This document shows, in pieces, positions 1-64,000 of a stretch of 64,000 nt of DNA. A program made the position numbers and the translations under genes. The notes beneath the pieces were generated by a model. The model saw nothing but the letters and a program-made list of their open reading frames with translations, was not told the origin of the DNA and did not search any database. The stretch is from Alphaproteobacteria bacterium (GTDB lineage Bacteria; Pseudomonadota; Alphaproteobacteria; Micavibrionales; Micavibrionaceae). Numbering within the stretch: position 1 is the first letter of the stretch; every line of letters begins with the position of its first letter. Where the stretch lies: assembly GCA_023384135.1 (NCBI GenBank), contig JAHDXS010000003.1, positions 378,728 through 442,727 on the forward strand, read 5' to 3'.

Positions 1-113
1 TTGCTTCGTCGGCTCAAGGGCCTCCTCACAATGACAAACGAAGCGCAAATATCGTCGTGATCGTTGTGCGCGTAGTGTTTCAGAGAACGCTTCGCAGCTT
101 CGCGTTTCATGTA
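1..113 (+). repeat. Interspersed intergenic repeat A, copy 1 (cut by window start)
   Basis: This stretch matches, with substitutions, the right-hand part of two other intergenic segments at about 30531-30700 and 57110-57290. Shared blocks, in order, are TTGCTTCGTC, CCTCCTCNCAATGAC, GTGATCGTTGTG and a tail resembling AACGCTTNGNNTCTTCGCG. All three copies point the same way. This copy lies just beyond the flhG stop codon. No coding potential is visible. Confidence 0.75.
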
Positions 114-138
114 TTAGAGACTGTCTTGCAGGAAAAAC

Positions 139-975
139 TTAACGCCGCGCGGATTTGAGCTTGGCGTCATCGACCATTGCCAGAACTTTCTTGGCGATCT
201 TCTCGACATCCATGGCGGCGTCGGCGTTGGGGGTGCGGTTCAAGATCGGCGTTTGCGAACGGATACAATCCTTCACGCGCGAATCTTGCCGAATAAGGCC
301 CATAAGCGGCGGCGAAAGCCGCAGAAAATTCTCACACGCCTTGAGCAGCGTCTTGTAGGTCTTCTCACCCTCGGAAATGCTCGAAGCCATGTTGATGACG
401 ATATTGATATTGCGCGAAACGCCCGCCGCATTGCCCAGCTTGATGAAGGCATAAGCATCGGTCAACGCCGTCGGCTCGTCCGTCGTAATCAAAAGCGTAC
501 AGGCGGAACTCGCCGAGAACATACGCACCGTCCGGTCTACGCCCGCGCCGAGGTCGGCGATGACCACGTCATACTGCGCGGCGACATCCACAAGCTGGTC
601 CCGCAACAGTGCAAGCCGTTGGCTCGGCAGCGCCGAAAGCGAAGCTTGCCCGGAACGCCCGGCTATAATATCGAATTTACCCTCTTCGAACGTCTGCACG
701 ACGCGGTCCAGCCCGAGCCGCCCGCGAATGACATCGTTCAAATCGCGCTTGGGCATAAGGCCGAGCTGCACGTCCACGTTCGCCAACCCAAGATCGCCGT
801 CGAACAGCAAAACCTTCTTTCCGGCCTTGGCCATCGCATGCGCAAGCGTCACGGAAAACCACGTCTTCCCGACGCCGCCCTTGCCGCTGGCGATCGCGAT
901 GAGATTGTCCGCCCGCCGCAAGGCAAGCGGCGCAGAAAGCGGCGATCTGGACTCGTCTGGCGTGTCGTCGGTCAT
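139..975 (-). CDS. flhG: Flagellar number/placement ATPase FlhG (MinD/ParA family)
   Basis: The 278-residue protein has the deviant Walker A motif GKGGVGKT at residues 31-38 and a following MinD-like segment (LLFDGDLGLANVDVQLGL). These mark the FlhG/FleN branch of MinD/ParA ATPases, which work with FlhF to set flagellar number and position at the cell pole. The start codon overlaps the flhF stop by four bases (ATGA), so the two are translationally coupled. The protein keeps only a short N-terminal tail before the P-loop; the N-terminal DQAxxLR motif by which some FlhG proteins stimulate FlhF is not obvious. A copy of repeat A follows the stop codon. Confidence 0.92.
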   Translation of the reverse strand: MTDDTPDESRSPLSAPLALRRADNLIAIASGKGGVGKTWFSVTLAHAMAKAGKKVLLFDGDLGLANVDVQLGLMPKRDLNDVIRGRLGLDRVVQTFEEGKFDIIAGRSGQASLSALPSQRLALLRDQLVDVAAQYDVVIADLGAGVDRTVRMFSASSACTLLITTDEPTALTDAYAFIKLGNAAGVSRNINIVINMASSISEGEKTYKTLLKACENFLRLSPPLMGLIRQDSRVKDCIRSQTPILNRTPNADAAMDVEKIAKKVLAMVDDAKLKSARR

Positions 976-2003
976 GTCCGTTTCCCTGGGGTTTGCGTGG
1001 TCTTGATGATGCGCCGGGTACGCGTGTCGCGATACGCGCTGGGCATCAACAATCTAGATAACGTCTTTGGGCTAAGCGGCGCAAGCCCCTGCGAGACCAT
1101 CGGGGTATGGCTGTAATCGCTCAGACTCAAGGATCCATGGTGCGCAGCGGCCAATATACCGCCCAGTCTGCGGGCGATATCAATTCTTGTGGGTAAAACC
1201 TCAGTGACTCCGATCGTCGCGAAAACACGCGCCATCTCACCGGATTCGTCCGCGTCGATCCCGCCGGGCAGGGCGAGGATGGGCCGCGCCTGAACCGTGA
1301 CGATCAGCTTCGCGAGAACCTTCACATCCTCCAGATTAAAGGGGTTAAGGCCGGACGTATCGACCACCACCTGATCCTTTTCCTCCGTCAGCTTGTCGGT
1401 CAGCGCCTTGAGCTCGGCGGGGTTGCGTGCCTTGAGCAAAGGGATTTCAAGCAGCCGCGTAAAGGCTTCGAGCTGCTCCACGCCGCCCGCCCGCACCGTA
1501 TCGGTGGAGATGACGCCGATCTTAAGGCCGTTCATCGTTCCGCGTGCGGCCATTTTGGCCACGGCCAGCGTCTTGCCCGACCCCGGCGGCCCGACCAGCA
1601 TCACGGGCTTTTTCAGCGCGGCGATCGGCAACGGCTTAAAAGAAAAGAGGTGCTCGATGGACGCGATCAGCGCGATTCCCGGCTCTTCCAGACCCATGAC
1701 GGTCGCGCAGGAGACAACCTGATCGGTGATCTCATCGGGAACCGCATGGCGCAGCATCGCCTCGGTCAGCTTTTCCGCGACCGCGCCGATCTCGTCTTCG
1801 CGGTCATATTGAAGCCAGTCCTCTTTTTCCCGAAGTCCGCGCGGGCCGATCTCGAACGCGGGTTCGACCGCCGCAGTAACGCGCACGGTCTTACCGCCAG
1901 GCTCTTCCTTGGTGGCGACGATAATCGCTTCTTCGCCCAGAGCCTTTCGTACCATTTGCATTGCTTCGGTCATTGTGTTGGCGGTAAACGTCTTTAAACG
2001 CAT
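972..2003 (-). CDS. flhF: Flagellar biosynthesis SRP-type GTPase FlhF
   Basis: The 343-residue protein starts with the MRLKTFTANTMTEAMQMVRK segment typical of FlhF (MKIKRFxAxTMxEAxxxVR). It has an NG-type GTPase core with the P-loop GPPGSGKT at residues 138-145, followed by a DTVRAGGVEQL segment like the G2 region of SRP GTPases. FlhF marks the pole where a flagellum is built. At 343 residues it is shorter than many FlhF proteins because the basic middle domain between the N-terminus and the GTPase is reduced. It is the first gene of a two-gene leftward operon with flhG. I found no convincing promoter in front of it. Confidence 0.9.
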   Translation of the reverse strand: MRLKTFTANTMTEAMQMVRKALGEEAIIVATKEEPGGKTVRVTAAVEPAFEIGPRGLREKEDWLQYDREDEIGAVAEKLTEAMLRHAVPDEITDQVVSCATVMGLEEPGIALIASIEHLFSFKPLPIAALKKPVMLVGPPGSGKTLAVAKMAARGTMNGLKIGVISTDTVRAGGVEQLEAFTRLLEIPLLKARNPAELKALTDKLTEEKDQVVVDTSGLNPFNLEDVKVLAKLIVTVQARPILALPGGIDADESGEMARVFATIGVTEVLPTRIDIARRLGGILAAAHHGSLSLSDYSHTPMVSQGLAPLSPKTLSRLLMPSAYRDTRTRRIIKTTQTPGKRT

Positions 2004-2144
2004 GGAAAATCAGCAGCGAATCACGCTTTTATTGTAAATTGTCCCGAATCAGTGCGCCAGAGTATAAACATAAAAATCCCCACCTTCACGAAATTATCTT
2101 AATAAAGATGCGCCTGCTGCCCGCCGAGCCGCCCCACGAACCTT

Positions 2145-2173
2145 TTGTCATGCGCCGCGTTCTGCGGTAAAAT
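2145..2173 (+). promoter_or_regulatory. Sigma-70-type promoter for the secreted protein gene at 2212
   Basis: TTGTCA (2145-2150) and TAAAAT (2168-2173) each match five of six consensus bases with an ideal 17-base spacer. Transcription would begin near 2180, leaving a leader of about 32 bases before the ATG at 2212. Confidence 0.65.
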
Positions 2174-2211
2174 GAAAAAAATCGCGTTAAAGTCAGGGAG
2201 CGTTCAGGTCC

Positions 2212-2823
2212 ATGAAATCGAACTACGGAAAATGGTTGCGCAGCGCCGCTCTGGCTCTTTTGGTCGCTCCCGCCCTGATTTCGGCGGCTTCGGCCCAGCC
2301 GCAGCCCGATCCTGTCGCGCCGGAGCCAGCCCAATCCGCCCAGCCCGCCGCCATGGATCGCGCGGCCGTGGAGAAATTCTACCAAAGCTCGGTCGCCGCC
2401 CAACTGGCCGGGACGGAGGAAACCGTCGAGTTCATAAAAAAACACGCCGACGAAAAACTCAGCGCCTGGATGAAGATCATCTCCCGCGTCCCCGGCGCGC
2501 CGCAAGCGCAGACAGAGGAAATGACCCTCGATAAGCGCCAGTTGATCCTCAAGACGAAGGAGGGCGCCCGAACCAGCCGCGTCCAGTCCCTCAAGACCAA
2601 CCTTCTGGCCGTAAAACTCTCCGACGATGGCAAGCACGCCAAGGTCAAGAACACCTCCTTTGGCATTTCTTTCGTGCGGGTTGTGTCGCCCGAAGGCGCA
2701 ATGCTGATGAAGGCCGAACAGTCCATGCTCTGCGACGACGAATTGAACATCAGCCCGGCGGGCCTGATCCGGTTCGAGAAAAGCCGTTGCAATGTCGAGG
2801 TCGTGCTCGAACCGAAAAATTGA
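2212..2823 (+). CDS. Secreted protein of unknown function
   Basis: The 203-residue product begins with a clear signal peptide: basic residues, a hydrophobic stretch, and a likely cleavage after ISAASA near residue 28. A Pro/Gln/Ala-rich linker follows (to about residue 46), then a helical segment (AAVEKFYQSSVAAQLAGTEE) and a beta-rich C-terminal half with two cysteines (MLCDDE and KSRCNV) that could form a disulfide in the periplasm. I do not recognise the family. It has its own promoter and lies between flhF, which runs the other way, and the antiporter gene, so a flagellar role is possible only by location. Confidence 0.7.
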   Translation: MKSNYGKWLRSAALALLVAPALISAASAQPQPDPVAPEPAQSAQPAAMDRAAVEKFYQSSVAAQLAGTEETVEFIKKHADEKLSAWMKIISRVPGAPQAQTEEMTLDKRQLILKTKEGARTSRVQSLKTNLLAVKLSDDGKHAKVKNTSFGISFVRVVSPEGAMLMKAEQSMLCDDELNISPAGLIRFEKSRCNVEVVLEPKN

Positions 2824-2942
2824 CGCAGGTCATTGCATTTACGTACGGTTTCTGCAAACTGGACCCTGACTCGTTTTCCCTTAAATTCTGACCGTCGCCG
2901 CGAAGGCGCAACGGCAAAACGTGCGCAAGGCGGCCCCTGACC

Positions 2943-4709
2943 ATGACTGACGCGATGGATATGCCCCACAACGTGACCGATTTACTCTCGGGAATCCTGC
3001 TGATTCTTGCCGTGGCGGGATTTATCATCCCCGCGCTGCAGATCCGCCGGATATCGCCCGTCATCGGTTATCTCTTCTGCGGCCTGCTTCTCGGCCCGCA
3101 TGCGCTGGGTCTGCTCGCGAAAGATTACCCGCTCATCGCGCCTCTGGTTGTCACGGACACCGGGCTGATCCACCTGTTCGGCGAGCTGGGCGTCACTTTC
3201 CTTTTGTTCACGATCGGGCTGGAACTGACCTTTTCCCGCCTCTGGGATCTGCGCAAATGGGTGCTGGGTATGGGCAGTGCGCAAATTCAGCTCACCGCTC
3301 TGGTGATTGGCGTCACCGCCTGGACATTCGGCAACAGCCTTCAGGTCTCCATCCTGATCGGCGCGGCCTTCGCCTTGTCCTCGACCGCCATCATCATGAA
3401 GCTGCTGGTGGACAGCCACATGATCGCCCGCCCGGCGGGGCAGATCAGCTTCTCCGTCCTCCTGATGCAGGATTTGGCGGTTGTCCCCATCCTCGTGCTC
3501 GTCGGCGTCTTCGCGGGTCAGGGCGAGGGATCGTTGCTAACGCAACTGGCCAGTGCGCTTCTGACGGCGGCGCTGGTCGTGGGCGCGATTATCCTTCTGG
3601 GCAAGAAATTGCTGCGCCCTTTGCTGCGCGCCCTTTCCCCGGCCCAGAACGCGGAATGGATGTTCGCCATCACGCTTCTGCTGGTCATCGGCTGCGCCGC
3701 CCTGACGGAATCCTTCGGCCTGTCGGCGGCGCTCGGCGCGTTCCTCGCGGGGATCCTGATCGCTGAGACCGAATACAGGCACGAGGTTGCCGTGATCCTC
3801 GCGCCCGTCAAAAGCCTGCTGCTCGGCGTCTTCTTCCTGTCTGTGGGTATGGAAACCGACATCGCCGCCGTGCTGGAGCACCCGCTCTGGCTGCCCGCCT
3901 CGGTGATTGGAATTTTTCTGATCAAGGCGGTCTGCTTCTACCCCGTCGCCCGCCTGTTCGGCGCTTCGGCGGGCCACGCGGCGCAGGCTTCGGTTTACCT
4001 TGCCCAGTGCGGGGAGTTCGCCTTCATGGTCATCGGCCTCGCTCTGGCCGGGGGCCTGATGCCCGCCGGGGACGCCCAGTTCTTCCTCCTTGTTTCGGCG
4101 GTCTCTCTGCTGCTCACGCCCCTCACCGTGCGCCTTGCACCGTATGCCGAGCGCCTCATGACCATGGGCCGCGAACAGGCGGCTGAGGGAACAGGTCCGC
4201 CCGGCCACAGGGATATCGAAAATCATGTCATCATCGCCGGGTTCGGCCGGGTAGGGCAGACTTTGGCCCACATTCTCGAAGGGCAGAAAATTCCCTATCT
4301 CGCCATCGACCGCAACGCGGTGCAGGTGTCGGGCTTTCATGCGCAAGGCTATCCGGTCGTGGTCGGCAACGCCGCCCAACCGGCCATCTGGAACCATCTG
4401 AGCGTCGATAAGGCCAAGGCCGTCGTCATCACCATCGACGACTTCTCCGTCACCGAGAATATCCTGCGCTACGTCCGCAGCCGCTGGCCCCTCCTGCCCG
4501 TGATTTTGCGCTCCCGTGATAACGCGGCGATGCAGCGCTACCTTGATGCGGGCGCGACCGCCGTGGTGCCCGAAGCCTACGAATCCTCGCTGCGCCTTGT
4601 AAAAATTCTGCTGGAGAAAACCGGAATAGAGGCAGGCGATGCCGAAAGCATCATCGCCATGCACCGCAAGGAAAGCTACGCGCTTCCCAAACCCGCGAAC
4701 GACACATAA
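2943..4709 (+). CDS. Kef-type cation/proton antiporter (CPA2 family)
   Basis: The 588-residue protein has about twelve hydrophobic segments in residues 15-390, matching the sodium/hydrogen exchanger fold of the CPA2 family (for example GELGVTFLLFTIGLELTFSR). A cytosolic Rossmann-type TrkA-N domain follows from about residue 425, with HVIIAGFGRVGQTLAHIL giving the GxGxxG nucleotide-binding loop. It most likely exchanges potassium or sodium for protons under nucleotide control, like KefB/KefC or YbaL. No C-terminal TrkA-C domain is visible. ATGs also lie 12 and 18 bases downstream of this start. It sits between flhF and flhA but nothing ties it to motility. Confidence 0.88.
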   Translation: MTDAMDMPHNVTDLLSGILLILAVAGFIIPALQIRRISPVIGYLFCGLLLGPHALGLLAKDYPLIAPLVVTDTGLIHLFGELGVTFLLFTIGLELTFSRLWDLRKWVLGMGSAQIQLTALVIGVTAWTFGNSLQVSILIGAAFALSSTAIIMKLLVDSHMIARPAGQISFSVLLMQDLAVVPILVLVGVFAGQGEGSLLTQLASALLTAALVVGAIILLGKKLLRPLLRALSPAQNAEWMFAITLLLVIGCAALTESFGLSAALGAFLAGILIAETEYRHEVAVILAPVKSLLLGVFFLSVGMETDIAAVLEHPLWLPASVIGIFLIKAVCFYPVARLFGASAGHAAQASVYLAQCGEFAFMVIGLALAGGLMPAGDAQFFLLVSAVSLLLTPLTVRLAPYAERLMTMGREQAAEGTGPPGHRDIENHVIIAGFGRVGQTLAHILEGQKIPYLAIDRNAVQVSGFHAQGYPVVVGNAAQPAIWNHLSVDKAKAVVITIDDFSVTENILRYVRSRWPLLPVILRSRDNAAMQRYLDAGATAVVPEAYESSLRLVKILLEKTGIEAGDAESIIAMHRKESYALPKPANDT

Positions 4710-4722
4710 TTGACCGCGCGCC

Positions 4723-6876
4723 CTAAACCTGCCCCATGGTGCGGATACGCGCCTTCGGGTGGATTTCGTTCTGCGACATCACCACCGTCTGCGGCCTGAA
4801 CCGCTCGATGACCGAGCGCACATACGGCCGGATCGGCGGAGAGGTGAGCAGAACGGGCGTCACCCCCTGCTGCGAAAGCGCGTCATAGGTCGTGCGGATC
4901 GCGTTGATGAACTCCTGCAACTTGCTGGGCGGCATGGCCAGATGTTTGTCCTCCCCGTCGCCCATCAGCGCCTCCCCGAACGCGCCCTCCCAGTCGGGCG
5001 AGAGCGTCACGAGAGGCAGAACCCCGTTCTGGTCGGCATAGGAATCGCACAGTTGCCGCGACAGACGGCTGCGCACATGCTCCGTGATTTGAGCCACGCT
5101 TTTCGTATAGACGGCGGCCTCCGCGATCCCCTCCAGAATGGTGGGCAGGTTCCGCACCGAAATCCGCTCGGAAAGCAGATTCTGCAAAATCCGCTGCAAT
5201 CCGCCCAGCGAGATTTGCCCCGGAATCACATCGGCGACCAGCTTCTGGTAATCCTTGTGCATTTCGTTGAGCAGCTTCTGCGTCTCCGCGTAATTCAGCA
5301 GGTCCGGCATATTGTCCTTGATGATCTCGGTCAAATGCGTGGTCACCACCGTCGGCGCGTCCACCACCGTATAACCCCGGAAATGCGCTTCCTCCCGGTA
5401 TTGCGGGTCGATCCACATGGCGGGCAAGCCGAAGGTCGGCTCCAGCGTATTCTCGCCGGGCAAGCTGATCGGGTCGCCGTTCGGGTCCATGCAAAGCAGC
5501 ATGTTGGGCCGGATGTCCCCGCGCCCCGCCTCGATCTCCTTGATGCTCACAATATAAGTGCTCGACGGCAGTTGCAGATTATCCTGAATCCGCACGGCGG
5601 GCAGTACGTACCCCATATCCTCCGCCAGTTGACGGCGCAGCCCTTTGATCTGATCGGTGAGCTTGTTGCCCCCTTCGCCCTGCACAAGCGGCAGCAAACC
5701 GTACCCCAGCTCAAGCCGGATCGTATCCATCGCCAGAGCCTTCGAAATCGGCTCCTCCGCAGGCGCAGGTCCGCCCGGCTGTCCCGGCTTCGGCTTGGCT
5801 TCGGCGGCGGCAAACTCTGCGTCCGCCGTTCGCAGGAACGACACATAAGCGATCCCGCCCATAAGAGCGGCCAGAACGACGAAGGGCAGGGTCGGTATGC
5901 CCGGAACGAGGCCAAGGGTGAGCGTCAGAACCGCGCTCATCGCCATCGCGCGGGGATACCGCCCGAATTGTTCGAATAACTGCTGCTCCGCCGAGCCCTC
6001 GATCCCCGCCTTGGAAACCAGCAAACCCGCTGCGACCGAAACGATCAGCGCGGGAATCTGGCTCACAAGCCCGTCCCCGATCGTCAGGATCGTATAATTC
6101 GAGGCGGCTTCGGCCAGCGTCATACCTTCCGAAACCGTGCCGATAACAATCCCGCCGATGATATTGATAAAGACGATCAGCAAGCCCGCGATCGCATCCC
6201 CGCGCACGAACTTCGCCGCGCCGTCCATGGCCCCGAAGAAATTGCTCTCCTGTTCAAGCTTTTTGCGCCGCGCTTTGGCCTCGTCCTCGTTGATCATCCC
6301 GGCGGAAAGATCGGAATCGATCGCCATCTGTTTTCCCGGCATCGCATCGAGCGTGAACCGGGCTGCCACCTCCGCGATCCTCCCGGAACCCTTAGTAATA
6401 ACGACAAAATTCACGATCACGAGAATCGAGAATACAATCGCCCCGATGACATAGCTGTCCTTGATGATGAACGTGCCGAACGCCTCGATAATCCCCCCGG
6501 CCGCGTCCAGCCCCTCATGCCCGTTCTCAAGGATCAGGCGCGTCGAGGCGACGTTCAGGCCCAGCCGCAAAGCGGTGGAGATCAGCAGCACCGTGGGAAA
6601 AGTGGAAAATTCAAGCGGCGTCTGGATGAACAGCACCGTCATCAGGATCAAAACCGAAAACGTGATGGAAACCGAAAGCCCCGCATCCATCATGATCGTC
6701 GGCATGGGGATCAGCATAAACAGGATGATGGTAATAATCCCAAGCGCAAACAGAACGTCTGACCGCAAGATCGGCGCGAGCCTCACGCCCGTAGGGCTGG
6801 CGCGCATGCGGTCGATCGATCCGGTGACACCGGACCCCGGACGGGAGGCGGGAAGATTAGGAGTGGGACCGGCCAT
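4723..6876 (-). CDS. flhA: Flagellar type III export apparatus protein FlhA
   Basis: This 717-residue protein is full length for FlhA. The N-terminal half holds about eight membrane segments and the conserved FHIPEP-family region (SVLILMTVLFIQTPLEFSTF; then AARFTLDAMPGKQMAIDSDL, the cytoplasmic loop central to proton-driven export). The C-terminal half is the cytosolic domain that docks chaperone-substrate complexes. FlhA forms the nonameric gate of the export machine beneath the MS ring. It is transcribed alone here, facing the Kef antiporter gene. The first 30 residues, rich in Pro, Gly and Ser, are a slight extension over typical FlhA. Confidence 0.97.
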   Translation of the reverse strand: MAGPTPNLPASRPGSGVTGSIDRMRASPTGVRLAPILRSDVLFALGIITIILFMLIPMPTIMMDAGLSVSITFSVLILMTVLFIQTPLEFSTFPTVLLISTALRLGLNVASTRLILENGHEGLDAAGGIIEAFGTFIIKDSYVIGAIVFSILVIVNFVVITKGSGRIAEVAARFTLDAMPGKQMAIDSDLSAGMINEDEAKARRKKLEQESNFFGAMDGAAKFVRGDAIAGLLIVFINIIGGIVIGTVSEGMTLAEAASNYTILTIGDGLVSQIPALIVSVAAGLLVSKAGIEGSAEQQLFEQFGRYPRAMAMSAVLTLTLGLVPGIPTLPFVVLAALMGGIAYVSFLRTADAEFAAAEAKPKPGQPGGPAPAEEPISKALAMDTIRLELGYGLLPLVQGEGGNKLTDQIKGLRRQLAEDMGYVLPAVRIQDNLQLPSSTYIVSIKEIEAGRGDIRPNMLLCMDPNGDPISLPGENTLEPTFGLPAMWIDPQYREEAHFRGYTVVDAPTVVTTHLTEIIKDNMPDLLNYAETQKLLNEMHKDYQKLVADVIPGQISLGGLQRILQNLLSERISVRNLPTILEGIAEAAVYTKSVAQITEHVRSRLSRQLCDSYADQNGVLPLVTLSPDWEGAFGEALMGDGEDKHLAMPPSKLQEFINAIRTTYDALSQQGVTPVLLTSPPIRPYVRSVIERFRPQTVVMSQNEIHPKARIRTMGQV

Positions 6877-6912
6877 GGAAAAATACGGACAATAAGAACA
6901 ACAAAAAAACTT

Positions 6913-6937
6913 GCGCGAACGGGAACCCGTTCCGCGC
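6913..6937. promoter_or_regulatory. Palindrome between flhA and the gene at 7017
   Basis: GCGCGAACGGG (6913-6923) and CCCGTTCCGCGC (6926-6937) are inverse complements apart from one extra base, with only AA between them. It lies about 37 bases upstream of the flhA start, on the side where the flhA promoter should be. It could be an operator or a leader hairpin. Nothing further shows which. Confidence 0.35.
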
Positions 6938-7016
6938 TCTCATTCTAGCCCCGGAACGCGAAACATGCAAATGCCCCCCGCCCGTGGTAAAATGAACGGA
7001 TAGGGAAGACCAAAAT

Positions 7017-7319
7017 ATGGCGTTTCTAGCCTTCTTCATCGCTGCAAACCTCTGGATGCTCGCCCTCGCATGGCGCACCCACCGCAGCCTTCTGAACAGG
7101 CGGGGCAGGGACCCCGGATGGAATTTACAGAGCGCGGTCGATTTCTTCCTGATCTGGTCGCTGGTCGGCGGGTTTTTCAACATCGGCTTTTTCCACGCCC
7201 TGACTCTCGGCGTTTTCCTGTTCCAGATCTTCCAGCTCACGCTGTTTCTGGGCCTGATCAAGCTCGGCTCGATGGAATATAATTTCGCCAGTTGCAAACG
7301 CGCGGAAGAAACCGCCTAG
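7017..7319 (+). CDS. Small membrane protein of unknown function
   Basis: The 100-residue product has a hydrophobic N-terminus (AFLAFFIAANLWMLALAW) and two more hydrophobic stretches (AVDFFLIWSLVGGFFNIGFF and LTLGVFLFQIFQLTLFLGLI), so three membrane helices are likely. A ribosome binding site AGGGAAG lies about eight bases before the ATG. The stop codon overlaps the end of flbD on the other strand by four bases. I do not recognise the family. Its position between flhA and flbD makes a motility link conceivable but unproven. Confidence 0.55.
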   Translation: MAFLAFFIAANLWMLALAWRTHRSLLNRRGRDPGWNLQSAVDFFLIWSLVGGFFNIGFFHALTLGVFLFQIFQLTLFLGLIKLGSMEYNFASCKRAEETA

Positions 7320-8683
7320 GCTGTTCCGGCGGGCACGTTTAAGCCTTCGTCTTTATACTGGTTCAGCTTGTTCCGCAGCGTGCGGATGGAAATCCCCAGA
7401 ATCTTCGCCGCGTGCGTCCGGTTCCCAAGGCAATGGTCCAGCGTGTTGAGGATCATATCCCGCTCGACATCCGCAATCGTCCGTCCGATCAAATTCTCGA
7501 CCGCGCCCTCGTTTTGCACCGGCTTGGCCTCACCCGCAGCAACGGCAGGCTGTCTGGCGGGCTCCCCGCTGGGGGTGGATAGCGGCCCGCTCTGAAGGAA
7601 AACCGCTGCCGGCTCGATCTCCGCCTCGGCGGAAATCAGGATCGCCCGGTGCATCGTGTTCTCAAGCTCGCGGATATTCCCCCGCCACTGGCAATCACAC
7701 AAAAGCTGCATCGCCTCCGCCGAGATTTTCTTGGTCGGCATTCCGTTGGCCTCGGCGTACTTGTCGATAAAAAACTGCGCCAGAACCTTGATATCGCCCG
7801 GCCGCTCCCGCAAGGGGGGCAGGGGCAGGTTGACCACGTTCAAACGGAAATAAAGATCTTCCCGGAACTCACCATTCTGCACCGATTGTTCCATATTCCG
7901 GTTGGAGGTCGCGATGATCCGCACATCCACCTTGACGGAATCGTTGCTGCCCACGCGGGTGATCTCGCGCTCCTGAAGGGCGCGCAGCAATTTGGCCTGA
8001 AGCTGTACGTGCATCTCGCTCACCTCGTCGAGCAGCAATGTGCCCCCGTTGGCCTCCTCGAACTTGCCGATCCGCCGCGCGCTTGCGCCCGTGAACGCAC
8101 CCTTTTCATGCCCAAACAGCTCGGATTCCAAAAGATTTTCCGGTATCGCCGCGCAGTTGACCGCGATGAACGGCCCGTTCCTGCGCTTCGATTTCGTATG
8201 GATATGCCGCGACATGACCTCCTTGCCCGTTCCGGATTCTCCGGTGATCAGGACCGTAGCCTCCGACGGCGCGATCTTGTCGGCCAGTGCCACGACCGCC
8301 TTCATCGACGGATCGTTGGCGATCATCTTGCTATTGTCGTCCGTGACGGCCTCGATGATGGCGGCAATCAATTCGGCATCCGGCGGCAAAGGAACATATT
8401 CCTTGGCCCCGTCCTGAATGGCTTTCACGGCCGACCGCGCGTCCGTCCCGACGCCGCAGGCGACTACGGGCAAATGGATGCGCTCCGCCTTAAGCCGTTC
8501 AATAAAATCGCCGATTTTCTGTTTGACGTCGATCATCACGAGATCCGCGCCCTTGCCGTTCATCAGGGCGCCCAGCGCCTGCACGGTATCCTCGCAATGA
8601 ATGACCTTCGCACCGCGCTGAAGCGCGATCTTCCCCGCCTGCGAGATATATCCCTCAAGTTGGCCGATAATCATAAGACGCAT
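7316..8683 (-). CDS. flbD: Sigma-54-dependent flagellar activator FlbD
   Basis: The protein has three parts: a receiver-like N-terminus, a sigma-54 AAA+ domain (Walker A GESGTGKE, the GAFTGA loop that contacts sigma-54, and arginine-finger region) and a C-terminal Fis-type helix-turn-helix. It closely resembles Caulobacter FlbD, including VVACGV and AKEYVPLPPDAELIAAI. The receiver lacks the usual acidic pair near its start (MRLMIIGQLEG) and the conserved lysine, so control by phosphorylation is doubtful; in Caulobacter the partner FliX controls FlbD, and fliX is at 29477. I start at the ATG at 8683 because FlbD proteins begin MRL; an upstream GTG at 8701 is in frame. It probably drives the sigma-54 promoters at 29273, 34225 and 47073. 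Confidence 0.93.
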   Translation of the reverse strand: MRLMIIGQLEGYISQAGKIALQRGAKVIHCEDTVQALGALMNGKGADLVMIDVKQKIGDFIERLKAERIHLPVVACGVGTDARSAVKAIQDGAKEYVPLPPDAELIAAIIEAVTDDNSKMIANDPSMKAVVALADKIAPSEATVLITGESGTGKEVMSRHIHTKSKRRNGPFIAVNCAAIPENLLESELFGHEKGAFTGASARRIGKFEEANGGTLLLDEVSEMHVQLQAKLLRALQEREITRVGSNDSVKVDVRIIATSNRNMEQSVQNGEFREDLYFRLNVVNLPLPPLRERPGDIKVLAQFFIDKYAEANGMPTKKISAEAMQLLCDCQWRGNIRELENTMHRAILISAEAEIEPAAVFLQSGPLSTPSGEPARQPAVAAGEAKPVQNEGAVENLIGRTIADVERDMILNTLDHCLGNRTHAAKILGISIRTLRNKLNQYKDEGLNVPAGTA

Positions 8684-8762
8684 AAGTAAAAACCCCCGCA
8701 CGCTCTGGTCATAATACGAATTTTTACGATAAAAAAACCCATATTTGCTACACTATATACAT

Positions 8763-9473
8763 ATGCAGGAAAAAAACTATATACCAGCCGGATATGAGGG
8801 GATAAAGGTCGTGAGCGACCTGTGCGCCCTGTTGCAGACTGATTTTGGCGCGTTTGCCAACGTCATCCTCTACCCGCGCCGCCTCCGGGGGGACTTCGAC
8901 ACGCTGGCCGAACGCATGGCCGCGCATTTCGGCCTGGAGGAAGAAGAGATATTCATCAAATACGCCGACAAGCATAAACTCGAAGCCTTTCGCGAAGATC
9001 TGGAGGAGGGACCGCTCCGCGCTGCGCTGGACATCGTTCTGACGGATATGGAGTTTTTCCATCACTCCGGTGCGCGTCCGCACGTACGCATCCTCAAGAC
9101 GTACACGGAGGACGCGACCACCCACGACTTCCATGTCGATGGCGTGATGCGGAATTTCGACCGCTTCATGACCTGCTACAACAACCCGGTTACGGAATAT
9201 GTCCGCAACGAGGACGTGCTACGGGTGCAGGGCCATAAGGCGATCTGCAAGGAAGGGGCGCCTGTCTTCGCCTTCCGCCCCGGCGATATCTGGAAACAGC
9301 GTGTCCGTAATAAAACAGGCGGAATATTCGCGAAGCTGCTCCGTAAACTGCTGTCCACCGACCGCCGCCGCGCCTTCGTGCACCGTGCTGCGAAATCCGA
9401 CCAGCCGCGCCTGATCCTCGTTGGCGACCGCCGCCTGCGCGACAGCCTCCCCCCCGAAACCGGGATTAAGTGA
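8763..9473 (+). CDS. DUF1826-like protein, possible iron/2-oxoglutarate oxygenase fold
   Basis: About 236 residues. The second half contains DFHVDGVMRNFDRFMTCYNN, then FAFRPGDIW, then RAFVHRAAKSDQPRLILV. The order HxD, GD, H and a trailing arginine is the layout of double-stranded beta-helix oxygenases that bind iron and 2-oxoglutarate, and resembles DUF1826 proteins. No substrate can be inferred. The ATG at 8763 has no clear ribosome binding site; a GTG at 8811 is preceded by GAGGGGATAAAGG and is a good alternative start, giving about 220 residues. It is divergent from flbD and its 3' end overlaps motA by eight bases on the opposite strand. Confidence 0.6.
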   Translation: MQEKNYIPAGYEGIKVVSDLCALLQTDFGAFANVILYPRRLRGDFDTLAERMAAHFGLEEEEIFIKYADKHKLEAFREDLEEGPLRAALDIVLTDMEFFHHSGARPHVRILKTYTEDATTHDFHVDGVMRNFDRFMTCYNNPVTEYVRNEDVLRVQGHKAICKEGAPVFAFRPGDIWKQRVRNKTGGIFAKLLRKLLSTDRRRAFVHRAAKSDQPRLILVGDRRLRDSLPPETGIK

Positions 9474-10317
9474 AATAGCGGATTTGGTCCGAAGGGGCCA
9501 ACTCGCCGTTCAGGATCATCTCCAGCCCGCGCGGATTTTCATGGTTGGCGATAGAGCGCGAAGCCTTCAGCACCAGATTCATGATCTGCACCTCGTCCGC
9601 CGTAAACTTCTCCAGCTTGACAGCCAGCGGCGACAGAATGATCGTCCCCATGATCGCCCCGTAAAAGGTGGTCAGCAGCGCAACCGCCATCGCCGGCCCG
9701 ATCGTATCCGGGTTTTCAAGATCCGCCAGCATCTGCACAAGGCCGACCAGTGTCCCGATCAGCCCCATGGCGGGCGCGATTTCGGCTGCACGGCGCAAAA
9801 CGCTCGCCGCCCGCTTCTGGCGCTCAATGAAACTATCGATCTCGACCCGCAGCATCCGCTCCACGTCCTCCGCGCTGTACCCGTCAACAACGAGTCCCAG
9901 CGCCTTCGCCAGAAACGGCTCCTTACGCATCTCGCCCTCATAGGCGCTCAGCGCGAGCAGACCGCGCTTGCGCGCCACCGTGGCGATATCCAGAAGACTC
10001 CGCGCCAGCCGCGAAGCCTCGCGTACGGGACGGAAAAACGTTGTGCGGATCACACCGCCGGTCTGCATGATTTCCTGTGTGGTGTAGGCGGTGCAAGTGG
10101 CCGTCATGGTGCCGAGCACCACGATCAGTACAGAAGGAATATTAATGAAATTCGCATCGCTCGGTGACGAAAAAATCGCAAACAGAATAAGCGCCATCGT
10201 AAGAACCAGCCCGAAAAACGTCGCCAGATCGGGCCGCATGACGGGCGCAGGCACACGCACGACCGGAACGCTCGCGCTGTCCGTGGCTGCTGCGGCTTGT
10301 GCGGCATCGCTGCTCAT
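9466..10317 (-). CDS. motA: Flagellar motor stator protein MotA/PomA family
   Basis: The 283-residue product has four hydrophobic segments and the hallmark MotA region near the third and fourth helices (IAPAMGLIGTLVGLVQML and AMAVALLTTFYGAIMGTIILSPLAVKLE). MotA surrounds MotB to form the ion channel that turns the motor. The sequence looks closer to PomA-like stator proteins than to E. coli MotA. It is the last gene of the leftward fliF-fliG-fliH-fliN-motA operon. No motB is beside it: the two MotB-like genes lie 29 kb away at 39213 and 39899. Confidence 0.9.
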   Translation of the reverse strand: MSSDAAQAAAATDSASVPVVRVPAPVMRPDLATFFGLVLTMALILFAIFSSPSDANFINIPSVLIVVLGTMTATCTAYTTQEIMQTGGVIRTTFFRPVREASRLARSLLDIATVARKRGLLALSAYEGEMRKEPFLAKALGLVVDGYSAEDVERMLRVEIDSFIERQKRAASVLRRAAEIAPAMGLIGTLVGLVQMLADLENPDTIGPAMAVALLTTFYGAIMGTIILSPLAVKLEKFTADEVQIMNLVLKASRSIANHENPRGLEMILNGELAPSDQIRYFT

Positions 10318-10379
10318 AACGCTGTCTCTCCGGTTACTTCAGAACACAAACGGACCCAGCCGCCCCGCGAGGAAAAACC

Positions 10380-10775
10380 CTACGCCCGGTCGGATTTAAC
10401 GATTTCCGTCATGGTGACCCCGAGCTTGTCATCGACCACGACGACCTCGCCGCGCGCGACAAGCCGGTTATTGACATAAATATCGATTGCTTCGCCGACC
10501 TTCCGGTCCAACTCAACGACAGCACCCCGCCCAAGCTTCAGCAACTGGCTGACCTGCATGGTGGACCGGCCCAGAACGACCGAAATCTGTACAGGAATAT
10601 CGTAAATAGCACTGACATCACCCGCCATAGGCTGCCCGATTTCAAAATCCTGCTCGTCTCTGTTCTTGAGGGAGTCCGGTTCGTCGATTTCATTCAGATT
10701 CATACTCGCCCCCGCCGGCGCGTTGGAAAACATGTTGTCCACGTCGTCCTGGCTGGCCTTCTTATCGTCACTCAT
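10380..10775 (-). CDS. fliN: Flagellar switch protein FliN
   Basis: This 131-residue protein carries the SpoA/FliN domain in residues 55-128 (IPVQISVVLGRSTMQVSQLL, then DIYVNNRLVARGEVVVVDDKLGVTMTEIV). FliN forms the base of the C-ring with FliM and FliG. The N-terminus reads SQDDVDNMF at residues 8-16, which resembles the CheY-binding peptide of FliM and the C-terminal tail of the CheZ encoded here. It is preceded by fliH with an 18-base gap and followed by motA. Confidence 0.93.
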   Translation of the reverse strand: MSDDKKASQDDVDNMFSNAPAGASMNLNEIDEPDSLKNRDEQDFEIGQPMAGDVSAIYDIPVQISVVLGRSTMQVSQLLKLGRGAVVELDRKVGEAIDIYVNNRLVARGEVVVVDDKLGVTMTEIVKSDRA

Positions 10776-10792
10776 GAAGTCTCTCCTGAGTA

Positions 10793-11632
10793 CTAGTCTC
10801 CGGCATGGTCTCCGGTGTCTTTCTTCTTGGCGCCCCGCCGGGAGGTCGAGGCTTTCTTAGGAACGCTGCGCGGCTCTTCCGGTCCGGTCTGAACGGCGAC
10901 CCTGCCCGACGCACCCGGTGCAGGCCCCGCGCCCCTGTCCGCAGCCGCGCGGGCGGCATCGGATTCATAGGCGGGATCGAAAAAGACATCCCCCGCATCA
11001 TGAACGGGAATCCCTTTCGCCGCAAGAGTCTCTTCGAAAATAGCCAGAATTTTGCGGGCGATATCCGCCGGATCATGGATGGCGCCGCCATCGGCCCACG
11101 ACACCCGGCATTCTGTGCCGCGCAGAGCAGGGGAGCCCGAAAGCTGAAACCCCGCTTCAGGCGTCAGCCCTTCCTGAATCATATAGGTGCGGGTTTCCTC
11201 CAGCACGTCGGCGGGAACCTCGATCGCAAGGGCGCGGCCCTTGACGCCCGAGCGCATAACCTCGCCTAGCCGCTCGCGCACATCGTCGATCCCCGAATGG
11301 CGATGCAGCAACGGAAAAACTTTTCGGATGACGGTATAGGAAAGATGCAGCGCCTCGGTCTCGTAGAGAGCCTTGCGCTCGTCCTCTGAGGCAAACAGCA
11401 TGCTGGCGTTTTGCTTGATGCTCTGCACAAGCGTCAAGATGTTCTTGACCAGTCCGGCCTGCCCCTCGGCGAACCCCGCCTTGCGCCCTTGCTCGTAAGC
11501 TTCCTGCCGCGCCTGTTCCAGATCGGGCGCGGTAAACTCAAGGGGCGGCCCCTTGTGCTTGAGTGACATCTGCCCGTCATCGTCAAAGACATGATGGTCA
11601 AAAAGAAAAGGTTGGCCTTTGCGCTGGGTCAT
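10793..11632 (-). CDS. fliH: Flagellar export regulator FliH
   Basis: The 279-residue protein sits in the fliH slot between fliG and fliN. It has a helical middle with the signature RQEAYEQGRKAGFAEGQAGL, including glycines spaced as in the FliH GxxxG-type stretch. A C-terminal globular part (residues about 100-215) resembles FliH/V-ATPase E-subunit domains. FliH forms the stalk that holds the FliI ATPase at the export gate; fliI itself is not in this window. The last 60 residues are Pro/Ala/Arg-rich and end in Lys/Arg runs, an unusual basic tail. Confidence 0.82.
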   Translation of the reverse strand: MTQRKGQPFLFDHHVFDDDGQMSLKHKGPPLEFTAPDLEQARQEAYEQGRKAGFAEGQAGLVKNILTLVQSIKQNASMLFASEDERKALYETEALHLSYTVIRKVFPLLHRHSGIDDVRERLGEVMRSGVKGRALAIEVPADVLEETRTYMIQEGLTPEAGFQLSGSPALRGTECRVSWADGGAIHDPADIARKILAIFEETLAAKGIPVHDAGDVFFDPAYESDAARAAADRGAGPAPGASGRVAVQTGPEEPRSVPKKASTSRRGAKKKDTGDHAGD

Positions 11633-11688
11633 ATCTGGCTACGTTCTTGCTCCTGCGGGTCGGTCCGTCACGTCCGGTCGCAAAAAAA

Positions 11689-12708
11689 TTAATAAATCAT
11701 CTCGTCCTGTGTGCTGCCCGAAGCAATCACGATTTCACCGCGCGCTTCCAGATCCTTGGCCACGTTGACGATATACTGCTGCGCCTCCTCGACGTCCTTC
11801 AGGCGCACCGGCCCCATCGCGGCCATGTCTTCCTTCATGATCTTCGCGGCGCGCTCCGACATATTGGAGAAGAACAGGTCGCGCATGGACTCCGTGGCGC
11901 CCTTGAGCGCGATCGGCAGCTTTTCCTTGTCCGCCGCGCGGATAAGGGTCTGTACGGAGGCCGGATCGAGCTTGCTCAAGTCCTCGAACGTAAACATCAG
12001 GCTGCGGATCTTCTCGGCGGATTCCGGAACGGCGCGTTCAAGCTCCTCCATGAAACGGGCCTCAACCGAACGCTCCATATTGTTGAAAATCTCGGCCACG
12101 ACCTCGTGGCTGTCGCGCCGCTGAGTCCGAGCGAGGTTGGACATGAACTCCTTGCGCAGCGTCTTTTCGACCTCGTCCAGAATCTCCTTCTGCACCGTTT
12201 CCATGCGCAGCATCCGCTGGATGACCTCAACGGCGAAAACTTCGGGCATCTGCCCCAGAACGCGGGCCGCGTGGTCGGTGGAAATCTTCGAGAGGACCAC
12301 GGCGACCGTTTGCGGATATTCCTTCTGCAGGAAATTCGCAAGGATGTCCTCGTTGACGTTGCCCAGCTTCTCCCACATGGTGCGTCCGGCCGGACCCCGG
12401 ATTTCCTCCATAATGGATTCGATCTTGTCGTCGCTCAGGCCCGCTTTGAGCAGGAGCCGCTCCGTGCTGTCCTGCGACCCGACGAGCGCGTTGGTAGAAC
12501 TCATCTGCTCGGCGAAGTCGATGAACAGCCGCTCCACGACGCTGGGGCTGATCCGCCCGAGCGTCGCGATGATCTGCGAAAGCTCAAGAATTTCCTCATC
12601 GTCCATAAGCCCGAAAATCTTGCTGGCCTGCTCCTCGCTGAGCGAGAGAATGAGGACGGCGGCCTTTTCAGGCCCGGAAAGGGAGCGATAATCTTCGCGG
12701 ACGCGCAT
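11689..12708 (-). CDS. fliG: Flagellar rotor protein FliG
   Basis: The 339-residue protein has normal length and all three FliG parts. The N-terminal domain contacts FliF ([19 protein letters not shown]). The middle armadillo-like domain includes EHPQTV-like [13 protein letters not shown]. The C-terminal torque helix region reads [19 protein letters not shown], carrying the charged residues that meet the stator. The gap to fliF is seven bases, so co-translation is likely. It ends with DEMIY. Confidence 0.97.
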
Positions 12709-12715
12709 ATCTGGC

Positions 12716-14380
12716 CTACCCCTCCTGTGTCATCCAGCTGCGTATGACCGATACGGTCTCGGTCGGGTAATTATCGACAATTTCCTCGACCTTTTTCAAG
12801 GTGGACGCCTTCACCTTGCCCTCAACCCCCTGAACATTGACAAGCGTATCGTCAACCTGCGTAGCGAAAGAGGGCTCCGCCACACCCGGCGATGCGCCCG
12901 TAGGTGCGGCCAGCGCGGGATTGCCCGGCATGGCCGTAAGCATGTCGGGCTCGACTCTCCGGCGAACATCGCCGCCGCCACCGCCGCCTTCAATAGTCAG
13001 AAGGCGGTTGACCATGGGCCGAAGGACCAGAAGCACCGCGAGAATCATAAGAACGCCGATCGTAATCACCTCTGCCGCGTTGATCAGATCGGCCTTTTCG
13101 AAACCAAGAATATAGCGGTCATCCACGATCTCCTGTGCCGTATCGACCTCCGCGAACTGCAGGTTACTGACCTGCAGAACGTCCCCGCGATCCTCGTCAA
13201 TCCCTACGGCCGAACGCACCAGCGACGTAATCGCGTCAAGCTCCTCCTGCGGCCGGGGAGCATAGGTCTTGTTGCCTTCCTCGTCTTCTGTATAACGCCC
13301 GTCCACAAGAACCGAAACCGAAAGCTTGTTGATCACGCCGACCTGCCGCACGACGTTGCGCACCGTCTTGCTGATCTCGTAATTCGTAACTTCCTCGTTC
13401 CTGTTGCTCTCGGCCGAAGGTTCGTCGCCGAGAAGAAGTCCGCCGCTCTGACCGGGCAGGTTATTCTCCACCGAAACGTCTCCGCCCTGCGCTTCGCGCT
13501 CACTGCTGGTTTCCTGTGTAACCTGCGAGGACCGCATGACCTGCCCCTCCGGGTCGTATTTTTCCTCGTTCATACTGATCTGGTCATAATTAATGTCGGC
13601 GGTCACGATGGCCGTGACTTTTCCGGCGCCCACCACGCGGCTGACCTGCTCTTCGATCTTGCCCACAAGATTTGACTCGAAATTCCGCCGCCGGTCTTCG
13701 GCCTCAAGGGTCAGAAGATCCGCCTCCTCGTTGCCGCCCCGCGCCAAAAGATTTCCGTTGCTGTCGATGACCGAAACGCTGGAAGCTTTAAGGCTGGGAA
13801 CCGATGAGGCGACAAGAGACTGGATGGACGCCACCTGTTGCCGGGGCAAGATAATTCCGGAACGGATCCCGAGAAACACGCTGGCCGAGGCTTCCCGGTT
13901 CTCCCGGCTGAACAGCTCGCGCTGCGGCAAGACAATATGAACCCGCGCGCTGCGTACGTTCTCAAGGCTGCCGATCGTCCGCGCCAGCTCGCCCTCCAGA
14001 GCCCGCACCTGGTTGATGTTTTGCACCATGTTGGTGGTGCCGAAGCCGCTCTGCTTGTCAAAAATCTCATAACCCATGGACCCGCCGTTCGGGAGCCCTT
14101 CCTGCGCCAGCAGCATCCGCGCCCGCCCGACCTCCTTGCCGGAAACGGAAATCCGCGATCCGTCGGCCGTAACCGTATAGGGAATCTGCATTTCCTCAAG
14201 CTTCGCGGCGACCGCTGCGGAATCCGTAACCGTCAGATCGGTATACAAAAGTTTCATATCCGGGGTAGAAACGCGCAGCGAAATGAACACAAAAAAGACA
14301 AGCAATCCCAGCACGATAGAGGCCATCATCATGAGCCTCGCCGCACCAAGCTGCCTTAATGTGTCAAGAAAACTGTTCAC
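12716..14380 (-). CDS. fliF: Flagellar MS-ring protein FliF
   Basis: The 554-residue protein has an N-terminal membrane helix at residues 16-35, the YscJ/FliF ring-building domain ([25 protein letters not shown]), a second periplasmic domain, and a C-terminal membrane helix ([19 protein letters not shown]). The cytoplasmic tail ends in VRSWMTQEG-type sequence that docks FliG. It nucleates basal body assembly and is the first gene of the fliF-fliG-fliH-fliN-motA operon. No sigma-54 element was found upstream. A CtrA-type box at 14763 is 383 bases away and its link to fliF is uncertain. Confidence 0.97.
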
Positions 14381-14762
14381 GGTCGCGCAACCTCGTCTCT
14401 TCGCGTAAGCTAGAACCCCAAGGAGGATAGGGGTAGCAGAACAAGCACGTCATACCGCAAGGCGCAAGGCATTGCAGTTCGACTAAATTACTTGAGAATT
14501 TGTGTTCTGGCAAATATCAAACGTGTCAAAACGTAAACTTTTTATAAATAGAGGCGGCTCTCTGGGCAGAAAGCCGCTTCCACAGGCGGCCCGGAGGCTA
14601 AAATCAAAAAAAACAATCAGAATAATTCGTTATTGAACATAATTAAGACGCCCAAGCCGCAGCTCTATACACGGCTACTGTTTGATTTTTCATAGGATTT
14701 TAGCCGTAAAGTCACCACGCGCCATCTAAAATAACAAGTATTACTGTATCAAAGCATACGAA

Positions 14763-14777
14763 TTAATAAATATTTAA
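14763..14777. promoter_or_regulatory. CtrA-type box in the fliF/flaG gap
   Basis: TTAA (14763-14766), seven bases, TTAA (14774-14777) is a perfect match to the CtrA recognition half-sites and spacing. The stretch is AT-rich, so a chance match is possible. It is 97 bases upstream of the -35 of the rightward promoter and 383 bases from the fliF start. Confidence 0.4.
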
Positions 14778-14873
14778 GAGATATATTGACAGTAAAGTCA
14801 TGGAATTGGCAAAAACTCGCTAAAAGCTATGGCGATAAGGGCAGGAAAATCCTGTTGGTTACTTTAAATGCGT

Positions 14874-14902
14874 TTGACAATTTGCTTTTTTTGGTGTAGC
14901 AT
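14874..14902 (+). promoter_or_regulatory. Sigma-70-type promoter for the FlaG-like gene
   Basis: A perfect TTGACA (14874-14879) is followed after 17 bases by TAGCAT (14897-14902), four of six matches, itself part of TAGCATAAT. The start would be near 14909, leaving a leader of about 55 bases before the GTG at 14965. Confidence 0.55.
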
Positions 14903-14964
14903 AATCATAGGTTAGTATGTCTGGAATGTGCCTGAATTTTGGGCAATGTTTTTAGAGGCTGACC

Positions 14965-15570
14965 GTGGTGCAACGTCCGGCTCCGGAGTTTTTGAATACG
15001 CAGCTGGGACATGAATTGAAATTGAACGAGATGATAGAAGCGGTCAATTCAGTAGTGTCGAATGCCTCCGCCCTTCGCGGCGCGGCGGATCAGGTGAGTG
15101 CGCAACGCGCCCTGGCCGCGAATCCCGCGCGTGTGCAGGAGGTGGCGCAGCCCTCTCCGGAATTGCCGCAGGTTCCCTACATCAGCCCCTACATCTCCAT
15201 CGACACGAATTACAACAAGGCGGTCTTGCAAATCCGCGACTCCGACACCGGCGACGTTGTGCGCCAGTTCCCCTCTGAGGAAAGTCTTGAGGTCCGCAGA
15301 CTCCAGCAGCTCCGCGAAACCCGCAGCGCCGAAGTTCGTGACGCCGCGCCGCAGCCCGAGCCGCAGCAGCCCGCGCCTCAAACCACGGAATTGAGCCGCC
15401 TGTCCGGCGCTCCGGCCTCCCGCGATATCATAACCGTGCAGGAAGTGACCTCCGCGCCCCCGGCCAACAACTCCACCTCGCCGCAGGCCGCGACGGCCGC
15501 GTTCGGCAGTTCCGGCGGCGGTTCCTCCGCGCCCCAGACCCCTCAGGCCCGCGTCAGCGTTCTGGCTTAA
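14965..15570 (+). CDS. FlaG-like flagellar protein
   Basis: The 201-residue product contains, around residues 75-115, the sequence ISIDTNYNKAVLQIRDSDTG followed by VVRQFPSEESLEVRR. The pattern of a repeated beta strand, then V-x-R-Q-x-P-S/P-E-E, matches the FlaG domain (VVRQIPSEEVL), found in proteins that affect filament length. The tail is rich in Pro, Gln, Ala and Ser and looks disordered. GTG at 14965 is used because AGAGG lies six bases upstream. It is transcribed alone and ends at a strong terminator. It is longer than classical FlaG, so the name describes the domain only. Confidence 0.7.
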   Translation: MVQRPAPEFLNTQLGHELKLNEMIEAVNSVVSNASALRGAADQVSAQRALAANPARVQEVAQPSPELPQVPYISPYISIDTNYNKAVLQIRDSDTGDVVRQFPSEESLEVRRLQQLRETRSAEVRDAAPQPEPQQPAPQTTELSRLSGAPASRDIITVQEVTSAPPANNSTSPQAATAAFGSSGGGSSAPQTPQARVSVLA

Positions 15571-15593
15571 GCGTCATTGTCTCTGATAGACTG

Positions 15594-15620
15594 AAGCGCA
15601 CGAACGGTGCGCTTTTTTTT
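15594..15620 (+). terminator. Rho-independent terminator of the FlaG-like gene
   Basis: An eight-base-pair stem (AAGCGCAC at 15594-15601 with GTGCGCTT at 15607-15614) is followed directly by T residues to 15620. The T tract exists only for rightward transcription. Confidence 0.9.
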
Positions 15621-15656
15621 ATGTCTATTTGTTTAAGTGTAGCGCGGGCGTGAGTC

Positions 15657-16121
15657 CTAACCCTCAATATTCGTGCTCGAACCTGCGCCCGGCGGCGGAG
15701 CGGGGGGCGCGGCGGGGGCGGCCTTTTGGCCGGCCAGCAGCCCGGCGGCCACTTCCTTGTTGATGTTGATCAGAACGCTGATCTTCTCCTTCTGCGGGTC
15801 GGAGAGAATCTCAAGCTCGCGCTTGAAGATGAAATTGGCGAGGTTGATGATGTTGCTCCGCAGATCGTTGGGCCGGTTGCCTTCCGGGTTCTCAAGCGCC
15901 GTGTCGTAGAACAGCATCCAGATCTGCCGGTTATAGACCAGCGTCGCCTCAAGCAGCTCCGGCGTCCGGTTGTCCCAGTCGCGCACGAGGTCCTGCATCA
16001 TGCGCGAAGCCTTGAGCAGCACACGCCCTTCAAGCTCGCGCTGGTCGGGCGTATTCTGCTGCGCGTTCTGGTCATACGCCCCGGCAGCCTGTGAATAGGG
16101 GTTGTTATTTTTTGAGCGCAT
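15657..16121 (-). CDS. flaF: Flagellin biosynthesis regulator FlaF
   Basis: The 154-residue protein contains the FlaF core: NPYSQAAGAYDQN, then ELEGRVLLKASRMMQDL and LVYNRQIWMLFYDTALEN, then LRSNIINLANFIFKREL. In Caulobacter, FlaF promotes flagellin synthesis and secretion and opposes FlbT, which holds back flagellin mRNA. The gene overlaps the end of flbT by 17 bases, so the pair is one operon. The last 30 residues are Ala/Pro-rich and extend past the usual FlaF length of about 115-130. Confidence 0.93.
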   Translation of the reverse strand: MRSKNNNPYSQAAGAYDQNAQQNTPDQRELEGRVLLKASRMMQDLVRDWDNRTPELLEATLVYNRQIWMLFYDTALENPEGNRPNDLRSNIINLANFIFKRELEILSDPQKEKISVLININKEVAAGLLAGQKAAPAAPPAPPPGAGSSTNIEG

Positions 16122-16497
16122 TGTCGATTAATTCCCTCTCATGGTCGATCAGTTGCCGCGCCACCTTCAGAGCCTTGTAATAGGAATCCGAAATAATGTG
16201 GTCGTTGATTTGCATGAAGAAAATCGAGCTCGACGGCGAGGCGGTCTGAATTTCCCGCACCATGTCGAAATATTTCTTGTGATACTCCCTCGGCGCGCGC
16301 GCCAGGTACATACACTGGATCAGGAAATAGATTCTCTTGCACGGCGTATCGGCCTCGTCTTCCTTCATGACGTCTTTTTCACGCAGAATGGGCGCATCCC
16401 CGGCAATCTGAAACCGGGCGCGCTGGGCCCCGTTGGTGATCACGGCCTCCCCGATAAGAATTTTCTCGTTCGGCTTTAAATCGATCACCAGCGCCAT
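16105..16497 (-). CDS. flbT: Flagellin mRNA regulator FlbT
   Basis: The 130-residue product matches FlbT throughout: LKPNEKILIGEAVITNG, then CKRIYFLIQCMYLA and a long helical C-terminus ending in ALKVARQLIDHERELI. In Caulobacter, FlbT binds the 5' leader of flagellin mRNA and destabilises it until the hook is complete. Here the flagellin gene lies 700 bases upstream on the same strand and its leader has a hairpin (18942-18960). flbT is the first gene of the flbT-flaF operon. Confidence 0.94.
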   Translation of the reverse strand: MALVIDLKPNEKILIGEAVITNGAQRARFQIAGDAPILREKDVMKEDEADTPCKRIYFLIQCMYLARAPREYHKKYFDMVREIQTASPSSSIFFMQINDHIISDSYYKALKVARQLIDHERELIDNALKK

Positions 16498-16686
16498 GGA
16501 ATCCTTCCAATCTGTACGTTAAGCATTCTGCCTTTAAGGAACTCAAACATAGCATAGCACAGTTTGATTGATAAAATCTTATCGCCGCCCCGCCGCGTCC
16601 GGTCCACAAATTTTCAAAAGACGCAAAAACCGGCCCGTGCTAAAAGAAAGATTATTACCCAACATATTTTTTTAGAGAGAAAAGCC

Positions 16687-17100
16687 ATGAATCAGGCAAA
16701 AAAGGCGTTTTTACTCAGTATATTCTTCATAAGCGTCTCGGCCCCGGTCGCCGCGCAAAACATCTCGACCGTCAGCTATATCTGCGATCTCGGCGGCGCG
16801 CCGGGTCAACTCACGGCGCAGATTGAAACGATCAACACGGCGGGCGCGGTGACGAATTCAGATGGCTGGATCACCGGGGTCATCGGCACGGGCGAAACGA
16901 CGACCTATTATCAGGGCGAACTTGTTTCCGCCTCCGCCCGCTATGTGTTTACCGGCGAAAACCAGTACGCGGACTTCACCGATATGAACACGAACGAGCG
17001 CTTCCGCGTACAGATGGTGGCGCAGGGCGCTTACCTCACGATGGTCATCAACCCGGAAACGCCGCAGCCCGTGACCTATCAGTGCCAGCAGCGTATGTAA
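16687..17100 (+). CDS. Small secreted protein of unknown function
   Basis: The 137-residue product starts at the ATG at 16687, preceded by AGAGAGAAAAG. A signal peptide (AKKAFLLSIFFISVSAPVAA) should be cut near residue 23. The mature part of about 114 residues is beta-rich and has one cysteine near each end (VSYICDLGG and VTYQCQQRM), which suggests a disulfide closing a small beta domain. It sits between flbT and flagellin, points the other way and shares the 17154-17184 terminator with flagellin. I do not recognise the family. Confidence 0.7.
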   Translation: MNQAKKAFLLSIFFISVSAPVAAQNISTVSYICDLGGAPGQLTAQIETINTAGAVTNSDGWITGVIGTGETTTYYQGELVSASARYVFTGENQYADFTDMNTNERFRVQMVAQGAYLTMVINPETPQPVTYQCQQRM

Positions 17101-17153
17101 AAAGCCGCATAAAAAATTTGCAGAGATAACAGCGCCCAAACGCGCGCAAAGTA

Positions 17154-17184
17154 AAAGCCGGCGGATTTCTTCCGCCGGCTTTTT
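17154..17184. terminator. Bidirectional terminator between the secreted protein gene and flagellin
   Basis: AAAGCCGGCGGA (17154-17165) and TCCGCCGGCTTT (17171-17182) form a perfect 12-base-pair stem with a five-base loop. T residues follow on the right and A residues precede on the left, so it can end transcripts from both converging genes. Confidence 0.92.
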
Positions 17185-17212
17185 GTAGAGGAGTAGAATA
17201 AGAATTTCGGTT

Positions 17213-18913
17213 TTAGAACAACCGGAGAACCGCCTGCTGCGACTGGGAAGCCAGTGCAAGAGAGGTAACGCCCAAGGTCTGCCGTGTTTGCAGAGCGAGC
17301 AGGTTTGCGCCTTCCTCGTTCTGGTCTGCAACGATCAGCTTGTCCGATCCTTCTTCCAGGTTGTTGATGGTGTTCTTCGTGAAGTCTTCGCGGGTCTGGA
17401 TGATCGCAAGATCGTTCGCGATGCTGTTACCGAAACGGCGGACCGTGTCGGTGGCTTCGCGGATCTCGTTGATCGCCTGATCCACGCTGTCGATCCGTCC
17501 GAAGTTAGCCTCGGAAAGACCCAGACCGCCGGAGGTAAATACGACGCCTTCGGTGACGAGGAAGCTGGAACGGTCTTCGTTGAAGAACGTAGACAGGTCA
17601 TCGCCGTTCAGAAGGTTCGTACCCCGGTATCCGGCATCGCCCACCAGCTCGTCGATCTGGTTGAGGATATTGGTGTATTCCTCTTCCAAAGTCGCCAGCT
17701 CGCCGGCCGCAGAGCCGAGAAGCAGGTTTTCGAACTGGGCGTTGGCCGCCGTAGCCGAAGTAAGGGCCGCCGTACCGAAGCCAATATCAAGTGCGTCGTT
17801 GGCCGCGTTACCGGTAAACCCGATCTGCACGGTTTTAACGCTCGCATCGACCGCCCGTATGGTGATCTGACCGGCCTCGTCGTCAAACGTCGCCTCGACC
17901 AGCTCGTTAAGGCTGGTGTTGGTGTTGATCGTGTCGATAAAGCTTTGGATGGTCGCGCCGTTCAAGGTGAACGACACGGCCGTTCCGCCGTTAACGCCAA
18001 TCGAGAACGTGTCGCCGGCGTTGTTGATGCCGGTGTTGAGCGCCGCTCCCGCATTGTCGGTCAAAGCGGAGATCAGATCGCTTCGCTCGGCCACATCGCC
18101 CGCGGCTTCGAAAAGCGCGAAGGAGGTGAGGGCCGGAGAAGCAAGCGAGGTCACTTCGACGTTGTTGGTGCCGTTGCCGCCGTCGGCGCGGATCAGGGCC
18201 AGATCGGCGAAGCCGAGGGCCTGAGCGAGACCGAGGTTGGCGGCGTCGGTGCCGGCAGCCGTCAGGAAGTTGATCCGTACGTCGCCGCCATTCAGCGATT
18301 TGATTTCCAGATTGCCCTCGGAGTCAAGACGCGCCTCAACCACACGTTCGGTGAGGTTGTTGTTGTCATTGATTTCCGCGATGATCTGCTCGATCGAATC
18401 GTTGGTGTTGAAGGTGATCGTAAGATCCTGTTGGTTGGCGTTGACGGTGTCGAAGTCAACGAGAGCGCCCGCCGTCGTGGAGTCAGGATCGGTAACGGAG
18501 ATAACGATCGTGTCGGTGTCAGTGATGCCGTTGACGCTTGTCACGTTGGTCACGCCGCTCAGATCGCGGTTACCCGTGACCTTGGCTTCGGTTTGACCGC
18601 CGGCAAGGGCGTCACGGGCCTGCGTGGCAACGGAATCGGCCTGCTCGATCAGATTGAGCAAGGACGAAACGGCGTTGTCGGCCGCTTTGATGGTCTGGAT
18701 CGACTGTCCGATCCCGTCCAGAAGACGGGTCAGGTCACTCGCGCGGTTGTTAAGACTTTGCGCGGCGAAGAAGTTCTGCGCGTTGTCCAGAGCGGAGTTA
18801 ACCTTCAGACCCGTTGCGAGACGGAGCTGGGTTTGGTCGATCAATTTTTGGGTATTTTGCAGCGAGAGCAGGTTATTGCGCAATGCTGCGGTAAGAACTA
18901 CATCGGATGACAT
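17213..18913 (-). CDS. Flagellin
   Basis: The 566-residue protein has flagellin D0/D1 helices at both ends: ALRNNLLSLQNTQKLIDQTQ and RLATGLKVNSALDNAQNFFA at the N-terminus, and SIANDLAIIQTREDFTKNTI and LALASQSQQAVLRLF at the C-terminus. The middle (residues about 115-420) is a large variable region with two segments that resemble flagellin IN motifs (DLTITFNTNDSIEQIIAEIN and AVSFTLNGATIQSFIDTINT, each followed by two beta strands). Filament export ends are intact. It is the only flagellin in the window. An AAGGAG ribosome site, a leader hairpin and a CtrA-type promoter precede it; a TPR-methyltransferase gene is divergent. Confidence 0.96.
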   Translation of the reverse strand: MSSDVVLTAALRNNLLSLQNTQKLIDQTQLRLATGLKVNSALDNAQNFFAAQSLNNRASDLTRLLDGIGQSIQTIKAADNAVSSLLNLIEQADSVATQARDALAGGQTEAKVTGNRDLSGVTNVTSVNGITDTDTIVISVTDPDSTTAGALVDFDTVNANQQDLTITFNTNDSIEQIIAEINDNNNLTERVVEARLDSEGNLEIKSLNGGDVRINFLTAAGTDAANLGLAQALGFADLALIRADGGNGTNNVEVTSLASPALTSFALFEAAGDVAERSDLISALTDNAGAALNTGINNAGDTFSIGVNGGTAVSFTLNGATIQSFIDTINTNTSLNELVEATFDDEAGQITIRAVDASVKTVQIGFTGNAANDALDIGFGTAALTSATAANAQFENLLLGSAAGELATLEEEYTNILNQIDELVGDAGYRGTNLLNGDDLSTFFNEDRSSFLVTEGVVFTSGGLGLSEANFGRIDSVDQAINEIREATDTVRRFGNSIANDLAIIQTREDFTKNTINNLEEGSDKLIVADQNEEGANLLALQTRQTLGVTSLALASQSQQAVLRLF

Positions 18914-18941
18914 AGTAGTACTCCTTTCCTAGGGTGATATA

Positions 18942-18960
18942 CCGGAAAATCCTATTCCGG
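18942..18960 (-). promoter_or_regulatory. Hairpin in the flagellin mRNA leader
   Basis: CCGGAA (18942-18947) and TTCCGG (18955-18960) form a six-base-pair stem with a seven-base loop, 29-47 bases before the flagellin start codon and just upstream of the ribosome binding site. Because FlbT in Caulobacter acts on the flagellin leader, this is a reasonable candidate target. Confidence 0.5.
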
Positions 18961-18975
18961 CCTTAAGACTCTAGA

Positions 18976-19004
18976 ATAATAGCACTTAATTAAAATACCG
19001 TTAA
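18976..19004 (-). promoter_or_regulatory. Flagellin promoter with overlapping CtrA-type box
   Basis: Read leftward, TTAA-CGGTATT-TTAA (19004 to 18990) is a perfect CtrA-type box. TTAACG within it can act as the -35. TATTAT (18981-18976) is the -10 after 17 bases. Overlap of the box with the -35 is the layout of CtrA-activated promoters in Caulobacter. Start near 18969; leader about 56 bases. Confidence 0.55.
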
Positions 19005-19116
19005 ACATTAAATGACCGGGACAAAACTTATTCTGTGTAAATTAAGGGTTTTCAGGCCCGTAAGGCCGGGTGTACGCTCTACGGAAAATCAAGGAAATTA
19101 AGGATTAACGGCGCTC

Positions 19117-21375
19117 ATGGCGGTAAAAAAGGCAAAAAAAGGCTCGAAAACATCCTCGGCGGCGGCAAAACCCGAAAAGCTGGATTACAACCTGTCCGCA
19201 AAGAAAATCGCCGAGCTTGAGAATTCCTTCAAAAAGACCCAGAAACCGGAGCTTTTGACCCAGATCGCCGAACTGTATTTCTCCATCGGCAGCCTGGAGC
19301 CCGCCTTCGCTTTCTTCACGAAGGCATCCACCATAGACCCCGGGAACTATAGCAATTACAAGGGGATCGCAGATTGCCTTGTGATTACGCAGCGGGCGGA
19401 AGAGGCGTTAGAATACTATCGTATGGCCTTGAATCTGAACCCCGAAGCCGAAATCGTCCGCACCAGCTACGGCCACACACTGATGCACCTCAAGAAATAC
19501 GAAGAAGCCGCAAAAATCTACGAGGAAGGGTTGAAATTAAACGACTCGGGTGAGGCCAATAATAATGTCGGCGTCCTGTTGTTCGAGACCAAAAATTATA
19601 AACAATCCGTCGTGTTTTTTAATAAAGCGGTCGAAAAGGACCCGAAGAACAAGAATTTCCGTATTAACCTCGCGCGCGCGTATTTCCGGGGCGAAAAATA
19701 CAACGACGCCTTCTTTACGCTCCACGCCGCGCTAAAGGTGGACCCCGGCAGCGCCTTCATAAAATCCCAGCTCAGCGCGATGGGCCGCCACCTGTCCTTC
19801 TCGACCTTCTCACAGGACCTTAAAGACGCCCTGATCGCCTGCCTGAATATCGAGAACATTGAGCATCACAACCTCTCGGTCGTCTGGCTCCGCCTGTTCC
19901 TGATGGACCCGGCCTACACTTATATTCATAAATTAACGAAGCTCCATAACTACGATGATTTTAAAGGCGAAGCCGACCTTTATAAAATCTGCGCCCTGAT
20001 GTCTGACGATTTCTGCGCGCAAGCGCTGCGGCTGATCTACAATCAGGCCGTCGATTATGAAATTTTCCTCGGCAACCTCCGCCGCCTCGCGGGGGAGCAT
20101 ATAGGGCAGGGTGCCGGTAAAACCGCTTCGTCCAAAGACTCAAAGACGCTCTTTAAAATACTGTGTGCACTGGCTGAAAACTTTTTTGTCCATGAATATC
20201 CCGCCGCCATGTCAAACGCGGAGGAGGGCGCCTTGGGTCCCCTTCGGCAGGAAATTCTGGACATCGGCAAGAACGATCCCGGCCCCTGCGCCCTGCGCCT
20301 CGCCCTTCTGGCCTGTTACGGGCCGCTTCATAAGGAGCAAGCGGAGATCGTGGCGCTCGCCCGCGCGCTGCCCGATGACCTCCACCCCTTCTGGAAAAGC
20401 CTCGTCGCGCTGCAGATCGCCGAACCGCTGGAGGAACTCCGCCTGCGCTCCACCATCCCCGCGCTGGGCCGCCTGCAAAACGAAGTCTCCCTCAAGGTCC
20501 GCGAACAGTACGAGGAAAACCCTTACCCCCGCTGGCGCTACGCGAACGCCCAGGAGGACGAATCCAAAAGCTACCACTTCAAGAAACCCTACGATCTCCT
20601 CATCGCCGGCTGCGGCACGGGCAAACAGGTGCTCCAGGAACGCTATATGTACCCGAACGCCAAAATCACGGCGATCGACCTCAGCCTTTCAAGCATTTCC
20701 TACGCGAAACGAAAGATTCAGGAACTCGGCATCGGCGACGTGGAGTTCATGCAGGCCGACATCCTCGAACTCGGCCAGTTGAATAAAAAATTCGACTTCA
20801 TCGCCTGCTCGGGCGTGCTCCATCACATGCAGGAGCCCGAAGCCGGTCTGAAAGTGCTATTGTCCCTTCTGAAGCCCAAGGGCCTGATGAATATCGGGCT
20901 CTATAGCGAACGCGCCCGCCAAACGGTGGTAAAGCTGCGCAACCTCGTGGCCGAAAAGGGCTGGCAGCCGAATACCGCGGGCATCCACGCCTTCCGTGAT
21001 TATATTAACAACCTCCCGCCCGACCATGAGCTGCGCTACGTCACCCGCTGGCGCGATTATTACTCCATGTCGATGGTCCGCGATCTCATTTTCCACGTGC
21101 AGGAACACCGCTACACCTTCCCGCAGCTGGACGATATGTTCAAACGCCACGGCCTCGCCTTCGTCGATTTCTCGTTCATCTTCCCCGATGTTCTGGCCAA
21201 TTTCCTGCGCAAGCATCCGGGGCCTGAGAATTACCGTAACTTCGAACTTTGGGACGCCTTCGAGCGCAAGCACCCCGAATCCTTCGCCTCAATGTACCAG
21301 CTTTGGGTGTGCCGCGAAGAGGCCCGCGATGAAATCCTCGCCGCCCCGAAAATCATTAATGCGCTGGAGGTTTAA
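19117..21375 (+). CDS. TPR-methyltransferase fusion, possible flagellin modification enzyme
   Basis: The 752-residue protein has a Lys-rich start, about five tetratricopeptide repeats in residues 35-225 (for example ALEYYRMALNLNPEAEIVRT), a helical middle, and a class I SAM-dependent methyltransferase from about residue 485. Motif I is LLIAGCGTG (about 494-502), followed by the acidic loop AIDLS and a DFIACSGVLHHM segment typical of small-molecule or protein methylases. It is divergent from flagellin and shares its 200-base control region. By analogy with TPR-glycosyltransferases that recognise flagellin (FlmG type) it may modify flagellin, but that is inference; the true substrate is unknown. 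Its stop overlaps the next gene by four bases. Confidence 0.85.
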   Translation: MAVKKAKKGSKTSSAAAKPEKLDYNLSAKKIAELENSFKKTQKPELLTQIAELYFSIGSLEPAFAFFTKASTIDPGNYSNYKGIADCLVITQRAEEALEYYRMALNLNPEAEIVRTSYGHTLMHLKKYEEAAKIYEEGLKLNDSGEANNNVGVLLFETKNYKQSVVFFNKAVEKDPKNKNFRINLARAYFRGEKYNDAFFTLHAALKVDPGSAFIKSQLSAMGRHLSFSTFSQDLKDALIACLNIENIEHHNLSVVWLRLFLMDPAYTYIHKLTKLHNYDDFKGEADLYKICALMSDDFCAQALRLIYNQAVDYEIFLGNLRRLAGEHIGQGAGKTASSKDSKTLFKILCALAENFFVHEYPAAMSNAEEGALGPLRQEILDIGKNDPGPCALRLALLACYGPLHKEQAEIVALARALPDDLHPFWKSLVALQIAEPLEELRLRSTIPALGRLQNEVSLKVREQYEENPYPRWRYANAQEDESKSYHFKKPYDLLIAGCGTGKQVLQERYMYPNAKITAIDLSLSSISYAKRKIQELGIGDVEFMQADILELGQLNKKFDFIACSGVLHHMQEPEAGLKVLLSLLKPKGLMNIGLYSERARQTVVKLRNLVAEKGWQPNTAGIHAFRDYINNLPPDHELRYVTRWRDYYSMSMVRDLIFHVQEHRYTFPQLDDMFKRHGLAFVDFSFIFPDVLANFLRKHPGPENYRNFELWDAFERKHPESFASMYQLWVCREEARDEILAAPKIINALEV

Positions 21376-22037
21376 ACCGCCTCGCTCAAACTCTGATCCG
21401 CCCGCGCTTCGGAGAGGCTCAGGCCCCGCACCCGGCTCAGTCCCTTGAGAAAGACGGTATGAACACTCAGCATAATAAGCTCGCCGCCATCCTCCACCAC
21501 GACCGGAACATGCAGAACATCAAGCCCGACCGAGAAAAACGCCAGCCCCGCGAACAGCCCGCACAGCACAAGGCTGCTAAGCCGCTCGGCGTCAGGCACG
21601 GCCTTGAAAACCTTGAAAAACGCCAGCAGCATGATCAGCCCGAAAACCGACAGCGCGATAAACTGCCCGAAATGATCCGCCAGCCCGTAAGGCTCCAGCG
21701 CGTGCCCGGCCCCCTCATGCAGGGAAAAAGCGTTGTCGGTCATCGCCGCGAAATAGACAAACGCAAAGAAACCATAAGTTCCAGACCCCGTCACGCGCCA
21801 CAGCCGCAGGGCCATGAGGCCGCAGACCGCCGTAAGCAGATATTCTAACATCTCGGGAATGCCCCATTCGGTCGAGAGATTCCACGGGCTGGGGGTGCGA
21901 ATGGCCGCAGGCTCCCCAAGGTGGCTGAACGCATCGGCCATATGCCCGGCCAGCAGCGCGGAATCAATAGCCAGTAACCCGGCCAGAAGACAGGTTTCAA
22001 ATCTGTAAGTCCTGAAAAGTCTCAAAAAAACACTCAT
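21372..22037 (-). CDS. Integral membrane protein of unknown function
   Basis: About 221 residues with five to six hydrophobic segments (CLLAGLLAIDSALLAGHM; MLEYLLTAVCGLMALRLW; GFFAFVYFAAMTDNAF; FIALSVFGLIMLLAFF; LVLCGLFAGLAFFSVGLDVL). A histidine and several acidic residues sit near membrane boundaries (SLHEGAGHALEPYGLADHFG). I do not recognise the family. The ATG at 22037 is chosen over an in-frame TTG at 22046; neither has a strong ribosome site. It is convergent with the TPR-methyltransferase gene, overlapping it by four bases. Confidence 0.7.
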   Translation of the reverse strand: MSVFLRLFRTYRFETCLLAGLLAIDSALLAGHMADAFSHLGEPAAIRTPSPWNLSTEWGIPEMLEYLLTAVCGLMALRLWRVTGSGTYGFFAFVYFAAMTDNAFSLHEGAGHALEPYGLADHFGQFIALSVFGLIMLLAFFKVFKAVPDAERLSSLVLCGLFAGLAFFSVGLDVLHVPVVVEDGGELIMLSVHTVFLKGLSRVRGLSLSEARADQSLSEAV

Positions 22038-22263
22038 GACAATCAATCTTTAAAAATAAGTGCGCTTCGGCGCGGGTTATTAATTGCTGCAACGCAATAT
22101 AATTTTCGTAATAAGGGAAACTGCAAAAGAAAATTACTCTCATAAATCAACGGCTTTTGGCAACAACTTTTAGTATAAAATGAAAAAATTCATGCAAGCG
22201 TAGGGGGAAAATGCAGGTTTGAGGCAGATACTGGTAGGGAAGTCAAGCGGGGACAATAAGAAT

Positions 22264-22322
22264 AAAAAAAGGACGCACCGGGAGGGTCGCAAGACCGTTG
22301 GAGAGAGAGCCCCGGTGCGTCC
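22264..22322 (-). terminator. Rho-independent terminator after flgE and the candidate RNA
   Basis: A perfect 12-base-pair stem (22322-22311 with 22282-22271) encloses an inner GGTC/GACC hairpin (22296-22293 with 22288-22285) and is followed, leftward, by seven T residues. It would end the flgI-to-flgE operon as well as any shorter RNA. Confidence 0.85.
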
Positions 22323-22427
22323 AGCCTGCGAAAGGGCCGCCCGTTCTGGGCGAATCCGCTCCGCATCGTGGAAACCGTGAAATCCGGTGGTCAGGGACGA
22401 ATCTCGTCGCCGGACAAACGGCTTCCT
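22264..22427 (-). ncRNA. Candidate structured small RNA downstream of flgE
   Basis: Read leftward, this stretch folds into three successive hairpins and ends in seven U residues. Hairpin 1 has an outer nine-pair stem (22426-22418 with 22378-22370), an inner six-pair stem (22415-22410 with 22387-22382) and an apical five-pair stem (22408-22404 with 22400-22396). Hairpin 2 pairs 22352-22348 with 22342-22338. Hairpin 3 is the terminator. In the first two stems the leftward strand gives G-U pairs where the rightward strand would give A-C mismatches, which favours a leftward RNA. A -10-like TAGAAT (22434-22429) sits just upstream. No -35 is convincing, so processing from the flgE transcript is also possible. 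No protein is credible here. The rest of 22038-22500 holds a repeat (22440-22475) and no gene. Confidence 0.55.
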
Positions 22428-22439
22428 TATTCTATCGTC

Positions 22440-22475
22440 TCCCGGGGCATCCCCGCGAAAGCGGGGATCCACCCG
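22440..22475. repeat. Interspersed palindrome, GCATCCCCGCGAAAGCGGGGATCC type
   Basis: The core ATCCCCGC/GCGGGGAT is an inverted repeat around GAAA. Related copies occur at 40755-40783, 54650-54676, 54708-54733 and, inverted, 57285-57312. Confidence 0.75.
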
Positions 22476-22500
22476 GAAGCCTTAACCCTTAAAGCCGCGC

Positions 22501-24234
22501 TTACCGCAGCTGCAGTAGCTCCTGCGTCATCTGGTCCACGGTGTTGATGACCTTCGTACCGGCGGAATAGGCCCGCTGGGCGACGATCAGTTGCGCGAAC
22601 TCGTCCGCAAGGTCCACGTTGGAGTTTTCAAGCGTAGAGGGCTCAAGGAAGCCCGCGCCGCCCGTTCCGGCCTCACGCAGGTTTTCCTCCCCGGAATCTT
22701 CCGTCTCCGTATAGGCCGTTCCCGAAACCTCGCGCAGCCCGTTCGGGTTGGCGAAGGTGACAAGCGGCAGTTTATAAAGCCGCGTGGTCGCGCCGTTCGA
22801 GAACTGGGCGATCACGAACCCCTCCCGGTCGATCTGCACCCCGGTCCGCAAGCCGAGTTCCGCGCCGTTCTGATCGGAGAACAGAACCGTGTAATCGCTT
22901 GAAAACTGGCTGAAGCTTGAGACGTTGATATCGATGTTTTGCAACTCCGAACCGTTGCCCCAGTTAATGTTGGAAAGCTCGATGTCGATATTCCCCTCAT
23001 TGTCGGGCAGGGCGTTCAGCGTCCCGTCGCCGTTGAAGTTGACGAGGCCGACCGAGAGCGAGTTATTGTTCGGGTCCATGATCCGCATCTGCCACCAGCC
23101 GCGCGGGTTATAGAGCGGGTCACCCGGAAGGAACTGCACGGCGGGGAACTCGCCGCCGCTATAGGGCGGGGAGTCCGCGAACGTACCGTTCGAGTAGTTG
23201 CCCGAGGTGCCGATATCGTCGGAGACGAAGGCGCCGGCGGTGAACCCAAGCTCGGAGAGCGGTGTGCCCACCGTGTTGGCGATGGTCAAAGTCTCCGTGC
23301 CGGTCACGAACTCGTTATGCTGAATGACGATCTCGCCGTTATTCCCGATGAACGCCGTGGCATCCGTCAGCCCCGCGTTAATCGCGTTGATGATATCGCC
23401 GACCGTTTCCACGCCCGTCGCGCCGCCGCCGACTGCGCCGCCGTCATTGACCTCAAGCGTGATGGTCGTAGTGCCGTCATTGACCGTAAACCGGTCGCCG
23501 TCCGTCATGCCGAGATTGGTAATCAGGTTCGTGGCCGCCGTCTGGTTGGCCAGCGTGGAAATCGCTGCCGCCTGCGGCCCGTAGGTCTTGGAGAACTGGA
23601 AGGTCAGGTTCTGCGGGTTGCCCAGTGTATCGTAAACCGTCAATCCTCGGGAGAAGTCCGGCTGCCCGGCCAGAACGGAGGCGAAATCCGCGTCCACCTC
23701 CGCCGCGTCAAGGTTCACGGCCAGCTCCGCCGTCGTCGTCGGACGCGTCAATCCGCCCAGAAACGCAACGTCGATCGGCACCAGCGAGTCCAGATCCCCC
23801 TGGTTGGCGGGCAGGGCGCCGTTCACGTCCAGCGGCCATCCGTAAAGGAAGAACCCGGCGGAGTTTCTGAGGAACCCTTGCGAGTCCTCGCTGAACTGCC
23901 CGTTCCGCGTATAAAGGAACTCGGTCAGCGCGCTGTCGAGCGAGTCCCGCTTCACCGCGAAGAACCCCTTGCCAGAAACCGACGCATCCGTCGAGGATTC
24001 CGACTGCGAAATCGGCCCCTGCTGCGAAACGCGCTGAATGCGGTTCACGGTGACCGTTCCCGGCGAATACCGCGACGTGTTGGTCGAGGTCGTCACAAGG
24101 CTGAAGAACGAAGCTTCCGAGCGCTTGAACCCGTTCGTGTTGACGTTGGCGATGTTGTTGGAGATGATCGCCGTTTTCTGCGACTGCGCAGACAGGGCTG
24201 AAACCCCTGTGAACAATGCTCCGAAAAGTCCCAT
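22501..24234 (-). CDS. flgE: Flagellar hook protein FlgE
   Basis: The 577-residue protein has the hook/rod N-terminal helix (MGLFGALFTGVSALSAQSQK, then ISNNIANVNTNGFKRSEASF) and the matching C-terminal helix (AQRAYSAGTKVINTVDQMTQ, then ELLQLR). It polymerises into the hook. It is longer than E. coli FlgE (402 residues); a middle segment around residues 240-345 (FTVNDGTTTITLEVNDGG, then VGDIINAIN and NGEIVIQHNEF) resembles the flagellin IN motif. It is the last gene of the leftward operon that starts at flgI and is followed by a strong terminator. Confidence 0.95.
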   Translation of the reverse strand: MGLFGALFTGVSALSAQSQKTAIISNNIANVNTNGFKRSEASFFSLVTTSTNTSRYSPGTVTVNRIQRVSQQGPISQSESSTDASVSGKGFFAVKRDSLDSALTEFLYTRNGQFSEDSQGFLRNSAGFFLYGWPLDVNGALPANQGDLDSLVPIDVAFLGGLTRPTTTAELAVNLDAAEVDADFASVLAGQPDFSRGLTVYDTLGNPQNLTFQFSKTYGPQAAAISTLANQTAATNLITNLGMTDGDRFTVNDGTTTITLEVNDGGAVGGGATGVETVGDIINAINAGLTDATAFIGNNGEIVIQHNEFVTGTETLTIANTVGTPLSELGFTAGAFVSDDIGTSGNYSNGTFADSPPYSGGEFPAVQFLPGDPLYNPRGWWQMRIMDPNNNSLSVGLVNFNGDGTLNALPDNEGNIDIELSNINWGNGSELQNIDINVSSFSQFSSDYTVLFSDQNGAELGLRTGVQIDREGFVIAQFSNGATTRLYKLPLVTFANPNGLREVSGTAYTETEDSGEENLREAGTGGAGFLEPSTLENSNVDLADEFAQLIVAQRAYSAGTKVINTVDQMTQELLQLR

Positions 24235-24298
24235 GTGAGTTCTCCTTACGCTGGTTTGATCTGTTTAAAGTTAAAATTCATAATCCGGTCCTCCGGCC

Positions 24299-24976
24299 TT
24301 AAGCCGTACTTTGCGGTTTGCTGACGTTAATCACACTGCCGATCGCCACCGCACGATCGCCGATCAGAAGGAATGTCTGCCCGTTCTGCGTCTCGATTCC
24401 GCGCACGTTCCCGGTCACAACCGTTGACGTCTTGAGCGGCTTGTCGCTTGAATCGATCGCGTCAATCCGCACGGTATACGTTCCGGGCTCGACGGTCCCG
24501 CCGCCCTTGTGCGCCCCCGTCCACGTGAAGGAGTCCACGCCGTCATTGCCGTTGATCTGCTGCGTGAAGACCAGTTCGCCGTCCTCGTCATAGATATTGA
24601 CGTTGGCCTCCTTCGACACGCCCTCGATCGCATAGTCGATCTTGACCGGCGTGCTCCCGTCATAATTCAGCTCGGAACTGAGATAGCTCACATCCAGCCC
24701 GACATACCCCAGGGCGCCCGAGAACGACGTGCCAAGGCCCAGCGCGACCAGATCGTTCAGCTTCTGGTTCGTGTTGATCTGCTGCTCCACGCCCGCGAAC
24801 TGCACCAGCTGGCTGGTGAATTCGTTCGTATCCATAGGCGACAAGGGATCCTGATTCTGCAGCTGCGTGGTCAAAAGCCGCAGGAAGTCGTCAAAATCCT
24901 CCGCCAGCTGCGAACTTGCGTTCAGCGTTCTCTGCTGCGCCGTGGCGGCTTTCGTAACGGTGACATCGCTGGCCAT
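24299..24976 (-). CDS. flgD: Flagellar hook-capping protein FlgD
   Basis: The 225-residue protein has the conserved FlgD N-terminus: FDDFLRLLTTQLQNQDPLSP followed by MDTNEFTSQLVQFAGVEQQI. The rest is a beta-rich tudor/FnIII-like domain with TWTGAHKGGGTVEPGTYTVR-type sequence, including the GxxVxPGxY element. FlgD forms the cap on which FlgE assembles. The order fliK-flgD-flgE on one strand fits hook assembly and length control. Confidence 0.95.
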   Translation of the reverse strand: MASDVTVTKAATAQQRTLNASSQLAEDFDDFLRLLTTQLQNQDPLSPMDTNEFTSQLVQFAGVEQQINTNQKLNDLVALGLGTSFSGALGYVGLDVSYLSSELNYDGSTPVKIDYAIEGVSKEANVNIYDEDGELVFTQQINGNDGVDSFTWTGAHKGGGTVEPGTYTVRIDAIDSSDKPLKTSTVVTGNVRGIETQNGQTFLLIGDRAVAIGSVINVSKPQSTA

Positions 24977-24997
24977 GCTTAAATCCTCCTAAAATCG

Positions 24998-26599
24998 TTA
25001 CACAAGCGCGTCATACTGCATCCGCCCGGTGACCGGGTTGACGCTCCAGCCCATGGAGCTGGCGATAATGACGCTCTGTTCGTCTTCCGCGCCGTTCGCG
25101 GAATATCTCTTGCCCGGCCCGCCGCCTTGCCCGTCCTCGCGGCCGAAAGCATATCCTTCGTCGGCCAGAGAAAACTCAAGCCCCGAACCGTCCGGCGACA
25201 ATCCGGCATCGGCCAGCGCCCGCTCAAGCGCATGCGCGTCCCGCTGCAACATGGCGAACGTCTCCGGCTTCTCGATGGTCAGAACCACCTTCGCGGCATT
25301 GTCCTTGTTCACGCTCATCTTCACCTCTACGCGGCCCAGCTCCGGCGGATCGAGTTGGAGCGTGATACGCGTATCCAGCTTCTCGGCTCCGACCTTCTGA
25401 ATGGTCGCGGCGACGGTCTGCACGGCCGGATGTGGCTGCGCGGCGCTGGATGCGTGCAGAGAGGGGCTGGTCAGGCTCGGCCCGGTGAGGGTCGGCGTGG
25501 TGATTACGGCGGCGCTTCCCGCATTGGCGGGCGGCATAAATCCGCCCTCCGGCTGCGCGAACAACCCGCCCTCGGCGCCCAGCGCCAGCATCAGGGCAGG
25601 GGTGGAAACGGAAGTTTTAAGTTGCCCCTGCTCGGCGGGAGAGTGCACGGCCTGCGCGGCGCGAAGCGCGGATTTGAAATCATAGGCCGCATCCTCAGGC
25701 AGGCTCGCCCCCGTCTGCCCGAAACGGTCCAGATCATAACGGCCCTCGAACCGTTCGTTCTTGGTGTGCCCGATCTCGGGCGTTTCCGCCGTCTCGGCCT
25801 GTGCTTGAACGGTTTCCCCGGTCTTTGCGGGCTCGATAAGCTTGACGATCCGCGTCAGAATATCGTTCAGCGCGGCAAAGGAGTCAAAATTCCGGTCTTC
25901 CTCAAGCGCCGTCTCGACATCCTGCTGCAACTGCGTCAGGATTTCCGGCGTCAAACCGTCGATGGCGCTCAGATCGTCACGGCTCAGAAAATCGGCCAGA
26001 GCCTGAAGCCCCTCGCGCGCGCCCGGCGTGTTTAAAAGATTCAGCAAACCCTGCGGGGCGGCATCGGCTCCGTTATCCTGTTTCGGAGCTTGCAAGGCGG
26101 TCTGCGTAAGGAAAAGCCCGCGCGTATTCTCCGTCAAACCGTTTTGGTCATCGCCGGTTTCGCTCGCACGTTGCTCGCCCGCGATCAGGGAAAGCAGAAG
26201 ATCCTCCGGGCTTCGTTCGTCGGTTGCGTCCGAGAACGCCTCAAGGGCGGCCTGATCGTTCGACGGGTCGCCGTCCTTCAGATCCTCAAGCAGGCTGGCC
26301 AGAAGATCACGCAAATCCTGAAGCTGGGAGAACGTTGAGGCCGCCGGGGCGCTTTCGCCCTGCGCGGGCTTCGGTGCGGCGTCGCCCTTGGTGTCCGAGA
26401 TATAATCGTCAAAGCTTTTCTGCTTCGTCCGGTCCTCGTTATCCTTCGCGCGAACGGTTTTGTTTTGGGCCTTGCTGGCGGAATCCGTTTCGCTCGCTTT
26501 TCGCGTCTGAACCTTGGCCTTCGCCGCCAGATCGTTGGCAGGCTGGGGCAAATCCTTCTGGATGGTCGTAAATGTGAAAAGCGTGTCTGTGTTCATCAT
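24998..26599 (-). CDS. fliK: Flagellar hook-length control protein FliK
   Basis: The 533-residue protein has a long low-complexity N-terminal part rich in Ala, Gln, Asp and Glu, which acts as the ruler in FliK. A C-terminal Flg_hook domain covers residues about 385-490, with ITLQLDPPELGRVEVKMSV and then LQRDAHALERALADAGL; the LDPPELG-V-V pattern is diagnostic. FliK measures the hook and triggers the switch from hook to filament export. It lies next to flgD and flgE as expected. Confidence 0.92.
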   Translation of the reverse strand: MMNTDTLFTFTTIQKDLPQPANDLAAKAKVQTRKASETDSASKAQNKTVRAKDNEDRTKQKSFDDYISDTKGDAAPKPAQGESAPAASTFSQLQDLRDLLASLLEDLKDGDPSNDQAALEAFSDATDERSPEDLLLSLIAGEQRASETGDDQNGLTENTRGLFLTQTALQAPKQDNGADAAPQGLLNLLNTPGAREGLQALADFLSRDDLSAIDGLTPEILTQLQQDVETALEEDRNFDSFAALNDILTRIVKLIEPAKTGETVQAQAETAETPEIGHTKNERFEGRYDLDRFGQTGASLPEDAAYDFKSALRAAQAVHSPAEQGQLKTSVSTPALMLALGAEGGLFAQPEGGFMPPANAGSAAVITTPTLTGPSLTSPSLHASSAAQPHPAVQTVAATIQKVGAEKLDTRITLQLDPPELGRVEVKMSVNKDNAAKVVLTIEKPETFAMLQRDAHALERALADAGLSPDGSGLEFSLADEGYAFGREDGQGGGPGKRYSANGAEDEQSVIIASSMGWSVNPVTGRMQYDALV

Positions 26600-26610
26600 G
26601 ATGTCCCGCT

Positions 26611-27090
26611 CTAGGCCGTTTCGCTTACGCCCGTTGAAACCCGAAGGCTGTTGGATGAGGTGTTCAACCGGCCGTTATCGCCATAGCTGAACGTGCTCTT
26701 TTCCTGTGCCGCGCGGATGGCCGCGTTGCGGATGGTCTGCCCGAGCCTGTCGGTGCATTTGCGCATCCGGTTGAGCTGCTCCAGATTGACCTGAATGACC
26801 TTGGAAAAATGACTCTGCGTCGCGCGCAGCTCCTCGCGCAGCGCGGGGTCTGCGGTTTTCACTTCCTCCTTGCGCAGGATCAACGTGCTGATCGCGGCCT
26901 GATAGGCCCGCGCGGCCTCCGACTTGCGCTCCTGAAATGCAAGGAACGCCTTACCGTCGGTCGATTTAAGAATTTGCGTCTCTTCCTCGTAAACCGATTG
27001 CAGCGCTCGCGCGACCGTAATCATCTCGCGAAGAGCTTCATTGATCGGCTTGGACGCGCCGGACGCCGGATCTGCCGTGTGGTTCGTCAT
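26611..27090 (-). CDS. FlgN-like flagellar chaperone (downstream member of a pair)
   Basis: The 159-residue protein is mostly helical. It starts with a segment (ALREMITVARALQSVYEEET) matching the FlgN pattern of L-x(2)-E-x(2)-ALx(5)-E, and later has a long coiled-coil stretch. FlgN carries the hook-filament junction proteins FlgK and FlgL to the export gate. The upstream gene product has the same layout (ALRELIRLTKALRDMAEQET), so the two look like tandem paralogues. The match to FlgN is by pattern only. Confidence 0.6.
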   Translation of the reverse strand: MTNHTADPASGASKPINEALREMITVARALQSVYEEETQILKSTDGKAFLAFQERKSEAARAYQAAISTLILRKEEVKTADPALREELRATQSHFSKVIQVNLEQLNRMRKCTDRLGQTIRNAAIRAAQEKSTFSYGDNGRLNTSSNSLRVSTGVSETA

Positions 27091-27093
27091 CCC

Positions 27094-27549
27094 TTAAATC
27101 CTCTCTTCTTGCGTTTCGCCGCGCGGGGCCTTGCCAGGCCACTCAACGCGCTGCCCCAGCTCCTGCGCGATGAAAAGACTCTCCATCGTGCTTGCCTGAG
27201 AACGGCGGCGGATCTGATCGACCATCACGTTGTTGGCTTCGGTCTTCTCCCGCAGTTCATTCTGAAGCGCCTCAAGCTGCTTCAAAAGCGCAGGGTCCGA
27301 TCCGCGAAACTCTTCAAGCCGCAGGCGGAACGCCTCGGCGGCGTCCTGATAACGCTGCGCCAGCTTTTCCTTGTCCATCTGCAAAAATGCAAACGGGAGC
27401 ATGTTGTTGGTGACCAGCGCCTGCGTCTCCTGCTCGGCCATATCGCGCAGCGCTTTGGTCAGTCGGATCAACTCGCGCAACGCCGCCGCCGGGTCGCGGG
27501 GCAGGGGACCGGTTTCAGGTTCGACTTTCTTAAGGGGTGTTTTAGTCAT
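27094..27549 (-). CDS. FlgN-like flagellar chaperone (upstream member of a pair)
   Basis: The 151-residue helical protein aligns by eye with the next gene product: AAALRELIRLTKALRDMAEQ with EALREMITVARALQSVYEEE, then a Q-x-DKEKLAQRYQDAAEAF segment with QERKSEAARAYQAAISTL, and a GSDPALLKQLEALQNEL segment with TADPALREELRATQSHF. It sits between flgJ and fliK, four bases before the next gene. A role as export chaperone for hook-associated proteins is inferred from location and helix pattern. Confidence 0.62.
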   Translation of the reverse strand: MTKTPLKKVEPETGPLPRDPAAALRELIRLTKALRDMAEQETQALVTNNMLPFAFLQMDKEKLAQRYQDAAEAFRLRLEEFRGSDPALLKQLEALQNELREKTEANNVMVDQIRRRSQASTMESLFIAQELGQRVEWPGKAPRGETQEERI

Positions 27550-27584
27550 GTCACTCGTCCTTCTCTCTCACAAAAAGATCACAA

Positions 27585-27941
27585 TTACTGTCCTGCGGCG
27601 GCGAGGCTTTGTGCCTCCTGCTGCCGGATCAATTCCGCCTTCACGGCGGCCGAAAGCCCGTATCCGCCCGCCTTGACCACGTTCCGTCCGTATTCCTGCA
27701 GCAGGAATCCCTGGAAAACCTCTTCGCCTTTGCCGCCGCCGAACATCCCGTCGGTCGAAAGCCCCTCGAACATCGGCTTCATCATCTCGGTGACGAACAC
27801 GGCCTCGAACTCCTGAGCCGCCTCCTCGATCTTCTTCGTGTTCCGCGTGGCGGCCAGCCGCTCGGTCACGCGCAGCCCGTCCGTCTGAGAAAGCTGCATC
27901 ATCGTCAGTTCTGTGCCGGGCGCGACGGAATTGATCATCAC
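27585..27941 (-). CDS. flgJ: Rod-binding protein, FlgJ N-terminal domain
   Basis: The 118-residue protein matches the rod-binding domain of FlgJ (AAQEFEAVFVTEMMKPMFEG, then LLQEYGRNVVKAGGYGLS). It has no C-terminal peptidoglycan hydrolase domain, which is normal for alphaproteobacteria. It helps assemble the rod. Its start overlaps the flgI stop by four bases, so the two are coupled. A separate enzyme must open the peptidoglycan; the transglycosylase at 58908 is one possibility but there is no direct evidence. Confidence 0.9.
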   Translation of the reverse strand: MMINSVAPGTELTMMQLSQTDGLRVTERLAATRNTKKIEEAAQEFEAVFVTEMMKPMFEGLSTDGMFGGGKGEEVFQGFLLQEYGRNVVKAGGYGLSAAVKAELIRQQEAQSLAAAGQ

Positions 27942-29149
27942 ATCGCCTCGATCTCTGCCTGCAACGCGCCGGCGGTCTTGATAGCCTGAAGAATGGTGAT
28001 GATGTCGCGCGGCTTGACGCCCAGCTTATTGAGGCTGGTCACAAGGTCCTGCAACGTCACGCCGGAATCCAGAACCGCGAGCTTCACGTCCTCGCCCGTA
28101 TTGGCCGAAACATCGGTGCGCGGCACAACCACCGTCTGCCCCTGATCCGCAAACGGATTGGCCTGCGAAACCTGCGGCGTTTCATTGATCTTGAGCGTCA
28201 GGTTGCCCTGCGCGATCGCGACCGAACTCACCCGCACATCCGCGCCCATAACGACGACGCCCGAACGCTCGCTGATGACCACCTTCGCGGGCTGGTCCGG
28301 CTGCACGGGCAAAAGTTCGATATCGGTGACCAGATCCACGATCGATCCTTGGTAATCCATGGGGCGCTTGATAAGGACGCTGGAGGAATTTTCCGCGACC
28401 GCCAGCGTGCTGCCCGTAAACCCGTTGATGGCCTGCGCGATGCGCCGCGACGTGGTGAAGTCGGGGTTGCGCAGCGCCAGCCGCACTTCCTGCATATCGG
28501 CCAGTTGGAACGGAATTTCCTTCTCCACGATCGCGCCGGAAGGAATACGCCCGGCGGTCGGCACGTTCTGCGTCACGCTCGCGGCCTCGCCCTCGGCGGA
28601 AAATCCCGAGACATTCACTTCGCCCTGCGCGACGGCATAAACTTCCCCATCGGCGGCGATCAGCGGCGTGACCAGCAGCGTTCCGCCCTGAAGGCTCTTG
28701 GCGTCGCCCAGCGCGGAGACGTTCACATCGATCCGCGCGCCCTGATTGGTGAACGGGGGCAGGGTAGAGGTGACCATAACCGCGGCCACGTTTCCGGTAT
28801 TCAAATTCTGTCCGCGAATATTGACGCCCAGACGCTCAAGCATGGCGATCAGGCTCTGCTCGGTGAACGGCGAATTGTTCAACCCGTCCCCCGTACCGTT
28901 CAACCCGACGACCAGACCGTAACCAACCAGCTGGTTCTCCCGCACGCCTTCGACGTCTACGATATCCTTGATCCGCGAGGTCTTCGCCCACGCGGAACCG
29001 GCGCCCGCAGCAAAAAGCGCGACCGCCACCGTCAGGACGCCAAGCATCCCGAACCGGCGGCGGCTTCGCCCGTCCTTTTGGTCCTGTGCGGAGCAGGGGA
29101 GGAACCTGCCGCCCGCACGAAAATCTTTTTGTCTGACCGTTCTGAGCAT
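27938..29149 (-). CDS. flgI: Flagellar P-ring protein FlgI
   Basis: The 403-residue protein has the FlgI body after its signal sequence: RIKDIVDVEGVRENQLVGYG, then LVVGLNGTGDGL, and ends with a region containing VTLQDLVTSLNKLGVKPRDI. The N-terminus is odd. From the ATG at 29149, which has AGAAGGG just upstream, about 35 polar, Arg-rich residues come before the hydrophobic core MLGVLTVAVALFAAGAGSAWA, so the signal region is unusually long. A shorter form starting at that internal Met is possible. FlgI forms the ring in the peptidoglycan. It is the first gene of the operon driven by the sigma-54 element at 29273. Confidence 0.95.
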   Translation of the reverse strand: MLRTVRQKDFRAGGRFLPCSAQDQKDGRSRRRFGMLGVLTVAVALFAAGAGSAWAKTSRIKDIVDVEGVRENQLVGYGLVVGLNGTGDGLNNSPFTEQSLIAMLERLGVNIRGQNLNTGNVAAVMVTSTLPPFTNQGARIDVNVSALGDAKSLQGGTLLVTPLIAADGEVYAVAQGEVNVSGFSAEGEAASVTQNVPTAGRIPSGAIVEKEIPFQLADMQEVRLALRNPDFTTSRRIAQAINGFTGSTLAVAENSSSVLIKRPMDYQGSIVDLVTDIELLPVQPDQPAKVVISERSGVVVMGADVRVSSVAIAQGNLTLKINETPQVSQANPFADQGQTVVVPRTDVSANTGEDVKLAVLDSGVTLQDLVTSLNKLGVKPRDIITILQAIKTAGALQAEIEAM

Positions 29150-29272
29150 AATACCCTTCTACGCTGCGTGGCGCCCGCTCGCGCGGTGGCCGTTTGTCCG
29201 TTTGGGGCCTCTCTCGCCCCCGTGGAGGATCGTATTTCCGTAATCAAAAACACAATCGTCCAAAAACCCCCT

Positions 29273-29288
29273 TGCGAAACCCGTGCCA
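29273..29288 (-). promoter_or_regulatory. Sigma-54 promoter for the flgI-to-flgE operon
   Basis: Leftward reading gives TGGCAC-GGGTT-TCGCA, with the invariant GG (29287-29286) and GC (29275-29274) 12 bases apart. It matches TGGCAC-N5-TTGCW at all but one base of the core. Start near 29262, about 110 bases before flgI. Nothing else stands out in the 29150-29476 gap, and no clear fliX promoter was found. Confidence 0.85.
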
Positions 29289-29476
29289 GTTTCAGGCGGG
29301 CGAAAAAGCGCGTTGTTAGTGAAAAAGAGAAGCGGCAGGAAATTTGCAAAACCGGCGCAGGGGGCGCTTTTGTCCAACCCCCTCAGGCGACTGGGCAATT
29401 CTTGCCCGCTTGCAAAGCCCGCCCCCTAAGGCGTAAACTTGAACAATGGGGACCAGACAAACGGAAAAGGAAAACC

Positions 29477-29905
29477 ATGAAGGTTGAAGGTCCGAAAAAA
29501 TCGCAGTCCGCGTCGTCCTCCAAGAAATCGTCGGCCTCCGGCGCCGATGGCGTGGACTTCAGCCAGTATATAAAGTCGGGGCAGGAACCCTCGGCGGTCT
29601 CGACCGCCCGGGCCATCACCAACGTCGATTCGCTTCTGTCCGTTCAGGCTGCCGAAGACCCCACCGAACGCGCGGCGCGGGGCCGGATGCGGGAACGCTC
29701 AGACAAAATCATAGAGGGGCTGGAGAAAATCCGTGTCGCCATGCTGACGGGCGACCTGACCGTCGGCCACATGATCGACATTGCCGATGTCGTGGCTTCC
29801 CACCGCGAAAAGATCCAGGACCCCAAACTGACCGATATTATGGACGAAATCGACCTCCGGGCGCAGGTCGAGCTGGCCAAAATGCGCGTCGCCATGAACG
29901 GCTGA
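29477..29905 (+). CDS. fliX: Flagellar assembly regulator FliX
   Basis: The 142-residue protein begins MKVEGP, like Caulobacter FliX, followed by a disordered Ser/Lys-rich part and a helical C-terminal domain (IEGLEKIRVAMLTGDLTVGH; KLTDIMDEIDLRAQVELAKM). FliX binds FlbD and makes its activity depend on completion of early basal body parts. The pairing of fliX with an FlbD that lacks key receiver residues supports this. The start is the ATG at 29477 with an AGGAAAA upstream. It is divergent from flgI. Confidence 0.85.
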   Translation: MKVEGPKKSQSASSSKKSSASGADGVDFSQYIKSGQEPSAVSTARAITNVDSLLSVQAAEDPTERAARGRMRERSDKIIEGLEKIRVAMLTGDLTVGHMIDIADVVASHREKIQDPKLTDIMDEIDLRAQVELAKMRVAMNG

Positions 29906-29983
29906 AATCCCCGGGTTTAGGCTGATTTCTCTCACTTTATGCAGTTGCTCCCCCGGCCATTTCAGCGCCTTAGGCTTATTTTC

Positions 29984-30012
29984 TTGTCTTTAACCTTTGT
30001 TCCCCTTATAAA
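29984..30012 (+). promoter_or_regulatory. Sigma-70-type promoter for dksA
   Basis: TTGTCT (29984-29989), 17 bases, TATAAA (30007-30012). Start near 30019, giving a leader of about 50 bases. A promoter this close to consensus suits a housekeeping regulator. Confidence 0.7.
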
Positions 30013-30069
30013 TTTTCAGTTTTTAAAGTGATCGTGTCCAAACTTGACGGATAAGGGATAACAAGAGAC

Positions 30070-30504
30070 ATGAAGGCATCGACCGCAATAACCGTTCCTC
30101 CGAAATACGACCCGGAAAAAGACAAGAACGGCTTTATGAACCCCGTAATGCTGGAATATTTCCGCCAGAAACTCATCGCTTGGCGTACGGAGCTTTTGAA
30201 AGAATCCGAGCATACGATCCAGCAAACCTTGCAAGGCACCGAACTGCAAAAGCCCGACATGGCCGACCGCGCCTCTGCCGAAACCGATCATGCGCTGGAA
30301 TTGCGCACCCGCGACCGAGAACGCAAGCTGATCAGCAAGATCAACTCCGCGCTCGAGTCCATTGATCTCGGTGAATACGGTTACTGCGAGGAAACCGGGG
30401 AGCCGATCTCTGTTGCCCGCCTCAAGGCCCGCCCCATCGCGACTCTCTCGCTGGAGGCGCAGGAACGCCACGAGCGCTTGGAGCGCACCAAACGCGACGA
30501 GTGA
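30070..30504 (+). CDS. dksA: RNA polymerase-binding transcription factor DksA
   Basis: The 144-residue protein has the DksA coiled coil and C-terminal zinc-finger region. The coiled-coil part includes ADRASAETDHALELRTRDRE, with the acidic tip ADRAS-E-D that reaches into the secondary channel. The finger region reads YGYCEETGEPISVARLKARP, keeping only one cysteine of the usual four in the first knuckle (C-x2-T instead of C-x2-C), so zinc binding may be lost, as in some other DksA homologues. DksA works with ppGpp to reset transcription of ribosomal and flagellar genes. It has its own promoter. Confidence 0.93.
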   Translation: MKASTAITVPPKYDPEKDKNGFMNPVMLEYFRQKLIAWRTELLKESEHTIQQTLQGTELQKPDMADRASAETDHALELRTRDRERKLISKINSALESIDLGEYGYCEETGEPISVARLKARPIATLSLEAQERHERLERTKRDE

Positions 30505-30530
30505 TGGGGCCTGTCAGCGCCGACGGGACA

Positions 30531-30700
30531 CCCGTCATTGCGAACCCGCGCCAGCGGGTGAAGCAATCCATTTATTCCGCAAGATAGATTGCTTCGTCAG
30601 CCTGACGGCCTCCTCGCAATGACGAATAAAGCCTAAGCCCGCGTTGTGTTCGTCGTGATCGTTGTGTTTCAAAAGAACGCTTGGCGTCTTCGCGATTCAT
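30531..30700 (+). repeat. Interspersed intergenic repeat A, copy 2
   Basis: Starts with GTCATTGCGAACCCGCGCCAGCGGGTGAAGC-type sequence, then GATTGCTTCGTC and CCTCCTCGCAATGAC, then the tail with GTGATCGTTGTGTTTCA and CTTGGCGTCTTCGCG. The first part is an imperfect palindrome. It lies between the converging ends of dksA and flgH. Confidence 0.8.
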
Positions 30701-30735
30701 ACCGTGGATTCGGGCCTCCGCCGGAATGACGTTCT

Positions 30736-30772
30736 CTAGCGTCATCCTGAGTGCAACGAAGCATCCTGTAAC
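30736..30772 (+). repeat. Interspersed repeat, GTCATCCTGAGNGNAGCGAAGGATC type
   Basis: GCGTCATCCTGAGTGCAACG followed by AAGCATCCTGTAACTT is a diverged copy of segments at 40797-40821 and 56972-56997. It directly follows repeat A copy 2 in the dksA/flgH gap. Confidence 0.65.
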
Positions 30773-30790
30773 TTTTGTCTTGTAACTCTC

Positions 30791-31567
30791 TTAGAACGGG
30801 AAGATCACGTCGTAAACCTGCTGCCCGTAGCGCGGCTGCTGAACGTCCGTGATATGGCCTTCGCCGCCGTAAACCACGCGGGCCTCGGCGATCTGATCGT
30901 ACTGCACGGTGTTTTGCACGCTGATATCCTCGGGCCGGATCACGCCGTCCACCGCAAGAATACGCTTCTCGAAATTCACCAGAACTTCCTGCTTGCCGTG
31001 GATCACCATATTTCCGTTCGGCAGAACCTGCGTAATGAGGGCGGCCATGCGCATTTCGATCTTATCCTCGCGCTCGATGGCGCCGCTTCCGGTGTAGGAG
31101 GAGGAGGAGTCCGCTTGCGCAAGATTAGTGTTGTTCACCGCTTCGGGCAAAAGGCGGTTCAGCGCTTGCTCATACCCCAACAGTGCGTCCAGCCCGGCGC
31201 CTTCCTGACCGGAACGGCTGCGTTGCGTGCTGTTATCCATCTCCGCCTCGTCGTCGATATCGATGAGAACCGTAATGATATCGCCGATATTCTTGGCGCG
31301 CTGATCCTTGAAAAACGTCACCCGGTCGGATTGCCAAAGCGAGTTTTTCTCGCGCACCACCTTGGTCGGGGCGGGCATGGGCAAACTGACGGGCTGGTAA
31401 TTGTCTTGCGTGACCGGATTGGCGATGGCCGACATTTCCGGGGCTTTCCCGACCTTGGAGAGTTTATCGGCCGTCGCACATCCGCCCAGAACGGCCAGCG
31501 CCGCGACGCACACCGCCGCCCGCATCCGGCCCGTTTGATTTATTTTGATGGTTTCAGTTTTACGCAT
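30791..31567 (-). CDS. flgH: Flagellar L-ring lipoprotein FlgH
   Basis: The 258-residue protein has a lipoprotein signal with LGGC at residues 27-30, so Cys30 is lipidated. The body carries FlgH signatures: SLWQSDRVTFFKDQRAKNIG, then DIITVLIDIDDEAEMDNSTQ and a C-terminal beta barrel region ending DVQQPRYGQQVYDVIFPF. FlgH forms the ring in the outer membrane. It is the last gene of the leftward flgF-flgG-flgA-flgH operon. Confidence 0.95.
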   Translation of the reverse strand: MRKTETIKINQTGRMRAAVCVAALAVLGGCATADKLSKVGKAPEMSAIANPVTQDNYQPVSLPMPAPTKVVREKNSLWQSDRVTFFKDQRAKNIGDIITVLIDIDDEAEMDNSTQRSRSGQEGAGLDALLGYEQALNRLLPEAVNNTNLAQADSSSSYTGSGAIEREDKIEMRMAALITQVLPNGNMVIHGKQEVLVNFEKRILAVDGVIRPEDISVQNTVQYDQIAEARVVYGGEGHITDVQQPRYGQQVYDVIFPF

Positions 31568-31609
31568 ACCACACCTCTCTCTTGTGGGGATTTACTCAGA
31601 AAATAACAT

Positions 31610-32578
31610 TCACGGCGCGGCCACCCGCACCTCGTTGATGCCCGTCACAAGGGCCTCGATGGTCACATTGCTCGACGTGTTGACGACGCGTATGACATCG
31701 CCCTTCGATCCGTTTTCAAGCGCCTTGCCCTTGGCGGTCAGGCTCAGAACCCCGGCGTCGAGAATGACGGTGACCAGATCGCCACGGGAAACAATCTTCG
31801 GCGTGGTCATATCGCCCGCCCGCAGGGGACGGCCGGCAATCGCGAACCGGCGCGGCGTCGTGCCGATCAAAACCTGCTCGTCAACGATCGTGCCCTGAAT
31901 GAATTCGGATTCCGGCACCTGGATATAGTCGATATCGTTCGCGTCGATGACCTCTCCGCTCTGGATGTTCGAGCGCAACACGGGAACCGTGATCAACGGA
32001 TGGATCGTCCCGGTGACCTGAAATTTCTGGATCGGTTTCTCGGCGGAGGGGGCGGAGACAGTCGCCTCGAACGTATTCTTGGAGCGGTTCAGGGAAACCT
32101 GCGTAACCTCAAGGCTGGCCGGCTCGCTGCGGGGCAGGACGATCTGCGTGTAGTCCGGCGGTATCCGAAGCGAGAAATCGCCCGTGTATCCTTCCTTGAA
32201 AATCGCATCCTTGAGATGGTCCTCAATCACGCTCTGCCCGATCACCGTTGCATCCCGCCGGATCACGACCTGCTCACCCGAACTCGTCGGCCGCCATGGC
32301 AGATCGAGCGCGATAGCAATCCGCAAAAGCGTCCGCGCGTTCAGAACCATATCTTGCCCCGGGCGCGGCGCGACGCCCAGAACCCGGTCCTGATCGCCCT
32401 CCAGCCCGTAGAAAATATCGCCGAGCTTGATCGTATTCTCGGTGACGATGACATTGTCCTTCAACCCCATCGCCAGCGACCCCCGCACGGGCAGCGCCAG
32501 CAGCGCGGCCATCGCCAGCGCGGCCCAGACGCGCCGCGCGCCGGAAGCTGTAGGGTATGATTTCGATATCGTCGTCAT
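31610..32578 (-). CDS. flgA: Flagellar P-ring assembly chaperone FlgA
   Basis: The 322-residue protein has a signal peptide (hydrophobic core AALAMAALLALPVRGSLA) and an N-terminal domain beginning VIVTENTIKLGDIFYGLEGD. The C-terminal SAF-type domain (IKSGEVIDANDI-like RSNIQSGEVIDANDIDYIQV) and final LTAKGKALENGSKGDVIRV match FlgA. FlgA assists P-ring formation by FlgI in the periplasm. It lies between flgG and flgH with short gaps of about 35-45 bases. Confidence 0.93.
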   Translation of the reverse strand: MTTISKSYPTASGARRVWAALAMAALLALPVRGSLAMGLKDNVIVTENTIKLGDIFYGLEGDQDRVLGVAPRPGQDMVLNARTLLRIAIALDLPWRPTSSGEQVVIRRDATVIGQSVIEDHLKDAIFKEGYTGDFSLRIPPDYTQIVLPRSEPASLEVTQVSLNRSKNTFEATVSAPSAEKPIQKFQVTGTIHPLITVPVLRSNIQSGEVIDANDIDYIQVPESEFIQGTIVDEQVLIGTTPRRFAIAGRPLRAGDMTTPKIVSRGDLVTVILDAGVLSLTAKGKALENGSKGDVIRVVNTSSNVTIEALVTGINEVRVAAP

Positions 32579-32613
32579 GGGCCTCTCTCCTTGCCTTTTT
32601 GACTATTCGCCGC

Positions 32614-33399
32614 TTATCTCAACTGAGTAAGGGTCAAAAGCATCTCGTCGCTCGTCGAAATGACGTTGGAATTCATCTCGTAAGCCCGCTGCGCAGTAAT
32701 CAGCTCGGTAATCTCCGAAACCACGTCCACGTTGGAACGCTCAAGGGCGCCCTGCTGGATCTCCGCGAAATTCTCCGAATTCGGGTTTCCCACCACCGGC
32801 GCGCCCGACGCATCCGTCTCCAGAAGGAAATTTCCGCCGATCGCCTCAAGCCCCGCCGGGTTAATGAAATCGGCCAGTTGAATCTGCCCCAGATTTTGGG
32901 TCGCCGTCTGGTTGGCGATGGAAACCTGCACCTCGCCGGACTGGCTGATATCGATTCCTGTGGCGTTTGCGGGGATCGTGATCCCCGGCAGGACGCTATA
33001 ACCCTGAACCGTTACGATCTCGCCGTTTTCGTTAATCTGAAACGTTCCATCCCGCGTATAGGCCGTGTCGCCGTTGGGCAGCTCGATCTGAAAAAACCCG
33101 CGCCCGGCCAACGCCAGATCAAGGTCGTTATCCGTGATCTCGATCGGCCCCTGCGAATGTTCGCGGTAGACCGCGCCCGTGCGTACGCCAAGCCCGAGCT
33201 GTAAACCCGAGGGCACCGTCGTCCCGGCATCGGAGGAGGTCGCGCCCGGACGGTTGATGTTCTGATAGATCAAATCCGCGAACGCCGCTCTCTGCCGCTT
33301 GTATCCGGCGGTCGTCATGTTCGCGATGTTGTTGGAAATAACATCGACATTGGTCTGCTGGGCCATCATGCCCGTTGCGCCGATATCCAGTGATCTCAT
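32614..33399 (-). CDS. flgG: Flagellar distal rod protein FlgG
   Basis: The 261-residue protein has the normal FlgG length. It starts MRSLDIGATGMMAQQTNVDV, followed by ISNNIANMTTAGYKRQRAAF, and ends with the C-terminal rod helix (AYEMNSNVISTSDEMLLTLT). The middle contains YTRDGTFQINENGEIVTVQG, diagnostic for the rod/hook family. It forms the distal rod that the L and P rings encircle. It follows flgF with a 44-base gap. Confidence 0.96.
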   Translation of the reverse strand: MRSLDIGATGMMAQQTNVDVISNNIANMTTAGYKRQRAAFADLIYQNINRPGATSSDAGTTVPSGLQLGLGVRTGAVYREHSQGPIEITDNDLDLALAGRGFFQIELPNGDTAYTRDGTFQINENGEIVTVQGYSVLPGITIPANATGIDISQSGEVQVSIANQTATQNLGQIQLADFINPAGLEAIGGNFLLETDASGAPVVGNPNSENFAEIQQGALERSNVDVVSEITELITAQRAYEMNSNVISTSDEMLLTLTQLR

Positions 33400-33443
33400 G
33401 TCCTATACTCCTTCGATAAATAATCCAAAAACCGTGATCTTCT

Positions 33444-34166
33444 CTATTGTCCGCCCGTCAGCTTCTGGATCGCCGTCCGCTGCCGCTCGTGCTCGGCCTC
33501 CAGCATCCGCTGGACGCTTTGAAACTGCCTTAAAATCTTGATCATGCGCGTTGTCTCGACCACCGGCTGCACGTTCGATCCCTCAAGAAACCCCTGCGCC
33601 ACGGTCGTATTTTGCGCCTCGACCGGCTGGTCCTTGCTCGTATAGGCGTTGCCCCCCGTAGGCTTCAGCGATTGCAGATTCTCGAATTCCACGATATTAA
33701 GCCGCCCGATCTGCCCCTTCTGGTCGGAGATCACCCCTCGCTCATCTACGATAAACGCCGTAGAATCCGCGGGAACCGTAAGCGGCCCGCCCGCGCCCAC
33801 AACAGGATATCCGCCTGCGGACAAAAGCTGCCCTTGCTGGTTTTTCTGGAAATCGCCGTCCCGCGTATAGGCCAACGACCCGTCCGGCAACTGCACGGTC
33901 AAAAACCCCGGACCGTTCAGCGCCACGTTGAAGGAATTGCCCGTCGGCGTCATAGAGCCGGGTGCGGTGCTGCTGAACTGCCCGTAATCCAGAACGAACG
34001 AGAGCGGATCGCCGTTGCCTCGCGGATCCGTGATATATTCCTCGAACATGGGGCTTTGCGCGCGATACCCGCTGGTATTCACGTTGGCGATATTGTTGGC
34101 GACGATGTCCAGGTTGGTCTGAAGTGTGATCTGCCGGGACAAGCCGAGATAAATAGAGTTTTCCAT
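33444..34166 (-). CDS. flgF: Flagellar proximal rod protein FlgF
   Basis: I start at the ATG at 34166, giving 240 residues beginning MENSIYLGLSRQITLQTNLD and IVANNIANVNTSGYRAQSPM; the frame is open further upstream but that part has no family match and contains the promoter. The C-terminus ends in a long helix (RMIKILRQFQSVQRMLEAEH). YTRDGDFQKNQQGQLLSAGG in the middle fits the rod family. FlgF is a proximal rod subunit. It is the first gene of the operon driven by the sigma-54 element at 34225. Confidence 0.94.
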   Translation of the reverse strand: MENSIYLGLSRQITLQTNLDIVANNIANVNTSGYRAQSPMFEEYITDPRGNGDPLSFVLDYGQFSSTAPGSMTPTGNSFNVALNGPGFLTVQLPDGSLAYTRDGDFQKNQQGQLLSAGGYPVVGAGGPLTVPADSTAFIVDERGVISDQKGQIGRLNIVEFENLQSLKPTGGNAYTSKDQPVEAQNTTVAQGFLEGSNVQPVVETTRMIKILRQFQSVQRMLEAEHERQRTAIQKLTGGQ

Positions 34167-34224
34167 AGTTACACATCCTTGCCGGGGCCGATATGGAATC
34201 GGCATACGGGTTCGAAAGGGGATT

Positions 34225-34240
34225 TGCACGTATCGTGCCA
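34225..34240 (-). promoter_or_regulatory. Sigma-54 promoter for the flgF-flgG-flgA-flgH operon
   Basis: Leftward reading gives TGGCAC-GATAC-GTGCA, with GG (34239-34238) and GC (34227-34226) 12 bases apart. Start near 34214, 48 bases before the flgF ATG. The rest of 34167-34518 holds the divergent fliL promoter and nothing else I can see. Confidence 0.88.
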
Positions 34241-34417
34241 AGCTCAAAAAAAACGGAATAACAAGGAGATAGAAATAAACCGCCCGCGCCATAAGCCTCT
34301 GCCGAAACCGCAGACCGGACAAAAGACAGACACGCAAATCCCGCATATGGAAAAATTGACCGCCTTTTGGCCACACCCCGACAGCGAAATTCCCTATGGA
34401 TACTTCCCCTTGCGCGT

Positions 34418-34446
34418 TAGACGCATGGGGATTCGTAACGTATAAT
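34418..34446 (+). promoter_or_regulatory. Sigma-70-type promoter for the fliL operon
   Basis: TAGACG (34418-34423), 17 bases, perfect TATAAT (34441-34446). Start near 34453, about 66 bases before fliL. Confidence 0.6.
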
Positions 34447-34518
34447 CAAACCTCTGTGCTCTGCGTGCCCCGATCTGTGGGCTAAACCAGTTCAACGCTT
34501 TGGAAATGATGGCCGGGT

Positions 34519-35103
34519 ATGGCGGACGAAGAAGAAAAAACCGAAGGTGCGGAAGAGGGTGCTCCCGAAGGTGGCAAAGCCGGCTTTAGCAAGAAAAAGA
34601 TCATTATGATCGCCGCGCCCGTAATTCTGCTTCTGGGCGGCGGTGCGGGCCTCTATTTTACCGGAATGCTGGATTCGCTTCTCGGCAAGGCCCCGGCGGC
34701 GGCGGAAGGTGAGGAACACGCGGCCGAAGGCGAAGGCCACGGAACTGAAGCCAAAGATGAAGGCCACGGCGGCGGCGATGGCCACGGCAAAGCGGCGGGC
34801 GGCGCGTTTATAGAAATCCCGACCATGATCGTCAACCTCGAAAGCGAGGACGGAACGCCGCGCTATCTGCGCCTGACGGTCCAGCTCGAACTGGACAATC
34901 CTGCCGATAAGGAAGCCGTGCAGGCTGTAACGCCTCGCGTCGTCGATCAGTTCCAGACATATCTCCGCGAATTGCGTGTGCGCGATCTTCGCGGCTCGGC
35001 GGGAATTTACAGGCTCCAGATGGAGCTGCTCTCAAGGGTTAATCAGGCCGCAGCCCCGAAAAAAATCAAGGATGTCCTTTTTCAGGAAATCCTGATTCAA
35101 TGA
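34519..35103 (+). CDS. fliL: Flagellar basal body protein FliL
   Basis: The 194-residue protein has one membrane helix (IIMIAAPVILLLGGGAGLYF, residues about 30-50) and a periplasmic domain from residue 95 (FIEIPTMIVNLESEDGTPRY then LRLTVQLELDN), typical of FliL, which surrounds the stator and stabilises it. Between them is a run rich in Glu, Gly, Ala and His (residues 60-93, with several GH pairs) that looks disordered and might bind metal. It is the first gene of the rightward operon leading into fliM. Confidence 0.93.
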   Translation: MADEEEKTEGAEEGAPEGGKAGFSKKKIIMIAAPVILLLGGGAGLYFTGMLDSLLGKAPAAAEGEEHAAEGEGHGTEAKDEGHGGGDGHGKAAGGAFIEIPTMIVNLESEDGTPRYLRLTVQLELDNPADKEAVQAVTPRVVDQFQTYLRELRVRDLRGSAGIYRLQMELLSRVNQAAAPKKIKDVLFQEILIQ

Positions 35104-35218
35104 TCGCGGATGCGCAATCGCTGATTCCTGTTCATACCGGAATGATTTTTGCTATATTTTCCGGGTGGATTCTCGCACGTTAAGGTGCGCGGCCTTTTAA
35201 GATTGGAATTGAACGAAA

Positions 35219-36337
35219 ATGAGTGAAACCGTCTCCACCGAAGAAACGGAAAAAATGAGCGCCGAAGAACGCGCCATGATGGAGCAGTGGTCGTCCATGG
35301 CCGAGGATGACTCGGCGGAGGGCGAGACCGCCGACAGCGTACCCACGCCCGAGTCCGAAGGCGGCAACGCGCGTATATTGAACCAGGAGGAAATCGACAG
35401 CCTTCTCGGCTTCGACGACGATACCGGGCTCGGCGCAGAAACCTCCGGCGTGATGGCGCTCATCAATTCCGCGATGGTGAACTACGAACGCCTGCCGATG
35501 CTCGACATCGTGTTCGACCGCCTCGTGCGCCTCATGTCCACCACATTGCGGAACCTCACAAGCGACAACGTGGAGGTCTCCCTCGACCAGGTCTCCACCG
35601 TGCGCTTCGGCGACTACATGAACTCCATCCCGCTCCCCGCCATGCTCTCCGTCTTCAAGGCGGAGGAATGGGACAACCACGGCCTGCTCGTCACCGACAG
35701 CGCGCTGATTTATTCGATTGTGGACGTTCTGCTCGGCGGCCGTAAGGGCACCCCGTCGATCCGTGTGGAGGGGCGCCCCTATACGACGATCGAGAGCAAA
35801 CTGGTCGAACGCATGGTCAACGTTATTCTGGGCGATCTGTCCTCTGCATTCGACCCGCTTTCGCCCGTCACCTTCAACCTCGACCGCATGGAGACGAACC
35901 CGCGCTTCGCGACCATCTCGCAAGGGGGGAATGCCTGCGTACTCGCCCGCCTGCGCATCGACATGGGCGACCGTGGAGGCCGCGCCGAGATCCTGATTCC
36001 CTACGCAACGCTGGAGCCGATCCGCGAGCTCCTGCTCCAGATGTTCATGGGCGAGAAGTTTGGGCGCGACTCCATCTGGGAAAGCCACCTGACTCAGGAA
36101 CTTCACAAAACCGACGTTCAGATTCAAGCCATTCTGGGCGAGATCACCGTTCCGCTTGGCGTCATGTTGAACTGGAAAATCGGCGACCAGATTTTCCTCA
36201 ACACCCGCACCGACGAGGAGCTTGAAATGCGTTGCGGTCACTTCCCGATGTTCAAGGGGCCGGTGGGCCAGCGGCGCGGCAACATCGCCGTGATGATCGA
36301 CAAGTATATCGAACCCGAAAAAGAGGGTGACAATTAA
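35219..36337 (+). CDS. fliM: Flagellar switch protein FliM
   Basis: The 372-residue protein has a CheC-like middle domain (MLDIVFDRLVRLMSTTLRNL; GRPYTTIESKLVERMVNVIL) and a C-terminal SpoA domain (VQIQAILGEITVPLGVMLNW). The CheY-binding peptide, ILNQEEIDSLLGF, is at residues 53-65 instead of the very N-terminus, after an acidic extension of about 52 residues. FliM links the CheY signal to the C-ring. The stop overlaps the next start by one base (TAATG). Confidence 0.95.
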   Translation: MSETVSTEETEKMSAEERAMMEQWSSMAEDDSAEGETADSVPTPESEGGNARILNQEEIDSLLGFDDDTGLGAETSGVMALINSAMVNYERLPMLDIVFDRLVRLMSTTLRNLTSDNVEVSLDQVSTVRFGDYMNSIPLPAMLSVFKAEEWDNHGLLVTDSALIYSIVDVLLGGRKGTPSIRVEGRPYTTIESKLVERMVNVILGDLSSAFDPLSPVTFNLDRMETNPRFATISQGGNACVLARLRIDMGDRGGRAEILIPYATLEPIRELLLQMFMGEKFGRDSIWESHLTQELHKTDVQIQAILGEITVPLGVMLNWKIGDQIFLNTRTDEELEMRCGHFPMFKGPVGQRRGNIAVMIDKYIEPEKEGDN

Positions 36338-37110
36338 TGATCGACGTTCTCGCCCTTTTGCTCGATATGCTCATCGTCGCCCTGCTGGGCGCAACCATAT
36401 TTTTCGCGATGCGCCTCTACTCAAGCCTCAGCAGCTTCCGCGAACACCGCGACGATTTCGAGCACGTCGTTGCCAAGCTGATCTCCAGCATCGGCCAAGC
36501 CGAGCAGGCGATGAAAAACCTCAAAAATACCGGAACGCAGGAAGCGCAAAACTTGGAGGAGCTGATCCGCCACGCCCGCGAGATGACCGAGGAACTCCGC
36601 ATGGTCAACGAGGCCAGCGGCAACATGGCCAACCGGCTGGAGGAACTGGCCGAAAAGAACCGCAAGATCGTTGAAGGCTTCGACGCCCGGACCCCCTATA
36701 AGGCCCCGCGCGTCAGCCGCCCGCATGAAGACGACGAAGATGACGAGCCGCTCGTCCCGGTTTCCGCAGCCCCGTCCCCGGTCGCAACCAAACCCTCCGC
36801 CGTGGCGGTAAAGGTTCCCGCCCCCGCGAACACATCGCACGCCAAACCCGCCGCCAAACAGACCGCGCCGAAAGAATCTGCGCCCGACGCCTCGTTTCCG
36901 TCCTTCTTTATCCGCGACCGCGAATACGATGAAGCCTCCGCCCTCGAACCCGCGCTGGACTCGCGACGGGGCTTCGTGGATGTCTTCGAGGAAGACGAGG
37001 ACGAGGAGGAGTCCCCCATCCCCGCCGCCCTGCAAAGTCAGGCTGAGCGCGAACTCTACGCCGCCCTGCAGAAAAATAAGCGCAAGGCCGCGAACGGAGG
37101 GCAGGGGTGA
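36337..37110 (+). CDS. DUF6468-type flagellar-cluster membrane protein
   Basis: The 257-residue product starts with a membrane helix (VLALLLDMLIVALLGATIFF), then a coiled-coil domain to about residue 115 (EHVVAKLISSIGQAEQAMKN; TEELRMVNEASGNMANRLEE). A disordered Pro/Ala/Lys/Glu-rich tail follows. This layout matches DUF6468 proteins that sit between fliM and motE in other alphaproteobacteria. The role is unknown; a part in flagellar positioning is possible (Caulobacter PflI has a similar single-helix, Pro-rich layout) but I am not sure they are related. Confidence 0.65.
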   Translation: MIDVLALLLDMLIVALLGATIFFAMRLYSSLSSFREHRDDFEHVVAKLISSIGQAEQAMKNLKNTGTQEAQNLEELIRHAREMTEELRMVNEASGNMANRLEELAEKNRKIVEGFDARTPYKAPRVSRPHEDDEDDEPLVPVSAAPSPVATKPSAVAVKVPAPANTSHAKPAAKQTAPKESAPDASFPSFFIRDREYDEASALEPALDSRRGFVDVFEEDEDEEESPIPAALQSQAERELYAALQKNKRKAANGGQG

Positions 37111-37847
37111 TGTCCGCCTTCGCGCCTCACCGCCTTCTGCCCGCCCTGATCCTTGTGGCGTTTCTGAGCTTTTCCCTGAAACTGGCGGAGGTCGTCACGG
37201 GCCTGCGCGACATCTCCGGCACGGCCTACGCCGAGGATGCCGCAACGCCCCCGCCGCCGCAGGAAACCCTCGGCAAGGACCCGGCGGCTCCGGCCCAAAC
37301 CGCCGCGGCAGCGGATGCAAAGCCCGCGCCTGCCCCCCCGGCGGACGGCAAGAAACCGCTGGTCTACGAAGATAACAACGCGAAGATGCCCGAATGGAAA
37401 GACGCGGGCGATGCCGAAATCGGCCTTTCCGACGTTAAGCGCGAAGTCGTTGAGGACATGGCCGCCCGCCGCGCCAAACTCGATACCATGGAAAAGGACG
37501 TCCGCGCCCGCGAGGCCCTGCTAAAGGCCGCCGAGCAGGAACTCGACCGTAAATATAAGGAACTCACCCGCCTGAAGGAAGAGATCGAGGGTCTGCTCAA
37601 ACAGCAATCCGAGGAAGAGCAAACCCGGGTAAAAAGCCTCGTAAAGGTCTACGAAGGCATGAAACCCAAGGACGCAGCCCGCATATTCGACACGCTCGAC
37701 CTCGATATTCTGATCGAAGTCATGTCCCGCATGTCCGAGCGCAAGATGTCGCCCATTCTGGCCGCCATGAACGCCGAACGCGCCCGCACCGTCACCATTA
37801 TGCTCGCCCAGCAAAAGCAGCTCCCGACGCTGCCCACGGGCAACTAG
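37110..37847 (+). CDS. motE: MotE-family flagellar protein
   Basis: About 245 residues. The N-terminal hydrophobic helix (LLPALILVAFLSFSLKLAEV) is a signal or anchor. After a Pro/Ala-rich linker comes a coiled coil (residues 125-170) and a C-terminal MgtE-N-like segment: LVKVYEGMKPKDAARIFDTL, then DLDILIEVMSRMSERKMSPI. MotE is the periplasmic chaperone of MotC described in Rhizobium; this family name is applied to such proteins across alphaproteobacteria. The ATG at 37110 overlaps the previous stop by one base; a GTG at 37107 is also possible. Confidence 0.75.
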   Translation: MSAFAPHRLLPALILVAFLSFSLKLAEVVTGLRDISGTAYAEDAATPPPPQETLGKDPAAPAQTAAAADAKPAPAPPADGKKPLVYEDNNAKMPEWKDAGDAEIGLSDVKREVVEDMAARRAKLDTMEKDVRAREALLKAAEQELDRKYKELTRLKEEIEGLLKQQSEEEQTRVKSLVKVYEGMKPKDAARIFDTLDLDILIEVMSRMSERKMSPILAAMNAERARTVTIMLAQQKQLPTLPTGN

Positions 37848-38004
37848 AGCGCCGCCCCGAATTTTTTTCTGCGTCTTTTTTCCTGCGCTTACCTTGCGTT
37901 AACCTTTTGTGGACATAATGCGATAACGGAAGCTCAGTATTTCAACTGCTTATCTAATAAATCCCGGCAGAACACTGTTGGACTCGAACTAAAAGGAGAT
38001 CACC

Positions 38005-38394
38005 GTGGCAGTAAACAAGAACATCAACGTCCTGATCGTGGACGACTACACGACAATGCTCAGGATCATCAAGAACCTGCTCAAGCAGCTGGGCTTTAAT
38101 AATGTGGACGAAGCGACCGACGGCACGATGGCCCTTGAGAAGATCAAAACCAAGGAATACGGCCTCGTTATTTCTGATTGGAACATGGAACCCATGACCG
38201 GCCTCGAACTGCTCAAGCAGGTGCGGGGCTCGACCGCAGATTTCAAAAACGTCCCCTTCATCATGGTAACGGCGGAAAGCAAGACGGAAAACGTCGTGGC
38301 CGCGAAACAGGCGGGTGTGAACAACTACATCGTCAAACCTTTCAACGCCGAAACGCTGAAAACCAAAATTGCCGCCGTTCTCGGCGAGTTTTAA
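38005..38394 (+). CDS. cheY: CheY-type chemotaxis response regulator
   Basis: The 129-residue single-domain receiver has the acidic pair (LIVDDYTTMLRIIKNLLKQL), the phosphoacceptor aspartate in VISDWNMEP, the threonine in MVTAES, and the lysine in VKPFNAE. These and the total length match CheY. It should bind FliM, and perhaps FliN, to change rotation. The GTG start at 38005 has a strong AAGGAG site. It stands directly before cheZ, away from any visible chemotaxis kinase gene. Confidence 0.92.
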   Translation: MAVNKNINVLIVDDYTTMLRIIKNLLKQLGFNNVDEATDGTMALEKIKTKEYGLVISDWNMEPMTGLELLKQVRGSTADFKNVPFIMVTAESKTENVVAAKQAGVNNYIVKPFNAETLKTKIAAVLGEF

Positions 38395-38435
38395 AATATT
38401 ACGGATAAACGATTGAAAGAATTTTAGGTGCGGAT

Positions 38436-39047
38436 ATGAGCGAGAGTGCGGCACAAATCACGAATGCGGTGGAAGGGAACTCCAAGCGCGATAAATTGGT
38501 CAAGATCATCGGCACAATGCTCGATAAGGTCGAGCAGGCCAGCAGCCAGACCCGCGACTCGATGTATAGCGAGCTTGTTGAGCTCAAACGCGTGATCGAG
38601 GAATCCAAACAGGAAATCACGATCGCCCGTCCCGGCGACATCAAAAGAAAAGACATCCCCACCGCCACAGACGAACTGGACGCGGTCATCGCGGCTACGG
38701 CTCAGGCCACGGCGGAAATCATGGATTCCTGCGACGCCATCCAGAACGCCGCGGGCGAAATCGGCGGCGAGGCGGCCGACAAGATCAACGCCGAAGTCAT
38801 GAAAATTTTTGAGTCCTGTTCCTTTCAGGACATCACCGGCCAGCGCATCAAAAAGGTCGTCACGACCCTGCGCAGCATCGAGGAGCGCGTGGAGCGCCTC
38901 ATCTCCCTGCTGGGCGACCGCGCCGGAAATATTACAGGCGATGACGATACACGCGTCGGCGACGCGCGGCTCCTGAACGGTCCGCAGCTTCCCGAAAAGG
39001 CGGTCTCACAAGATGATATCGACAAGCTTCTGGCGGAATTCGACTAA
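38436..39047 (+). CDS. cheZ: CheY-phosphate phosphatase CheZ
   Basis: The 203-residue protein has the long CheZ hairpin with the active-site segment SCSFQDITGQRIKKVVTTLR, which includes the catalytic Asp-x3-Gln pair (D-ITG-Q). The C-terminal tail ends SQDDIDKLLAEFD, matching the CheY-binding peptide of CheZ. It resets the motor by dephosphorylating CheY. It follows cheY by 41 bases and precedes a strong terminator. Confidence 0.92.
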   Translation: MSESAAQITNAVEGNSKRDKLVKIIGTMLDKVEQASSQTRDSMYSELVELKRVIEESKQEITIARPGDIKRKDIPTATDELDAVIAATAQATAEIMDSCDAIQNAAGEIGGEAADKINAEVMKIFESCSFQDITGQRIKKVVTTLRSIEERVERLISLLGDRAGNITGDDDTRVGDARLLNGPQLPEKAVSQDDIDKLLAEFD

Positions 39048-39150
39048 AAAAATTCACCTATTCCTAAATGCGTTTCGTGTGTGTGCTGCGTTAAATTTCA
39101 AAGCGTAAAAATTGCGTAACACTGGGTTTTTGAGTTTGGGTTACTGCGAA

Positions 39151-39176
39151 GGCGGACCGTTTACGGTTCGCCTTTT
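39151..39176 (+). terminator. Rho-independent terminator after cheZ
   Basis: GGCGGACCG (39151-39159) pairs with CGGTTCGCC (39164-39172), nine pairs including one G-U, with a TTTA loop and four T residues after it. It would end the cheY-cheZ part of the transcript. Confidence 0.85.
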
Positions 39177-39212
39177 GCGTTGATCCGGTGTAGACTTCCG
39201 GAGGGGAAACCA

Positions 39213-39899
39213 ATGACCAGAACCTCCATGGCCAACCAGTATATGTCCCTGTCCCTGTTCCTGATGCTGCTATCGTTCTTCATCATCATGAACGGCACCT
39301 CGGGATTCGAGGAATCGAAGGCGCGTCCTGTAATGCGCAGCCTTTCTGTCGCCTTTTCCAACACAACAACCGAGCAGGGCGAAGCCCCGCTCAGCGAGTT
39401 CGTGCCCCACAGTTTCACGGGCGAGGGGGAAACGCTCGAACGCATAGAATCTCTGTTCAACAGCCACCTGCCCGACGCCCAGGCCAAGCGCAACCGTTTG
39501 GGCAACATGATGCGCATACGTCTGCCGGTGCGCTCCTTCGAAATCGGCATAGACACCACAGAAGCGACCGCGACGGGCTCGGAAAAAGGAAAATTCCTGC
39601 CGATGCTGGTCGCGCTCCTGCAATCCCAATCCGCCGGAATTCCTTACCGCATGGACATGATGATGGCGCTGCCCGATGATCCCGCAGCGCTGGCGGCCTC
39701 CAACCCGTCCGCGCTCAGGGAAAAGCTGACCTCCGTAAGCACCATGGCGCAGAGCCTTGAACGCGCGGGCATCCCCGGAACGCTGATGGGAACCGGATTG
39801 GAGCGCGGTGAAAACGGCTTCATCGACATCTACTTCCGCCGCGACGAACCTTATGAACCGCCGCCCGGCGACTCTCAAGACGAAGGAGCGCCCCTGTAA
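39213..39899 (+). CDS. MotB-like protein without the stator aspartate
   Basis: About 228 residues. The single membrane helix (YMSLSLFLMLLSFFIIMNGT) has the place and length of the MotB helix, but contains no aspartate, the residue that carries ions in MotB. The region behind it (residues 30-75) and the C-terminal half show only a vague likeness to MotB/OmpA domains. It is followed at once (TAATG overlap) by another MotB-like gene. GGAGG lies before the ATG at 39213. It may form a complex with the next product without being a working ion channel itself. The family assignment is by location and layout. Confidence 0.6.
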   Translation: MTRTSMANQYMSLSLFLMLLSFFIIMNGTSGFEESKARPVMRSLSVAFSNTTTEQGEAPLSEFVPHSFTGEGETLERIESLFNSHLPDAQAKRNRLGNMMRIRLPVRSFEIGIDTTEATATGSEKGKFLPMLVALLQSQSAGIPYRMDMMMALPDDPAALAASNPSALREKLTSVSTMAQSLERAGIPGTLMGTGLERGENGFIDIYFRRDEPYEPPPGDSQDEGAPL

Positions 39900-40726
39900 T
39901 GAGCGCATCCTCTGAAACATGGTCGGACGAATACGGCGGCGAAGACGAAGAAGACTCGCAAGACCGCGCCGATCAGGACGAAAAACCCGCCGCCGCGCGT
40001 AAACAACCTCCGGAAGGCCCAACGGCCTATATGAAACGGGTCGAACAGCCGCAAGACGAGGATGAGGTCAAGCTCTGGCTGATTACCTTCACTGACGTGA
40101 TCGCCCTCATGCTGACCTTCTTTGTAATGCTCTACGCCATGTCCGTGCCTGAGGAGGACAAATGGGAAGAAGTCTCCACCGCGCTGAGCAGCCAGTTCAC
40201 CAAGAAATTCGCGGAGCCGTATCGCGCAGGCCCGCAGGAAACGATCAGCATCGATAAGATCGACCTGACCCGCGCCCTCAGTCTGCCATACCTCAAAAGC
40301 CTTCTGGAGCAGACATTCAGGGAGCGCGAAATAACAAATTTTTCCATAACGCAACTTAGCGACCGTCTGGTGATCGCGCTGCCGGACGATATCCTCAGAA
40401 CGGCCGAACAGCCGCCGTCTTCGGCGCAACCAGCCCCGCCGCCGCAGGAATCGAAGACCCGCGCCGCGATGGTCATACTGGCCGACACGATTGCGCGGAT
40501 AAAAAACCGCATAGAGATCATCGGCCACGGCGCCACATGGGAACAATCCATGGATAATGGCCTGCGCGCGGCCCTTATTTTCCGCCAAACCGGCTACACA
40601 AGGGACATCATAACCCGCGCCGCCGCGCCGCCGGGGCAGGGGGCGCAGGCGCCCGACAGCAACAGCATCGACATCGTGATCCTGCGCGACAACGGGCTGG
40701 AACGCGAGCTTCTCGTCATCGAATAA
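39899..40726 (+). CDS. Flagellar motor protein MotB family
   Basis: The 275-residue protein has a charged N-terminal cytosolic part of about 60 residues and then the MotB helix WLITFTDVIALMLTFFVMLY, with the aspartate of the conserved plug/channel motif (T-D-V-I-A-L). The periplasmic part has an OmpA-like segment at the end (RIEIIGHGATWEQSMDNGL), in which the peptidoglycan-binding signature is weakened. It is the best candidate partner for MotA, encoded 29 kb away. A Pro/Gln-rich insert (residues about 168-182) lies before the C-terminal domain. Confidence 0.82.
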   Translation: MSASSETWSDEYGGEDEEDSQDRADQDEKPAAARKQPPEGPTAYMKRVEQPQDEDEVKLWLITFTDVIALMLTFFVMLYAMSVPEEDKWEEVSTALSSQFTKKFAEPYRAGPQETISIDKIDLTRALSLPYLKSLLEQTFREREITNFSITQLSDRLVIALPDDILRTAEQPPSSAQPAPPPQESKTRAAMVILADTIARIKNRIEIIGHGATWEQSMDNGLRAALIFRQTGYTRDIITRAAAPPGQGAQAPDSNSIDIVILRDNGLERELLVIE

Positions 40727-40830
40727 CCCTCTCTGTCATCCCCGCACCTCCTTTGTCATCCCTGCGCAAGCAGGGACCTGATAAACTTCCCACCTGTCAT
40801 CCTGAGCGCAGCGAAGGATCTTGCAACTTT
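40727..40830. repeat. Cluster of interspersed palindromic repeats
   Basis: In order: a half unit (GTCATCCCCGCACCTCCTTT), a full hairpin unit (GTCATCCCTGCGCAAGCAGG, then GACCTGAT), and a second family member (GTCATCCTGAGCGCAGCGAA, then GGATCTTGCAACTT). The order half unit then full hairpin is repeated at 54620-54680. It separates the MotB-like gene from the large TPR gene. Confidence 0.8.
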
Positions 40831-40902
40831 AACTCCGGGCACTCTTAACTTTTGCGACTCTTGCGAACCCACTGGACCGCTGCAAGCGCATGTGGCAACC
40901 TG

Positions 40903-43900
40903 ATGAACATGAAAAGATTGTTTTTGTTCGGCTTTTCTGTCCTGTCTTTCGCGTTCACTTGTGCGTACCCCCAGCCATCCTTCGCCCAGCAAAAGATTGC
41001 GGTGAGATCGGGGGAGCATGAGGCGTATTCGCGCGTCGTCTTCGACTGGGGCCGCGAGGTCAAATTCGAAATCGACGAAAGCAAGAAGGATCTCCTGATC
41101 GTCCGCTTCAAAGACGCCGCCCGCCTTGATCTTTCCGGATTCGATCCCTCGAAGCTCGACAACGTAACCGGCTTCCGCGTTCTGAAAAACGATCCCCTGA
41201 TCGTCTCAATGATCGTCCCGGAAAGCAGTAAGGTGAAGGCCTTCATGCTGATGGGCAAGCGTTTCGTCGTGGACGTCTACAGCCCCGAAAAGCCCAAGGA
41301 CGGACCGAAACCCGAAACGTTAGCCGCCGCGAAGCCCGAAGACATTCCCGTTCCGGCCAAAAAACCGAACCCCGAACCGGAAAAAACCGAAGCCGCAAAA
41401 ACCGAAGCCGTTCCGCCCGCCCCGCCGCTGGAGCCGCCTGCGCACACTGCCGCGCTGACGCCCACGCCAACCAAGCTGCAGCCTGAAAAGGCTGCCGAAA
41501 AGCCGCCCGAACCCGCGCCGGAAAAACCGCCCGTAAAAACGGCGGAGCTGCCGCACTCCCTGCCGCCGGAGGCGCAAGCCAAAGCCCCTGGCCTCAACAT
41601 CACGCTGGTGCCCGAAACCCTGACCTCCCCGAAACCGCCGCCGATCGACGGTCAGCCCGCCGAACCGCCGAAGGCGCAGACGCCTCCGCCGCCCGCGCCC
41701 GTCACCGAGGCGAAGCCCGAAGAAAAACCGGAACAAAAACCAGAACAAAAACCAGAACAAAAACCAGAACAAAAACCAGAACAAAACCCGGAACAGAAGA
41801 CGGCGGCCAAGCCGCCTGAGCCGCAGCGCGACGAGGCGGGCATAACGCCCGTGCCCGTCCTCAAGACCAAAGACGAGCCAAAGACTCAAGCCCCCGCCGC
41901 GCCGCCTCCGCCCCAGATCAAGGCCGACCCGGCCTCCATGCACGTTCTGACGGTAACCTCCACCTCATCCGTGGGCGTGTCTGTTTTTGAACGCGGAGGC
42001 GAACTCTGGTTCGTGACCGACCATGACTCGCGCCACCTCGTGCCCGTGATCAACAGCAAGACCCCGGAAATCTTTGCCCCGTTCACAGGACAGGAAATCA
42101 AGGGGGGACAGGCGCACAGAACCACCTTCCCCCAAGGCTACTTCGCAAAGGCGAAAGGCGGAGAACTCTCCTGGAAAATCATTCTCGATAAACAGGAGGG
42201 AACAGACAAACCCATCGAACCGGAGCGCATCGCGCGCGGCGGTAATTTTTCGCGCGGCGGCAAGATTATCTGGCCCGTCAAAGATGCGACCGCCATTCTC
42301 GAAATCCCCGACCCCATAACCGGACAGGTGCTTAAAATCGTCACCGTAAAATCCGCCGAACAATTCGCAGGGCCGGAGAGGGATTTCGTGGATTTCACGA
42401 TGGTGCGCTCCGTCGTCGGGTTGGCCATCCTGCCGAAGGTCGACGATCTCGAAGTCGAAATCACCGCGCAAGGCATTGAAATCTCGCGCCCCGGCGGTCT
42501 CGCCATCCTGTCCGGTAGCACGGTGAGCAGCGCCGCGCTCGAACAGGACTCACGGCCCGTTCACAAGGGCACCCCGGTCGCGTCGGGCCCGCGCATATTT
42601 AATTTTTCAGAATGGCAGAGAATTCCCTTTGAAGCGCTCGAGAAAAATAAGACGCTCGTTCTGGCCGCGCTCCCGCAATATACCAAGGGCGCGAGAGCCG
42701 AAGACCTCATCGCCCTCGCCAAGGCCTACCTGCTGAGCGGCATGGGAGCGGAGGCGCTGGGCTTCCTCGATTTCGCGGCACAGGAATTGCCCGAGATCGC
42801 AAAAAACCCGGAATTCATCGCCCTGCGCGGCATGGCAACCGCATTCGATGGAAAAACCGATGTTGCCCTCGCCTACCTCCAGAAGCCCGAACTGAAACCC
42901 TACGAAGAGGTGGGCTACTGGAAGGCCTACGTTCTGGCGGACCTCGGCGACTGGCAGCAGGCCATCGACGTTATGCCCGCAAACCTCGGCCCCTTCTATG
43001 AATATCCCGGACAGGTCAGCCGCCGCGTCGCGCTGGTCCTCTCCGAGGTTCTGCTGCGCGCGGGCAAAGCCGATCAGGCCGACGAATTGCTGGCCCTGAT
43101 CGAACATTATAAGGCCGATCTCGATGCGCCCATGCTGGCCGCTCTGACCTATCTGCGCGGTGAATCCGCCCGCCAGAGAGGCCAAAAACAAAAAGCCGTC
43201 GATATCTGGCGCGAACTGGAAACCGGGCCGGACGACCTCTACCGCGTCAAGGCCGGGCTGGCCGTCACCCGCCTGCTGGACGAAGAGGGCGCGATCCCGA
43301 CCGAAAAAGTCATCGACCGGTTGGAGCGCCTCCGCTACGCGTGGCGCGGCGATGAGATTGAGGCGCTGGTGAATTACTGGCTCGGCGACGCCTATTTCCG
43401 CAAGAAGGATTACGTCAAGGGCCTCTCCATCATGCGCGACGCCGCTGAAGTGGCGGGCGAAACCGAGTTGGGCCGCCGCGTGACGACGGACATGAGCAAG
43501 GTCTTCACCGCGCTCTTCATGGGGCCGGATCTTGAAAAACTCTCCGCCCTCGACGCCGTTGCGTTGTATGAACAATTCAGCGAACTCAGCCCGCCGGGGG
43601 CCGAAGGCGACAAGCTCGCGCGCATGCTCTCCGAACATCTCGTGCGCGCCGACCTTCTGGCCCGCGCCGCCGCCATCCTTGAAAATCAGGTGAACAACCG
43701 CCTGAAGGGCGACGACCTGATCCGCGTCGGCAAGCGCCTCGCCGTGATCTACCTGCTGGATCGCCAGCCGCAAAAAGCGCTGGCCACGCTCTCCAAACTC
43801 GAAAACCCGCTCAAAATCGCCCCCATCGGGCCGGACAGGGAGAACACCGAATACGAAATGACGCTCCTGCGCGCCCGCGCTTACGCACAGGATAACAGGG

Positions 43901-44355
43901 CGGAACAGGCCCTGACCCTGCTTAAGGATATGAAGCCTGACGGCGATATCAACCGCCTGCGCGCCGATATCTCCTGGCAGGCCGGATTCTGGGCCGAGGC
44001 CGCCGATGCCCTGACGCAGGTGCTCGAAGATCAAGCCCCCGGGGGTGCGCCGCTCGATGAAAAGGACACGCAGATCGTTATGAATTTGGCCGTTGCCCTC
44101 AACCTTGCCAACGACCGCATCGCCATCGCCAACCTCCGCAAAAAATATGGCGAAGCCATGACCAAAACGGCGAAGGCGCACCAGTTTGAGGTCATCACGC
44201 GCGAACGCCGCAACGCCGTTCTGGCCGATCGCGAAACCCTCATGTCCGTGGTCTCCGAGGTCGATCTGTTCAAAGAGTTCCTCAATGCCTACAAGGCCGC
44301 CGACCCGCCGCCGGCCGAGTCCTCAGGGGCCGCCAAGGCTCCCGACTCGCACTGA
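40903..44355 (+). CDS. Very large secreted AMIN-like/TPR protein linked to the motor genes
   Basis: About 1150 residues from the ATG at 40903. Signal peptide (RLFLFGFSVLSFAFTCAYPQ, cut near FAQQ), then an AMIN-like beta domain to about residue 120 (YSRVVFDWGREVKFEIDESK), then a linker of about 200 residues rich in Pro, Glu, Lys and Ala with a tandem EQKP repeat, a second beta domain (about 330-560), and TPR-like helical repeats to about residue 1090. AMIN domains often bind peptidoglycan, so a periplasmic scaffold near the stators or rings is a reasonable inference. It follows the two MotB-like genes. I do not know a named homologue. Confidence 0.75.
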   Translation: MNMKRLFLFGFSVLSFAFTCAYPQPSFAQQKIAVRSGEHEAYSRVVFDWGREVKFEIDESKKDLLIVRFKDAARLDLSGFDPSKLDNVTGFRVLKNDPLIVSMIVPESSKVKAFMLMGKRFVVDVYSPEKPKDGPKPETLAAAKPEDIPVPAKKPNPEPEKTEAAKTEAVPPAPPLEPPAHTAALTPTPTKLQPEKAAEKPPEPAPEKPPVKTAELPHSLPPEAQAKAPGLNITLVPETLTSPKPPPIDGQPAEPPKAQTPPPPAPVTEAKPEEKPEQKPEQKPEQKPEQKPEQNPEQKTAAKPPEPQRDEAGITPVPVLKTKDEPKTQAPAAPPPPQIKADPASMHVLTVTSTSSVGVSVFERGGELWFVTDHDSRHLVPVINSKTPEIFAPFTGQEIKGGQAHRTTFPQGYFAKAKGGELSWKIILDKQEGTDKPIEPERIARGGNFSRGGKIIWPVKDATAILEIPDPITGQVLKIVTVKSAEQFAGPERDFVDFTMVRSVVGLAILPKVDDLEVEITAQGIEISRPGGLAILSGSTVSSAALEQDSRPVHKGTPVASGPRIFNFSEWQRIPFEALEKNKTLVLAALPQYTKGARAEDLIALAKAYLLSGMGAEALGFLDFAAQELPEIAKNPEFIALRGMATAFDGKTDVALAYLQKPELKPYEEVGYWKAYVLADLGDWQQAIDVMPANLGPFYEYPGQVSRRVALVLSEVLLRAGKADQADELLALIEHYKADLDAPMLAALTYLRGESARQRGQKQKAVDIWRELETGPDDLYRVKAGLAVTRLLDEEGAIPTEKVIDRLERLRYAWRGDEIEALVNYWLGDAYFRKKDYVKGLSIMRDAAEVAGETELGRRVTTDMSKVFTALFMGPDLEKLSALDAVALYEQFSELSPPGAEGDKLARMLSEHLVRADLLARAAAILENQVNNRLKGDDLIRVGKRLAVIYLLDRQPQKALATLSKLENPLKIAPIGPDRENTEYEMTLLRARAYAQDNRAEQALTLLKDMKPDGDINRLRADISWQAGFWAEAADALTQVLEDQAPGGAPLDEKDTQIVMNLAVALNLANDRIAIANLRKKYGEAMTKTAKAHQFEVITRERRNAVLADRETLMSVVSEVDLFKEFLNAYKAADPPPAESSGAAKAPDSH
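41731..41796 (+). repeat. Tandem 12-base repeat encoding Glu-Gln-Lys-Pro
   Basis: About five copies of GAACAAAAACCA lie head to tail inside the linker of the TPR protein. Near-identical copies suggest recent slippage, so the copy number may vary between strains. Confidence 0.9.
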
Positions 44356-44372
44356 CCGAGGATCCGCGTCCG

Positions 44373-44756
44373 ATGAGCGAAAGTCACAAAAGTGCAGAGG
44401 ACGAACACGAAGCCCGAGAGGAAACGGCCGCAATCGAAGCGCTGGACGAGCATGCGAAACAGCTTCTGCTTGAGCAAATCCTCGCGCAGATCACACAGTC
44501 CGAAGAATCTAGGAATAACATAAAGCAAAGACGCTACGAGGAAGCCACACAGGTGCTTCTGCTCTTTGTGTGCTTTGTATTTCTCGTGGTGATGGTCCTC
44601 TTGATTCGCTCGGGGGCCGGGTCACGCTATCAAAGCGCGGTTCTGGCCATTCGTCCTGACGGTTCGGGCTACGCTAGGGAACTAATCCTGAATCAAAGCT
44701 CTGGATCAGAGAGCCCGCAACAAGACTCCATCCATCCACGAGAACAAAGAAGATAA
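44373..44756 (+). CDS. Small single-pass membrane protein of unknown function
   Basis: The 127-residue product has an acidic helical N-terminus (EHAKQLLLEQILAQITQSEE), one membrane helix (VLLLFVCFVFLVVMVLLI, about residues 70-87) and a polar C-terminus. It starts 17 bases after the TPR gene stop, so it is probably co-transcribed. The last 83 bases overlap the end of fliP on the opposite strand, which limits how freely both can change. I do not recognise the family. Confidence 0.6.
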   Translation: MSESHKSAEDEHEAREETAAIEALDEHAKQLLLEQILAQITQSEESRNNIKQRRYEEATQVLLLFVCFVFLVVMVLLIRSGAGSRYQSAVLAIRPDGSGYARELILNQSSGSESPQQDSIHPREQRR

Positions 44757-45480
44757 TCTTGAACGGCAGCGACACCGTGACGGGCGGAAGCATCATCATC
44801 CCCATGGACATCAGGATGGAGGCCGTCACAAGGTCGATGATCAAAAACGGCAGGAACAGCATAAACCCGATCTCGAACGCCCGGTGCAACTCCGAGATCA
44901 TAAAGGCCGGAATGACGATCTGAAGCGGGATCGCCTCGGGAGAGTCGAACGGCCCGGCCTTGCTTAAACCCACGAACAGCTCAAGATCCTTCACCCGCGT
45001 ATTATCCAGCATAAACCGCTTGAACGGCGCGGTTGTCCGCTCGAACGCGGTCACTTCGTCGATCTGCTCCTCGATCAGCGGCTTTACGCCGGACTCATAA
45101 GCGGCCTGTAACGTCGGCGTCATGATGAAGAACGTCAAAAACAACGCGAGCGAGATCACCACCGTATTCGGCGGCGTCTGCTGAATCCCGATGGCGGTAC
45201 GCAGGAACGACAGAACGACAATGATCCGCGTAAAACACGTCATCATGATCAGGATGGACGGCGCAAGCGAAAGAACCGTAAGCAGCGCGACGATCTGGAT
45301 CACCCGCCCACTAGCGGTCGCGTCCCCCTCCTGCCCGAAATCGATCGATATTCCCTGCGCGAAGGCGGGCAAGGCAAAAATCAGCGCGAGCGGAACAACC
45401 GCCGCTGCGAAAAAAGCTGTTCTCCGGGAGCAGCCCCGCAGGGAAAACAGGCGGCGAACATCTGTCCGAGAAAGAATCAT
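44674..45480 (-). CDS. fliP: Flagellar type III export protein FliP
   Basis: The 268-residue protein has a signal-like start (LALIFALPAFA), then the FliP core: LSLAPSILIMMTCFTRIIVV, LSFLRTAIGIQQTPPNTVVI, and the C-terminal MGMMMLPPVTVSLPFKIIFF. FliP forms the export pore with FliQ and FliR. It is the last gene of the leftward operon and its end overlaps the small membrane protein gene at 44373. Confidence 0.97.
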   Translation of the reverse strand: MILSRTDVRRLFSLRGCSRRTAFFAAAVVPLALIFALPAFAQGISIDFGQEGDATASGRVIQIVALLTVLSLAPSILIMMTCFTRIIVVLSFLRTAIGIQQTPPNTVVISLALFLTFFIMTPTLQAAYESGVKPLIEEQIDEVTAFERTTAPFKRFMLDNTRVKDLELFVGLSKAGPFDSPEAIPLQIVIPAFMISELHRAFEIGFMLFLPFLIIDLVTASILMSMGMMMLPPVTVSLPFKIIFFVLVDGWSLVAGSLIQSFDSGLVP

Positions 45481-45537
45481 GAATCGGTTCCGTTTGCGGA
45501 ATCCTACACGCGGGCAGGGCGGCGCAAAAGCGGAGCC

Positions 45538-45885
45538 TCAGGATTTGCCCGAAGCATCCACAGGGGAGGGGCAGGGGGAGGGGGAAGATAAGGAAAAAGC
45601 GTCCGTGCGGTCGTTCGCCGGAATATCGGTCTTGATGACCGTCTCGCCGCCGGGGCCGAGGATCACAAGATGCTGGGCATCGTCGCACTGAACAAGAACA
45701 AGCCGCCGCCGCGCGTCCAGCGGAACGGATTCAACGATCTTGAGGCGTTTGCGCCCGGTATTGACCGAAACCGGCCCTGAAAGCCCGAGCTTTTTGAGAA
45801 GCAGGGCGAATCCGCCCATCAGCGCAATCACGAAGACCAGCGCGGCGATCATGCGCCCCAATTCAAACATCATATCCCCGCTCAT
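45538..45885 (-). CDS. fliO: Flagellar export assembly factor FliO
   Basis: The 115-residue protein has one N-terminal membrane helix (MIAALVFVIALMGGFALLLK) and a small beta domain (LKIVESVPLDARRRLVLVQC; VILGPGGETVIK). This arrangement, and the place directly before fliP, match FliO, which helps FliP assemble. The start overlaps the previous stop by four bases. Confidence 0.88.
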   Translation of the reverse strand: MSGDMMFELGRMIAALVFVIALMGGFALLLKKLGLSGPVSVNTGRKRLKIVESVPLDARRRLVLVQCDDAQHLVILGPGGETVIKTDIPANDRTDAFSLSSPSPCPSPVDASGKS

Positions 45886-46394
45886 GACGCGCTCTGCTGT
45901 TTCGAGAGTTCGACCAGCTTCAAAAGCTTGTTGAGCGTATACCGCGCGTCTTTGACGCCGTTGTCAACCGCCTGTGTGACATAGCTGATCCCCAGACTCT
46001 CGTCCTTTTCGATCCCGCACGATCCATAAAAAAGGTCCAGCCCGTAAAAAAGCATGGAAGCCGGATGCCCCTTTTCCGCCGCCGCCTTGAAAATCTGCGC
46101 GGCCTTGCGCTTATCCTGTTCCACGCCGCCAAACCCAGTATGATAGATCAGCCCCACTTCGTGCAGCGCCTCAATATGACCGGCTTGTGCGGCGAAGCGT
46201 AAATATTTGAACCGCCGTTTGAAAAACGCCGCGTCATCCTCGGCCCACTCTGGAAGCGTAAAACACGAATAGATGTAAAGCGCGTCGGGGTCTTTCGCCA
46301 GAATATGCGGCTTGATGAGCTTGAACAGACCTTTGAAATTCCGCCCCGCGCGTAACATATGATAAGCGCGTCGCCGCGTGATGAAATCCATCAT
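45882..46394 (-). CDS. Sel1-like repeat protein in the fliO-fliP operon
   Basis: The 170-residue protein has Sel1-type alpha-helical repeats (YLRFAAQAGHIEALHEVGLI; AQIFKAAAEKGHPASMLFYG; ISYVTQAVDNGVKDARYTLN). There is no signal peptide. It overlaps fliO and the upstream gene by four bases each, so all are one operon. Sel1 repeats usually mediate protein contacts. A role in export gate or C-ring assembly is conceivable but nothing shows it. Confidence 0.65.
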   Translation of the reverse strand: MMDFITRRRAYHMLRAGRNFKGLFKLIKPHILAKDPDALYIYSCFTLPEWAEDDAAFFKRRFKYLRFAAQAGHIEALHEVGLIYHTGFGGVEQDKRKAAQIFKAAAEKGHPASMLFYGLDLFYGSCGIEKDESLGISYVTQAVDNGVKDARYTLNKLLKLVELSKQQSAS

Positions 46395-46675
46395 GCGCCC
46401 GCCTCCTTGGCCGCAAGATCGGCCTGATACCGCTCGATCTCCGCCGCCAGCTCGTCCAGCGTCCGGATCACTCCGGCCATCAGAGGCTGAACCGCCAGCG
46501 CCGTCGGCGCGTCCACCCCGGCCACCCGGCGGCAGAGCGTTTCGACACGCACCCCGAGTCCGGTAAGCACAGGCGCCTTCCCGCCGCGCAGCGTGTCGAT
46601 CGCCTCCGCGATCGTCACCGAGATCGCGTCGATCTCGCGCTCAAAGCTCTGAATGCCTCCGGGTTCAACCGTCAT
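46391..46675 (-). CDS. Small helical protein in the fliO-fliP operon, function unknown
   Basis: The 94-residue product is mainly helical (IQSFEREIDAISVTIAEAID; AGVIRTLDELAAEIERYQAD). There is no signal or membrane segment. It lies between the FlhB-like gene and the Sel1 gene with short or overlapping gaps. The helix pattern would suit an export chaperone, but I do not recognise the family. Confidence 0.6.
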   Translation of the reverse strand: MTVEPGGIQSFEREIDAISVTIAEAIDTLRGGKAPVLTGLGVRVETLCRRVAGVDAPTALAVQPLMAGVIRTLDELAAEIERYQADLAAKEAGA

Positions 46676-46688
46676 AAAACACTCTTTT

Positions 46689-47078
46689 TCAATCTCTTAC
46701 AGCTTTATTCTCGCTAAATTTCTCATCCGTGTCAAAAGGATCGCGCCGCCCGTTGGCCCGGTACACGTACGACAGGATCTCCCCGACCGCCGGAAAGACC
46801 TCGGTCGGGATGGGGCTGTCCAGCTCGATTTTCGCCAAAAGCTGAGCTAAATCACCATCTTCGCGCACATGAATCCCGTTCTCATAGGCCAGCTGAACGA
46901 TTTTCTCGGCCAGCGTCCCCCGCCCGGCGGCGGCGATACGGGGCACTTTTTTCCCGCCTTGCGCGTCCTTAAGGGCCACGGCCGTCTTGTTTTTCGGAAT
47001 TATCGAGGCGTTTAAAGGCTTTAGCGGGTCTTTATCCCCCGCATCGCTGCCGTCGTCGAAGAAATTCGTCATTGGCAT
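46689..47078 (-). CDS. FlhB C-terminal-like paralogue (FlhX type)
   Basis: The 129-residue protein has no membrane part. Residues 50-115 match the cytosolic end of FlhB (GTLAEKIVQLAYENGIHVRE, then ILSYVYRANGR, as in the FlhB ending ISYVYRIKGK). The NPTH self-cleavage site of FlhB is absent. Such proteins can replace the cleaved C-terminal part of FlhB in substrate switching. Met codons at 47078 and 47072 are both possible. The first overlaps the divergent sigma-54 promoter for flgB. Confidence 0.8.
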   Translation of the reverse strand: MPMTNFFDDGSDAGDKDPLKPLNASIIPKNKTAVALKDAQGGKKVPRIAAAGRGTLAEKIVQLAYENGIHVREDGDLAQLLAKIELDSPIPTEVFPAVGEILSYVYRANGRRDPFDTDEKFSENKAVRD

Positions 47079-47088
47079 AGATCCTGCA
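47073..47088 (+). promoter_or_regulatory. Sigma-54 promoter for the flgB-flgC-fliE operon
   Basis: TGGCAT-AGATC-CTGCA has GG (47074-47075) and GC (47086-47087) 12 bases apart. Start near 47099, about 60 bases before the flgB ATG. The -24 element lies over the start codon of the divergent FlhB-like gene. Confidence 0.8.
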
Positions 47089-47114
47089 ATGCACTGAAGG
47101 TTACCCCCGGCACC

Positions 47115-47126
47115 CCCCGAAAGGGG
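47115..47126 (+). promoter_or_regulatory. GAAA-tetraloop hairpin in the flgB leader
   Basis: CCCC-GAAA-GGGG (47115-47126) lies in the leader that the sigma-54 promoter would produce, about 34 bases before the flgB start. It could affect mRNA stability or translation. Confidence 0.35.
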
Positions 47127-47159
47127 CCCGGAGTGAAACTAGAGTGTAAGGACTATACC

Positions 47160-47567
47160 ATGTCAGGACAAGAGATCGGTCTCTTCAAGGCCCTCGGGGC
47201 GAAACTGGACTACCTGGGCCAGCGCCACCGGGTGATCGCCGAGAATATCGCCAACGCCGACACCCCCGGCTACCGCCCGCACGACCTCAAGCCCGTGGAT
47301 TTTGAATCGATCCTCAAGGGTGTCTCAAATGGCATGGGCGTGCGGCCCGAGGCCACCGACCCCGCGCATATGGGCGCGTCCCCGGAAGCCTCCGGCGGCG
47401 GCGAGAAAAATCAAAAGCACGTCTACGAAGTCGCCCCCGTCGGCAACGCCGTGGTGATCGAGGAACAGCTCCTCAGCGCGGGCCGCAACGTGATGGATTA
47501 CAATCTCATGCTGAACATCTACCAGAAGCAGATGGGCATGATGAAGATCGCCCTCGGCGTCAGATAA
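47160..47567 (+). CDS. flgB: Flagellar proximal rod protein FlgB
   Basis: The 135-residue protein from the ATG at 47160 begins MSGQEIGLFKALGAKLDYLG and continues RHRVIAENIANADTPGYRPH, the FlgB signature. It ends with the rod helix MDYNLMLNIYQKQMGMMKIA. It is the first gene of the rod/export operon. An upstream extension in the same frame is not supported. Confidence 0.95.
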   Translation: MSGQEIGLFKALGAKLDYLGQRHRVIAENIANADTPGYRPHDLKPVDFESILKGVSNGMGVRPEATDPAHMGASPEASGGGEKNQKHVYEVAPVGNAVVIEEQLLSAGRNVMDYNLMLNIYQKQMGMMKIALGVR

Positions 47568-47591
47568 CCGCAAGGGTAAAGGAGGATTGCT

Positions 47592-48011
47592 ATGAGTTCG
47601 GATATGTTCGGCGCGATGATGGTTTCGGCCAGCGGCATGAAGGCGCAGGGCGCGCGCGTCCGCGTCATCGCCGAAAACGTCGCCAACGCCGATACCACCG
47701 GCAAGAAACCCGGCGACGACCCCTACAAGCGCCAGACCATAAGCTTCGCCAACGAGATCGACCGCGCCACCGGCCTGCAAACCGTAAAGGTGGACCGCAT
47801 CGGCACCGATAAAAACACCGACTTCACCCTGCAATATATGCCCGATCATCCCGCCGCCGACACCAACGGCTACGTCAAGATGCCCAACGTCAACATGCTG
47901 ATCGAGATGATGGACATGCGCGAGGCGCAGAGATCCTACGAAGCCAACCTCGGCCTGATCGAACAGGCGCGCGGAATGATCCTGCGCACGATTGATTTGC
48001 TAAGGGCGTAA
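47592..48011 (+). CDS. flgC: Flagellar proximal rod protein FlgC
   Basis: The 139-residue protein starts with the rod helix (MSSDMFGAMMVSASGMKAQG, then VIAENVANADTTGKKPGDDP) and ends MMDMREAQRSYEANLGLIEQ, matching FlgC. GGAGG precedes the ATG. It follows flgB by 24 bases. Confidence 0.95.
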   Translation: MSSDMFGAMMVSASGMKAQGARVRVIAENVANADTTGKKPGDDPYKRQTISFANEIDRATGLQTVKVDRIGTDKNTDFTLQYMPDHPAADTNGYVKMPNVNMLIEMMDMREAQRSYEANLGLIEQARGMILRTIDLLRA

Positions 48012-48050
48012 GGACAGGGTAAAATCACATGATCTTCGGAGTTCTCCCCC

Positions 48051-48377
48051 ATGCCGGCCGATAAAATCTTCGACACCAACCTCGCCGCGAAGGCGTACGG
48101 AAACTCGCTGAACATCGGCGCGAAGGCGCCCGTGGCCAAAACCCCCGGCGATGACGGCGGCGTGAGCTTCTCCGATTTCCTCAAAAACTCCCTCGAAACC
48201 TCGGTCGATAAGATCAAGGCGGGCGAACAGATGTCCGCCAAGGCCATAACCGGACAGGCCGACGTGACGGATGTCGTTCAGGCCGTAACCGAGGCCGAAC
48301 TGGCCCTGCAAACCGTCGTCGCCCTCCGCGACCGCCTCGTCTCCGCCTATCAAGACATCATGCGGATGCCGATTTAG
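48051..48377 (+). CDS. fliE: Flagellar hook-basal body protein FliE
   Basis: The 108-residue protein has the FliE layout: a flexible N-terminus and the C-terminal helix pair ADVTDVVQAVTEAELALQTV, then LRDRLVSAYQDIMRMPI. FliE joins the MS ring to the rod. In related genomes fliQ comes next; here the DUF3800 gene intervenes on the opposite strand. Confidence 0.95.
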   Translation: MPADKIFDTNLAAKAYGNSLNIGAKAPVAKTPGDDGGVSFSDFLKNSLETSVDKIKAGEQMSAKAITGQADVTDVVQAVTEAELALQTVVALRDRLVSAYQDIMRMPI

Positions 48378-48423
48378 TTGTTTTAAGCCGCCCGCAAAAA
48401 ATACTGAAATCAACTAACAAAGC

Positions 48424-49530
48424 TTAGATTTTATTCAAAGCGTCCTTAAGAGCCAACAGAGCTTCTCTCGGGCACTTAAAACGTATATTTGTTCCATTCG
48501 GCATATTAATTTTCAGTGCGCACTCGCTTTGATCAGAGATTAGAGACACATCAGAGGCGGTTATGTTTATACTAGGCTCGCTTTGTCCATAAATTTTCTT
48601 GGCTTGTATCAAAATTAAAGCTGCTTCCATGAGAAGATATTCGTTAAAAGCTAGAGCAAAAACTTTATTATCTAATCCATCAAAAACGATGTAGGCATCT
48701 TTCCCACTCCCCTCTGCATACCCCTTCGTGCTCATAACTTGTATGATGGGAATGTTCACGCCATTCTCTGTGTAATAGGTAATGGGACCCTCCCTATGAA
48801 ATTCGAGAAGAGCGGGGTTAGAGCCTCTTCTGCCTAATGGCCAAGTATCAACAACTGTAAATTTCGTCTCACCCTCTAAGGTAATGAATAAAATATCATG
48901 ATGATGCTCCATAAGACTCAGAAAATCTTTTCGCGCTGGTCGTTTCTTACTATAGTGCTGGTCTTTCGCGAATTTAGTGCTCTGCCAAGCCAAAAGATCA
49001 GCCGCTTGCAATAGCCGGACTTTTTGTTTGTCACCAAAAGTTAGCGATGACGAATAGTCTGCAAGTTTGCGCGCAATATGATTATAGGCACTACCCTTAT
49101 TTTTATGACCCGCCTCAAAAAAATAAGCCACATCGCTCTTGATGCGACAAAAGTCCCGAAACGCATCTAAATGATCTACACAAGTTGAAACAAGAGCGCT
49201 GTATATATCGGGCGTGCCGTCTGGCAACATATATTGGTCTTCTTTGGCCACAAAAGAAAAACCACAAAGAGTATACTTTTTTATCAATGCTATCAGTTTT
49301 CTGACAATCTGATCTCTTTCGTCGCGCGCTATATTTTTAAACACCCCGTTACCATGCGCACAGTCAACCATATGAAAATATGGTATTTTGTGGTGATTGA
49401 GAACTTTCTCCCACTCTGCATCCATTGCTTTGGCTTTTTCTTCTTCCAAGAAATAGCCAGAGATACAGAAAATTTTTGGGTCTTCTTCAAAGCTGCCGCT
49501 TTCATCGAAATAGCCTTCCCAAGAGGTCAT
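48424..49530 (-). CDS. DUF3800 protein inserted in the flagellar operon
   Basis: The 368-residue protein begins SWEGYFDESGSFEEDPKIFC, the DUF3800 start (Y-x-D-E-S-G); this family is thought to have an RNase H-like fold and often travels on mobile DNA. A conserved VRLLQAADLLAWQ segment follows near residue 180. The C-terminal 150 residues look like a separate domain I cannot name. The gene is clearly AT-richer than its neighbours, lies opposite to the operon, has its own promoter (49548-49576) and AAGGGG ribosome site. No integrase or flanking repeat was found. It looks horizontally acquired. Confidence 0.8.
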   Translation of the reverse strand: MTSWEGYFDESGSFEEDPKIFCISGYFLEEEKAKAMDAEWEKVLNHHKIPYFHMVDCAHGNGVFKNIARDERDQIVRKLIALIKKYTLCGFSFVAKEDQYMLPDGTPDIYSALVSTCVDHLDAFRDFCRIKSDVAYFFEAGHKNKGSAYNHIARKLADYSSSLTFGDKQKVRLLQAADLLAWQSTKFAKDQHYSKKRPARKDFLSLMEHHHDILFITLEGETKFTVVDTWPLGRRGSNPALLEFHREGPITYYTENGVNIPIIQVMSTKGYAEGSGKDAYIVFDGLDNKVFALAFNEYLLMEAALILIQAKKIYGQSEPSINITASDVSLISDQSECALKINMPNGTNIRFKCPREALLALKDALNKI

Positions 49531-49547
49531 GAATAAATCCCCTTTGG

Positions 49548-49576
49548 ACTATAAAGTACCAAGCATCCTATGAAAA
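49548..49576 (-). promoter_or_regulatory. Sigma-70-type promoter for the DUF3800 gene
   Basis: Leftward, TTTTCA (49576-49571), 17 bases, TATAGT (49553-49548). Start near 49541, which is close to the ATG at 49530, so the leader is very short. Confidence 0.5.
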
Positions 49577-49701
49577 ATTCCAGAATCATGATGGAGCGTA
49601 ATTTAGCATCTCACATCGAATTTAGGTACGGGAAACACACTATTCGGAAATCTCTTTGAAGATGTATCCGAAAAGGGCGCTGGCGAATAACCCTTCCTCA
49701 A

Positions 49702-49729
49702 CCCTCTCACCCGCATGCGGGGGAGAGGG
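49702..49729. repeat. Palindromic repeat before fliQ
   Basis: CCCTCTC (49702-49708) and GAGAGGG (49723-49729) flank the self-complementary CCGCATGCGG (49711-49720). The rest of the 49531-49807 gap holds the DUF3800 promoter; I see no clear promoter for fliQ. Confidence 0.6.
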
Positions 49730-49807
49730 CAGGGAGAGGGGGATAACTCCGCCCCAACCCCCGCCGCGCAATAGTCCCGCCGCCGCCTTTCTGCTACCCT
49801 TTCCCCC

Positions 49808-50071
49808 ATGACGGAATCCGAAGTCATCGACACCGTGCGCGAGGCGCTGCTCATCACCATCCAGATTTCCCTGCCCGTGCTGCTGGTGGGGCTGCTGGTC
49901 GGCGTGACCATCGCGCTGATTCAGGCGCTGACGCAGGTACAGGAGATCACGCTCGTCTTCGTGCCGAAAATCGTGGCGATCTTCCTCTCCCTCTTTTTCT
50001 TCCTGCCCTTCATGATGAATACGCTTGTAATCTTCATGCAGGAGCTGGCGCAGAAAATCATCGGCGGCTAG
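49808..50071 (+). CDS. fliQ: Flagellar type III export protein FliQ
   Basis: The 87-residue protein has the two FliQ helices (EALLITIQISLPVLLVGLLV; KIVAIFLSLFFFLPFMMNTL) joined by the conserved LIQALTQVQEITL. It forms the export gate with FliP and FliR. It is cut off from fliE by the inserted DUF3800 gene, so it needs either read-through or a new promoter. Confidence 0.96.
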   Translation: MTESEVIDTVREALLITIQISLPVLLVGLLVGVTIALIQALTQVQEITLVFVPKIVAIFLSLFFFLPFMMNTLVIFMQELAQKIIGG

Positions 50072-50092
50072 CGCGGAAATGGACGGGCAGGG

Positions 50093-50872
50093 ATGCAGGG
50101 CACACTCGAAACCTTTCTCGCCACCGGGGTTCTGGCCTTTATTCTGACCTTCGTGCGCATCGGCGCCACGGTCATGATCATGCCGGGCCTCGGCGACTCG
50201 TTTGTGTCCGAGCGCATCCGCCTGCACATGGCGCTGGGCCTCTCCTTCGTGCTTTTTCCACTGGTTCTGCCCTCGATCCCGTCGCCGCTGCCGCAGACCT
50301 TCATGCTCTTCGTGCTGATCCTGAGCGAATTTATCGTCGGCCTTCTGATCGGCACCGTGGCCCGCGTCTTTATGACGGCGATGGACACGGCGGGCATGAT
50401 CATCTCCATGCAATCCGGTCTCTCGAACGCGCAAGTTTTCAACCCCTCGCTGGCGACGCAAGGCTCGCTCATGGGCGCGCTGCTCTCCGTCACCGGGGTG
50501 CTGATCCTCTTTGAGACCAACCTCCACCACCTCATGATCACCGGCATGGTCGAAAGCTATTCGATGTTTCCGGTCGGCCAGATCCCCGATACCGGCAGCA
50601 TGGCCGAACTCATGGTGCGCGCAGTCGCCGCCAGCTTCGCCGTTGCCGTAAAGATCGCCACGCCCTTCATCGTGCTCACCATGCTCATTTACGTGGCGAT
50701 GGGCGTCCTCTCCCGCCTGATGCCGCAGGTGCAGGTCTTCCTGCTCGCCCTGCCGGTGCAAATATTGCTGTCTCTCATTCTGCTGATGATCATGGGCTCC
50801 GCCCTGTTCATGACATGGGTCGCCTTCTATGAGAACAGCCTGATCGTGTTCTTTGAGGCCGCAAGCCCGTAA
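50093..50872 (+). CDS. fliR: Flagellar type III export protein FliR
   Basis: The 259-residue protein has six hydrophobic segments and FliR signatures (VLAFILTFVRIGATVMIMPG; FIVGLLIGTVARVFMTAMDT; MSRLMPQVQVFLLALPVQIL-type SRLMPQVQVFLLALPVQILL). FliR completes the export gate. It follows fliQ by 21 bases and precedes flhB by 18. Confidence 0.96.
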   Translation: MQGTLETFLATGVLAFILTFVRIGATVMIMPGLGDSFVSERIRLHMALGLSFVLFPLVLPSIPSPLPQTFMLFVLILSEFIVGLLIGTVARVFMTAMDTAGMIISMQSGLSNAQVFNPSLATQGSLMGALLSVTGVLILFETNLHHLMITGMVESYSMFPVGQIPDTGSMAELMVRAVAASFAVAVKIATPFIVLTMLIYVAMGVLSRLMPQVQVFLLALPVQILLSLILLMIMGSALFMTWVAFYENSLIVFFEAASP

Positions 50873-50890
50873 AGGGCAGGGGAGAGCACG

Positions 50891-51970
50891 ATGGCCGAAG
50901 GCGACGATCAGGACGACAGTCAGAAAACCGAAGACCCTACCCCGAAAAAGATTCAGGATGCCCGCAAGCGCGGGCAGGTCGCCCTCTCGCGCGAAATGAA
51001 CAACTGGATCATGCTTCTGGCCGGAACCCTTCTGATCGGCGTGCTGGCCGGCCCGATGATGGAACAGCTCATGGTGCTGATGCGCGCTTTCATCGAGCAC
51101 CCGCACGACATGCCCGCCATGCCGGGCGGCCTCTCGGCCGTGTTCGGCGAACTGGGCTGGAGCGTTCTGGGTATTCTCTTCCTGCCGTTGCTCCTGCTTC
51201 TGGCCGCCGCCTTCCTCGGCCCCTTCATGCAGGTCGGTCCCCTGATCGCGCCCGAGGTCATCCGCCCGGATATGAGCAAGATTTCCCCGATCAAGGGCTT
51301 CCACCGTCTGTTCTCCATGCGCTCGCTCTTCGAATTCGCCAAGGGCATCGTCAAGCTCGTTCTGGTTGGCGCGGTCTGCGCCATCATCATCTATCCCTAT
51401 TTCGACCGCTTCGAGCATCTCATGGACCTTGAAACCTCCGCCGCGATGGGTGAACTGCAATACCTCGTGATGAAGATGATGGCCGGCATCCTCGTCCTGA
51501 TGCTCGTCATCGCCGTGATGGATGTGGTCTATCAGCGCCACGAATATTTCAAAAAAATGCGCATGACCAAGCAGGAGCTGAAAGACGAATACAAACAGAC
51601 CGAAGGCGACCCGATGGTCAAGGGCCGCCTGCGCCAGCTCCGCGCCGAAAAGGCAAGGCAGAGGATGATGCAGGCCGTCCCGACCGCCGACGTGGTCATC
51701 ACCAACCCGACTCACTTCTCCATCGCCCTCAAATACGACCCCGGCGAGATGAACGCCCCCGTCTGCGTGGCCAAGGGCGTGGATGATCTCGCCCTGCGCA
51801 TCCGCGAAGTCGCGAAAGAGCACGAAATCATCATCGTCGAGAACCCGCCGCTCGCCCGAATCCTCTTCGATACGGTCGAGGTGGACGAAATGATCCCGCA
51901 GGAGCATTTCAAGGCCGTGGCGGAGGTCATCTCCTATGTTTACAGAATCAAGGGCAAACCCCTCAAATAA
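50891..51970 (+). CDS. flhB: Flagellar type III export switch protein FlhB
   Basis: The 359-residue protein has four membrane segments and a cytosolic tail. NPTH, the self-cleavage site, is at residues 272-275 in VVITNPTHFSIALKYDP. The end, AEVISYVYRIKGKPLK, is typical. FlhB switches export from rod/hook to filament proteins. A separate short paralogue is encoded at 46689. It is the last gene of this cluster. Confidence 0.97.
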   Translation: MAEGDDQDDSQKTEDPTPKKIQDARKRGQVALSREMNNWIMLLAGTLLIGVLAGPMMEQLMVLMRAFIEHPHDMPAMPGGLSAVFGELGWSVLGILFLPLLLLLAAAFLGPFMQVGPLIAPEVIRPDMSKISPIKGFHRLFSMRSLFEFAKGIVKLVLVGAVCAIIIYPYFDRFEHLMDLETSAAMGELQYLVMKMMAGILVLMLVIAVMDVVYQRHEYFKKMRMTKQELKDEYKQTEGDPMVKGRLRQLRAEKARQRMMQAVPTADVVITNPTHFSIALKYDPGEMNAPVCVAKGVDDLALRIREVAKEHEIIIVENPPLARILFDTVEVDEMIPQEHFKAVAEVISYVYRIKGKPLK

Positions 51971-52106
51971 CCCCGTAAAAACCACGATTTTTGGCGGATT
52001 ATCGCGAATTTTCGGCCCGCCGAGGCTGTTCACAGCCCCGCCTTTATGCCATGATTTCCGCTGGTAAAACGCAATACTAGGGTTACAAGGCGGATCAGAG
52101 CCGGGA

Positions 52107-54611
52107 ATGACCATCGACCATAAAGACTTCATCGAGCGCCACCACAAAAAAGCCGGCGCGCGCCACCAACCGGAAACCAGCAAGGACATCAACACCATCA
52201 TGGTGTTCCTGATCCTCTCGCTCTATCTGGTGGTGATGGTCTTCGTCGTCAACGTCGCAAGGGTGGACAGCACCACGGTCTTCGTCTCCATCTTCGTCTT
52301 CCTCGCCGCCACGCTGGTCGCCTTTGCTGCCAAACGCGCCCAGGTCCTTCAGGCGCGGCAGGAAAACGACCTCGTCCTTCTCAAGGAGGTTCTGGAAGGC
52401 AGCCGCGGCGGACGTCTCATCACCGACAGCGTGGACAACACCCTCTACTACAACCAGAAATTCGCCGAAACCTGCGGCCCTCAAAAAAAATACGGCTACG
52501 AAACCCTGATCAGCATGTTCGAGAGCAACGACAAGGCTTCCGCGCTGCTCGACGCCGTATCCGACAAGGCCCACCGCGGCCTCACCGACTCCATCGAACT
52601 CTATTGCGACCGCCGCGACCTCGAAGGCTGGTACCAGATCACAGCCCAGCCGATTGCCGGCCACGCGGGCCACATCCACTGGCGCGTTGATAATGTCACC
52701 GAACGCTACACCGCCGAACGCGCGGTGCAGGAGGAACGCGAAAAACTCATCGACTTCACCGACAACGCGCCCGTCGGCTTTTTCTCCGTCGATGAAAAGG
52801 GCCGCTTCCAGTTCGCGAACGCCACCTTCTCCCGTTGGCTCGGCGAAGATCTCCGCTATCTCCTCGCGCAGGGGCGGCTCCACACCTACCTCGAATCCCC
52901 GCCGCAGGACGTCCCGCCCTATCAACTGACGCAGGATCCGGCCGCCAATCAGGTCGTCGAGCTTCTGATGAAGGGCCACGCGGGCCGCACCTTTCTGGCC
53001 TCCGTCAATTACAACATCATGCACATGGAGGACGGCACCGTGCGCACCCGCGCCGTCGTGCACGACCTCACCGCCGAACGTGAGATGCGCACCGCCCTGC
53101 AGGCCTCCGAAGACCGCTTCCACAGATTCTTCGAGGAAGCCCCTTTGGGCATCATCCTCGTCAATCAGGACGGACTCGTCGAGGATTGCAACAGCGAGTT
53201 CGCAAGAATGATCGGCTATGACGTCTCCGGGATCGAAGGCACCGATTTCCGCAACCTCCTCTCCGACGATGACCGCGAAACCGTCCTGAACGCGCTGGGC
53301 GGCACCGGAAAGGGCCAGCAGATCGCGGGCACCATGGAAGTTACGCTCAAGGGTGCAAAACGCCCCGTCTCGACACAACTTCACGCCCGCCGCTTCAAGG
53401 AGGGGCGCAGCATCGTCCTCCACTTCATCGACGCCACCGAGAAAAAGGCGCTGGAGGAGCAATTCGTGCAGTCCCAGAAGATGCAGGCGATCGGCCAGCT
53501 CGCCGGGGGTGTCGCGCACGACTTCAACAACATGCTCACCGCCATCATCGGCTTCTGCGATCTTCTGCTGCTGCGCCACAAGCCCGGCGACCCGTCCTTC
53601 GGCGACATCATGCAGATCAAGCAGAACTCCAACCGCGCCGCCAATCTGGTGCGCCAGCTTCTGGCGTTCTCGCGCCAGCAGACCCTGCGGCCCCGCCTGC
53701 ACGACATCACCGACATCCTGACCGAACTCTCGCACCTCCTGCGCCGCCTGATCGGCGCGAACATTGATCTCAACATGGTCCACGGTGACGCCCTCCGCCT
53801 CGTGAAGGTGGACGAGGGCCAGATGGAACAGGTCTTCATCAACCTCGCCGTCAACGCCCGCGACGCGATGGAGGGCGGCGGCGCCCTCACAATCACCACC
53901 GAAAACTACACCAACGCCCGCCCGCGCGAAATCAACAACGAAGACATGCCCCCCGGCGAATGGGTGCTGATCAAGGTCACCGATACCGGCCACGGCATCA
54001 CGCGCGAAAACCTCGCCCGCATCTTCGAGCCGTTCTTCACCACCAAAGAGGTGGGGCAGGGCACGGGCCTCGGCCTCTCGACCGTGTTCGGGATCGTCCG
54101 CCAGTCCGGCGGCTTCCTTGATGTCGAAAGCACGGTGGGGCAGGGCACGACCTTCCTCATCTACCTCCCCCGCGCCGTGGAGGGTGAGGAGGAGGAAGCC
54201 GAGGAAGCGCCGGAGGACGTAGACGAAAAACCAAGGGACCTGACCGGAACCGAGACGATCCTTCTGGTCGAGGACGAAGACGCGGTCAGAACCTTCAGCC
54301 AGCGCGCGCTGGCGAACAAGGGCTATAAAGTCATCGCCGCCGAAAGCGGGGACACCGCCCTTCGCCTGTTCGAATCGGCGGAGAATAAAAACATCGACCT
54401 GCTGATTACCGATGTCGTCATGCCCGGCATCGACGGCCCGACCCTCGCCAGAACAATCCGCGCGGCCAGCCCGAAACTGAAAATCATCTTCATCTCCGGC
54501 TATACCGAGGAACGCCTGAAAGACCACATGGGCGAACGCATCTACTTCCTGCCCAAACCCTTCACCCTCAAACAACTCGCCGAAAAGGTGAAACAGGTGT
54601 TGGAGGAATAG
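52107..54611 (+). CDS. cckA: CckA-type hybrid histidine kinase/phosphatase
   Basis: The 834-residue protein has two N-terminal membrane helices (TIMVFLILSLYLVVMVFVVN; VFVSIFVFLAATLVAFAA), two or three PAS domains to about residue 440, a HisKA domain with His471 in GGVAHDFNNML, an HATPase domain (ITDTGHGI-like VTDTGHGI, then GTGLGLSTVFGI), and a C-terminal receiver with the aspartate in LLITDVVMPG. The order and the kinase motifs match CckA, which controls CtrA through ChpT. CtrA and ChpT are not in the window, but three CtrA-type boxes are. It lies just before recA. Confidence 0.92.
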   Translation: MTIDHKDFIERHHKKAGARHQPETSKDINTIMVFLILSLYLVVMVFVVNVARVDSTTVFVSIFVFLAATLVAFAAKRAQVLQARQENDLVLLKEVLEGSRGGRLITDSVDNTLYYNQKFAETCGPQKKYGYETLISMFESNDKASALLDAVSDKAHRGLTDSIELYCDRRDLEGWYQITAQPIAGHAGHIHWRVDNVTERYTAERAVQEEREKLIDFTDNAPVGFFSVDEKGRFQFANATFSRWLGEDLRYLLAQGRLHTYLESPPQDVPPYQLTQDPAANQVVELLMKGHAGRTFLASVNYNIMHMEDGTVRTRAVVHDLTAEREMRTALQASEDRFHRFFEEAPLGIILVNQDGLVEDCNSEFARMIGYDVSGIEGTDFRNLLSDDDRETVLNALGGTGKGQQIAGTMEVTLKGAKRPVSTQLHARRFKEGRSIVLHFIDATEKKALEEQFVQSQKMQAIGQLAGGVAHDFNNMLTAIIGFCDLLLLRHKPGDPSFGDIMQIKQNSNRAANLVRQLLAFSRQQTLRPRLHDITDILTELSHLLRRLIGANIDLNMVHGDALRLVKVDEGQMEQVFINLAVNARDAMEGGGALTITTENYTNARPREINNEDMPPGEWVLIKVTDTGHGITRENLARIFEPFFTTKEVGQGTGLGLSTVFGIVRQSGGFLDVESTVGQGTTFLIYLPRAVEGEEEEAEEAPEDVDEKPRDLTGTETILLVEDEDAVRTFSQRALANKGYKVIAAESGDTALRLFESAENKNIDLLITDVVMPGIDGPTLARTIRAASPKLKIIFISGYTEERLKDHMGERIYFLPKPFTLKQLAEKVKQVLEE

Positions 54612-54740
54612 GGACTGCCTGTGTCATCCCTGCGCTCCTCCTGTCATCCCTGCGAAAGCAGGGACCTGATCACCATTATATCTCTGCCATCCCCGCGCCC
54701 CTCCTTGGCATCCCCGCGCATGCGGGGATCCAAAACCTGT
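54612..54740. repeat. Cluster of interspersed palindromic repeats before recA
   Basis: Two pairs of the GTCATCC family, each made of a half unit followed by a full hairpin (GCGAAAGCAGGGACCTGAT and GCGCATGCGGGGATCCAAA). The following tail CCTGTAACTTGCAAC is shared with other clusters. Together with the SOS region this fills the 54612-54944 gap. Confidence 0.8.
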
Positions 54741-54778
54741 AACTTGCAACGTCTCACGTGCAACCTGATTATGACAAT

Positions 54779-54793
54779 GTTCTTTTTTTGTTC
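54779..54793 (+). promoter_or_regulatory. SOS box (LexA operator) of recA
   Basis: GTTC-TTTTTTT-GTTC (54779-54793) is a perfect match to the alphaproteobacterial LexA operator GTTC-N7-GTTC. It lies eight bases upstream of the recA -35. Confidence 0.9.
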
Positions 54794-54800
54794 TTTTCCG

Positions 54801-54829
54801 TTGACAGGGGAATAAAACAAGAACATAGT
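54801..54829 (+). promoter_or_regulatory. recA promoter
   Basis: TTGACA (54801-54806), 17 bases, CATAGT (54824-54829). Start near 54836, giving a leader of about 109 bases. Confidence 0.75.
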
Positions 54830-54944
54830 AATGTGCATAAGGCGCTTCAACGGCCCTTCGGGATTTGCACATCACACCCAATTATGCCAAAAGGGAATCT
54901 CCGCTATGACCATTACGCTGCTCAGACAGGACAAGGATAAAAAT

Positions 54945-56054
54945 ATGGCTCAGAACTCCACCGAAAAGCAGAAAGCCCTCGACGCCGCATTGGCGCAGAT
55001 CGAACGCGCCTTCGGAAAGGGCTCGATCATGAAGCTCAACGACGGGCAGGCGACGGCGGAGGTGGAGGCGATCTCGACGGGGTCCTTGGGTCTCGATATT
55101 GCATTGGGAATTGGCGGCCTTCCGCGCGGGCGCATCATTGAGGTTTATGGGCCGGAAAGCTCTGGCAAGACCACTCTGGCGCTGCAGGTCATCGCGGAGG
55201 CGCAAAAGGGCGGCGGCACCTGTGCCATCGTGGACGCCGAACACGCGCTTGATCCCGGCTACGCCCGCAAGCTCGGCGTCGATGTGGACAATCTCCTGAT
55301 CTCACAGCCCGACGCGGGCGAACAGGCGCTCGAAATCGCCGACACGCTGGTGCGCTCCGGCGCGCTCGACGTTCTGGTGATCGACTCGGTCGCCGCGCTC
55401 GTGCCGAGGGCGGAACTTGAGGGCGAAATGGGCGACTCCCACGTGGGCTTGCAGGCCCGCCTGATGTCACAGGCGCTCAGAAAGCTCACCGGCTCGATTT
55501 CCCGCTCGCGCACCATCGTCATCTTCATCAATCAGATCCGCATGAAGATCGGCGTTATGTTCGGCTCGCCCGAAACCACGACGGGCGGTAACGCGCTGAA
55601 ATTCTACGCCTCCGTCCGTCTCGATATCCGCCGCATCGGCGCGATCAAGGATAAGGAAACCGTAGTGGGTAACCAGACCCGCGTGAAGGTCGTCAAAAAC
55701 AAGATGGCGCCGCCCTTCCGCCAGGTCGAATTCGATATCATGTACGGCGAGGGAATCTCCAAGACCGGGGAACTCATCGACCTCGGCGTCAACGCCAACA
55801 TCGTCGAAAAATCCGGCGCGTGGTTTTCCTACGACGGCCAGCGCATCGGGCAGGGCCGCGAGAACGCCAAACAATTTATGAAGGACCATCCTGAACTGGC
55901 GGCAAAGCTGGAGAGCCAGATCCGCCAGAATGCCGGCTTGGTTGCCGGAGCCATGCTCGTCGGCCCCGAATCGGCGGAAGAAGCCGCCGAGGACGCGGCC
56001 GAATCCACTGCCAACGATGAATCCGGCGGCGGCAAGCGCAAAAAGTCGGCCTGA
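54945..56054 (+). CDS. recA: Recombinase RecA
   Basis: The 369-residue protein has the full RecA body: [20 protein letters not shown], the Walker [13 protein letters not shown], the Walker B region ([20 protein letters not shown]), and the L2 loop [20 protein letters not shown]. It drives homologous recombination and LexA cleavage. The ATG at 54945 has AAGGA seven bases upstream and gives the usual N-terminus; an in-frame ATG at 54906 would add 13 residues. SOS box and promoter are upstream. Confidence 0.98.
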
Positions 56055-56164
56055 GAGATCGCATTTTAAGGACAGTCGAACGGCAAGGGGTGTGGCCAAG
56101 GTCCTCTGGACTAAGTCCGCACCCTGAACCGTTGACAAAGCGCGATGAGAGTCAAAACCCGACC

Positions 56165-56219
56165 GGACTAAGCCCACTTCAAACGCATGGAAATCAAGGC
56201 TTAGAACCGGGCTTAGTCC
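56165..56219. other. Inverted repeat between recA and the cysteine hydrolase gene
   Basis: GGACTAAGCCC (56165-56175) and GGGCTTAGTCC (56209-56219) are a perfect 11-base inverted repeat with a 33-base loop. A related palindrome GGACTAAGTCC is at 56108-56118. A T-rich stretch starts about eight bases later, so it may be a weak recA terminator. Confidence 0.45.
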
Positions 56220-56234
56220 ACTCCGCTTTTTGAT

Positions 56235-56876
56235 TTACGCCGGCTCGATAACCTCCGGCTCAAAATCTCCGTGATGAACCCTGCGCATCGCCGACACCGC
56301 CTGCGCCTCCGTAACGCGCTCCGCCCCGTAAGCCTCCAGCGCGCCCAGCGCCCGCGAAACCGCGATGTCGCTGTGCGGGTCGTTCTCCCCGATACACGCC
56401 TCGACCAGCTTCACCCGGTATCCCTTGTCCACCCCGTCCATCGCCGATTCCGTGATGCACCGCGACGCGTGAAACCCCGCCAGAAACAGCGTGTCGATCC
56501 CGCGCTTTTTCAGATAAACATCCAGATCGCTGCCCTGAAACACCGACATCTCGTCCTTGGGCACCAGAAGATCGCCACGCTCCGGCTTGTACTCCACCAT
56601 ATAAAGCCCGCCATTCGCGCTGGAAAAATCCTCATCGTCAAACGCGTAATAGACGATAAACACCGGAACGCCTGCCCCGCGCGCCTCGTCGGCCAGATCG
56701 CGGCACCGCTCCGCCGTTGCCCGCGTCTCCGCCGTGCCATTGGGTTTTTGCATCCCGCTATCCACGCCCCACGACATGTACGCGGGGTCGTTGAAATCCG
56801 GGTCAACATGCAACCGCTGCGAATCGATGATCAGCAGCGCTTGCCGCCCGCCCTTGAAATTTCCGTAGCCAGACAT
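56235..56876 (-). CDS. Isochorismatase-family cysteine hydrolase
   Basis: About 213 residues from the ATG at 56876. The pattern is that of the isochorismatase-like fold: ALLIIDSQRL with the catalytic aspartate near the start, VPVFIVYYAFDDEDF, and LFLAGFHASRCITESAMDGV with the nucleophilic cysteine and a following T-E-S. Such enzymes act on nicotinamide, isochorismate or related amides; the substrate cannot be told. The open frame continues upstream to 57005 but that part overlaps interspersed repeats and lacks family likeness. Confidence 0.8.
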   Translation of the reverse strand: MSGYGNFKGGRQALLIIDSQRLHVDPDFNDPAYMSWGVDSGMQKPNGTAETRATAERCRDLADEARGAGVPVFIVYYAFDDEDFSSANGGLYMVEYKPERGDLLVPKDEMSVFQGSDLDVYLKKRGIDTLFLAGFHASRCITESAMDGVDKGYRVKLVEACIGENDPHSDIAVSRALGALEAYGAERVTEAQAVSAMRRVHHGDFEPEVIEPA

Positions 56877-56969
56877 CTTTTGCGCCTCGAAGGCGCACCC
56901 GTGGCCGCACGCCGCAAGCAGTCTACCAAAACCGCCCCGCGCCTGCGTACAAAATTCCGCACTCCCCTT

Positions 56970-57062
56970 GTCATCCTGAACGCAGCGAAGGATATAAAAC
57001 GCCAAGAAACGCCCATCTTGGATCCTTCGGCTCCGGCCCCTGTGGGCCTCCGCTCAGGATAA
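56970..57062. repeat. Interspersed repeat pair forming a long imperfect palindrome
   Basis: GTCATCCTGAACGCAGCGAA with GGATAT at the left faces GGATCCTTCGGCTCCGGCCC, then GGGCCTCCGCTCAGGATAAC, at the right. The two halves are inverse copies of the GTCATCCTGAGCG family. Confidence 0.7.
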
Positions 57063-57109
57063 CAAAAAAGAGCACCGCTCGCGTCACGATCATGATGGTG
57101 GGTAGGAGG

Positions 57110-57290
57110 GCGTCATTGCGAACCCGCGCCAGCGGGTGAAGCAATCCATATACAGGTGCTAGATTGCTTCGCCGGCCCGAGAGCCTCCTCGCAATGACGG
57201 GGGAAAGCACCAACCGCGTTGTGTCCGCTGTGATCGTTGTGTTTCATAGGCCGCTTGGAGTCTTCGCGTCTTTGCGATTCTATCTGGATT
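57110..57290 (+). repeat. Interspersed intergenic repeat A, copy 3
   Basis: Nearly the same start as copy 2 (GTCATTGCGAACCCGCGCCA), then GATTGCTTCGCC, CCTCCTCGCAATGAC, and the tail GTGATCGTTGTGTTTCA and CTTGGAGTCTTCGCG. It is followed at 57285-57312 by an inverted GGATTCCCGC/GCGGGAATGAC hairpin. With the pair above it fills the 56877-57353 gap, which has no gene. Confidence 0.8.
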
Positions 57291-57353
57291 CCCGCTTTCG
57301 CGGGAATGACAAAGGAGCGCCCGCGCGATGAGGATGATAAATGGCCGCTTAGA

Positions 57354-57851
57354 TCAATTCTTCGCGCGCATGATGGATTGCTTCTGCCGCGCCCAGTCGC
57401 GCTTCTTTTCCGTTTCGCGCTTGTCGTGCTTCTTCTTGCCCTTGGCCAGCGCGATCTCGATCTTCGCACGACCCTTTTTGTCGAAATAGATTTTGGTCGG
57501 CACGATCGTCATACCCTCGCGCGCCACCGCCCCGAGCAGTTTGTTGATCTCCTTTTTATTCAGGAGCAGCTTGCGCGGGCGCGTCGGCTCGTGCTGGAAA
57601 TGCGGCCCGGCCTGTTTATATTCGGCGATGTTCGCCCCCCACAGCCAGATCTCGCCGCCCTTCGGCCCCACGTGCGATTCCTTGATGCTGCACTGACCCA
57701 GCCGCAGCGATTTCACCTCCGACCCCGTCAGCATGATCCCGGCCTCGTACCGATCGGAAAGCTCATAATCAAAACGCGCGGTCCTGTTCTCGGCCACCAC
57801 GGAGTCGGTCGAGATCATCGCGCCTTTTTTCTTGTCTTTTTTCGCGGCCAT
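57354..57851 (-). CDS. smpB: tmRNA-binding protein SmpB
   Basis: The 165-residue protein matches Smp[21 protein letters not shown], then [20 protein letters not shown] and a C-terminal basic tail ([20 protein letters not shown]). SmpB brings tmRNA to stalled ribosomes. The ssrA gene is not in the window. It follows dapA on the same strand with a 78-base gap. Confidence 0.96.
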
Positions 57852-57929
57852 GGGGCTCTAAAACGCTCGTTCATTCAGAAACGGCGAGGGTACAGTCTGC
57901 GCGGGGTACAGGCAAGGAATAAAAGGAAA

Positions 57930-58829
57930 TCAGGCCCGCTTGGCCGCGCGTTGCACGGGCTTCAGCCCCGCATGCGACATCGCGGCATCGACCAGCGCCC
58001 GCGCCTTCGCCGAAGCGGGTACGAGCGGCAGCCGCACCTCGTCCGAACACAGGCCCAGAACCGACGCCGCGTATTTTACAGGCGCGGGGTTGCTCTCGCA
58101 GAACAAATTTTTGGCCAGCGGCAGCAAAAGGTCGCGCATCTTCGCGAAACTCTTGAGATCGCCCGCCGCCCAGGCGTTTTGGAGCTGCGCACACTGTGCC
58201 GGGGCCACGTTGGACGCCACCGAGATACAGCCCACGCCGCCCTGCGCCAGAAACGCCGCCGCCGTGATGTCATCCCCCGAAAGCTGGCAGAAATCCGGGC
58301 CGATCGCGTTGCGGGTCTCCAGAACACGGCTCAGATCGCCGCATGCGTCCTTGACACCCACAATATTCGGCAGTTTTGCAAGCCTTGCCATGGTGTCCAC
58401 CGAGATATCGATCACACACCGCCCCGGAATGTTGTATAATATGATGGGTATGGAGACCGCGTCGTGAATCGCCTTGTAATGCGCATAAATTCCGTCTTGC
58501 GTCGGCTTGTTGTAATAGGGCGTGACGATCAGCGCGCCGTCCGCGCCCACGGCCTTAGCGTGCTGCGTCAGGGTAATGGCCTCGCGCGTCGCGTTCGATC
58601 CGGTGCCCGCGATGACGGGGACTCTTCTGTTGGCGATTTGCACGCACCGCTCGACAACCGCCATATCTTCATCGTAAGAAAGAGTAGGGCTTTCGCCCGT
58701 AGTGCCACACGGAACAAGACCATGCGTACCCTGCTCGATTTGCCACTCGACAAGATCCTCAAAAGCCTTCCAGTCGATCTCGCCATTCGCAAAGGGGGTA
58801 ATCAGGGCTGTAATGGAGCCTTTAAACAT
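57930..58829 (-). CDS. dapA: 4-hydroxy-tetrahydrodipicolinate synthase DapA
   Basis: The 299-residue protein is a full DapA: GTTGESPTLSYDED for pyruvate binding, Tyr132 in IILYNIPGR, and the Schiff-base Lys160 in NIVGVKDACGD. It condenses pyruvate with aspartate semialdehyde in lysine and diaminopimelate synthesis. It is divergent from the lytic transglycosylase gene with a 78-base gap, so the two peptidoglycan-related genes share a control region. Confidence 0.96.
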   Translation of the reverse strand: MFKGSITALITPFANGEIDWKAFEDLVEWQIEQGTHGLVPCGTTGESPTLSYDEDMAVVERCVQIANRRVPVIAGTGSNATREAITLTQHAKAVGADGALIVTPYYNKPTQDGIYAHYKAIHDAVSIPIILYNIPGRCVIDISVDTMARLAKLPNIVGVKDACGDLSRVLETRNAIGPDFCQLSGDDITAAAFLAQGGVGCISVASNVAPAQCAQLQNAWAAGDLKSFAKMRDLLLPLAKNLFCESNPAPVKYAASVLGLCSDEVRLPLVPASAKARALVDAAMSHAGLKPVQRAAKRA

Positions 58830-58907
58830 TCTGTCCCGTCTTTCTTTATCGGTAATCCTTTGATTTCGCCCAATTTAGCCCCTGATCGCCCGTTCCGCAA
58901 GGCTCTG

Positions 58908-60935
<2,028 letters not shown>

Positions 60936-61026
60936 ACCGCATACATTCGTACCCAAATATGATATATTCTGTGTTATGGGCTTTTTAAGAATCGAATTGT
61001 ATTATGATGATAGGCGTACTGCGTAT

Positions 61027-61042
61027 TTAATTCATTATTAAC
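61027..61042 (+). promoter_or_regulatory. CtrA-type box before the LuxR-type regulator
   Basis: TTAA-TTCATTA-TTAAC (61027-61042) matches the full CtrA consensus including the final C. It ends 13 bases before the ATG at 61056, so it is downstream of where the -10 should be and would suit repression better than activation. Confidence 0.55.
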
Positions 61043-61055
61043 CAATTCTCGGGAC

Positions 61056-61751
61056 ATGAAACTCCTCATCGCAGACGACCACACGCTTTTTCGTGACACC
61101 CTGGTGCAGTACATCGAACGCGCCAGCCCCGGCTCCCGCGTTGTTCTGGCCAAGGACTTCGGCGAAGTCAGAAAAATTCTGGACACTGAAAGCGACTTCG
61201 ACCTCATTCTGCTCGATTTCCGTATGCCCGGCATGCGCGGCTTCGAGGGATTGAAATATATCCGCGAAAAATTCCCGCAAAAACCCGTGGCGATCATGTC
61301 CGGCGTGGCCGAACAGGCCAACGTAAAGCAGGCGCTCGAACTCGGCGCCAGAGGCTATTTTCCCAAGACGCTCTCCGGCAAGGCGCTGATCGAGGCGATT
61401 CAGTCCATCGTCAAGGGCGACATGTTCGTTCCGTATGATTCAGACAACAAAAGCTACATGCCCGCCTATTACGAAGACCCGCCCGAACCCGGCGCGGCGG
61501 AGGCAGAGGCGCAGGCGAACTTCGACAAGCTCGGCCTCACCCCGCGCGAAACCCAGATCATGGGCTTCCTCACCTCCGGCGCGACCAACAAGGACATCGC
61601 GCAGGCGCTGGGCCTGCAGGTCGTGACCGTCAAACTGCACGTCCGCAGCATCTGTCGCAAGCTCGGTGTCAAGAACCGCACGCAGGCGGCGCTGAAACTC
61701 CGCGATTTCGGCCCGGTGCGCGACCCGCGCAAAGAGTCCGATAAAGACTGA
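61056..61751 (+). CDS. LuxR/FixJ-type response regulator
   Basis: The 231-residue protein has a receiver (acidic pair in LLIADDHTLF, phosphoacceptor in LILLDFRMPG, Ser in IMSGV, Lys in YFPKTLSG) and a C-terminal LuxR helix-turn-helix (LTPRETQIMGFLTSGATNKD, then VTVKLHVRSICRKLGVKNRT). The NarL/FixJ family acts as DNA-binding regulators. The hybrid kinase gene starts 29 bases after the stop, so the two may form a pair, though the kinase carries its own receiver. Confidence 0.92.
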   Translation: MKLLIADDHTLFRDTLVQYIERASPGSRVVLAKDFGEVRKILDTESDFDLILLDFRMPGMRGFEGLKYIREKFPQKPVAIMSGVAEQANVKQALELGARGYFPKTLSGKALIEAIQSIVKGDMFVPYDSDNKSYMPAYYEDPPEPGAAEAEAQANFDKLGLTPRETQIMGFLTSGATNKDIAQALGLQVVTVKLHVRSICRKLGVKNRTQAALKLRDFGPVRDPRKESDKD

Positions 61752-61780
61752 CCCCAACAAATCTCCGGCAGAGGCCGTAA

Positions 61781-63697
61781 ATGAATTCCGAACAGGCCGG
61801 CAAAAAATCAGCAAGCACGATCCGCCCGGCGGTGTTCGTGATCGTTTTGAGCGTGATCGCCCTGCCTCTGGCGTGGGTTGCCTCTGCGGGCGGCCAGCCT
61901 CTCGCCAGCCTCGTGCTATTCATCGGCCTGATCGCGACGGCAGCCTTCGCCGTCGAGACCATATTGCAAAGCCTTCACGCCCGCCGCCGCCACCACGAGC
62001 TTTTGAGCGCCCACGAAGCCGCGCACAGCCTTCTGGAAAACCGCCTGATGGCCATGGAGGCCTCACAGGAAGGCATCGCGATCATCAACCGCTTTTCGCA
62101 GCTCACCTATATGAACAACGCGCTCTTCAACATCTACGGCATTCCGCCTGAAGCCGAAGACCAGTTTCTGGGCGAAAACTGGCTGCGTTTGTTTCCGGAC
62201 GATCAGGCGAAATTCATGGTGGACAAGGCCCTCGCGTCCATCGAGCGCGAAGGGTTCTGGACAGGCCCCGTCGAACTCAAGCTTGATGGCGGCGCCGTGC
62301 AACGCCTTGACCTCGCGCTTTCGCGCCTGCCCGACGGCGGCCTGATCTGCACCACGCGCGACGTGACGGAACGCCATAATAACGAAAAGGAAAAAAAGCA
62401 GCTCGAAGAGCAATTCTATCAATCCCAGAAGATGGAGGCGGTCGGCCGCCTCGCCGGAGGGATCGCGCATGATTTCAACAATATCCTCGCCGCGATTTCC
62501 GGTTACGCCGAATTTCTCGAGGAAGATCTTCCCGAAGACTCGCCGCAACGGGGCTTCGCAAAAAACATCCTCAGCGCCGGACGCGAGGCCAAGGCCCTGA
62601 TCGACCAGATGCTCGCCTTCTCCCGCCGCAAGGACAGCGCCATGGAGCCTGTCGATATTTTGCTGTCCTTGCAGGAAACCGTCTCGATCCTGAATGCCAG
62701 CGTGCCTAAATCCATCGAGATCAAAACCGATTATCAAGTGCCGCAAGCCGTAATAAAAGGCAACGCCTCGCAAATTATGCAGGTTTTCATGAACCTGTCC
62801 GTAAACGCGCGCGACGCGATCGACACGAATCGCGGCACGATCGGCATAAGCGTATCAACCAAGAACGCCGAAGATTTTCCGCTCCCCGAGGCCATCGCAA
62901 ACGACCTGCCCGATCCGGGCGAGCAACCGCCGACATGGGTTGAAGATAGAAACGCCGGAACGACCCGCCTCGTGTTGGGCCGTGTCGCGAGGGACCATGA
63001 TTATGTCGTGCTGCGGATATCCGATACCGGGTGCGGGATGAGCCGTGTGGTGATGGAACATATCTTCGAACCGTTCTTCACCACAAAGCCCGTAAATAAG
63101 GGCACCGGGTTGGGTATGGCCACCGTGCACGGCGTGGTAACAGGTCATCAGGGAGCGATGGTCATCGAGAGCACGCTGGGCAAGGGCACGGTATTCGAAC
63201 TCTTCTTTCCCGCAGCGAATGAGGATGTCGATCAGAGTGGCCTCAGGAAAAAGCGGGACAAAAAGCCGCGCAAAAAGAAAGCCAAGGGTGAGGCCCATAT
63301 TCTGCTTGTCGAGGATCAGGACTCGGTGCGCGACATGATGCAGGACATGCTAAAGCGCATGGGCTACACCGTAAAAACAAGTGTCTCCGGGCTGGATGCG
63401 CTGGATATGCTGCGCCAATCCCCGAATGAATTCGATCTCGTCATCACCGATGAAAACATGCCGAAAATGAGCGGCACGGAATTGGTGCATCAGGTACATT
63501 ACGATTTTCCCGATATTCCCTTCATCATGCTCACCGGATATACAAAACAGCAGCTTGAGGATATGGCGCACGACCACCCGGCGATCAAGGCGATCCTGAA
63601 AAAGCCTGTTTCTAAGGATACTTTGGCGGAACAGATTGAGACGACTCTTAACGCCTCCAAATCCAGGCAAGCAGAGCCAAAGCAGCCTGCGCACTGA
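61781..63697 (+). CDS. CckA-like PAS hybrid histidine kinase
   Basis: The 638-residue protein has two membrane helices (VFVIVLSVIALPLAWVASAG; LVLFIGLIATAAFAVETI), a PAS domain (about 85-195), a HisKA domain with His230 in GGIAHDFNNIL, an HATPase domain (ISDTGCGM; GTGLGMATVHGVV) and a C-terminal receiver with the aspartate in LVITDENMP. The kinase core is close to that of CckA at 52107, but it has fewer PAS domains. The ATPase domain has an insert of about 35 residues (AIANDLPDPGEQPPTWVEDR). The target is unknown. Confidence 0.9.
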   Translation: MNSEQAGKKSASTIRPAVFVIVLSVIALPLAWVASAGGQPLASLVLFIGLIATAAFAVETILQSLHARRRHHELLSAHEAAHSLLENRLMAMEASQEGIAIINRFSQLTYMNNALFNIYGIPPEAEDQFLGENWLRLFPDDQAKFMVDKALASIEREGFWTGPVELKLDGGAVQRLDLALSRLPDGGLICTTRDVTERHNNEKEKKQLEEQFYQSQKMEAVGRLAGGIAHDFNNILAAISGYAEFLEEDLPEDSPQRGFAKNILSAGREAKALIDQMLAFSRRKDSAMEPVDILLSLQETVSILNASVPKSIEIKTDYQVPQAVIKGNASQIMQVFMNLSVNARDAIDTNRGTIGISVSTKNAEDFPLPEAIANDLPDPGEQPPTWVEDRNAGTTRLVLGRVARDHDYVVLRISDTGCGMSRVVMEHIFEPFFTTKPVNKGTGLGMATVHGVVTGHQGAMVIESTLGKGTVFELFFPAANEDVDQSGLRKKRDKKPRKKKAKGEAHILLVEDQDSVRDMMQDMLKRMGYTVKTSVSGLDALDMLRQSPNEFDLVITDENMPKMSGTELVHQVHYDFPDIPFIMLTGYTKQQLEDMAHDHPAIKAILKKPVSKDTLAEQIETTLNASKSRQAEPKQPAH

Positions 63698-63715
63698 ATC
63701 CAGCGGAGCAACAGT

Positions 63716-64000
63716 TTATTTCATATGCCCCTCGCGCCACCACGCGAAGACCAGAAGGCACAAAAGCAGCACGAGGCTGGCCCATTCCGGCATCAGAGCG
63801 ATATCCCGTACACCCGTGACCGTATAGCCGCTATTCTGCCGCAGCCCCACCCAGTTGTTCCCGGCGTAGGTCCGTGTGTTGGTCAGCAGTCGCACGCGCG
63901 GCTCCGGCACATCGTCCAGCCACACCGCGCCGCCGCCCGAGGCCGCCATGACCGGGGCCAGACGGTCCGGCGTGGTCTTGACGCTGAATAGTTCGGGCGG
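63716..64000 (-). CDS. C-terminal part of a membrane protein, cut by window end
   Basis: The frame stays open to the last base of the window, so at least 94 residues of the end of a larger protein are seen. It includes AASGGGAVWLDDVPEPRVRL and a final membrane helix, LMPEWASLVLLLCLLVFAWW, followed by a short basic end (REGHMK). This type of ending is common in large membrane proteins of MoxR/BatA-like gene clusters, but the part seen is too short to name it. Confidence 0.6.
   Translation of the reverse strand, partial: PPELFSVKTTPDRLAPVMAASGGGAVWLDDVPEPRVRLLTNTRTYAGNNWVGLRQNSGYTVTGVRDIALMPEWASLVLLLCLLVFAWWREGHMK

Follow-up and report, generated by a model that had tools for sequence, protein, structure and literature searches.

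In the window, the 64,000-nucleotide stretch of DNA analysed here, a gene encoding a TPR array fused to a SAM-dependent methyltransferase faces the flagellin gene, an arrangement that our analysis confirms. We assign a probability of roughly 0.55 to the reading that its product works in the cytoplasm as a TPR-guided protein methyltransferase, with flagellin as its main client in the genus, and that it represents one version of an exchangeable enzyme slot. Under this proposal, the TPR superhelix would capture monomeric flagellin ahead of its export, in the manner of the TPR domain of FlmG, and a SAM domain of the type found in Rv2067c and bacterial protein lysine methyltransferases (PKMTs) would transfer methyl groups to it, the acceptor most likely being a side-chain amine, for which lysine is the precedent. 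In the slot next to the flagellin gene, the TPR arm would be kept and combined with differing catalytic domains (GT41, sulfotransferase, pyruvyltransferase or methyltransferase).

Phages, predators, hosts and surfaces all encounter flagellin, and modifying it alters motility and recognition, effects that the proposed methylation may share. FlmG provides the precedent for a TPR arm able to direct a glycosyltransferase to flagellin; should this arm bear methyl-, sulfo- or pyruvyltransferases in related genera, flagellin modification would be modular and readable from the neighbouring gene. If the reading is true, there would also be a second way of methylating flagellin, independent of FliB, as well as natural domain swaps for probing what the TPR arm recognises.

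The flagellin locus and the fusion protein

The TPR-methyltransferase and flagellin genes are divergent, with 203 bp between their start codons; flbT and flaF follow the flagellin gene, while flgE is found beyond the TPR-methyltransferase gene (Table 1). A genome search recovers a single flagellin in the 2.8-Mb genome, as the preliminary description had supposed, the second, weak Flagellin_N match (C5:94605) being a protein of 403 residues, the size of FlgL. Orthologs in both sister species (68-73% identity) face a flagellin start at a contig end, where both species seem to carry more than one near-identical flagellin copy, breaking the assemblies; the divergent pairing is kept in all three species of the genus.

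Table 1. Features of the flagellin locus and of the TPR-methyltransferase protein, in window positions.
Feature	Position	Strand	Details and basis
flaF	15657..16121	-	154 aa; FlaF E 1e-24
flbT, flagellin regulator	16105..16497	-	130 aa; FlbT E 1e-43
Sole flagellin gene of the genome	17213..18913	-	566 aa, 8 lysines; Flagellin_N E 7e-10, genome search
Intergenic region, 203 bp, divergent start codons either side	18914..19116	.	three-species alignment
TPR-methyltransferase fusion gene	19117..21375	+	752 aa; ORF call, Pfam TPR and Methyltransf families, AlphaFold pLDDT 91.1
TPR superhelix, residues ~24-227	19186..19797	+	predicted structure; VIA-align
Helical linker, residues ~228-460	19798..20496	+	predicted structure; family alignment
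Methyltransferase module, residues ~461-748, PKMT/Rv2067c type	20497..21360	+	PDB profile search, fold search
QYEENPYP motif, residues 464-471	20506..20529	+	counterpart of YDEVPYP in Rickettsia PKMT2
SAM-binding motif I GCGTG, residues 498-502	20608..20622	+	sequence alignment
flgE hook gene, other border of the flagellin-side slot	22501..24234	-	Pfam Flg_bbr_C, FlgE_D2

The two genes had also been described as sharing a control region. They do have the intergenic stretch in common, but across the three species its flagellin-side half is well conserved and its methyltransferase-side half is not, and this one-sided conservation gives no sign of common regulation. No shared promoter was found, the sole consensus site being directed toward flagellin, and sigma-54 matches are no more frequent than chance; on these grounds we set aside both a shared promoter and sigma-54 control.

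Two further features of the window were recorded. A 224-residue hydrophobic protein, probably a membrane protein and with no Pfam match, is encoded at 21372-22046 on the minus strand, opposite to the TPR-methyltransferase gene, with whose end its gene shares 4 bp; it is not conserved in one sister species, where the gap is only ~260 bp. GC content dips to 0.477, against ~0.59, at 48001-50000 around a DUF3800 gene (48424-49530), which is possibly acquired DNA.

Within the fusion protein, Pfam places TPRs at residues ~45-220 (TPR_2, E = 6e-22) and a SAM methyltransferase at residues 497-600 (Methyltransf_31, E = 1e-19); Pfam and NCBIfam combined extend these spans to ~33-220 and, for a class I SAM methyltransferase, ~487-632, in both cases through generic models only. 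The AlphaFold model, computed with 42 family members as input, is confident (pLDDT 91.1, pTM 0.87) and agrees with the domain matches on a TPR array joined to a methyltransferase: an unbroken TPR superhelix is followed by a helical linker and then by an alpha/beta methyltransferase that is extended at its C terminus. The superhelix matches designed TPR proteins, the TPR domain of OGT and MamA (Z ~20, VIA-align). The linker is conserved across the TPR-methyltransferase family, with E315, R322 and Y401 invariant in the alignment, as are Y465, E466, P469, Y470 and P471 of the QYEENPYP motif; invariant or near-invariant positions of the family include QYE..PYP.W, GCGTG, GVLHH, Y596-S597 and FH.QE.

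Nearest relatives among known enzymes

By sequence profile and by predicted fold, the methyltransferase module is nearest to protein lysine methyltransferases, ahead of small-molecule methylases. The closest solved sequence to the profile of the module (A2) in a PDB profile search is 8HKR (E = 9e-35), whose identity as the Mycobacterium tuberculosis lysine methyltransferase Rv2067c was confirmed; it is followed by one uncharacterised protein (3mgg) and then by PKMT2 (E = 4e-16) and PKMT1 of Rickettsia. In a fold search run with the module modelled on its own (pLDDT 89.6), the five top matches are all protein lysine methyltransferases, although a shared fold alone is no proof of substrate. Rv2067c is matched with Z = 22.9 (rmsd 3.3 over 266 residues, 24% identity) and PKMT1/2 with Z = 16.9-19.3, while other methyltransferases reach at most 16.1, the PKMT1 entry 5dnk (16.9) being tied with the next rows; Foldseek returns the same ranking.

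These rankings bear directly on whether the protein is instead a small-molecule methyltransferase, with TPRs serving oligomerisation only and flagellin a neighbour by chance. GVLHHM-type motifs do occur in BioC and UbiG as well, and models of those enzymes match weakly, but small-molecule methylases fall below PKMT and Rv2067c by both profile and fold, and the placement of the gene is far from chance (see below). We regard this explanation as very improbable.

Rv2067c, the best match of the module in both sequence and fold (PDB 8HKR), is a dimeric H3K79 methyltransferase that acts on free histone H3 (PMC10739865) and, unlike the window protein, has no TPR arm. Its SAM-facing Q228 appears to be replaced by E663, invariant in the TPR-methyltransferase family, a correspondence counted along the profile alignment under an assumed offset of three residues between entry and paper numbering. 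The Rickettsia enzymes PKMT1 and PKMT2 (5DNK, 5DPL), which methylate lysines of OmpB, and KmtA (PMC11784438) have bacterial surface proteins as clients. These enzymes have in common with the window protein the methyltransferase fold and a Y-D/E-E-x-P-Y motif ahead of the SAM domain (5doo alignment), which reads YDDAPY in the PKMT of genome G011. They also lack a TPR arm, and their PF10119 and C-terminal winged-helix (PF21782) domains went undetected in the 752-residue protein, neither being among the 25 Pfam families listed at E 0.001.

The closest parallel in design is FlmG, the Caulobacter crescentus flagellin O-glycosyltransferase, in which the TPR domain binds flagellin and the glycosyltransferase domain does not (PMC7591256). 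Both proteins combine an N-terminal TPR domain with a C-terminal transferase domain, and TPR-GT41 genes hold the same place beside flagellin in relatives; FlmG modifies flagellin in the cytoplasm, and by analogy the TPR-methyltransferase may do the same. The C-terminal domain of FlmG is of the GT-B type, whereas the window protein has a SAM methyltransferase and matches no glycosyltransferase family in Pfam. It is therefore FlmG-like in design and, without a glycosyltransferase domain, outside FlmG proper. The idea of a parallel to FlmG, with methylation in place of glycosylation, gains from this design and from the recurrent pairing with flagellin, and is qualified by the presence of the family in genomes without flagella (see below).

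FliB, the Salmonella flagellin lysine methylase, is a [4Fe-4S] enzyme with a CX4CX3CC motif (PMC8598068), and resembles the window protein in the proposed outcome only, flagellin methylation. FliB has no recognised fold and no Rossmann fold, whereas the window protein has a classical SAM fold; the CX4CX3CC motif is absent from its 752 residues, and at E 1e-8 the matched families do not include the FliB family model NF038110. On the Fe-S motif and the fold we rejected a FliB relative, and the suggestion that the architectures differ is borne out. None of 58 related genomes has a FliB family match, in a search in which no control genome matched either. The open-access literature on TPR methyltransferases or sulfotransferases and flagellin yields only papers on FlmG and FliB as relevant, and no report of a TPR-methyltransferase at flagellin, an absence that is weak evidence.

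Family distribution and the slot beside flagellin

Of 385 alphaproteobacterial genomes, 60 hold the family at E <= 1e-60 when searched with the module profile, and family scans extend to Gammaproteobacteria, Betaproteobacteria, Magnetococcales, Desulfobacterales and one Verrucomicrobia record; phage records give no match that would point to a phage origin. Many genomes contain multiple copies in unrelated places, and most copies in flagellated genomes sit away from flagellin. Since a Flagellin_N match is absent in 17 of 50 holder genomes, SAR11 single-cell genomes included and some assemblies being partial, the family as a whole is not flagellin-specific.

A subset of the family is nonetheless tied to flagellin, and its clustering far exceeds chance. 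Among the 54 strong family loci in 58 genomes of the order, 9 are no more than 2.5 kb away from a flagellin, where chance would predict 0.45 (Poisson P ~1e-9, or 5e-7 if the genus enters as a single case); these genomes were picked for closeness to the window, and the fairer general rate comes from a class-wide draw outside the order, where 4 of 60 loci are flagellin-adjacent against ~0.64 expected (P ~0.004, a rough figure that takes 59 loci and assumes both the genome size and the number of flagellins). The pairing turns up again in further genera and in additional families of the class, and we rejected a chance neighbourhood on conservation together with the adjacency counts. Presence of the fusion in genomes without flagella, which that description had named as counting against its proposal, is real but does not undo the above-chance clustering of the flagellin-adjacent members.

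On the family tree, flagellin-adjacent genes fall on several branches inside one large clade that also contains SAR11 genes, requiring 8 label changes against a shuffled mean of 13.5, with at least two changes forced by well-supported branches. The adjacent members are thus polyphyletic, which means that pairing with flagellin originated or was retained on more than one occasion; with its members scattered on the tree, a single flagellin-specific subfamily is unsupported.

Reading flagellin-gene neighbourhoods across the order, we find that the place beside flagellin, mostly between the hook gene and flagellin, holds either no enzyme or one of the TPR-armed types. A TPR-methyltransferase occupies it in the genus of the window and in G004, G022, G025 and G034; a TPR-GT41 of the FlmG type in six genomes (G009, G014, G026, G044, G053 and G056), GT41 being beside flagellin in 6 of the 7 genomes that bear it; a TPR-sulfotransferase in G033, G040 and G050 and, with a methyltransferase alongside, in G031, G027 and G011; and a TPR-polysaccharide pyruvyltransferase of 1015-1170 residues in G043 and G047, where Pfam confirms it, and probably in G055, judged by length, TPR match and position. 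In G011, a PKMT-type protein lysine methyltransferase (MethyTransf_Reg, PKMT_2nd) lies between two flagellin genes. Outside the order, loci of the Sneathiella type place a TPR-methyltransferase and a TPR-sulfotransferase in the midst of flagellin, flbT and flaF genes. That a single place exchanges catalytic domains while retaining a TPR arm is the best reason to think that the slot enzymes act on flagellin. We put at about even odds the broader proposal that the exchangeable TPR-armed set at this locus modifies flagellin and that its member in the window is a non-FliB flagellin methyltransferase of the PKMT/Rv2067c type.

Several of these neighbourhoods merit description in their own right. 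TPR proteins of ~1000-1170 residues directly adjoin flagellin in three genomes from one family of the order (L192:6354-9866 and L198:6262-9309, minus strand; L206:3-3353, plus strand); in those of L192 and L198 a polysaccharide pyruvyltransferase domain is fused to the TPRs, and proteins of this type are possible flagellin pyruvylation enzymes. In several genera, TPR-sulfotransferases adjoin flagellin, at L174:8144-9748, L061:11634-16467 and L227:6691-8376, and also in L178, L188 and L202 (flagellin at 4264, 4707 and 5289, respectively). Tyrosine was rejected as the sulfate acceptor on account of the very few tyrosines in the partner flagellins, and this scarcity makes a glycan or Ser/Thr the likelier acceptor. 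At L227:8382-10013 (minus strand), a PKMT-type lysine methyltransferase (MethyTransf_Reg, PKMT_2nd) is flanked by two flagellins, even though the main flagellin of that locus contains just one lysine.

Other copies of the family have different neighbours. The second TPR-methyltransferase of the window's genome (L123:8916-11813, on G000:C4) lies near an orphan 134-residue, rod-like Flg_bbr_C protein, an arrangement that is syntenic in both sister species. On the same contig, a 324-residue TPR-only ORF (L126:4277-5251, plus strand, equivalent to G000:C4:362276-363250) stands where the sister species hold full TPR-methyltransferases, and looks like a remnant after loss of the methyltransferase part. 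In two SAR11 loci (L042 and L046), from genomes without a flagellin match, a family member lies ~2-3 kb from a gene judged by eye to be porin-like, with a TPR-GT41 gene ~4.7 kb further on, which hints at another surface client.

Such contexts invite the explanation that the protein is a general TPR-guided methyltransferase with a non-flagellin protein client (e.g. hook, membrane or cell-surface), its position beside flagellin being inherited or accidental. The occurrence of the family in flagella-free SAR11 and other genomes speaks for it, as do the second copy (C4:158921) beside the orphan Flg_bbr_C protein, kept in synteny in the sister species, and further copies far from flagellin in G001 and G002. 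We nevertheless consider it quite unlikely, given the enrichment beside flagellin, the scatter of the pairing on the tree and the exchange with FlmG-type genes in the same slot.

Candidate methyl acceptors

If flagellin is the client, the methyl group could go either onto a side chain of the protein or, by O- or N-methylation, onto a sugar that it carries, TPR guidance to flagellin being the same in both cases; the latter is the main rival to our reading. The composition of the flagellins is in its favour, as they are rich in Ser/Thr and poor in lysine: the window flagellin has 8 lysines in 566 residues, of which 3 fall within the central 386, against 69 Ser/Thr in that same central part, and in G011 the main flagellin next to the PKMT gene contains just one lysine (0.2% of 562 residues). 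Flagellins that adjoin a TPR-methyltransferase show no lysine position peculiar to them; K76 and K513 are common there, yet present elsewhere too. The remaining enzymes of the slot (sulfotransferase, pyruvyltransferase and GT41) are typical builders or decorators of glycans, and in L109 the genes run in the order NTP_transferase, GDP-mannose 4,6-dehydratase, TPR-methyltransferase, TPR-GT41, flagellin.

Against glycan methylation, the module is nearest to protein lysine methyltransferases and not to sugar methylases, and searches of the window genus return no match to GT41 families, to NeuB families or to Maf (PF01973, for which only archaeal controls matched), so that no known flagellin glycosyltransferase is evident there, although one of another family is possible. 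With none of these three matched, though for Maf only archaeal controls matched, we rejected a nonulosonic-acid glycan in this genus. Methylation of a flagellin-borne sugar seems to us rather unlikely, and for the window genus methylation of the flagellin protein itself is favoured.

Follow-up and report, generated by a model that had tools for sequence, protein, structure and literature searches.

A structured RNA family 3' of the hook gene flgE in Micavibrio-type bacteria shares a hairpin loop class with flagellin leaders and may be read by FlbT

CsrB and RsmZ are protein-sequestering small RNAs that carry several GGA-loop hairpins. In Campylobacter jejuni, the leader of the flaA message contains neighboring GGA-loop hairpins at a spacing of about 20 nt, which are bound by CsrA and also act as a CsrA sponge (PMC4894983). 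The Escherichia coli small RNAs UhpU, MotR, FliX, and FlgO, which are sigma28 dependent and derived from untranslated regions (UTRs), tune flagella synthesis (PMC10578931). Binding of FlbT to flagellin mRNA dates from 2000 (Anderson and Gober 2000, via PMC4347634 and PMC3930126); the accessible parts of these sources report binding to flagellin 5' UTRs and leave the recognized element unresolved, and reviews call the mechanism unresolved. In Caulobacter, FljJ is a corepressor with FlbT (PMC7591256).

The RNA described here lies 3' of flgE, the hook protein gene, in a 2.8-Mb genome of a group that we call Micavibrio-type; relatives of this flgE include Micavibrio sp. We refer to the whole 64,000-nucleotide stretch that was analyzed as the window. 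Its relevant features, in the direction of transcription of flgE, are as follows.

22501 to 24234, minus strand: flgE, hook protein, with the RNA as its 3' UTR (Pfam Flg_bbr_C and FlgE_D2; synteny).
22446 to 22472, minus strand: dispersed repeat GGATCCCCGCTTTCGCGGGGATG, a 23-base hairpin repeat with many copies in its own genome and in the order.
22426 to 22264, minus strand: the whole element, with three hairpins, a 12-pair terminator stem, and U7.
22370 to 22426, minus strand: hairpin 1 (H1), from the fold, homologues, and covariation.
22370 to 22426, minus strand: H1 outer stem, GGAAGCCGU/ACGGUUUCC plus UCCGG/CCGGA.
Within H1, minus strand: a small inner hairpin around CGACGAGAUUCGUC, then CCCUGACC.
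22327 to 22365, minus strand: hairpin 2 (H2), stem UGCG/CGCA plus an apical hairpin, from the fold and covariation.
22337 to 22353, minus strand: H2 tip UCGCCC-AGAAC-GGGCGG, an AGRAN pentaloop of the class found in flagellin leaders (loop survey).
22271 to 22322, minus strand: hairpin 3 (H3), terminator stem GGACGCACCGGG/CCCGGUGCGUCC with 12 perfect pairs, from the fold.
22264 to 22270, minus strand: U7 tail of the intrinsic terminator, from the sequence.
21372 to 22046, minus strand: open reading frame (ORF) of 224 amino acids that has no Pfam hit and separates the RNA from the methyltransferase gene.
19117 to 21375, plus strand: TPR-methyltransferase gene, an ORF between the RNA and flagellin in the window's genus.
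18941 to 18961, minus strand: flagellin leader hairpin GCCGGAAU-AGGAU-UUUCCGGU with a U.U closing pair (leader reading).
18923 to 18933, minus strand: mini-hairpin CCU-AGGAA-AGG over the flagellin Shine-Dalgarno sequence (leader reading).
17213 to 18913, minus strand: flagellin gene, downstream (Pfam Flagellin_N).
16105 to 16497, minus strand: flbT, translational regulator of flagellin (PF07378, E = 1e-43).
15657 to 16121, minus strand: flaF, beside flbT (PF07309).

A sequence-only reading had proposed a three-hairpin leftward RNA ending in a perfect 12-pair stem and seven U, and folding of positions 22440 to 22255 (minus strand) bore this out (-80.0 kcal/mol; z = -4.35), with none of 200 dinucleotide shuffles equally stable. 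The further claim that the segment folds on the leftward strand only did not hold, because the plus strand forms an equally strong fold (-80.2 kcal/mol; z = -3.58). The G-U pairs that had been offered as an argument for the strand therefore carry slight weight, both strands folding alike; the leftward direction itself stands, because of the U tract, the orientation shared with flgE, and the homologues. The comparison with Rfam that had been suggested matched no known family: the window had no match in Rfam 15 at the gathering threshold, and 12 loci of members and relatives returned nothing plausible at an E value of 10 or below. The RNA family thus appears to be undescribed, being outside Rfam and without a description that we could find in the open-access literature (most subscription papers were beyond reach).

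To characterize the family, we used a covariance model (R1) built from seven sequences with the window copy left out. This model recovered the window copy with a score of 34.7 bits (E values, 6e-8 within the window and 2.6e-6 within its own genome) and matched 30 of the 104 genomes of the GTDB family, in 11 of 39 genera and at about one copy per genome; the other 74 genomes gave no match, and the rest of the order outside the family gave weak matches only. The flgE 3' regions of several genera follow a common plan of H1, H2, and the GC-rich terminator H3. The arms of H1 are long and genus specific in sequence yet complementary, and they surround GC-UACCCG-GC and then CCCUAACC, which in most other genera stand where the window copy has the inner hairpin around CGACGAGAUUCGUC and then CCCUGACC; in most members, these two stretches of the H1 loop are strongly conserved unpaired motifs. 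Across genera, H2 has a CUGCGG-type stem with an apical hairpin.

In the alignment of 21 members, 88% of cells are paired, and two-sided changes occur in 24 of the 30 modeled pairs, including all seven of the H1 outer stem; the alignment was fitted to the R1 structure and so favors it, although the arms nonetheless differ widely between genera. The covariation score was 0.411; shuffled alignments gave 0.195 ± 0.014, and sliding the partners gave no more than 0.14. H3 is the best-conserved helix (98% of cells paired in the 21 sequences). Comparison of the stems in relatives had been put forward as a check on the RNA, and the refuting outcome, loss without compensation, is clearly not what relatives show, because the stems covary. 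Homologues, synteny, and covariation together indicate that the structure is real, linked to the hook operon mRNA, and more than a bare terminator, as had been claimed.

The element adjoins the 3' side of flgE on the same strand in 29 of the 30 genomes. In the exception (G108; L159, positions 1501 to 1671), it follows an ORF that we took by eye, without a profile search, as the C-terminal part of FliK, and it still lies ahead of flagellin and flbT. The downstream neighbor varies: a convergent methyltransferase gene comes directly after the element in two other genomes of the window's genus (G001 and G002), and one more ORF intervenes in the window. The element is thus tied to flgE and not to the downstream gene. 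Within this genus, the 224-residue ORF, the TPR-methyltransferase gene, or both separate the RNA from flagellin, and L160 and L168 have another methyltransferase-like match at the equivalent place.

The tip of H2 in the window, CGCCC-AGAAC-GGGCG, has an AGRAN pentaloop. In an unbiased count of pentaloops over 48 flgE 3' regions, AGAAN and AGGAN ranked first; hairpins with an AG[AGT]AN loop and a stem of at least 4 pairs were present in 31 of the 48 (shuffle mean, 2.6; maximum, 6), and the AGRAN loop was about 12-fold above shuffles. Of the 30 aligned entries of R1 matches (including one antisense hit), 21 had an AGRA(N) hairpin with a stem of at least 4 pairs, usually at the H2 tip, against a shuffle expectation of 1.2. 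Most carriers have one such hairpin, in H2, and a second is rare. In G001 and G002, the RNA is present but its tip is not clearly AGRAN, and no such hairpin of this stem length occurs in some other members. The window as a whole has no general excess of AGRAN-type loops.

The flagellin leaders of the same genomes carry short hairpins whose loops read AGGAU, AGGAC, AGUAU, or AGAAC and whose stems vary in sequence, as well as CCU-AGGAA-AGG across the Shine-Dalgarno sequence. The same unbiased count over 31 of these leaders placed AGGAN and AGUAN first, with such a hairpin (stem of at least 4 pairs) in 23 leaders versus a shuffle value of 1.15. At least two of these hairpins occur in 26 of the 31 leaders, at a median spacing of 22 nt. 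A strong hairpin whose loop reads AGAAA also lies directly 3' of the flagellin gene (17155 to 17185, minus strand). The appearance of one pentaloop class in both H2 and the flagellin leaders points toward a protein ligand no less than toward antisense pairing.

Two extensions of this pattern were considered and set aside. The flgI leader did not prove to be a general additional target: of 30 upstream regions, 6 have an AGRA hairpin (stem of at least 5 pairs), and the window's genus accounts for three of these. The window itself has a GGGCA-AGAAU-UGCCC hairpin at 29402 (minus strand), where flgI and a fliX-like ORF diverge; the genus's two other genomes keep this hairpin (as GGGUA-AGAAU-UGCCU), but it does not extend beyond the genus. 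An AGRAN hairpin 3' of flgE as an alphaproteobacterial rule was likewise rejected: among 28 other alphaproteobacterial loci, all outside Micavibrionales, the element is absent and two hairpin hits were found, one of them within coding sequence.

To place the leader hairpins in a wider setting, we examined 66 flagellin leaders (41 loci) near flbT in 60 other alphaproteobacterial genomes. AAAAN and AGAAN were the commonest pentaloops, and hairpins with an A[AG]NAN loop and a stem of at least 5 pairs occurred in 25 of the 66 leaders (shuffle mean, 1.7). In these FlbT-bearing Alphaproteobacteria (L205 to L264), the flagellin ribosome site is often enclosed in a CC-AGAAN-GG or CCU-AGGAA-AGG mini-hairpin; in some cases, GGGC-AAAAN-GCCC and GAGC-AAAAN-GCUC hairpins stand ahead of it. 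A ribosome-site hairpin (e.g., CC-AGAAU-GG) was present in 56 of 97 leaders from FlbT genomes versus 1 of 38 controls (Fisher P = 3e-10), and a hairpin with a stem of at least 5 pairs anywhere in the leader was present in 47 of 97 versus 5 of 38 (P = 1.4e-4); both P values ignore kinship, several leaders come from the same genomes, and the 38 control leaders are those of 13 FlbT-less alphaproteobacteria and of 25 other (beta- and gamma-) proteobacteria that were assumed to be FlbT-less. Many FlbT-bearing genomes have no AGRAN hairpin in the flagellin leader.

CsrA was rejected as the reader, being undetected (PF02599) in all 29 genomes searched (the window genome and 28 relatives). The predicted structure of FlbT (mean pLDDT, 95) has five N-terminal strands followed by helices; the strands run in the same order as those of CsrA, and the first 40 residues look CsrA-like by eye. 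The Pfam CsrA profile matched a fragment of the window's FlbT weakly (E = 0.095), start to start and in register, and the comparison of FlbT with CsrA by hhalign was also weak (P = 0.02). By fold, neither Foldseek nor VIA-align matched FlbT convincingly to CsrA or to any other RNA-binding protein: CsrA is not among their rows, and the rows that they do list, TRAP (Z = 2.7) for example, are weak. Because CsrA forms a domain-swapped dimer, its absence from these searches is not decisive, and a distant kinship of FlbT with CsrA is kept as a lead.

The RNA family, its covariation, its linkage to flgE, the common loop class, and the association of ribosome-site hairpins with FlbT genomes are all read from sequence. 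The common loop class suggests a single RNA-binding regulator, most likely FlbT, for the hook-gene RNA and the flagellin messages. Our preferred reading, which we hold tentatively and at slightly less than an even chance, is that the hook operon 3' UTR bears a copy of the flagellin-leader recognition element that FlbT would read, possibly as a decoy. FlbT as the reader, its binding to the flgE RNA, decoy action, and processing to a free RNA are inferences. In such a mechanism, transcription of the hook operon, of which flgE is the last gene, would yield a 3' UTR with three hairpins and its own terminator, perhaps released as a stable small RNA. H2 displays the pentaloop that is also an element of flagellin leaders, where it often occurs in tandem and covers the ribosome site. 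FlbT would bind both the flagellin leader and the flgE RNA, so that hook transcription would supply extra FlbT sites and draw FlbT off flagellin mRNA; alternatively, FlbT might act on the hook mRNA as well. One binding site per transcript makes a modest decoy, and a FlbT decoy gives no role to H1 or its conserved CCC loops. Nor does the element belong to the FlbT circuit in general, since the flgE 3' regions examined outside Micavibrionales lack it and R1 matched nothing in 74 of the 104 family genomes.

A broader proposal, possible though doubtful, is that AG(A/G)AN and related AARAN pentaloops are the FlbT recognition element of alphaproteobacterial flagellin mRNAs. The Micavibrionales hook 3' UTR would then hold an mRNA-borne decoy copy, hook mRNA synthesis would release flagellin translation, and FlbT might be distantly CsrA-like.

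The best-placed alternative, which we nonetheless consider unlikely, is that the element acts purely in cis: through its AGRAN hairpin, FlbT or a different factor would control how stable the hook operon mRNA is, with no titration in trans. A terminator-ended element within the flgE 3' UTR, with one site per transcript, fits such a role. However, the elaborate H1 with its conserved loop would be superfluous, and G108 carries the element after a fliK-like gene, not after flgE, but still ahead of flagellin and flbT.

Quite improbable is a base-pairing small RNA in which C-rich single strands (UACCC, CCCUAACC, and AACCCAACC) would be seeds against purine-rich ribosome sites, the AGRAN tip being incidental or a chaperone site. 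GC-UACCC and CCUAACC are indeed the best-conserved stretches of H1 in most members, and the window copy has a terminator with a U tract, yet UACCC is largely lost from the window's H1. Pairing of the H1 loop with the genome's own flagellin leader, the sole target compared, was no better than in shuffles (mean z = +0.39), and an antisense role of the H1 loop against that leader was rejected. The CUCUCUCUCC loop of the terminator, which the sequence-only reading had cast as antisense to ribosome sites, is not kept outside the window's genus.

An independent small RNA gene with its own promoter beside flgE is very improbable. The element is compact, conserved, and terminator-ended, and a TAGAAT hexamer at 22433 had been read as a -10 element. 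However, no sigma-70-like promoter was found at 22000 to 22800, and the hexamer was not seen ahead of the element in G001 and G002. H1 begins 15 to 132 nt past the flgE stop, mostly 15 to 30 nt, so that in most members a promoter would fall inside flgE. In the window, the 74-nt spacer between the stop and H1 holds the dispersed repeat, which was ruled out as part of the element, being scattered in many relatives and mostly absent beside it. Given the short distance to flgE and the lack of a detected sigma-70 promoter, the simplest reading is an element of the flgE 3' UTR or a small RNA derived from it, and an independent gene is less likely; of the two origins that had been left open, the tie to the hook operon mRNA is supported and a promoter at TAGAAT is not.

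Least probable is a strong terminator or mRNA-stabilizing structure without a specific partner: H3 is the best-conserved helix and a simple terminator alone follows flgE in G009 and G024, but H1 and H2 covary, specific unpaired motifs are kept across 11 genera, and the AGRAN excess over shuffles is not matched upstream of flgI or in the flgE 3' regions of other alphaproteobacteria.

The element adds to Micavibrio-type bacteria an RNA family that appears to be undescribed. A hairpin class common to flagellin leaders and an otherwise unrelated hook-gene RNA also supplies a recognition element that is concrete and open to test, and it suggests that hook and filament expression are linked through RNA, in a way comparable to CsrA-FliW in other bacteria. 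Compared with the Caulobacter FlbT system (Anderson and Gober 2000, via PMC4347634 and PMC3930126), the regulator family and the flagellin leader target are the same, whereas the accessible parts of the sources on that system (PMC4347634, PMC3930126, and PMC7591256) describe no hook-gene RNA or recognition motif. CsrB and RsmZ resemble the proposed mechanism in that the element would work through copies of a target hairpin loop on a separate RNA; it differs from them in having mostly one AGRAN hairpin per RNA and not many, in lying within an mRNA 3' UTR, and in its reader, CsrA/RsmA (PF02599) having been found in 0 of 29 genomes. As in E. coli UhpU, MotR, FliX, and FlgO (PMC10578931), the RNA comes from a UTR, most of those being from flagellar genes, and like a 3'-UTR-derived flagellar small RNA it lies within a flagellar mRNA 3' UTR and is ended by the terminator of that mRNA; the characterized E. 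coli RNAs base-pair, whereas the common feature here is a candidate protein-binding loop. With CsrA/FliW and C. jejuni flaA (PMC4894983), the proposed mechanism shares repressor-bound hairpins in a flagellin leader and a flagellar mRNA that titrates the repressor. Unlike in C. jejuni, CsrA is undetected here, FlbT is the proposed reader, the loops are pentaloops of the AGRAN type and not CANGGANG hexaloops, and the hook gene 3' UTR, not the flagellin leader, is the candidate sponge. The element would thus work like known kinds, namely, UTR-derived flagellar RNAs and CsrA sponges, but with a different likely reader.
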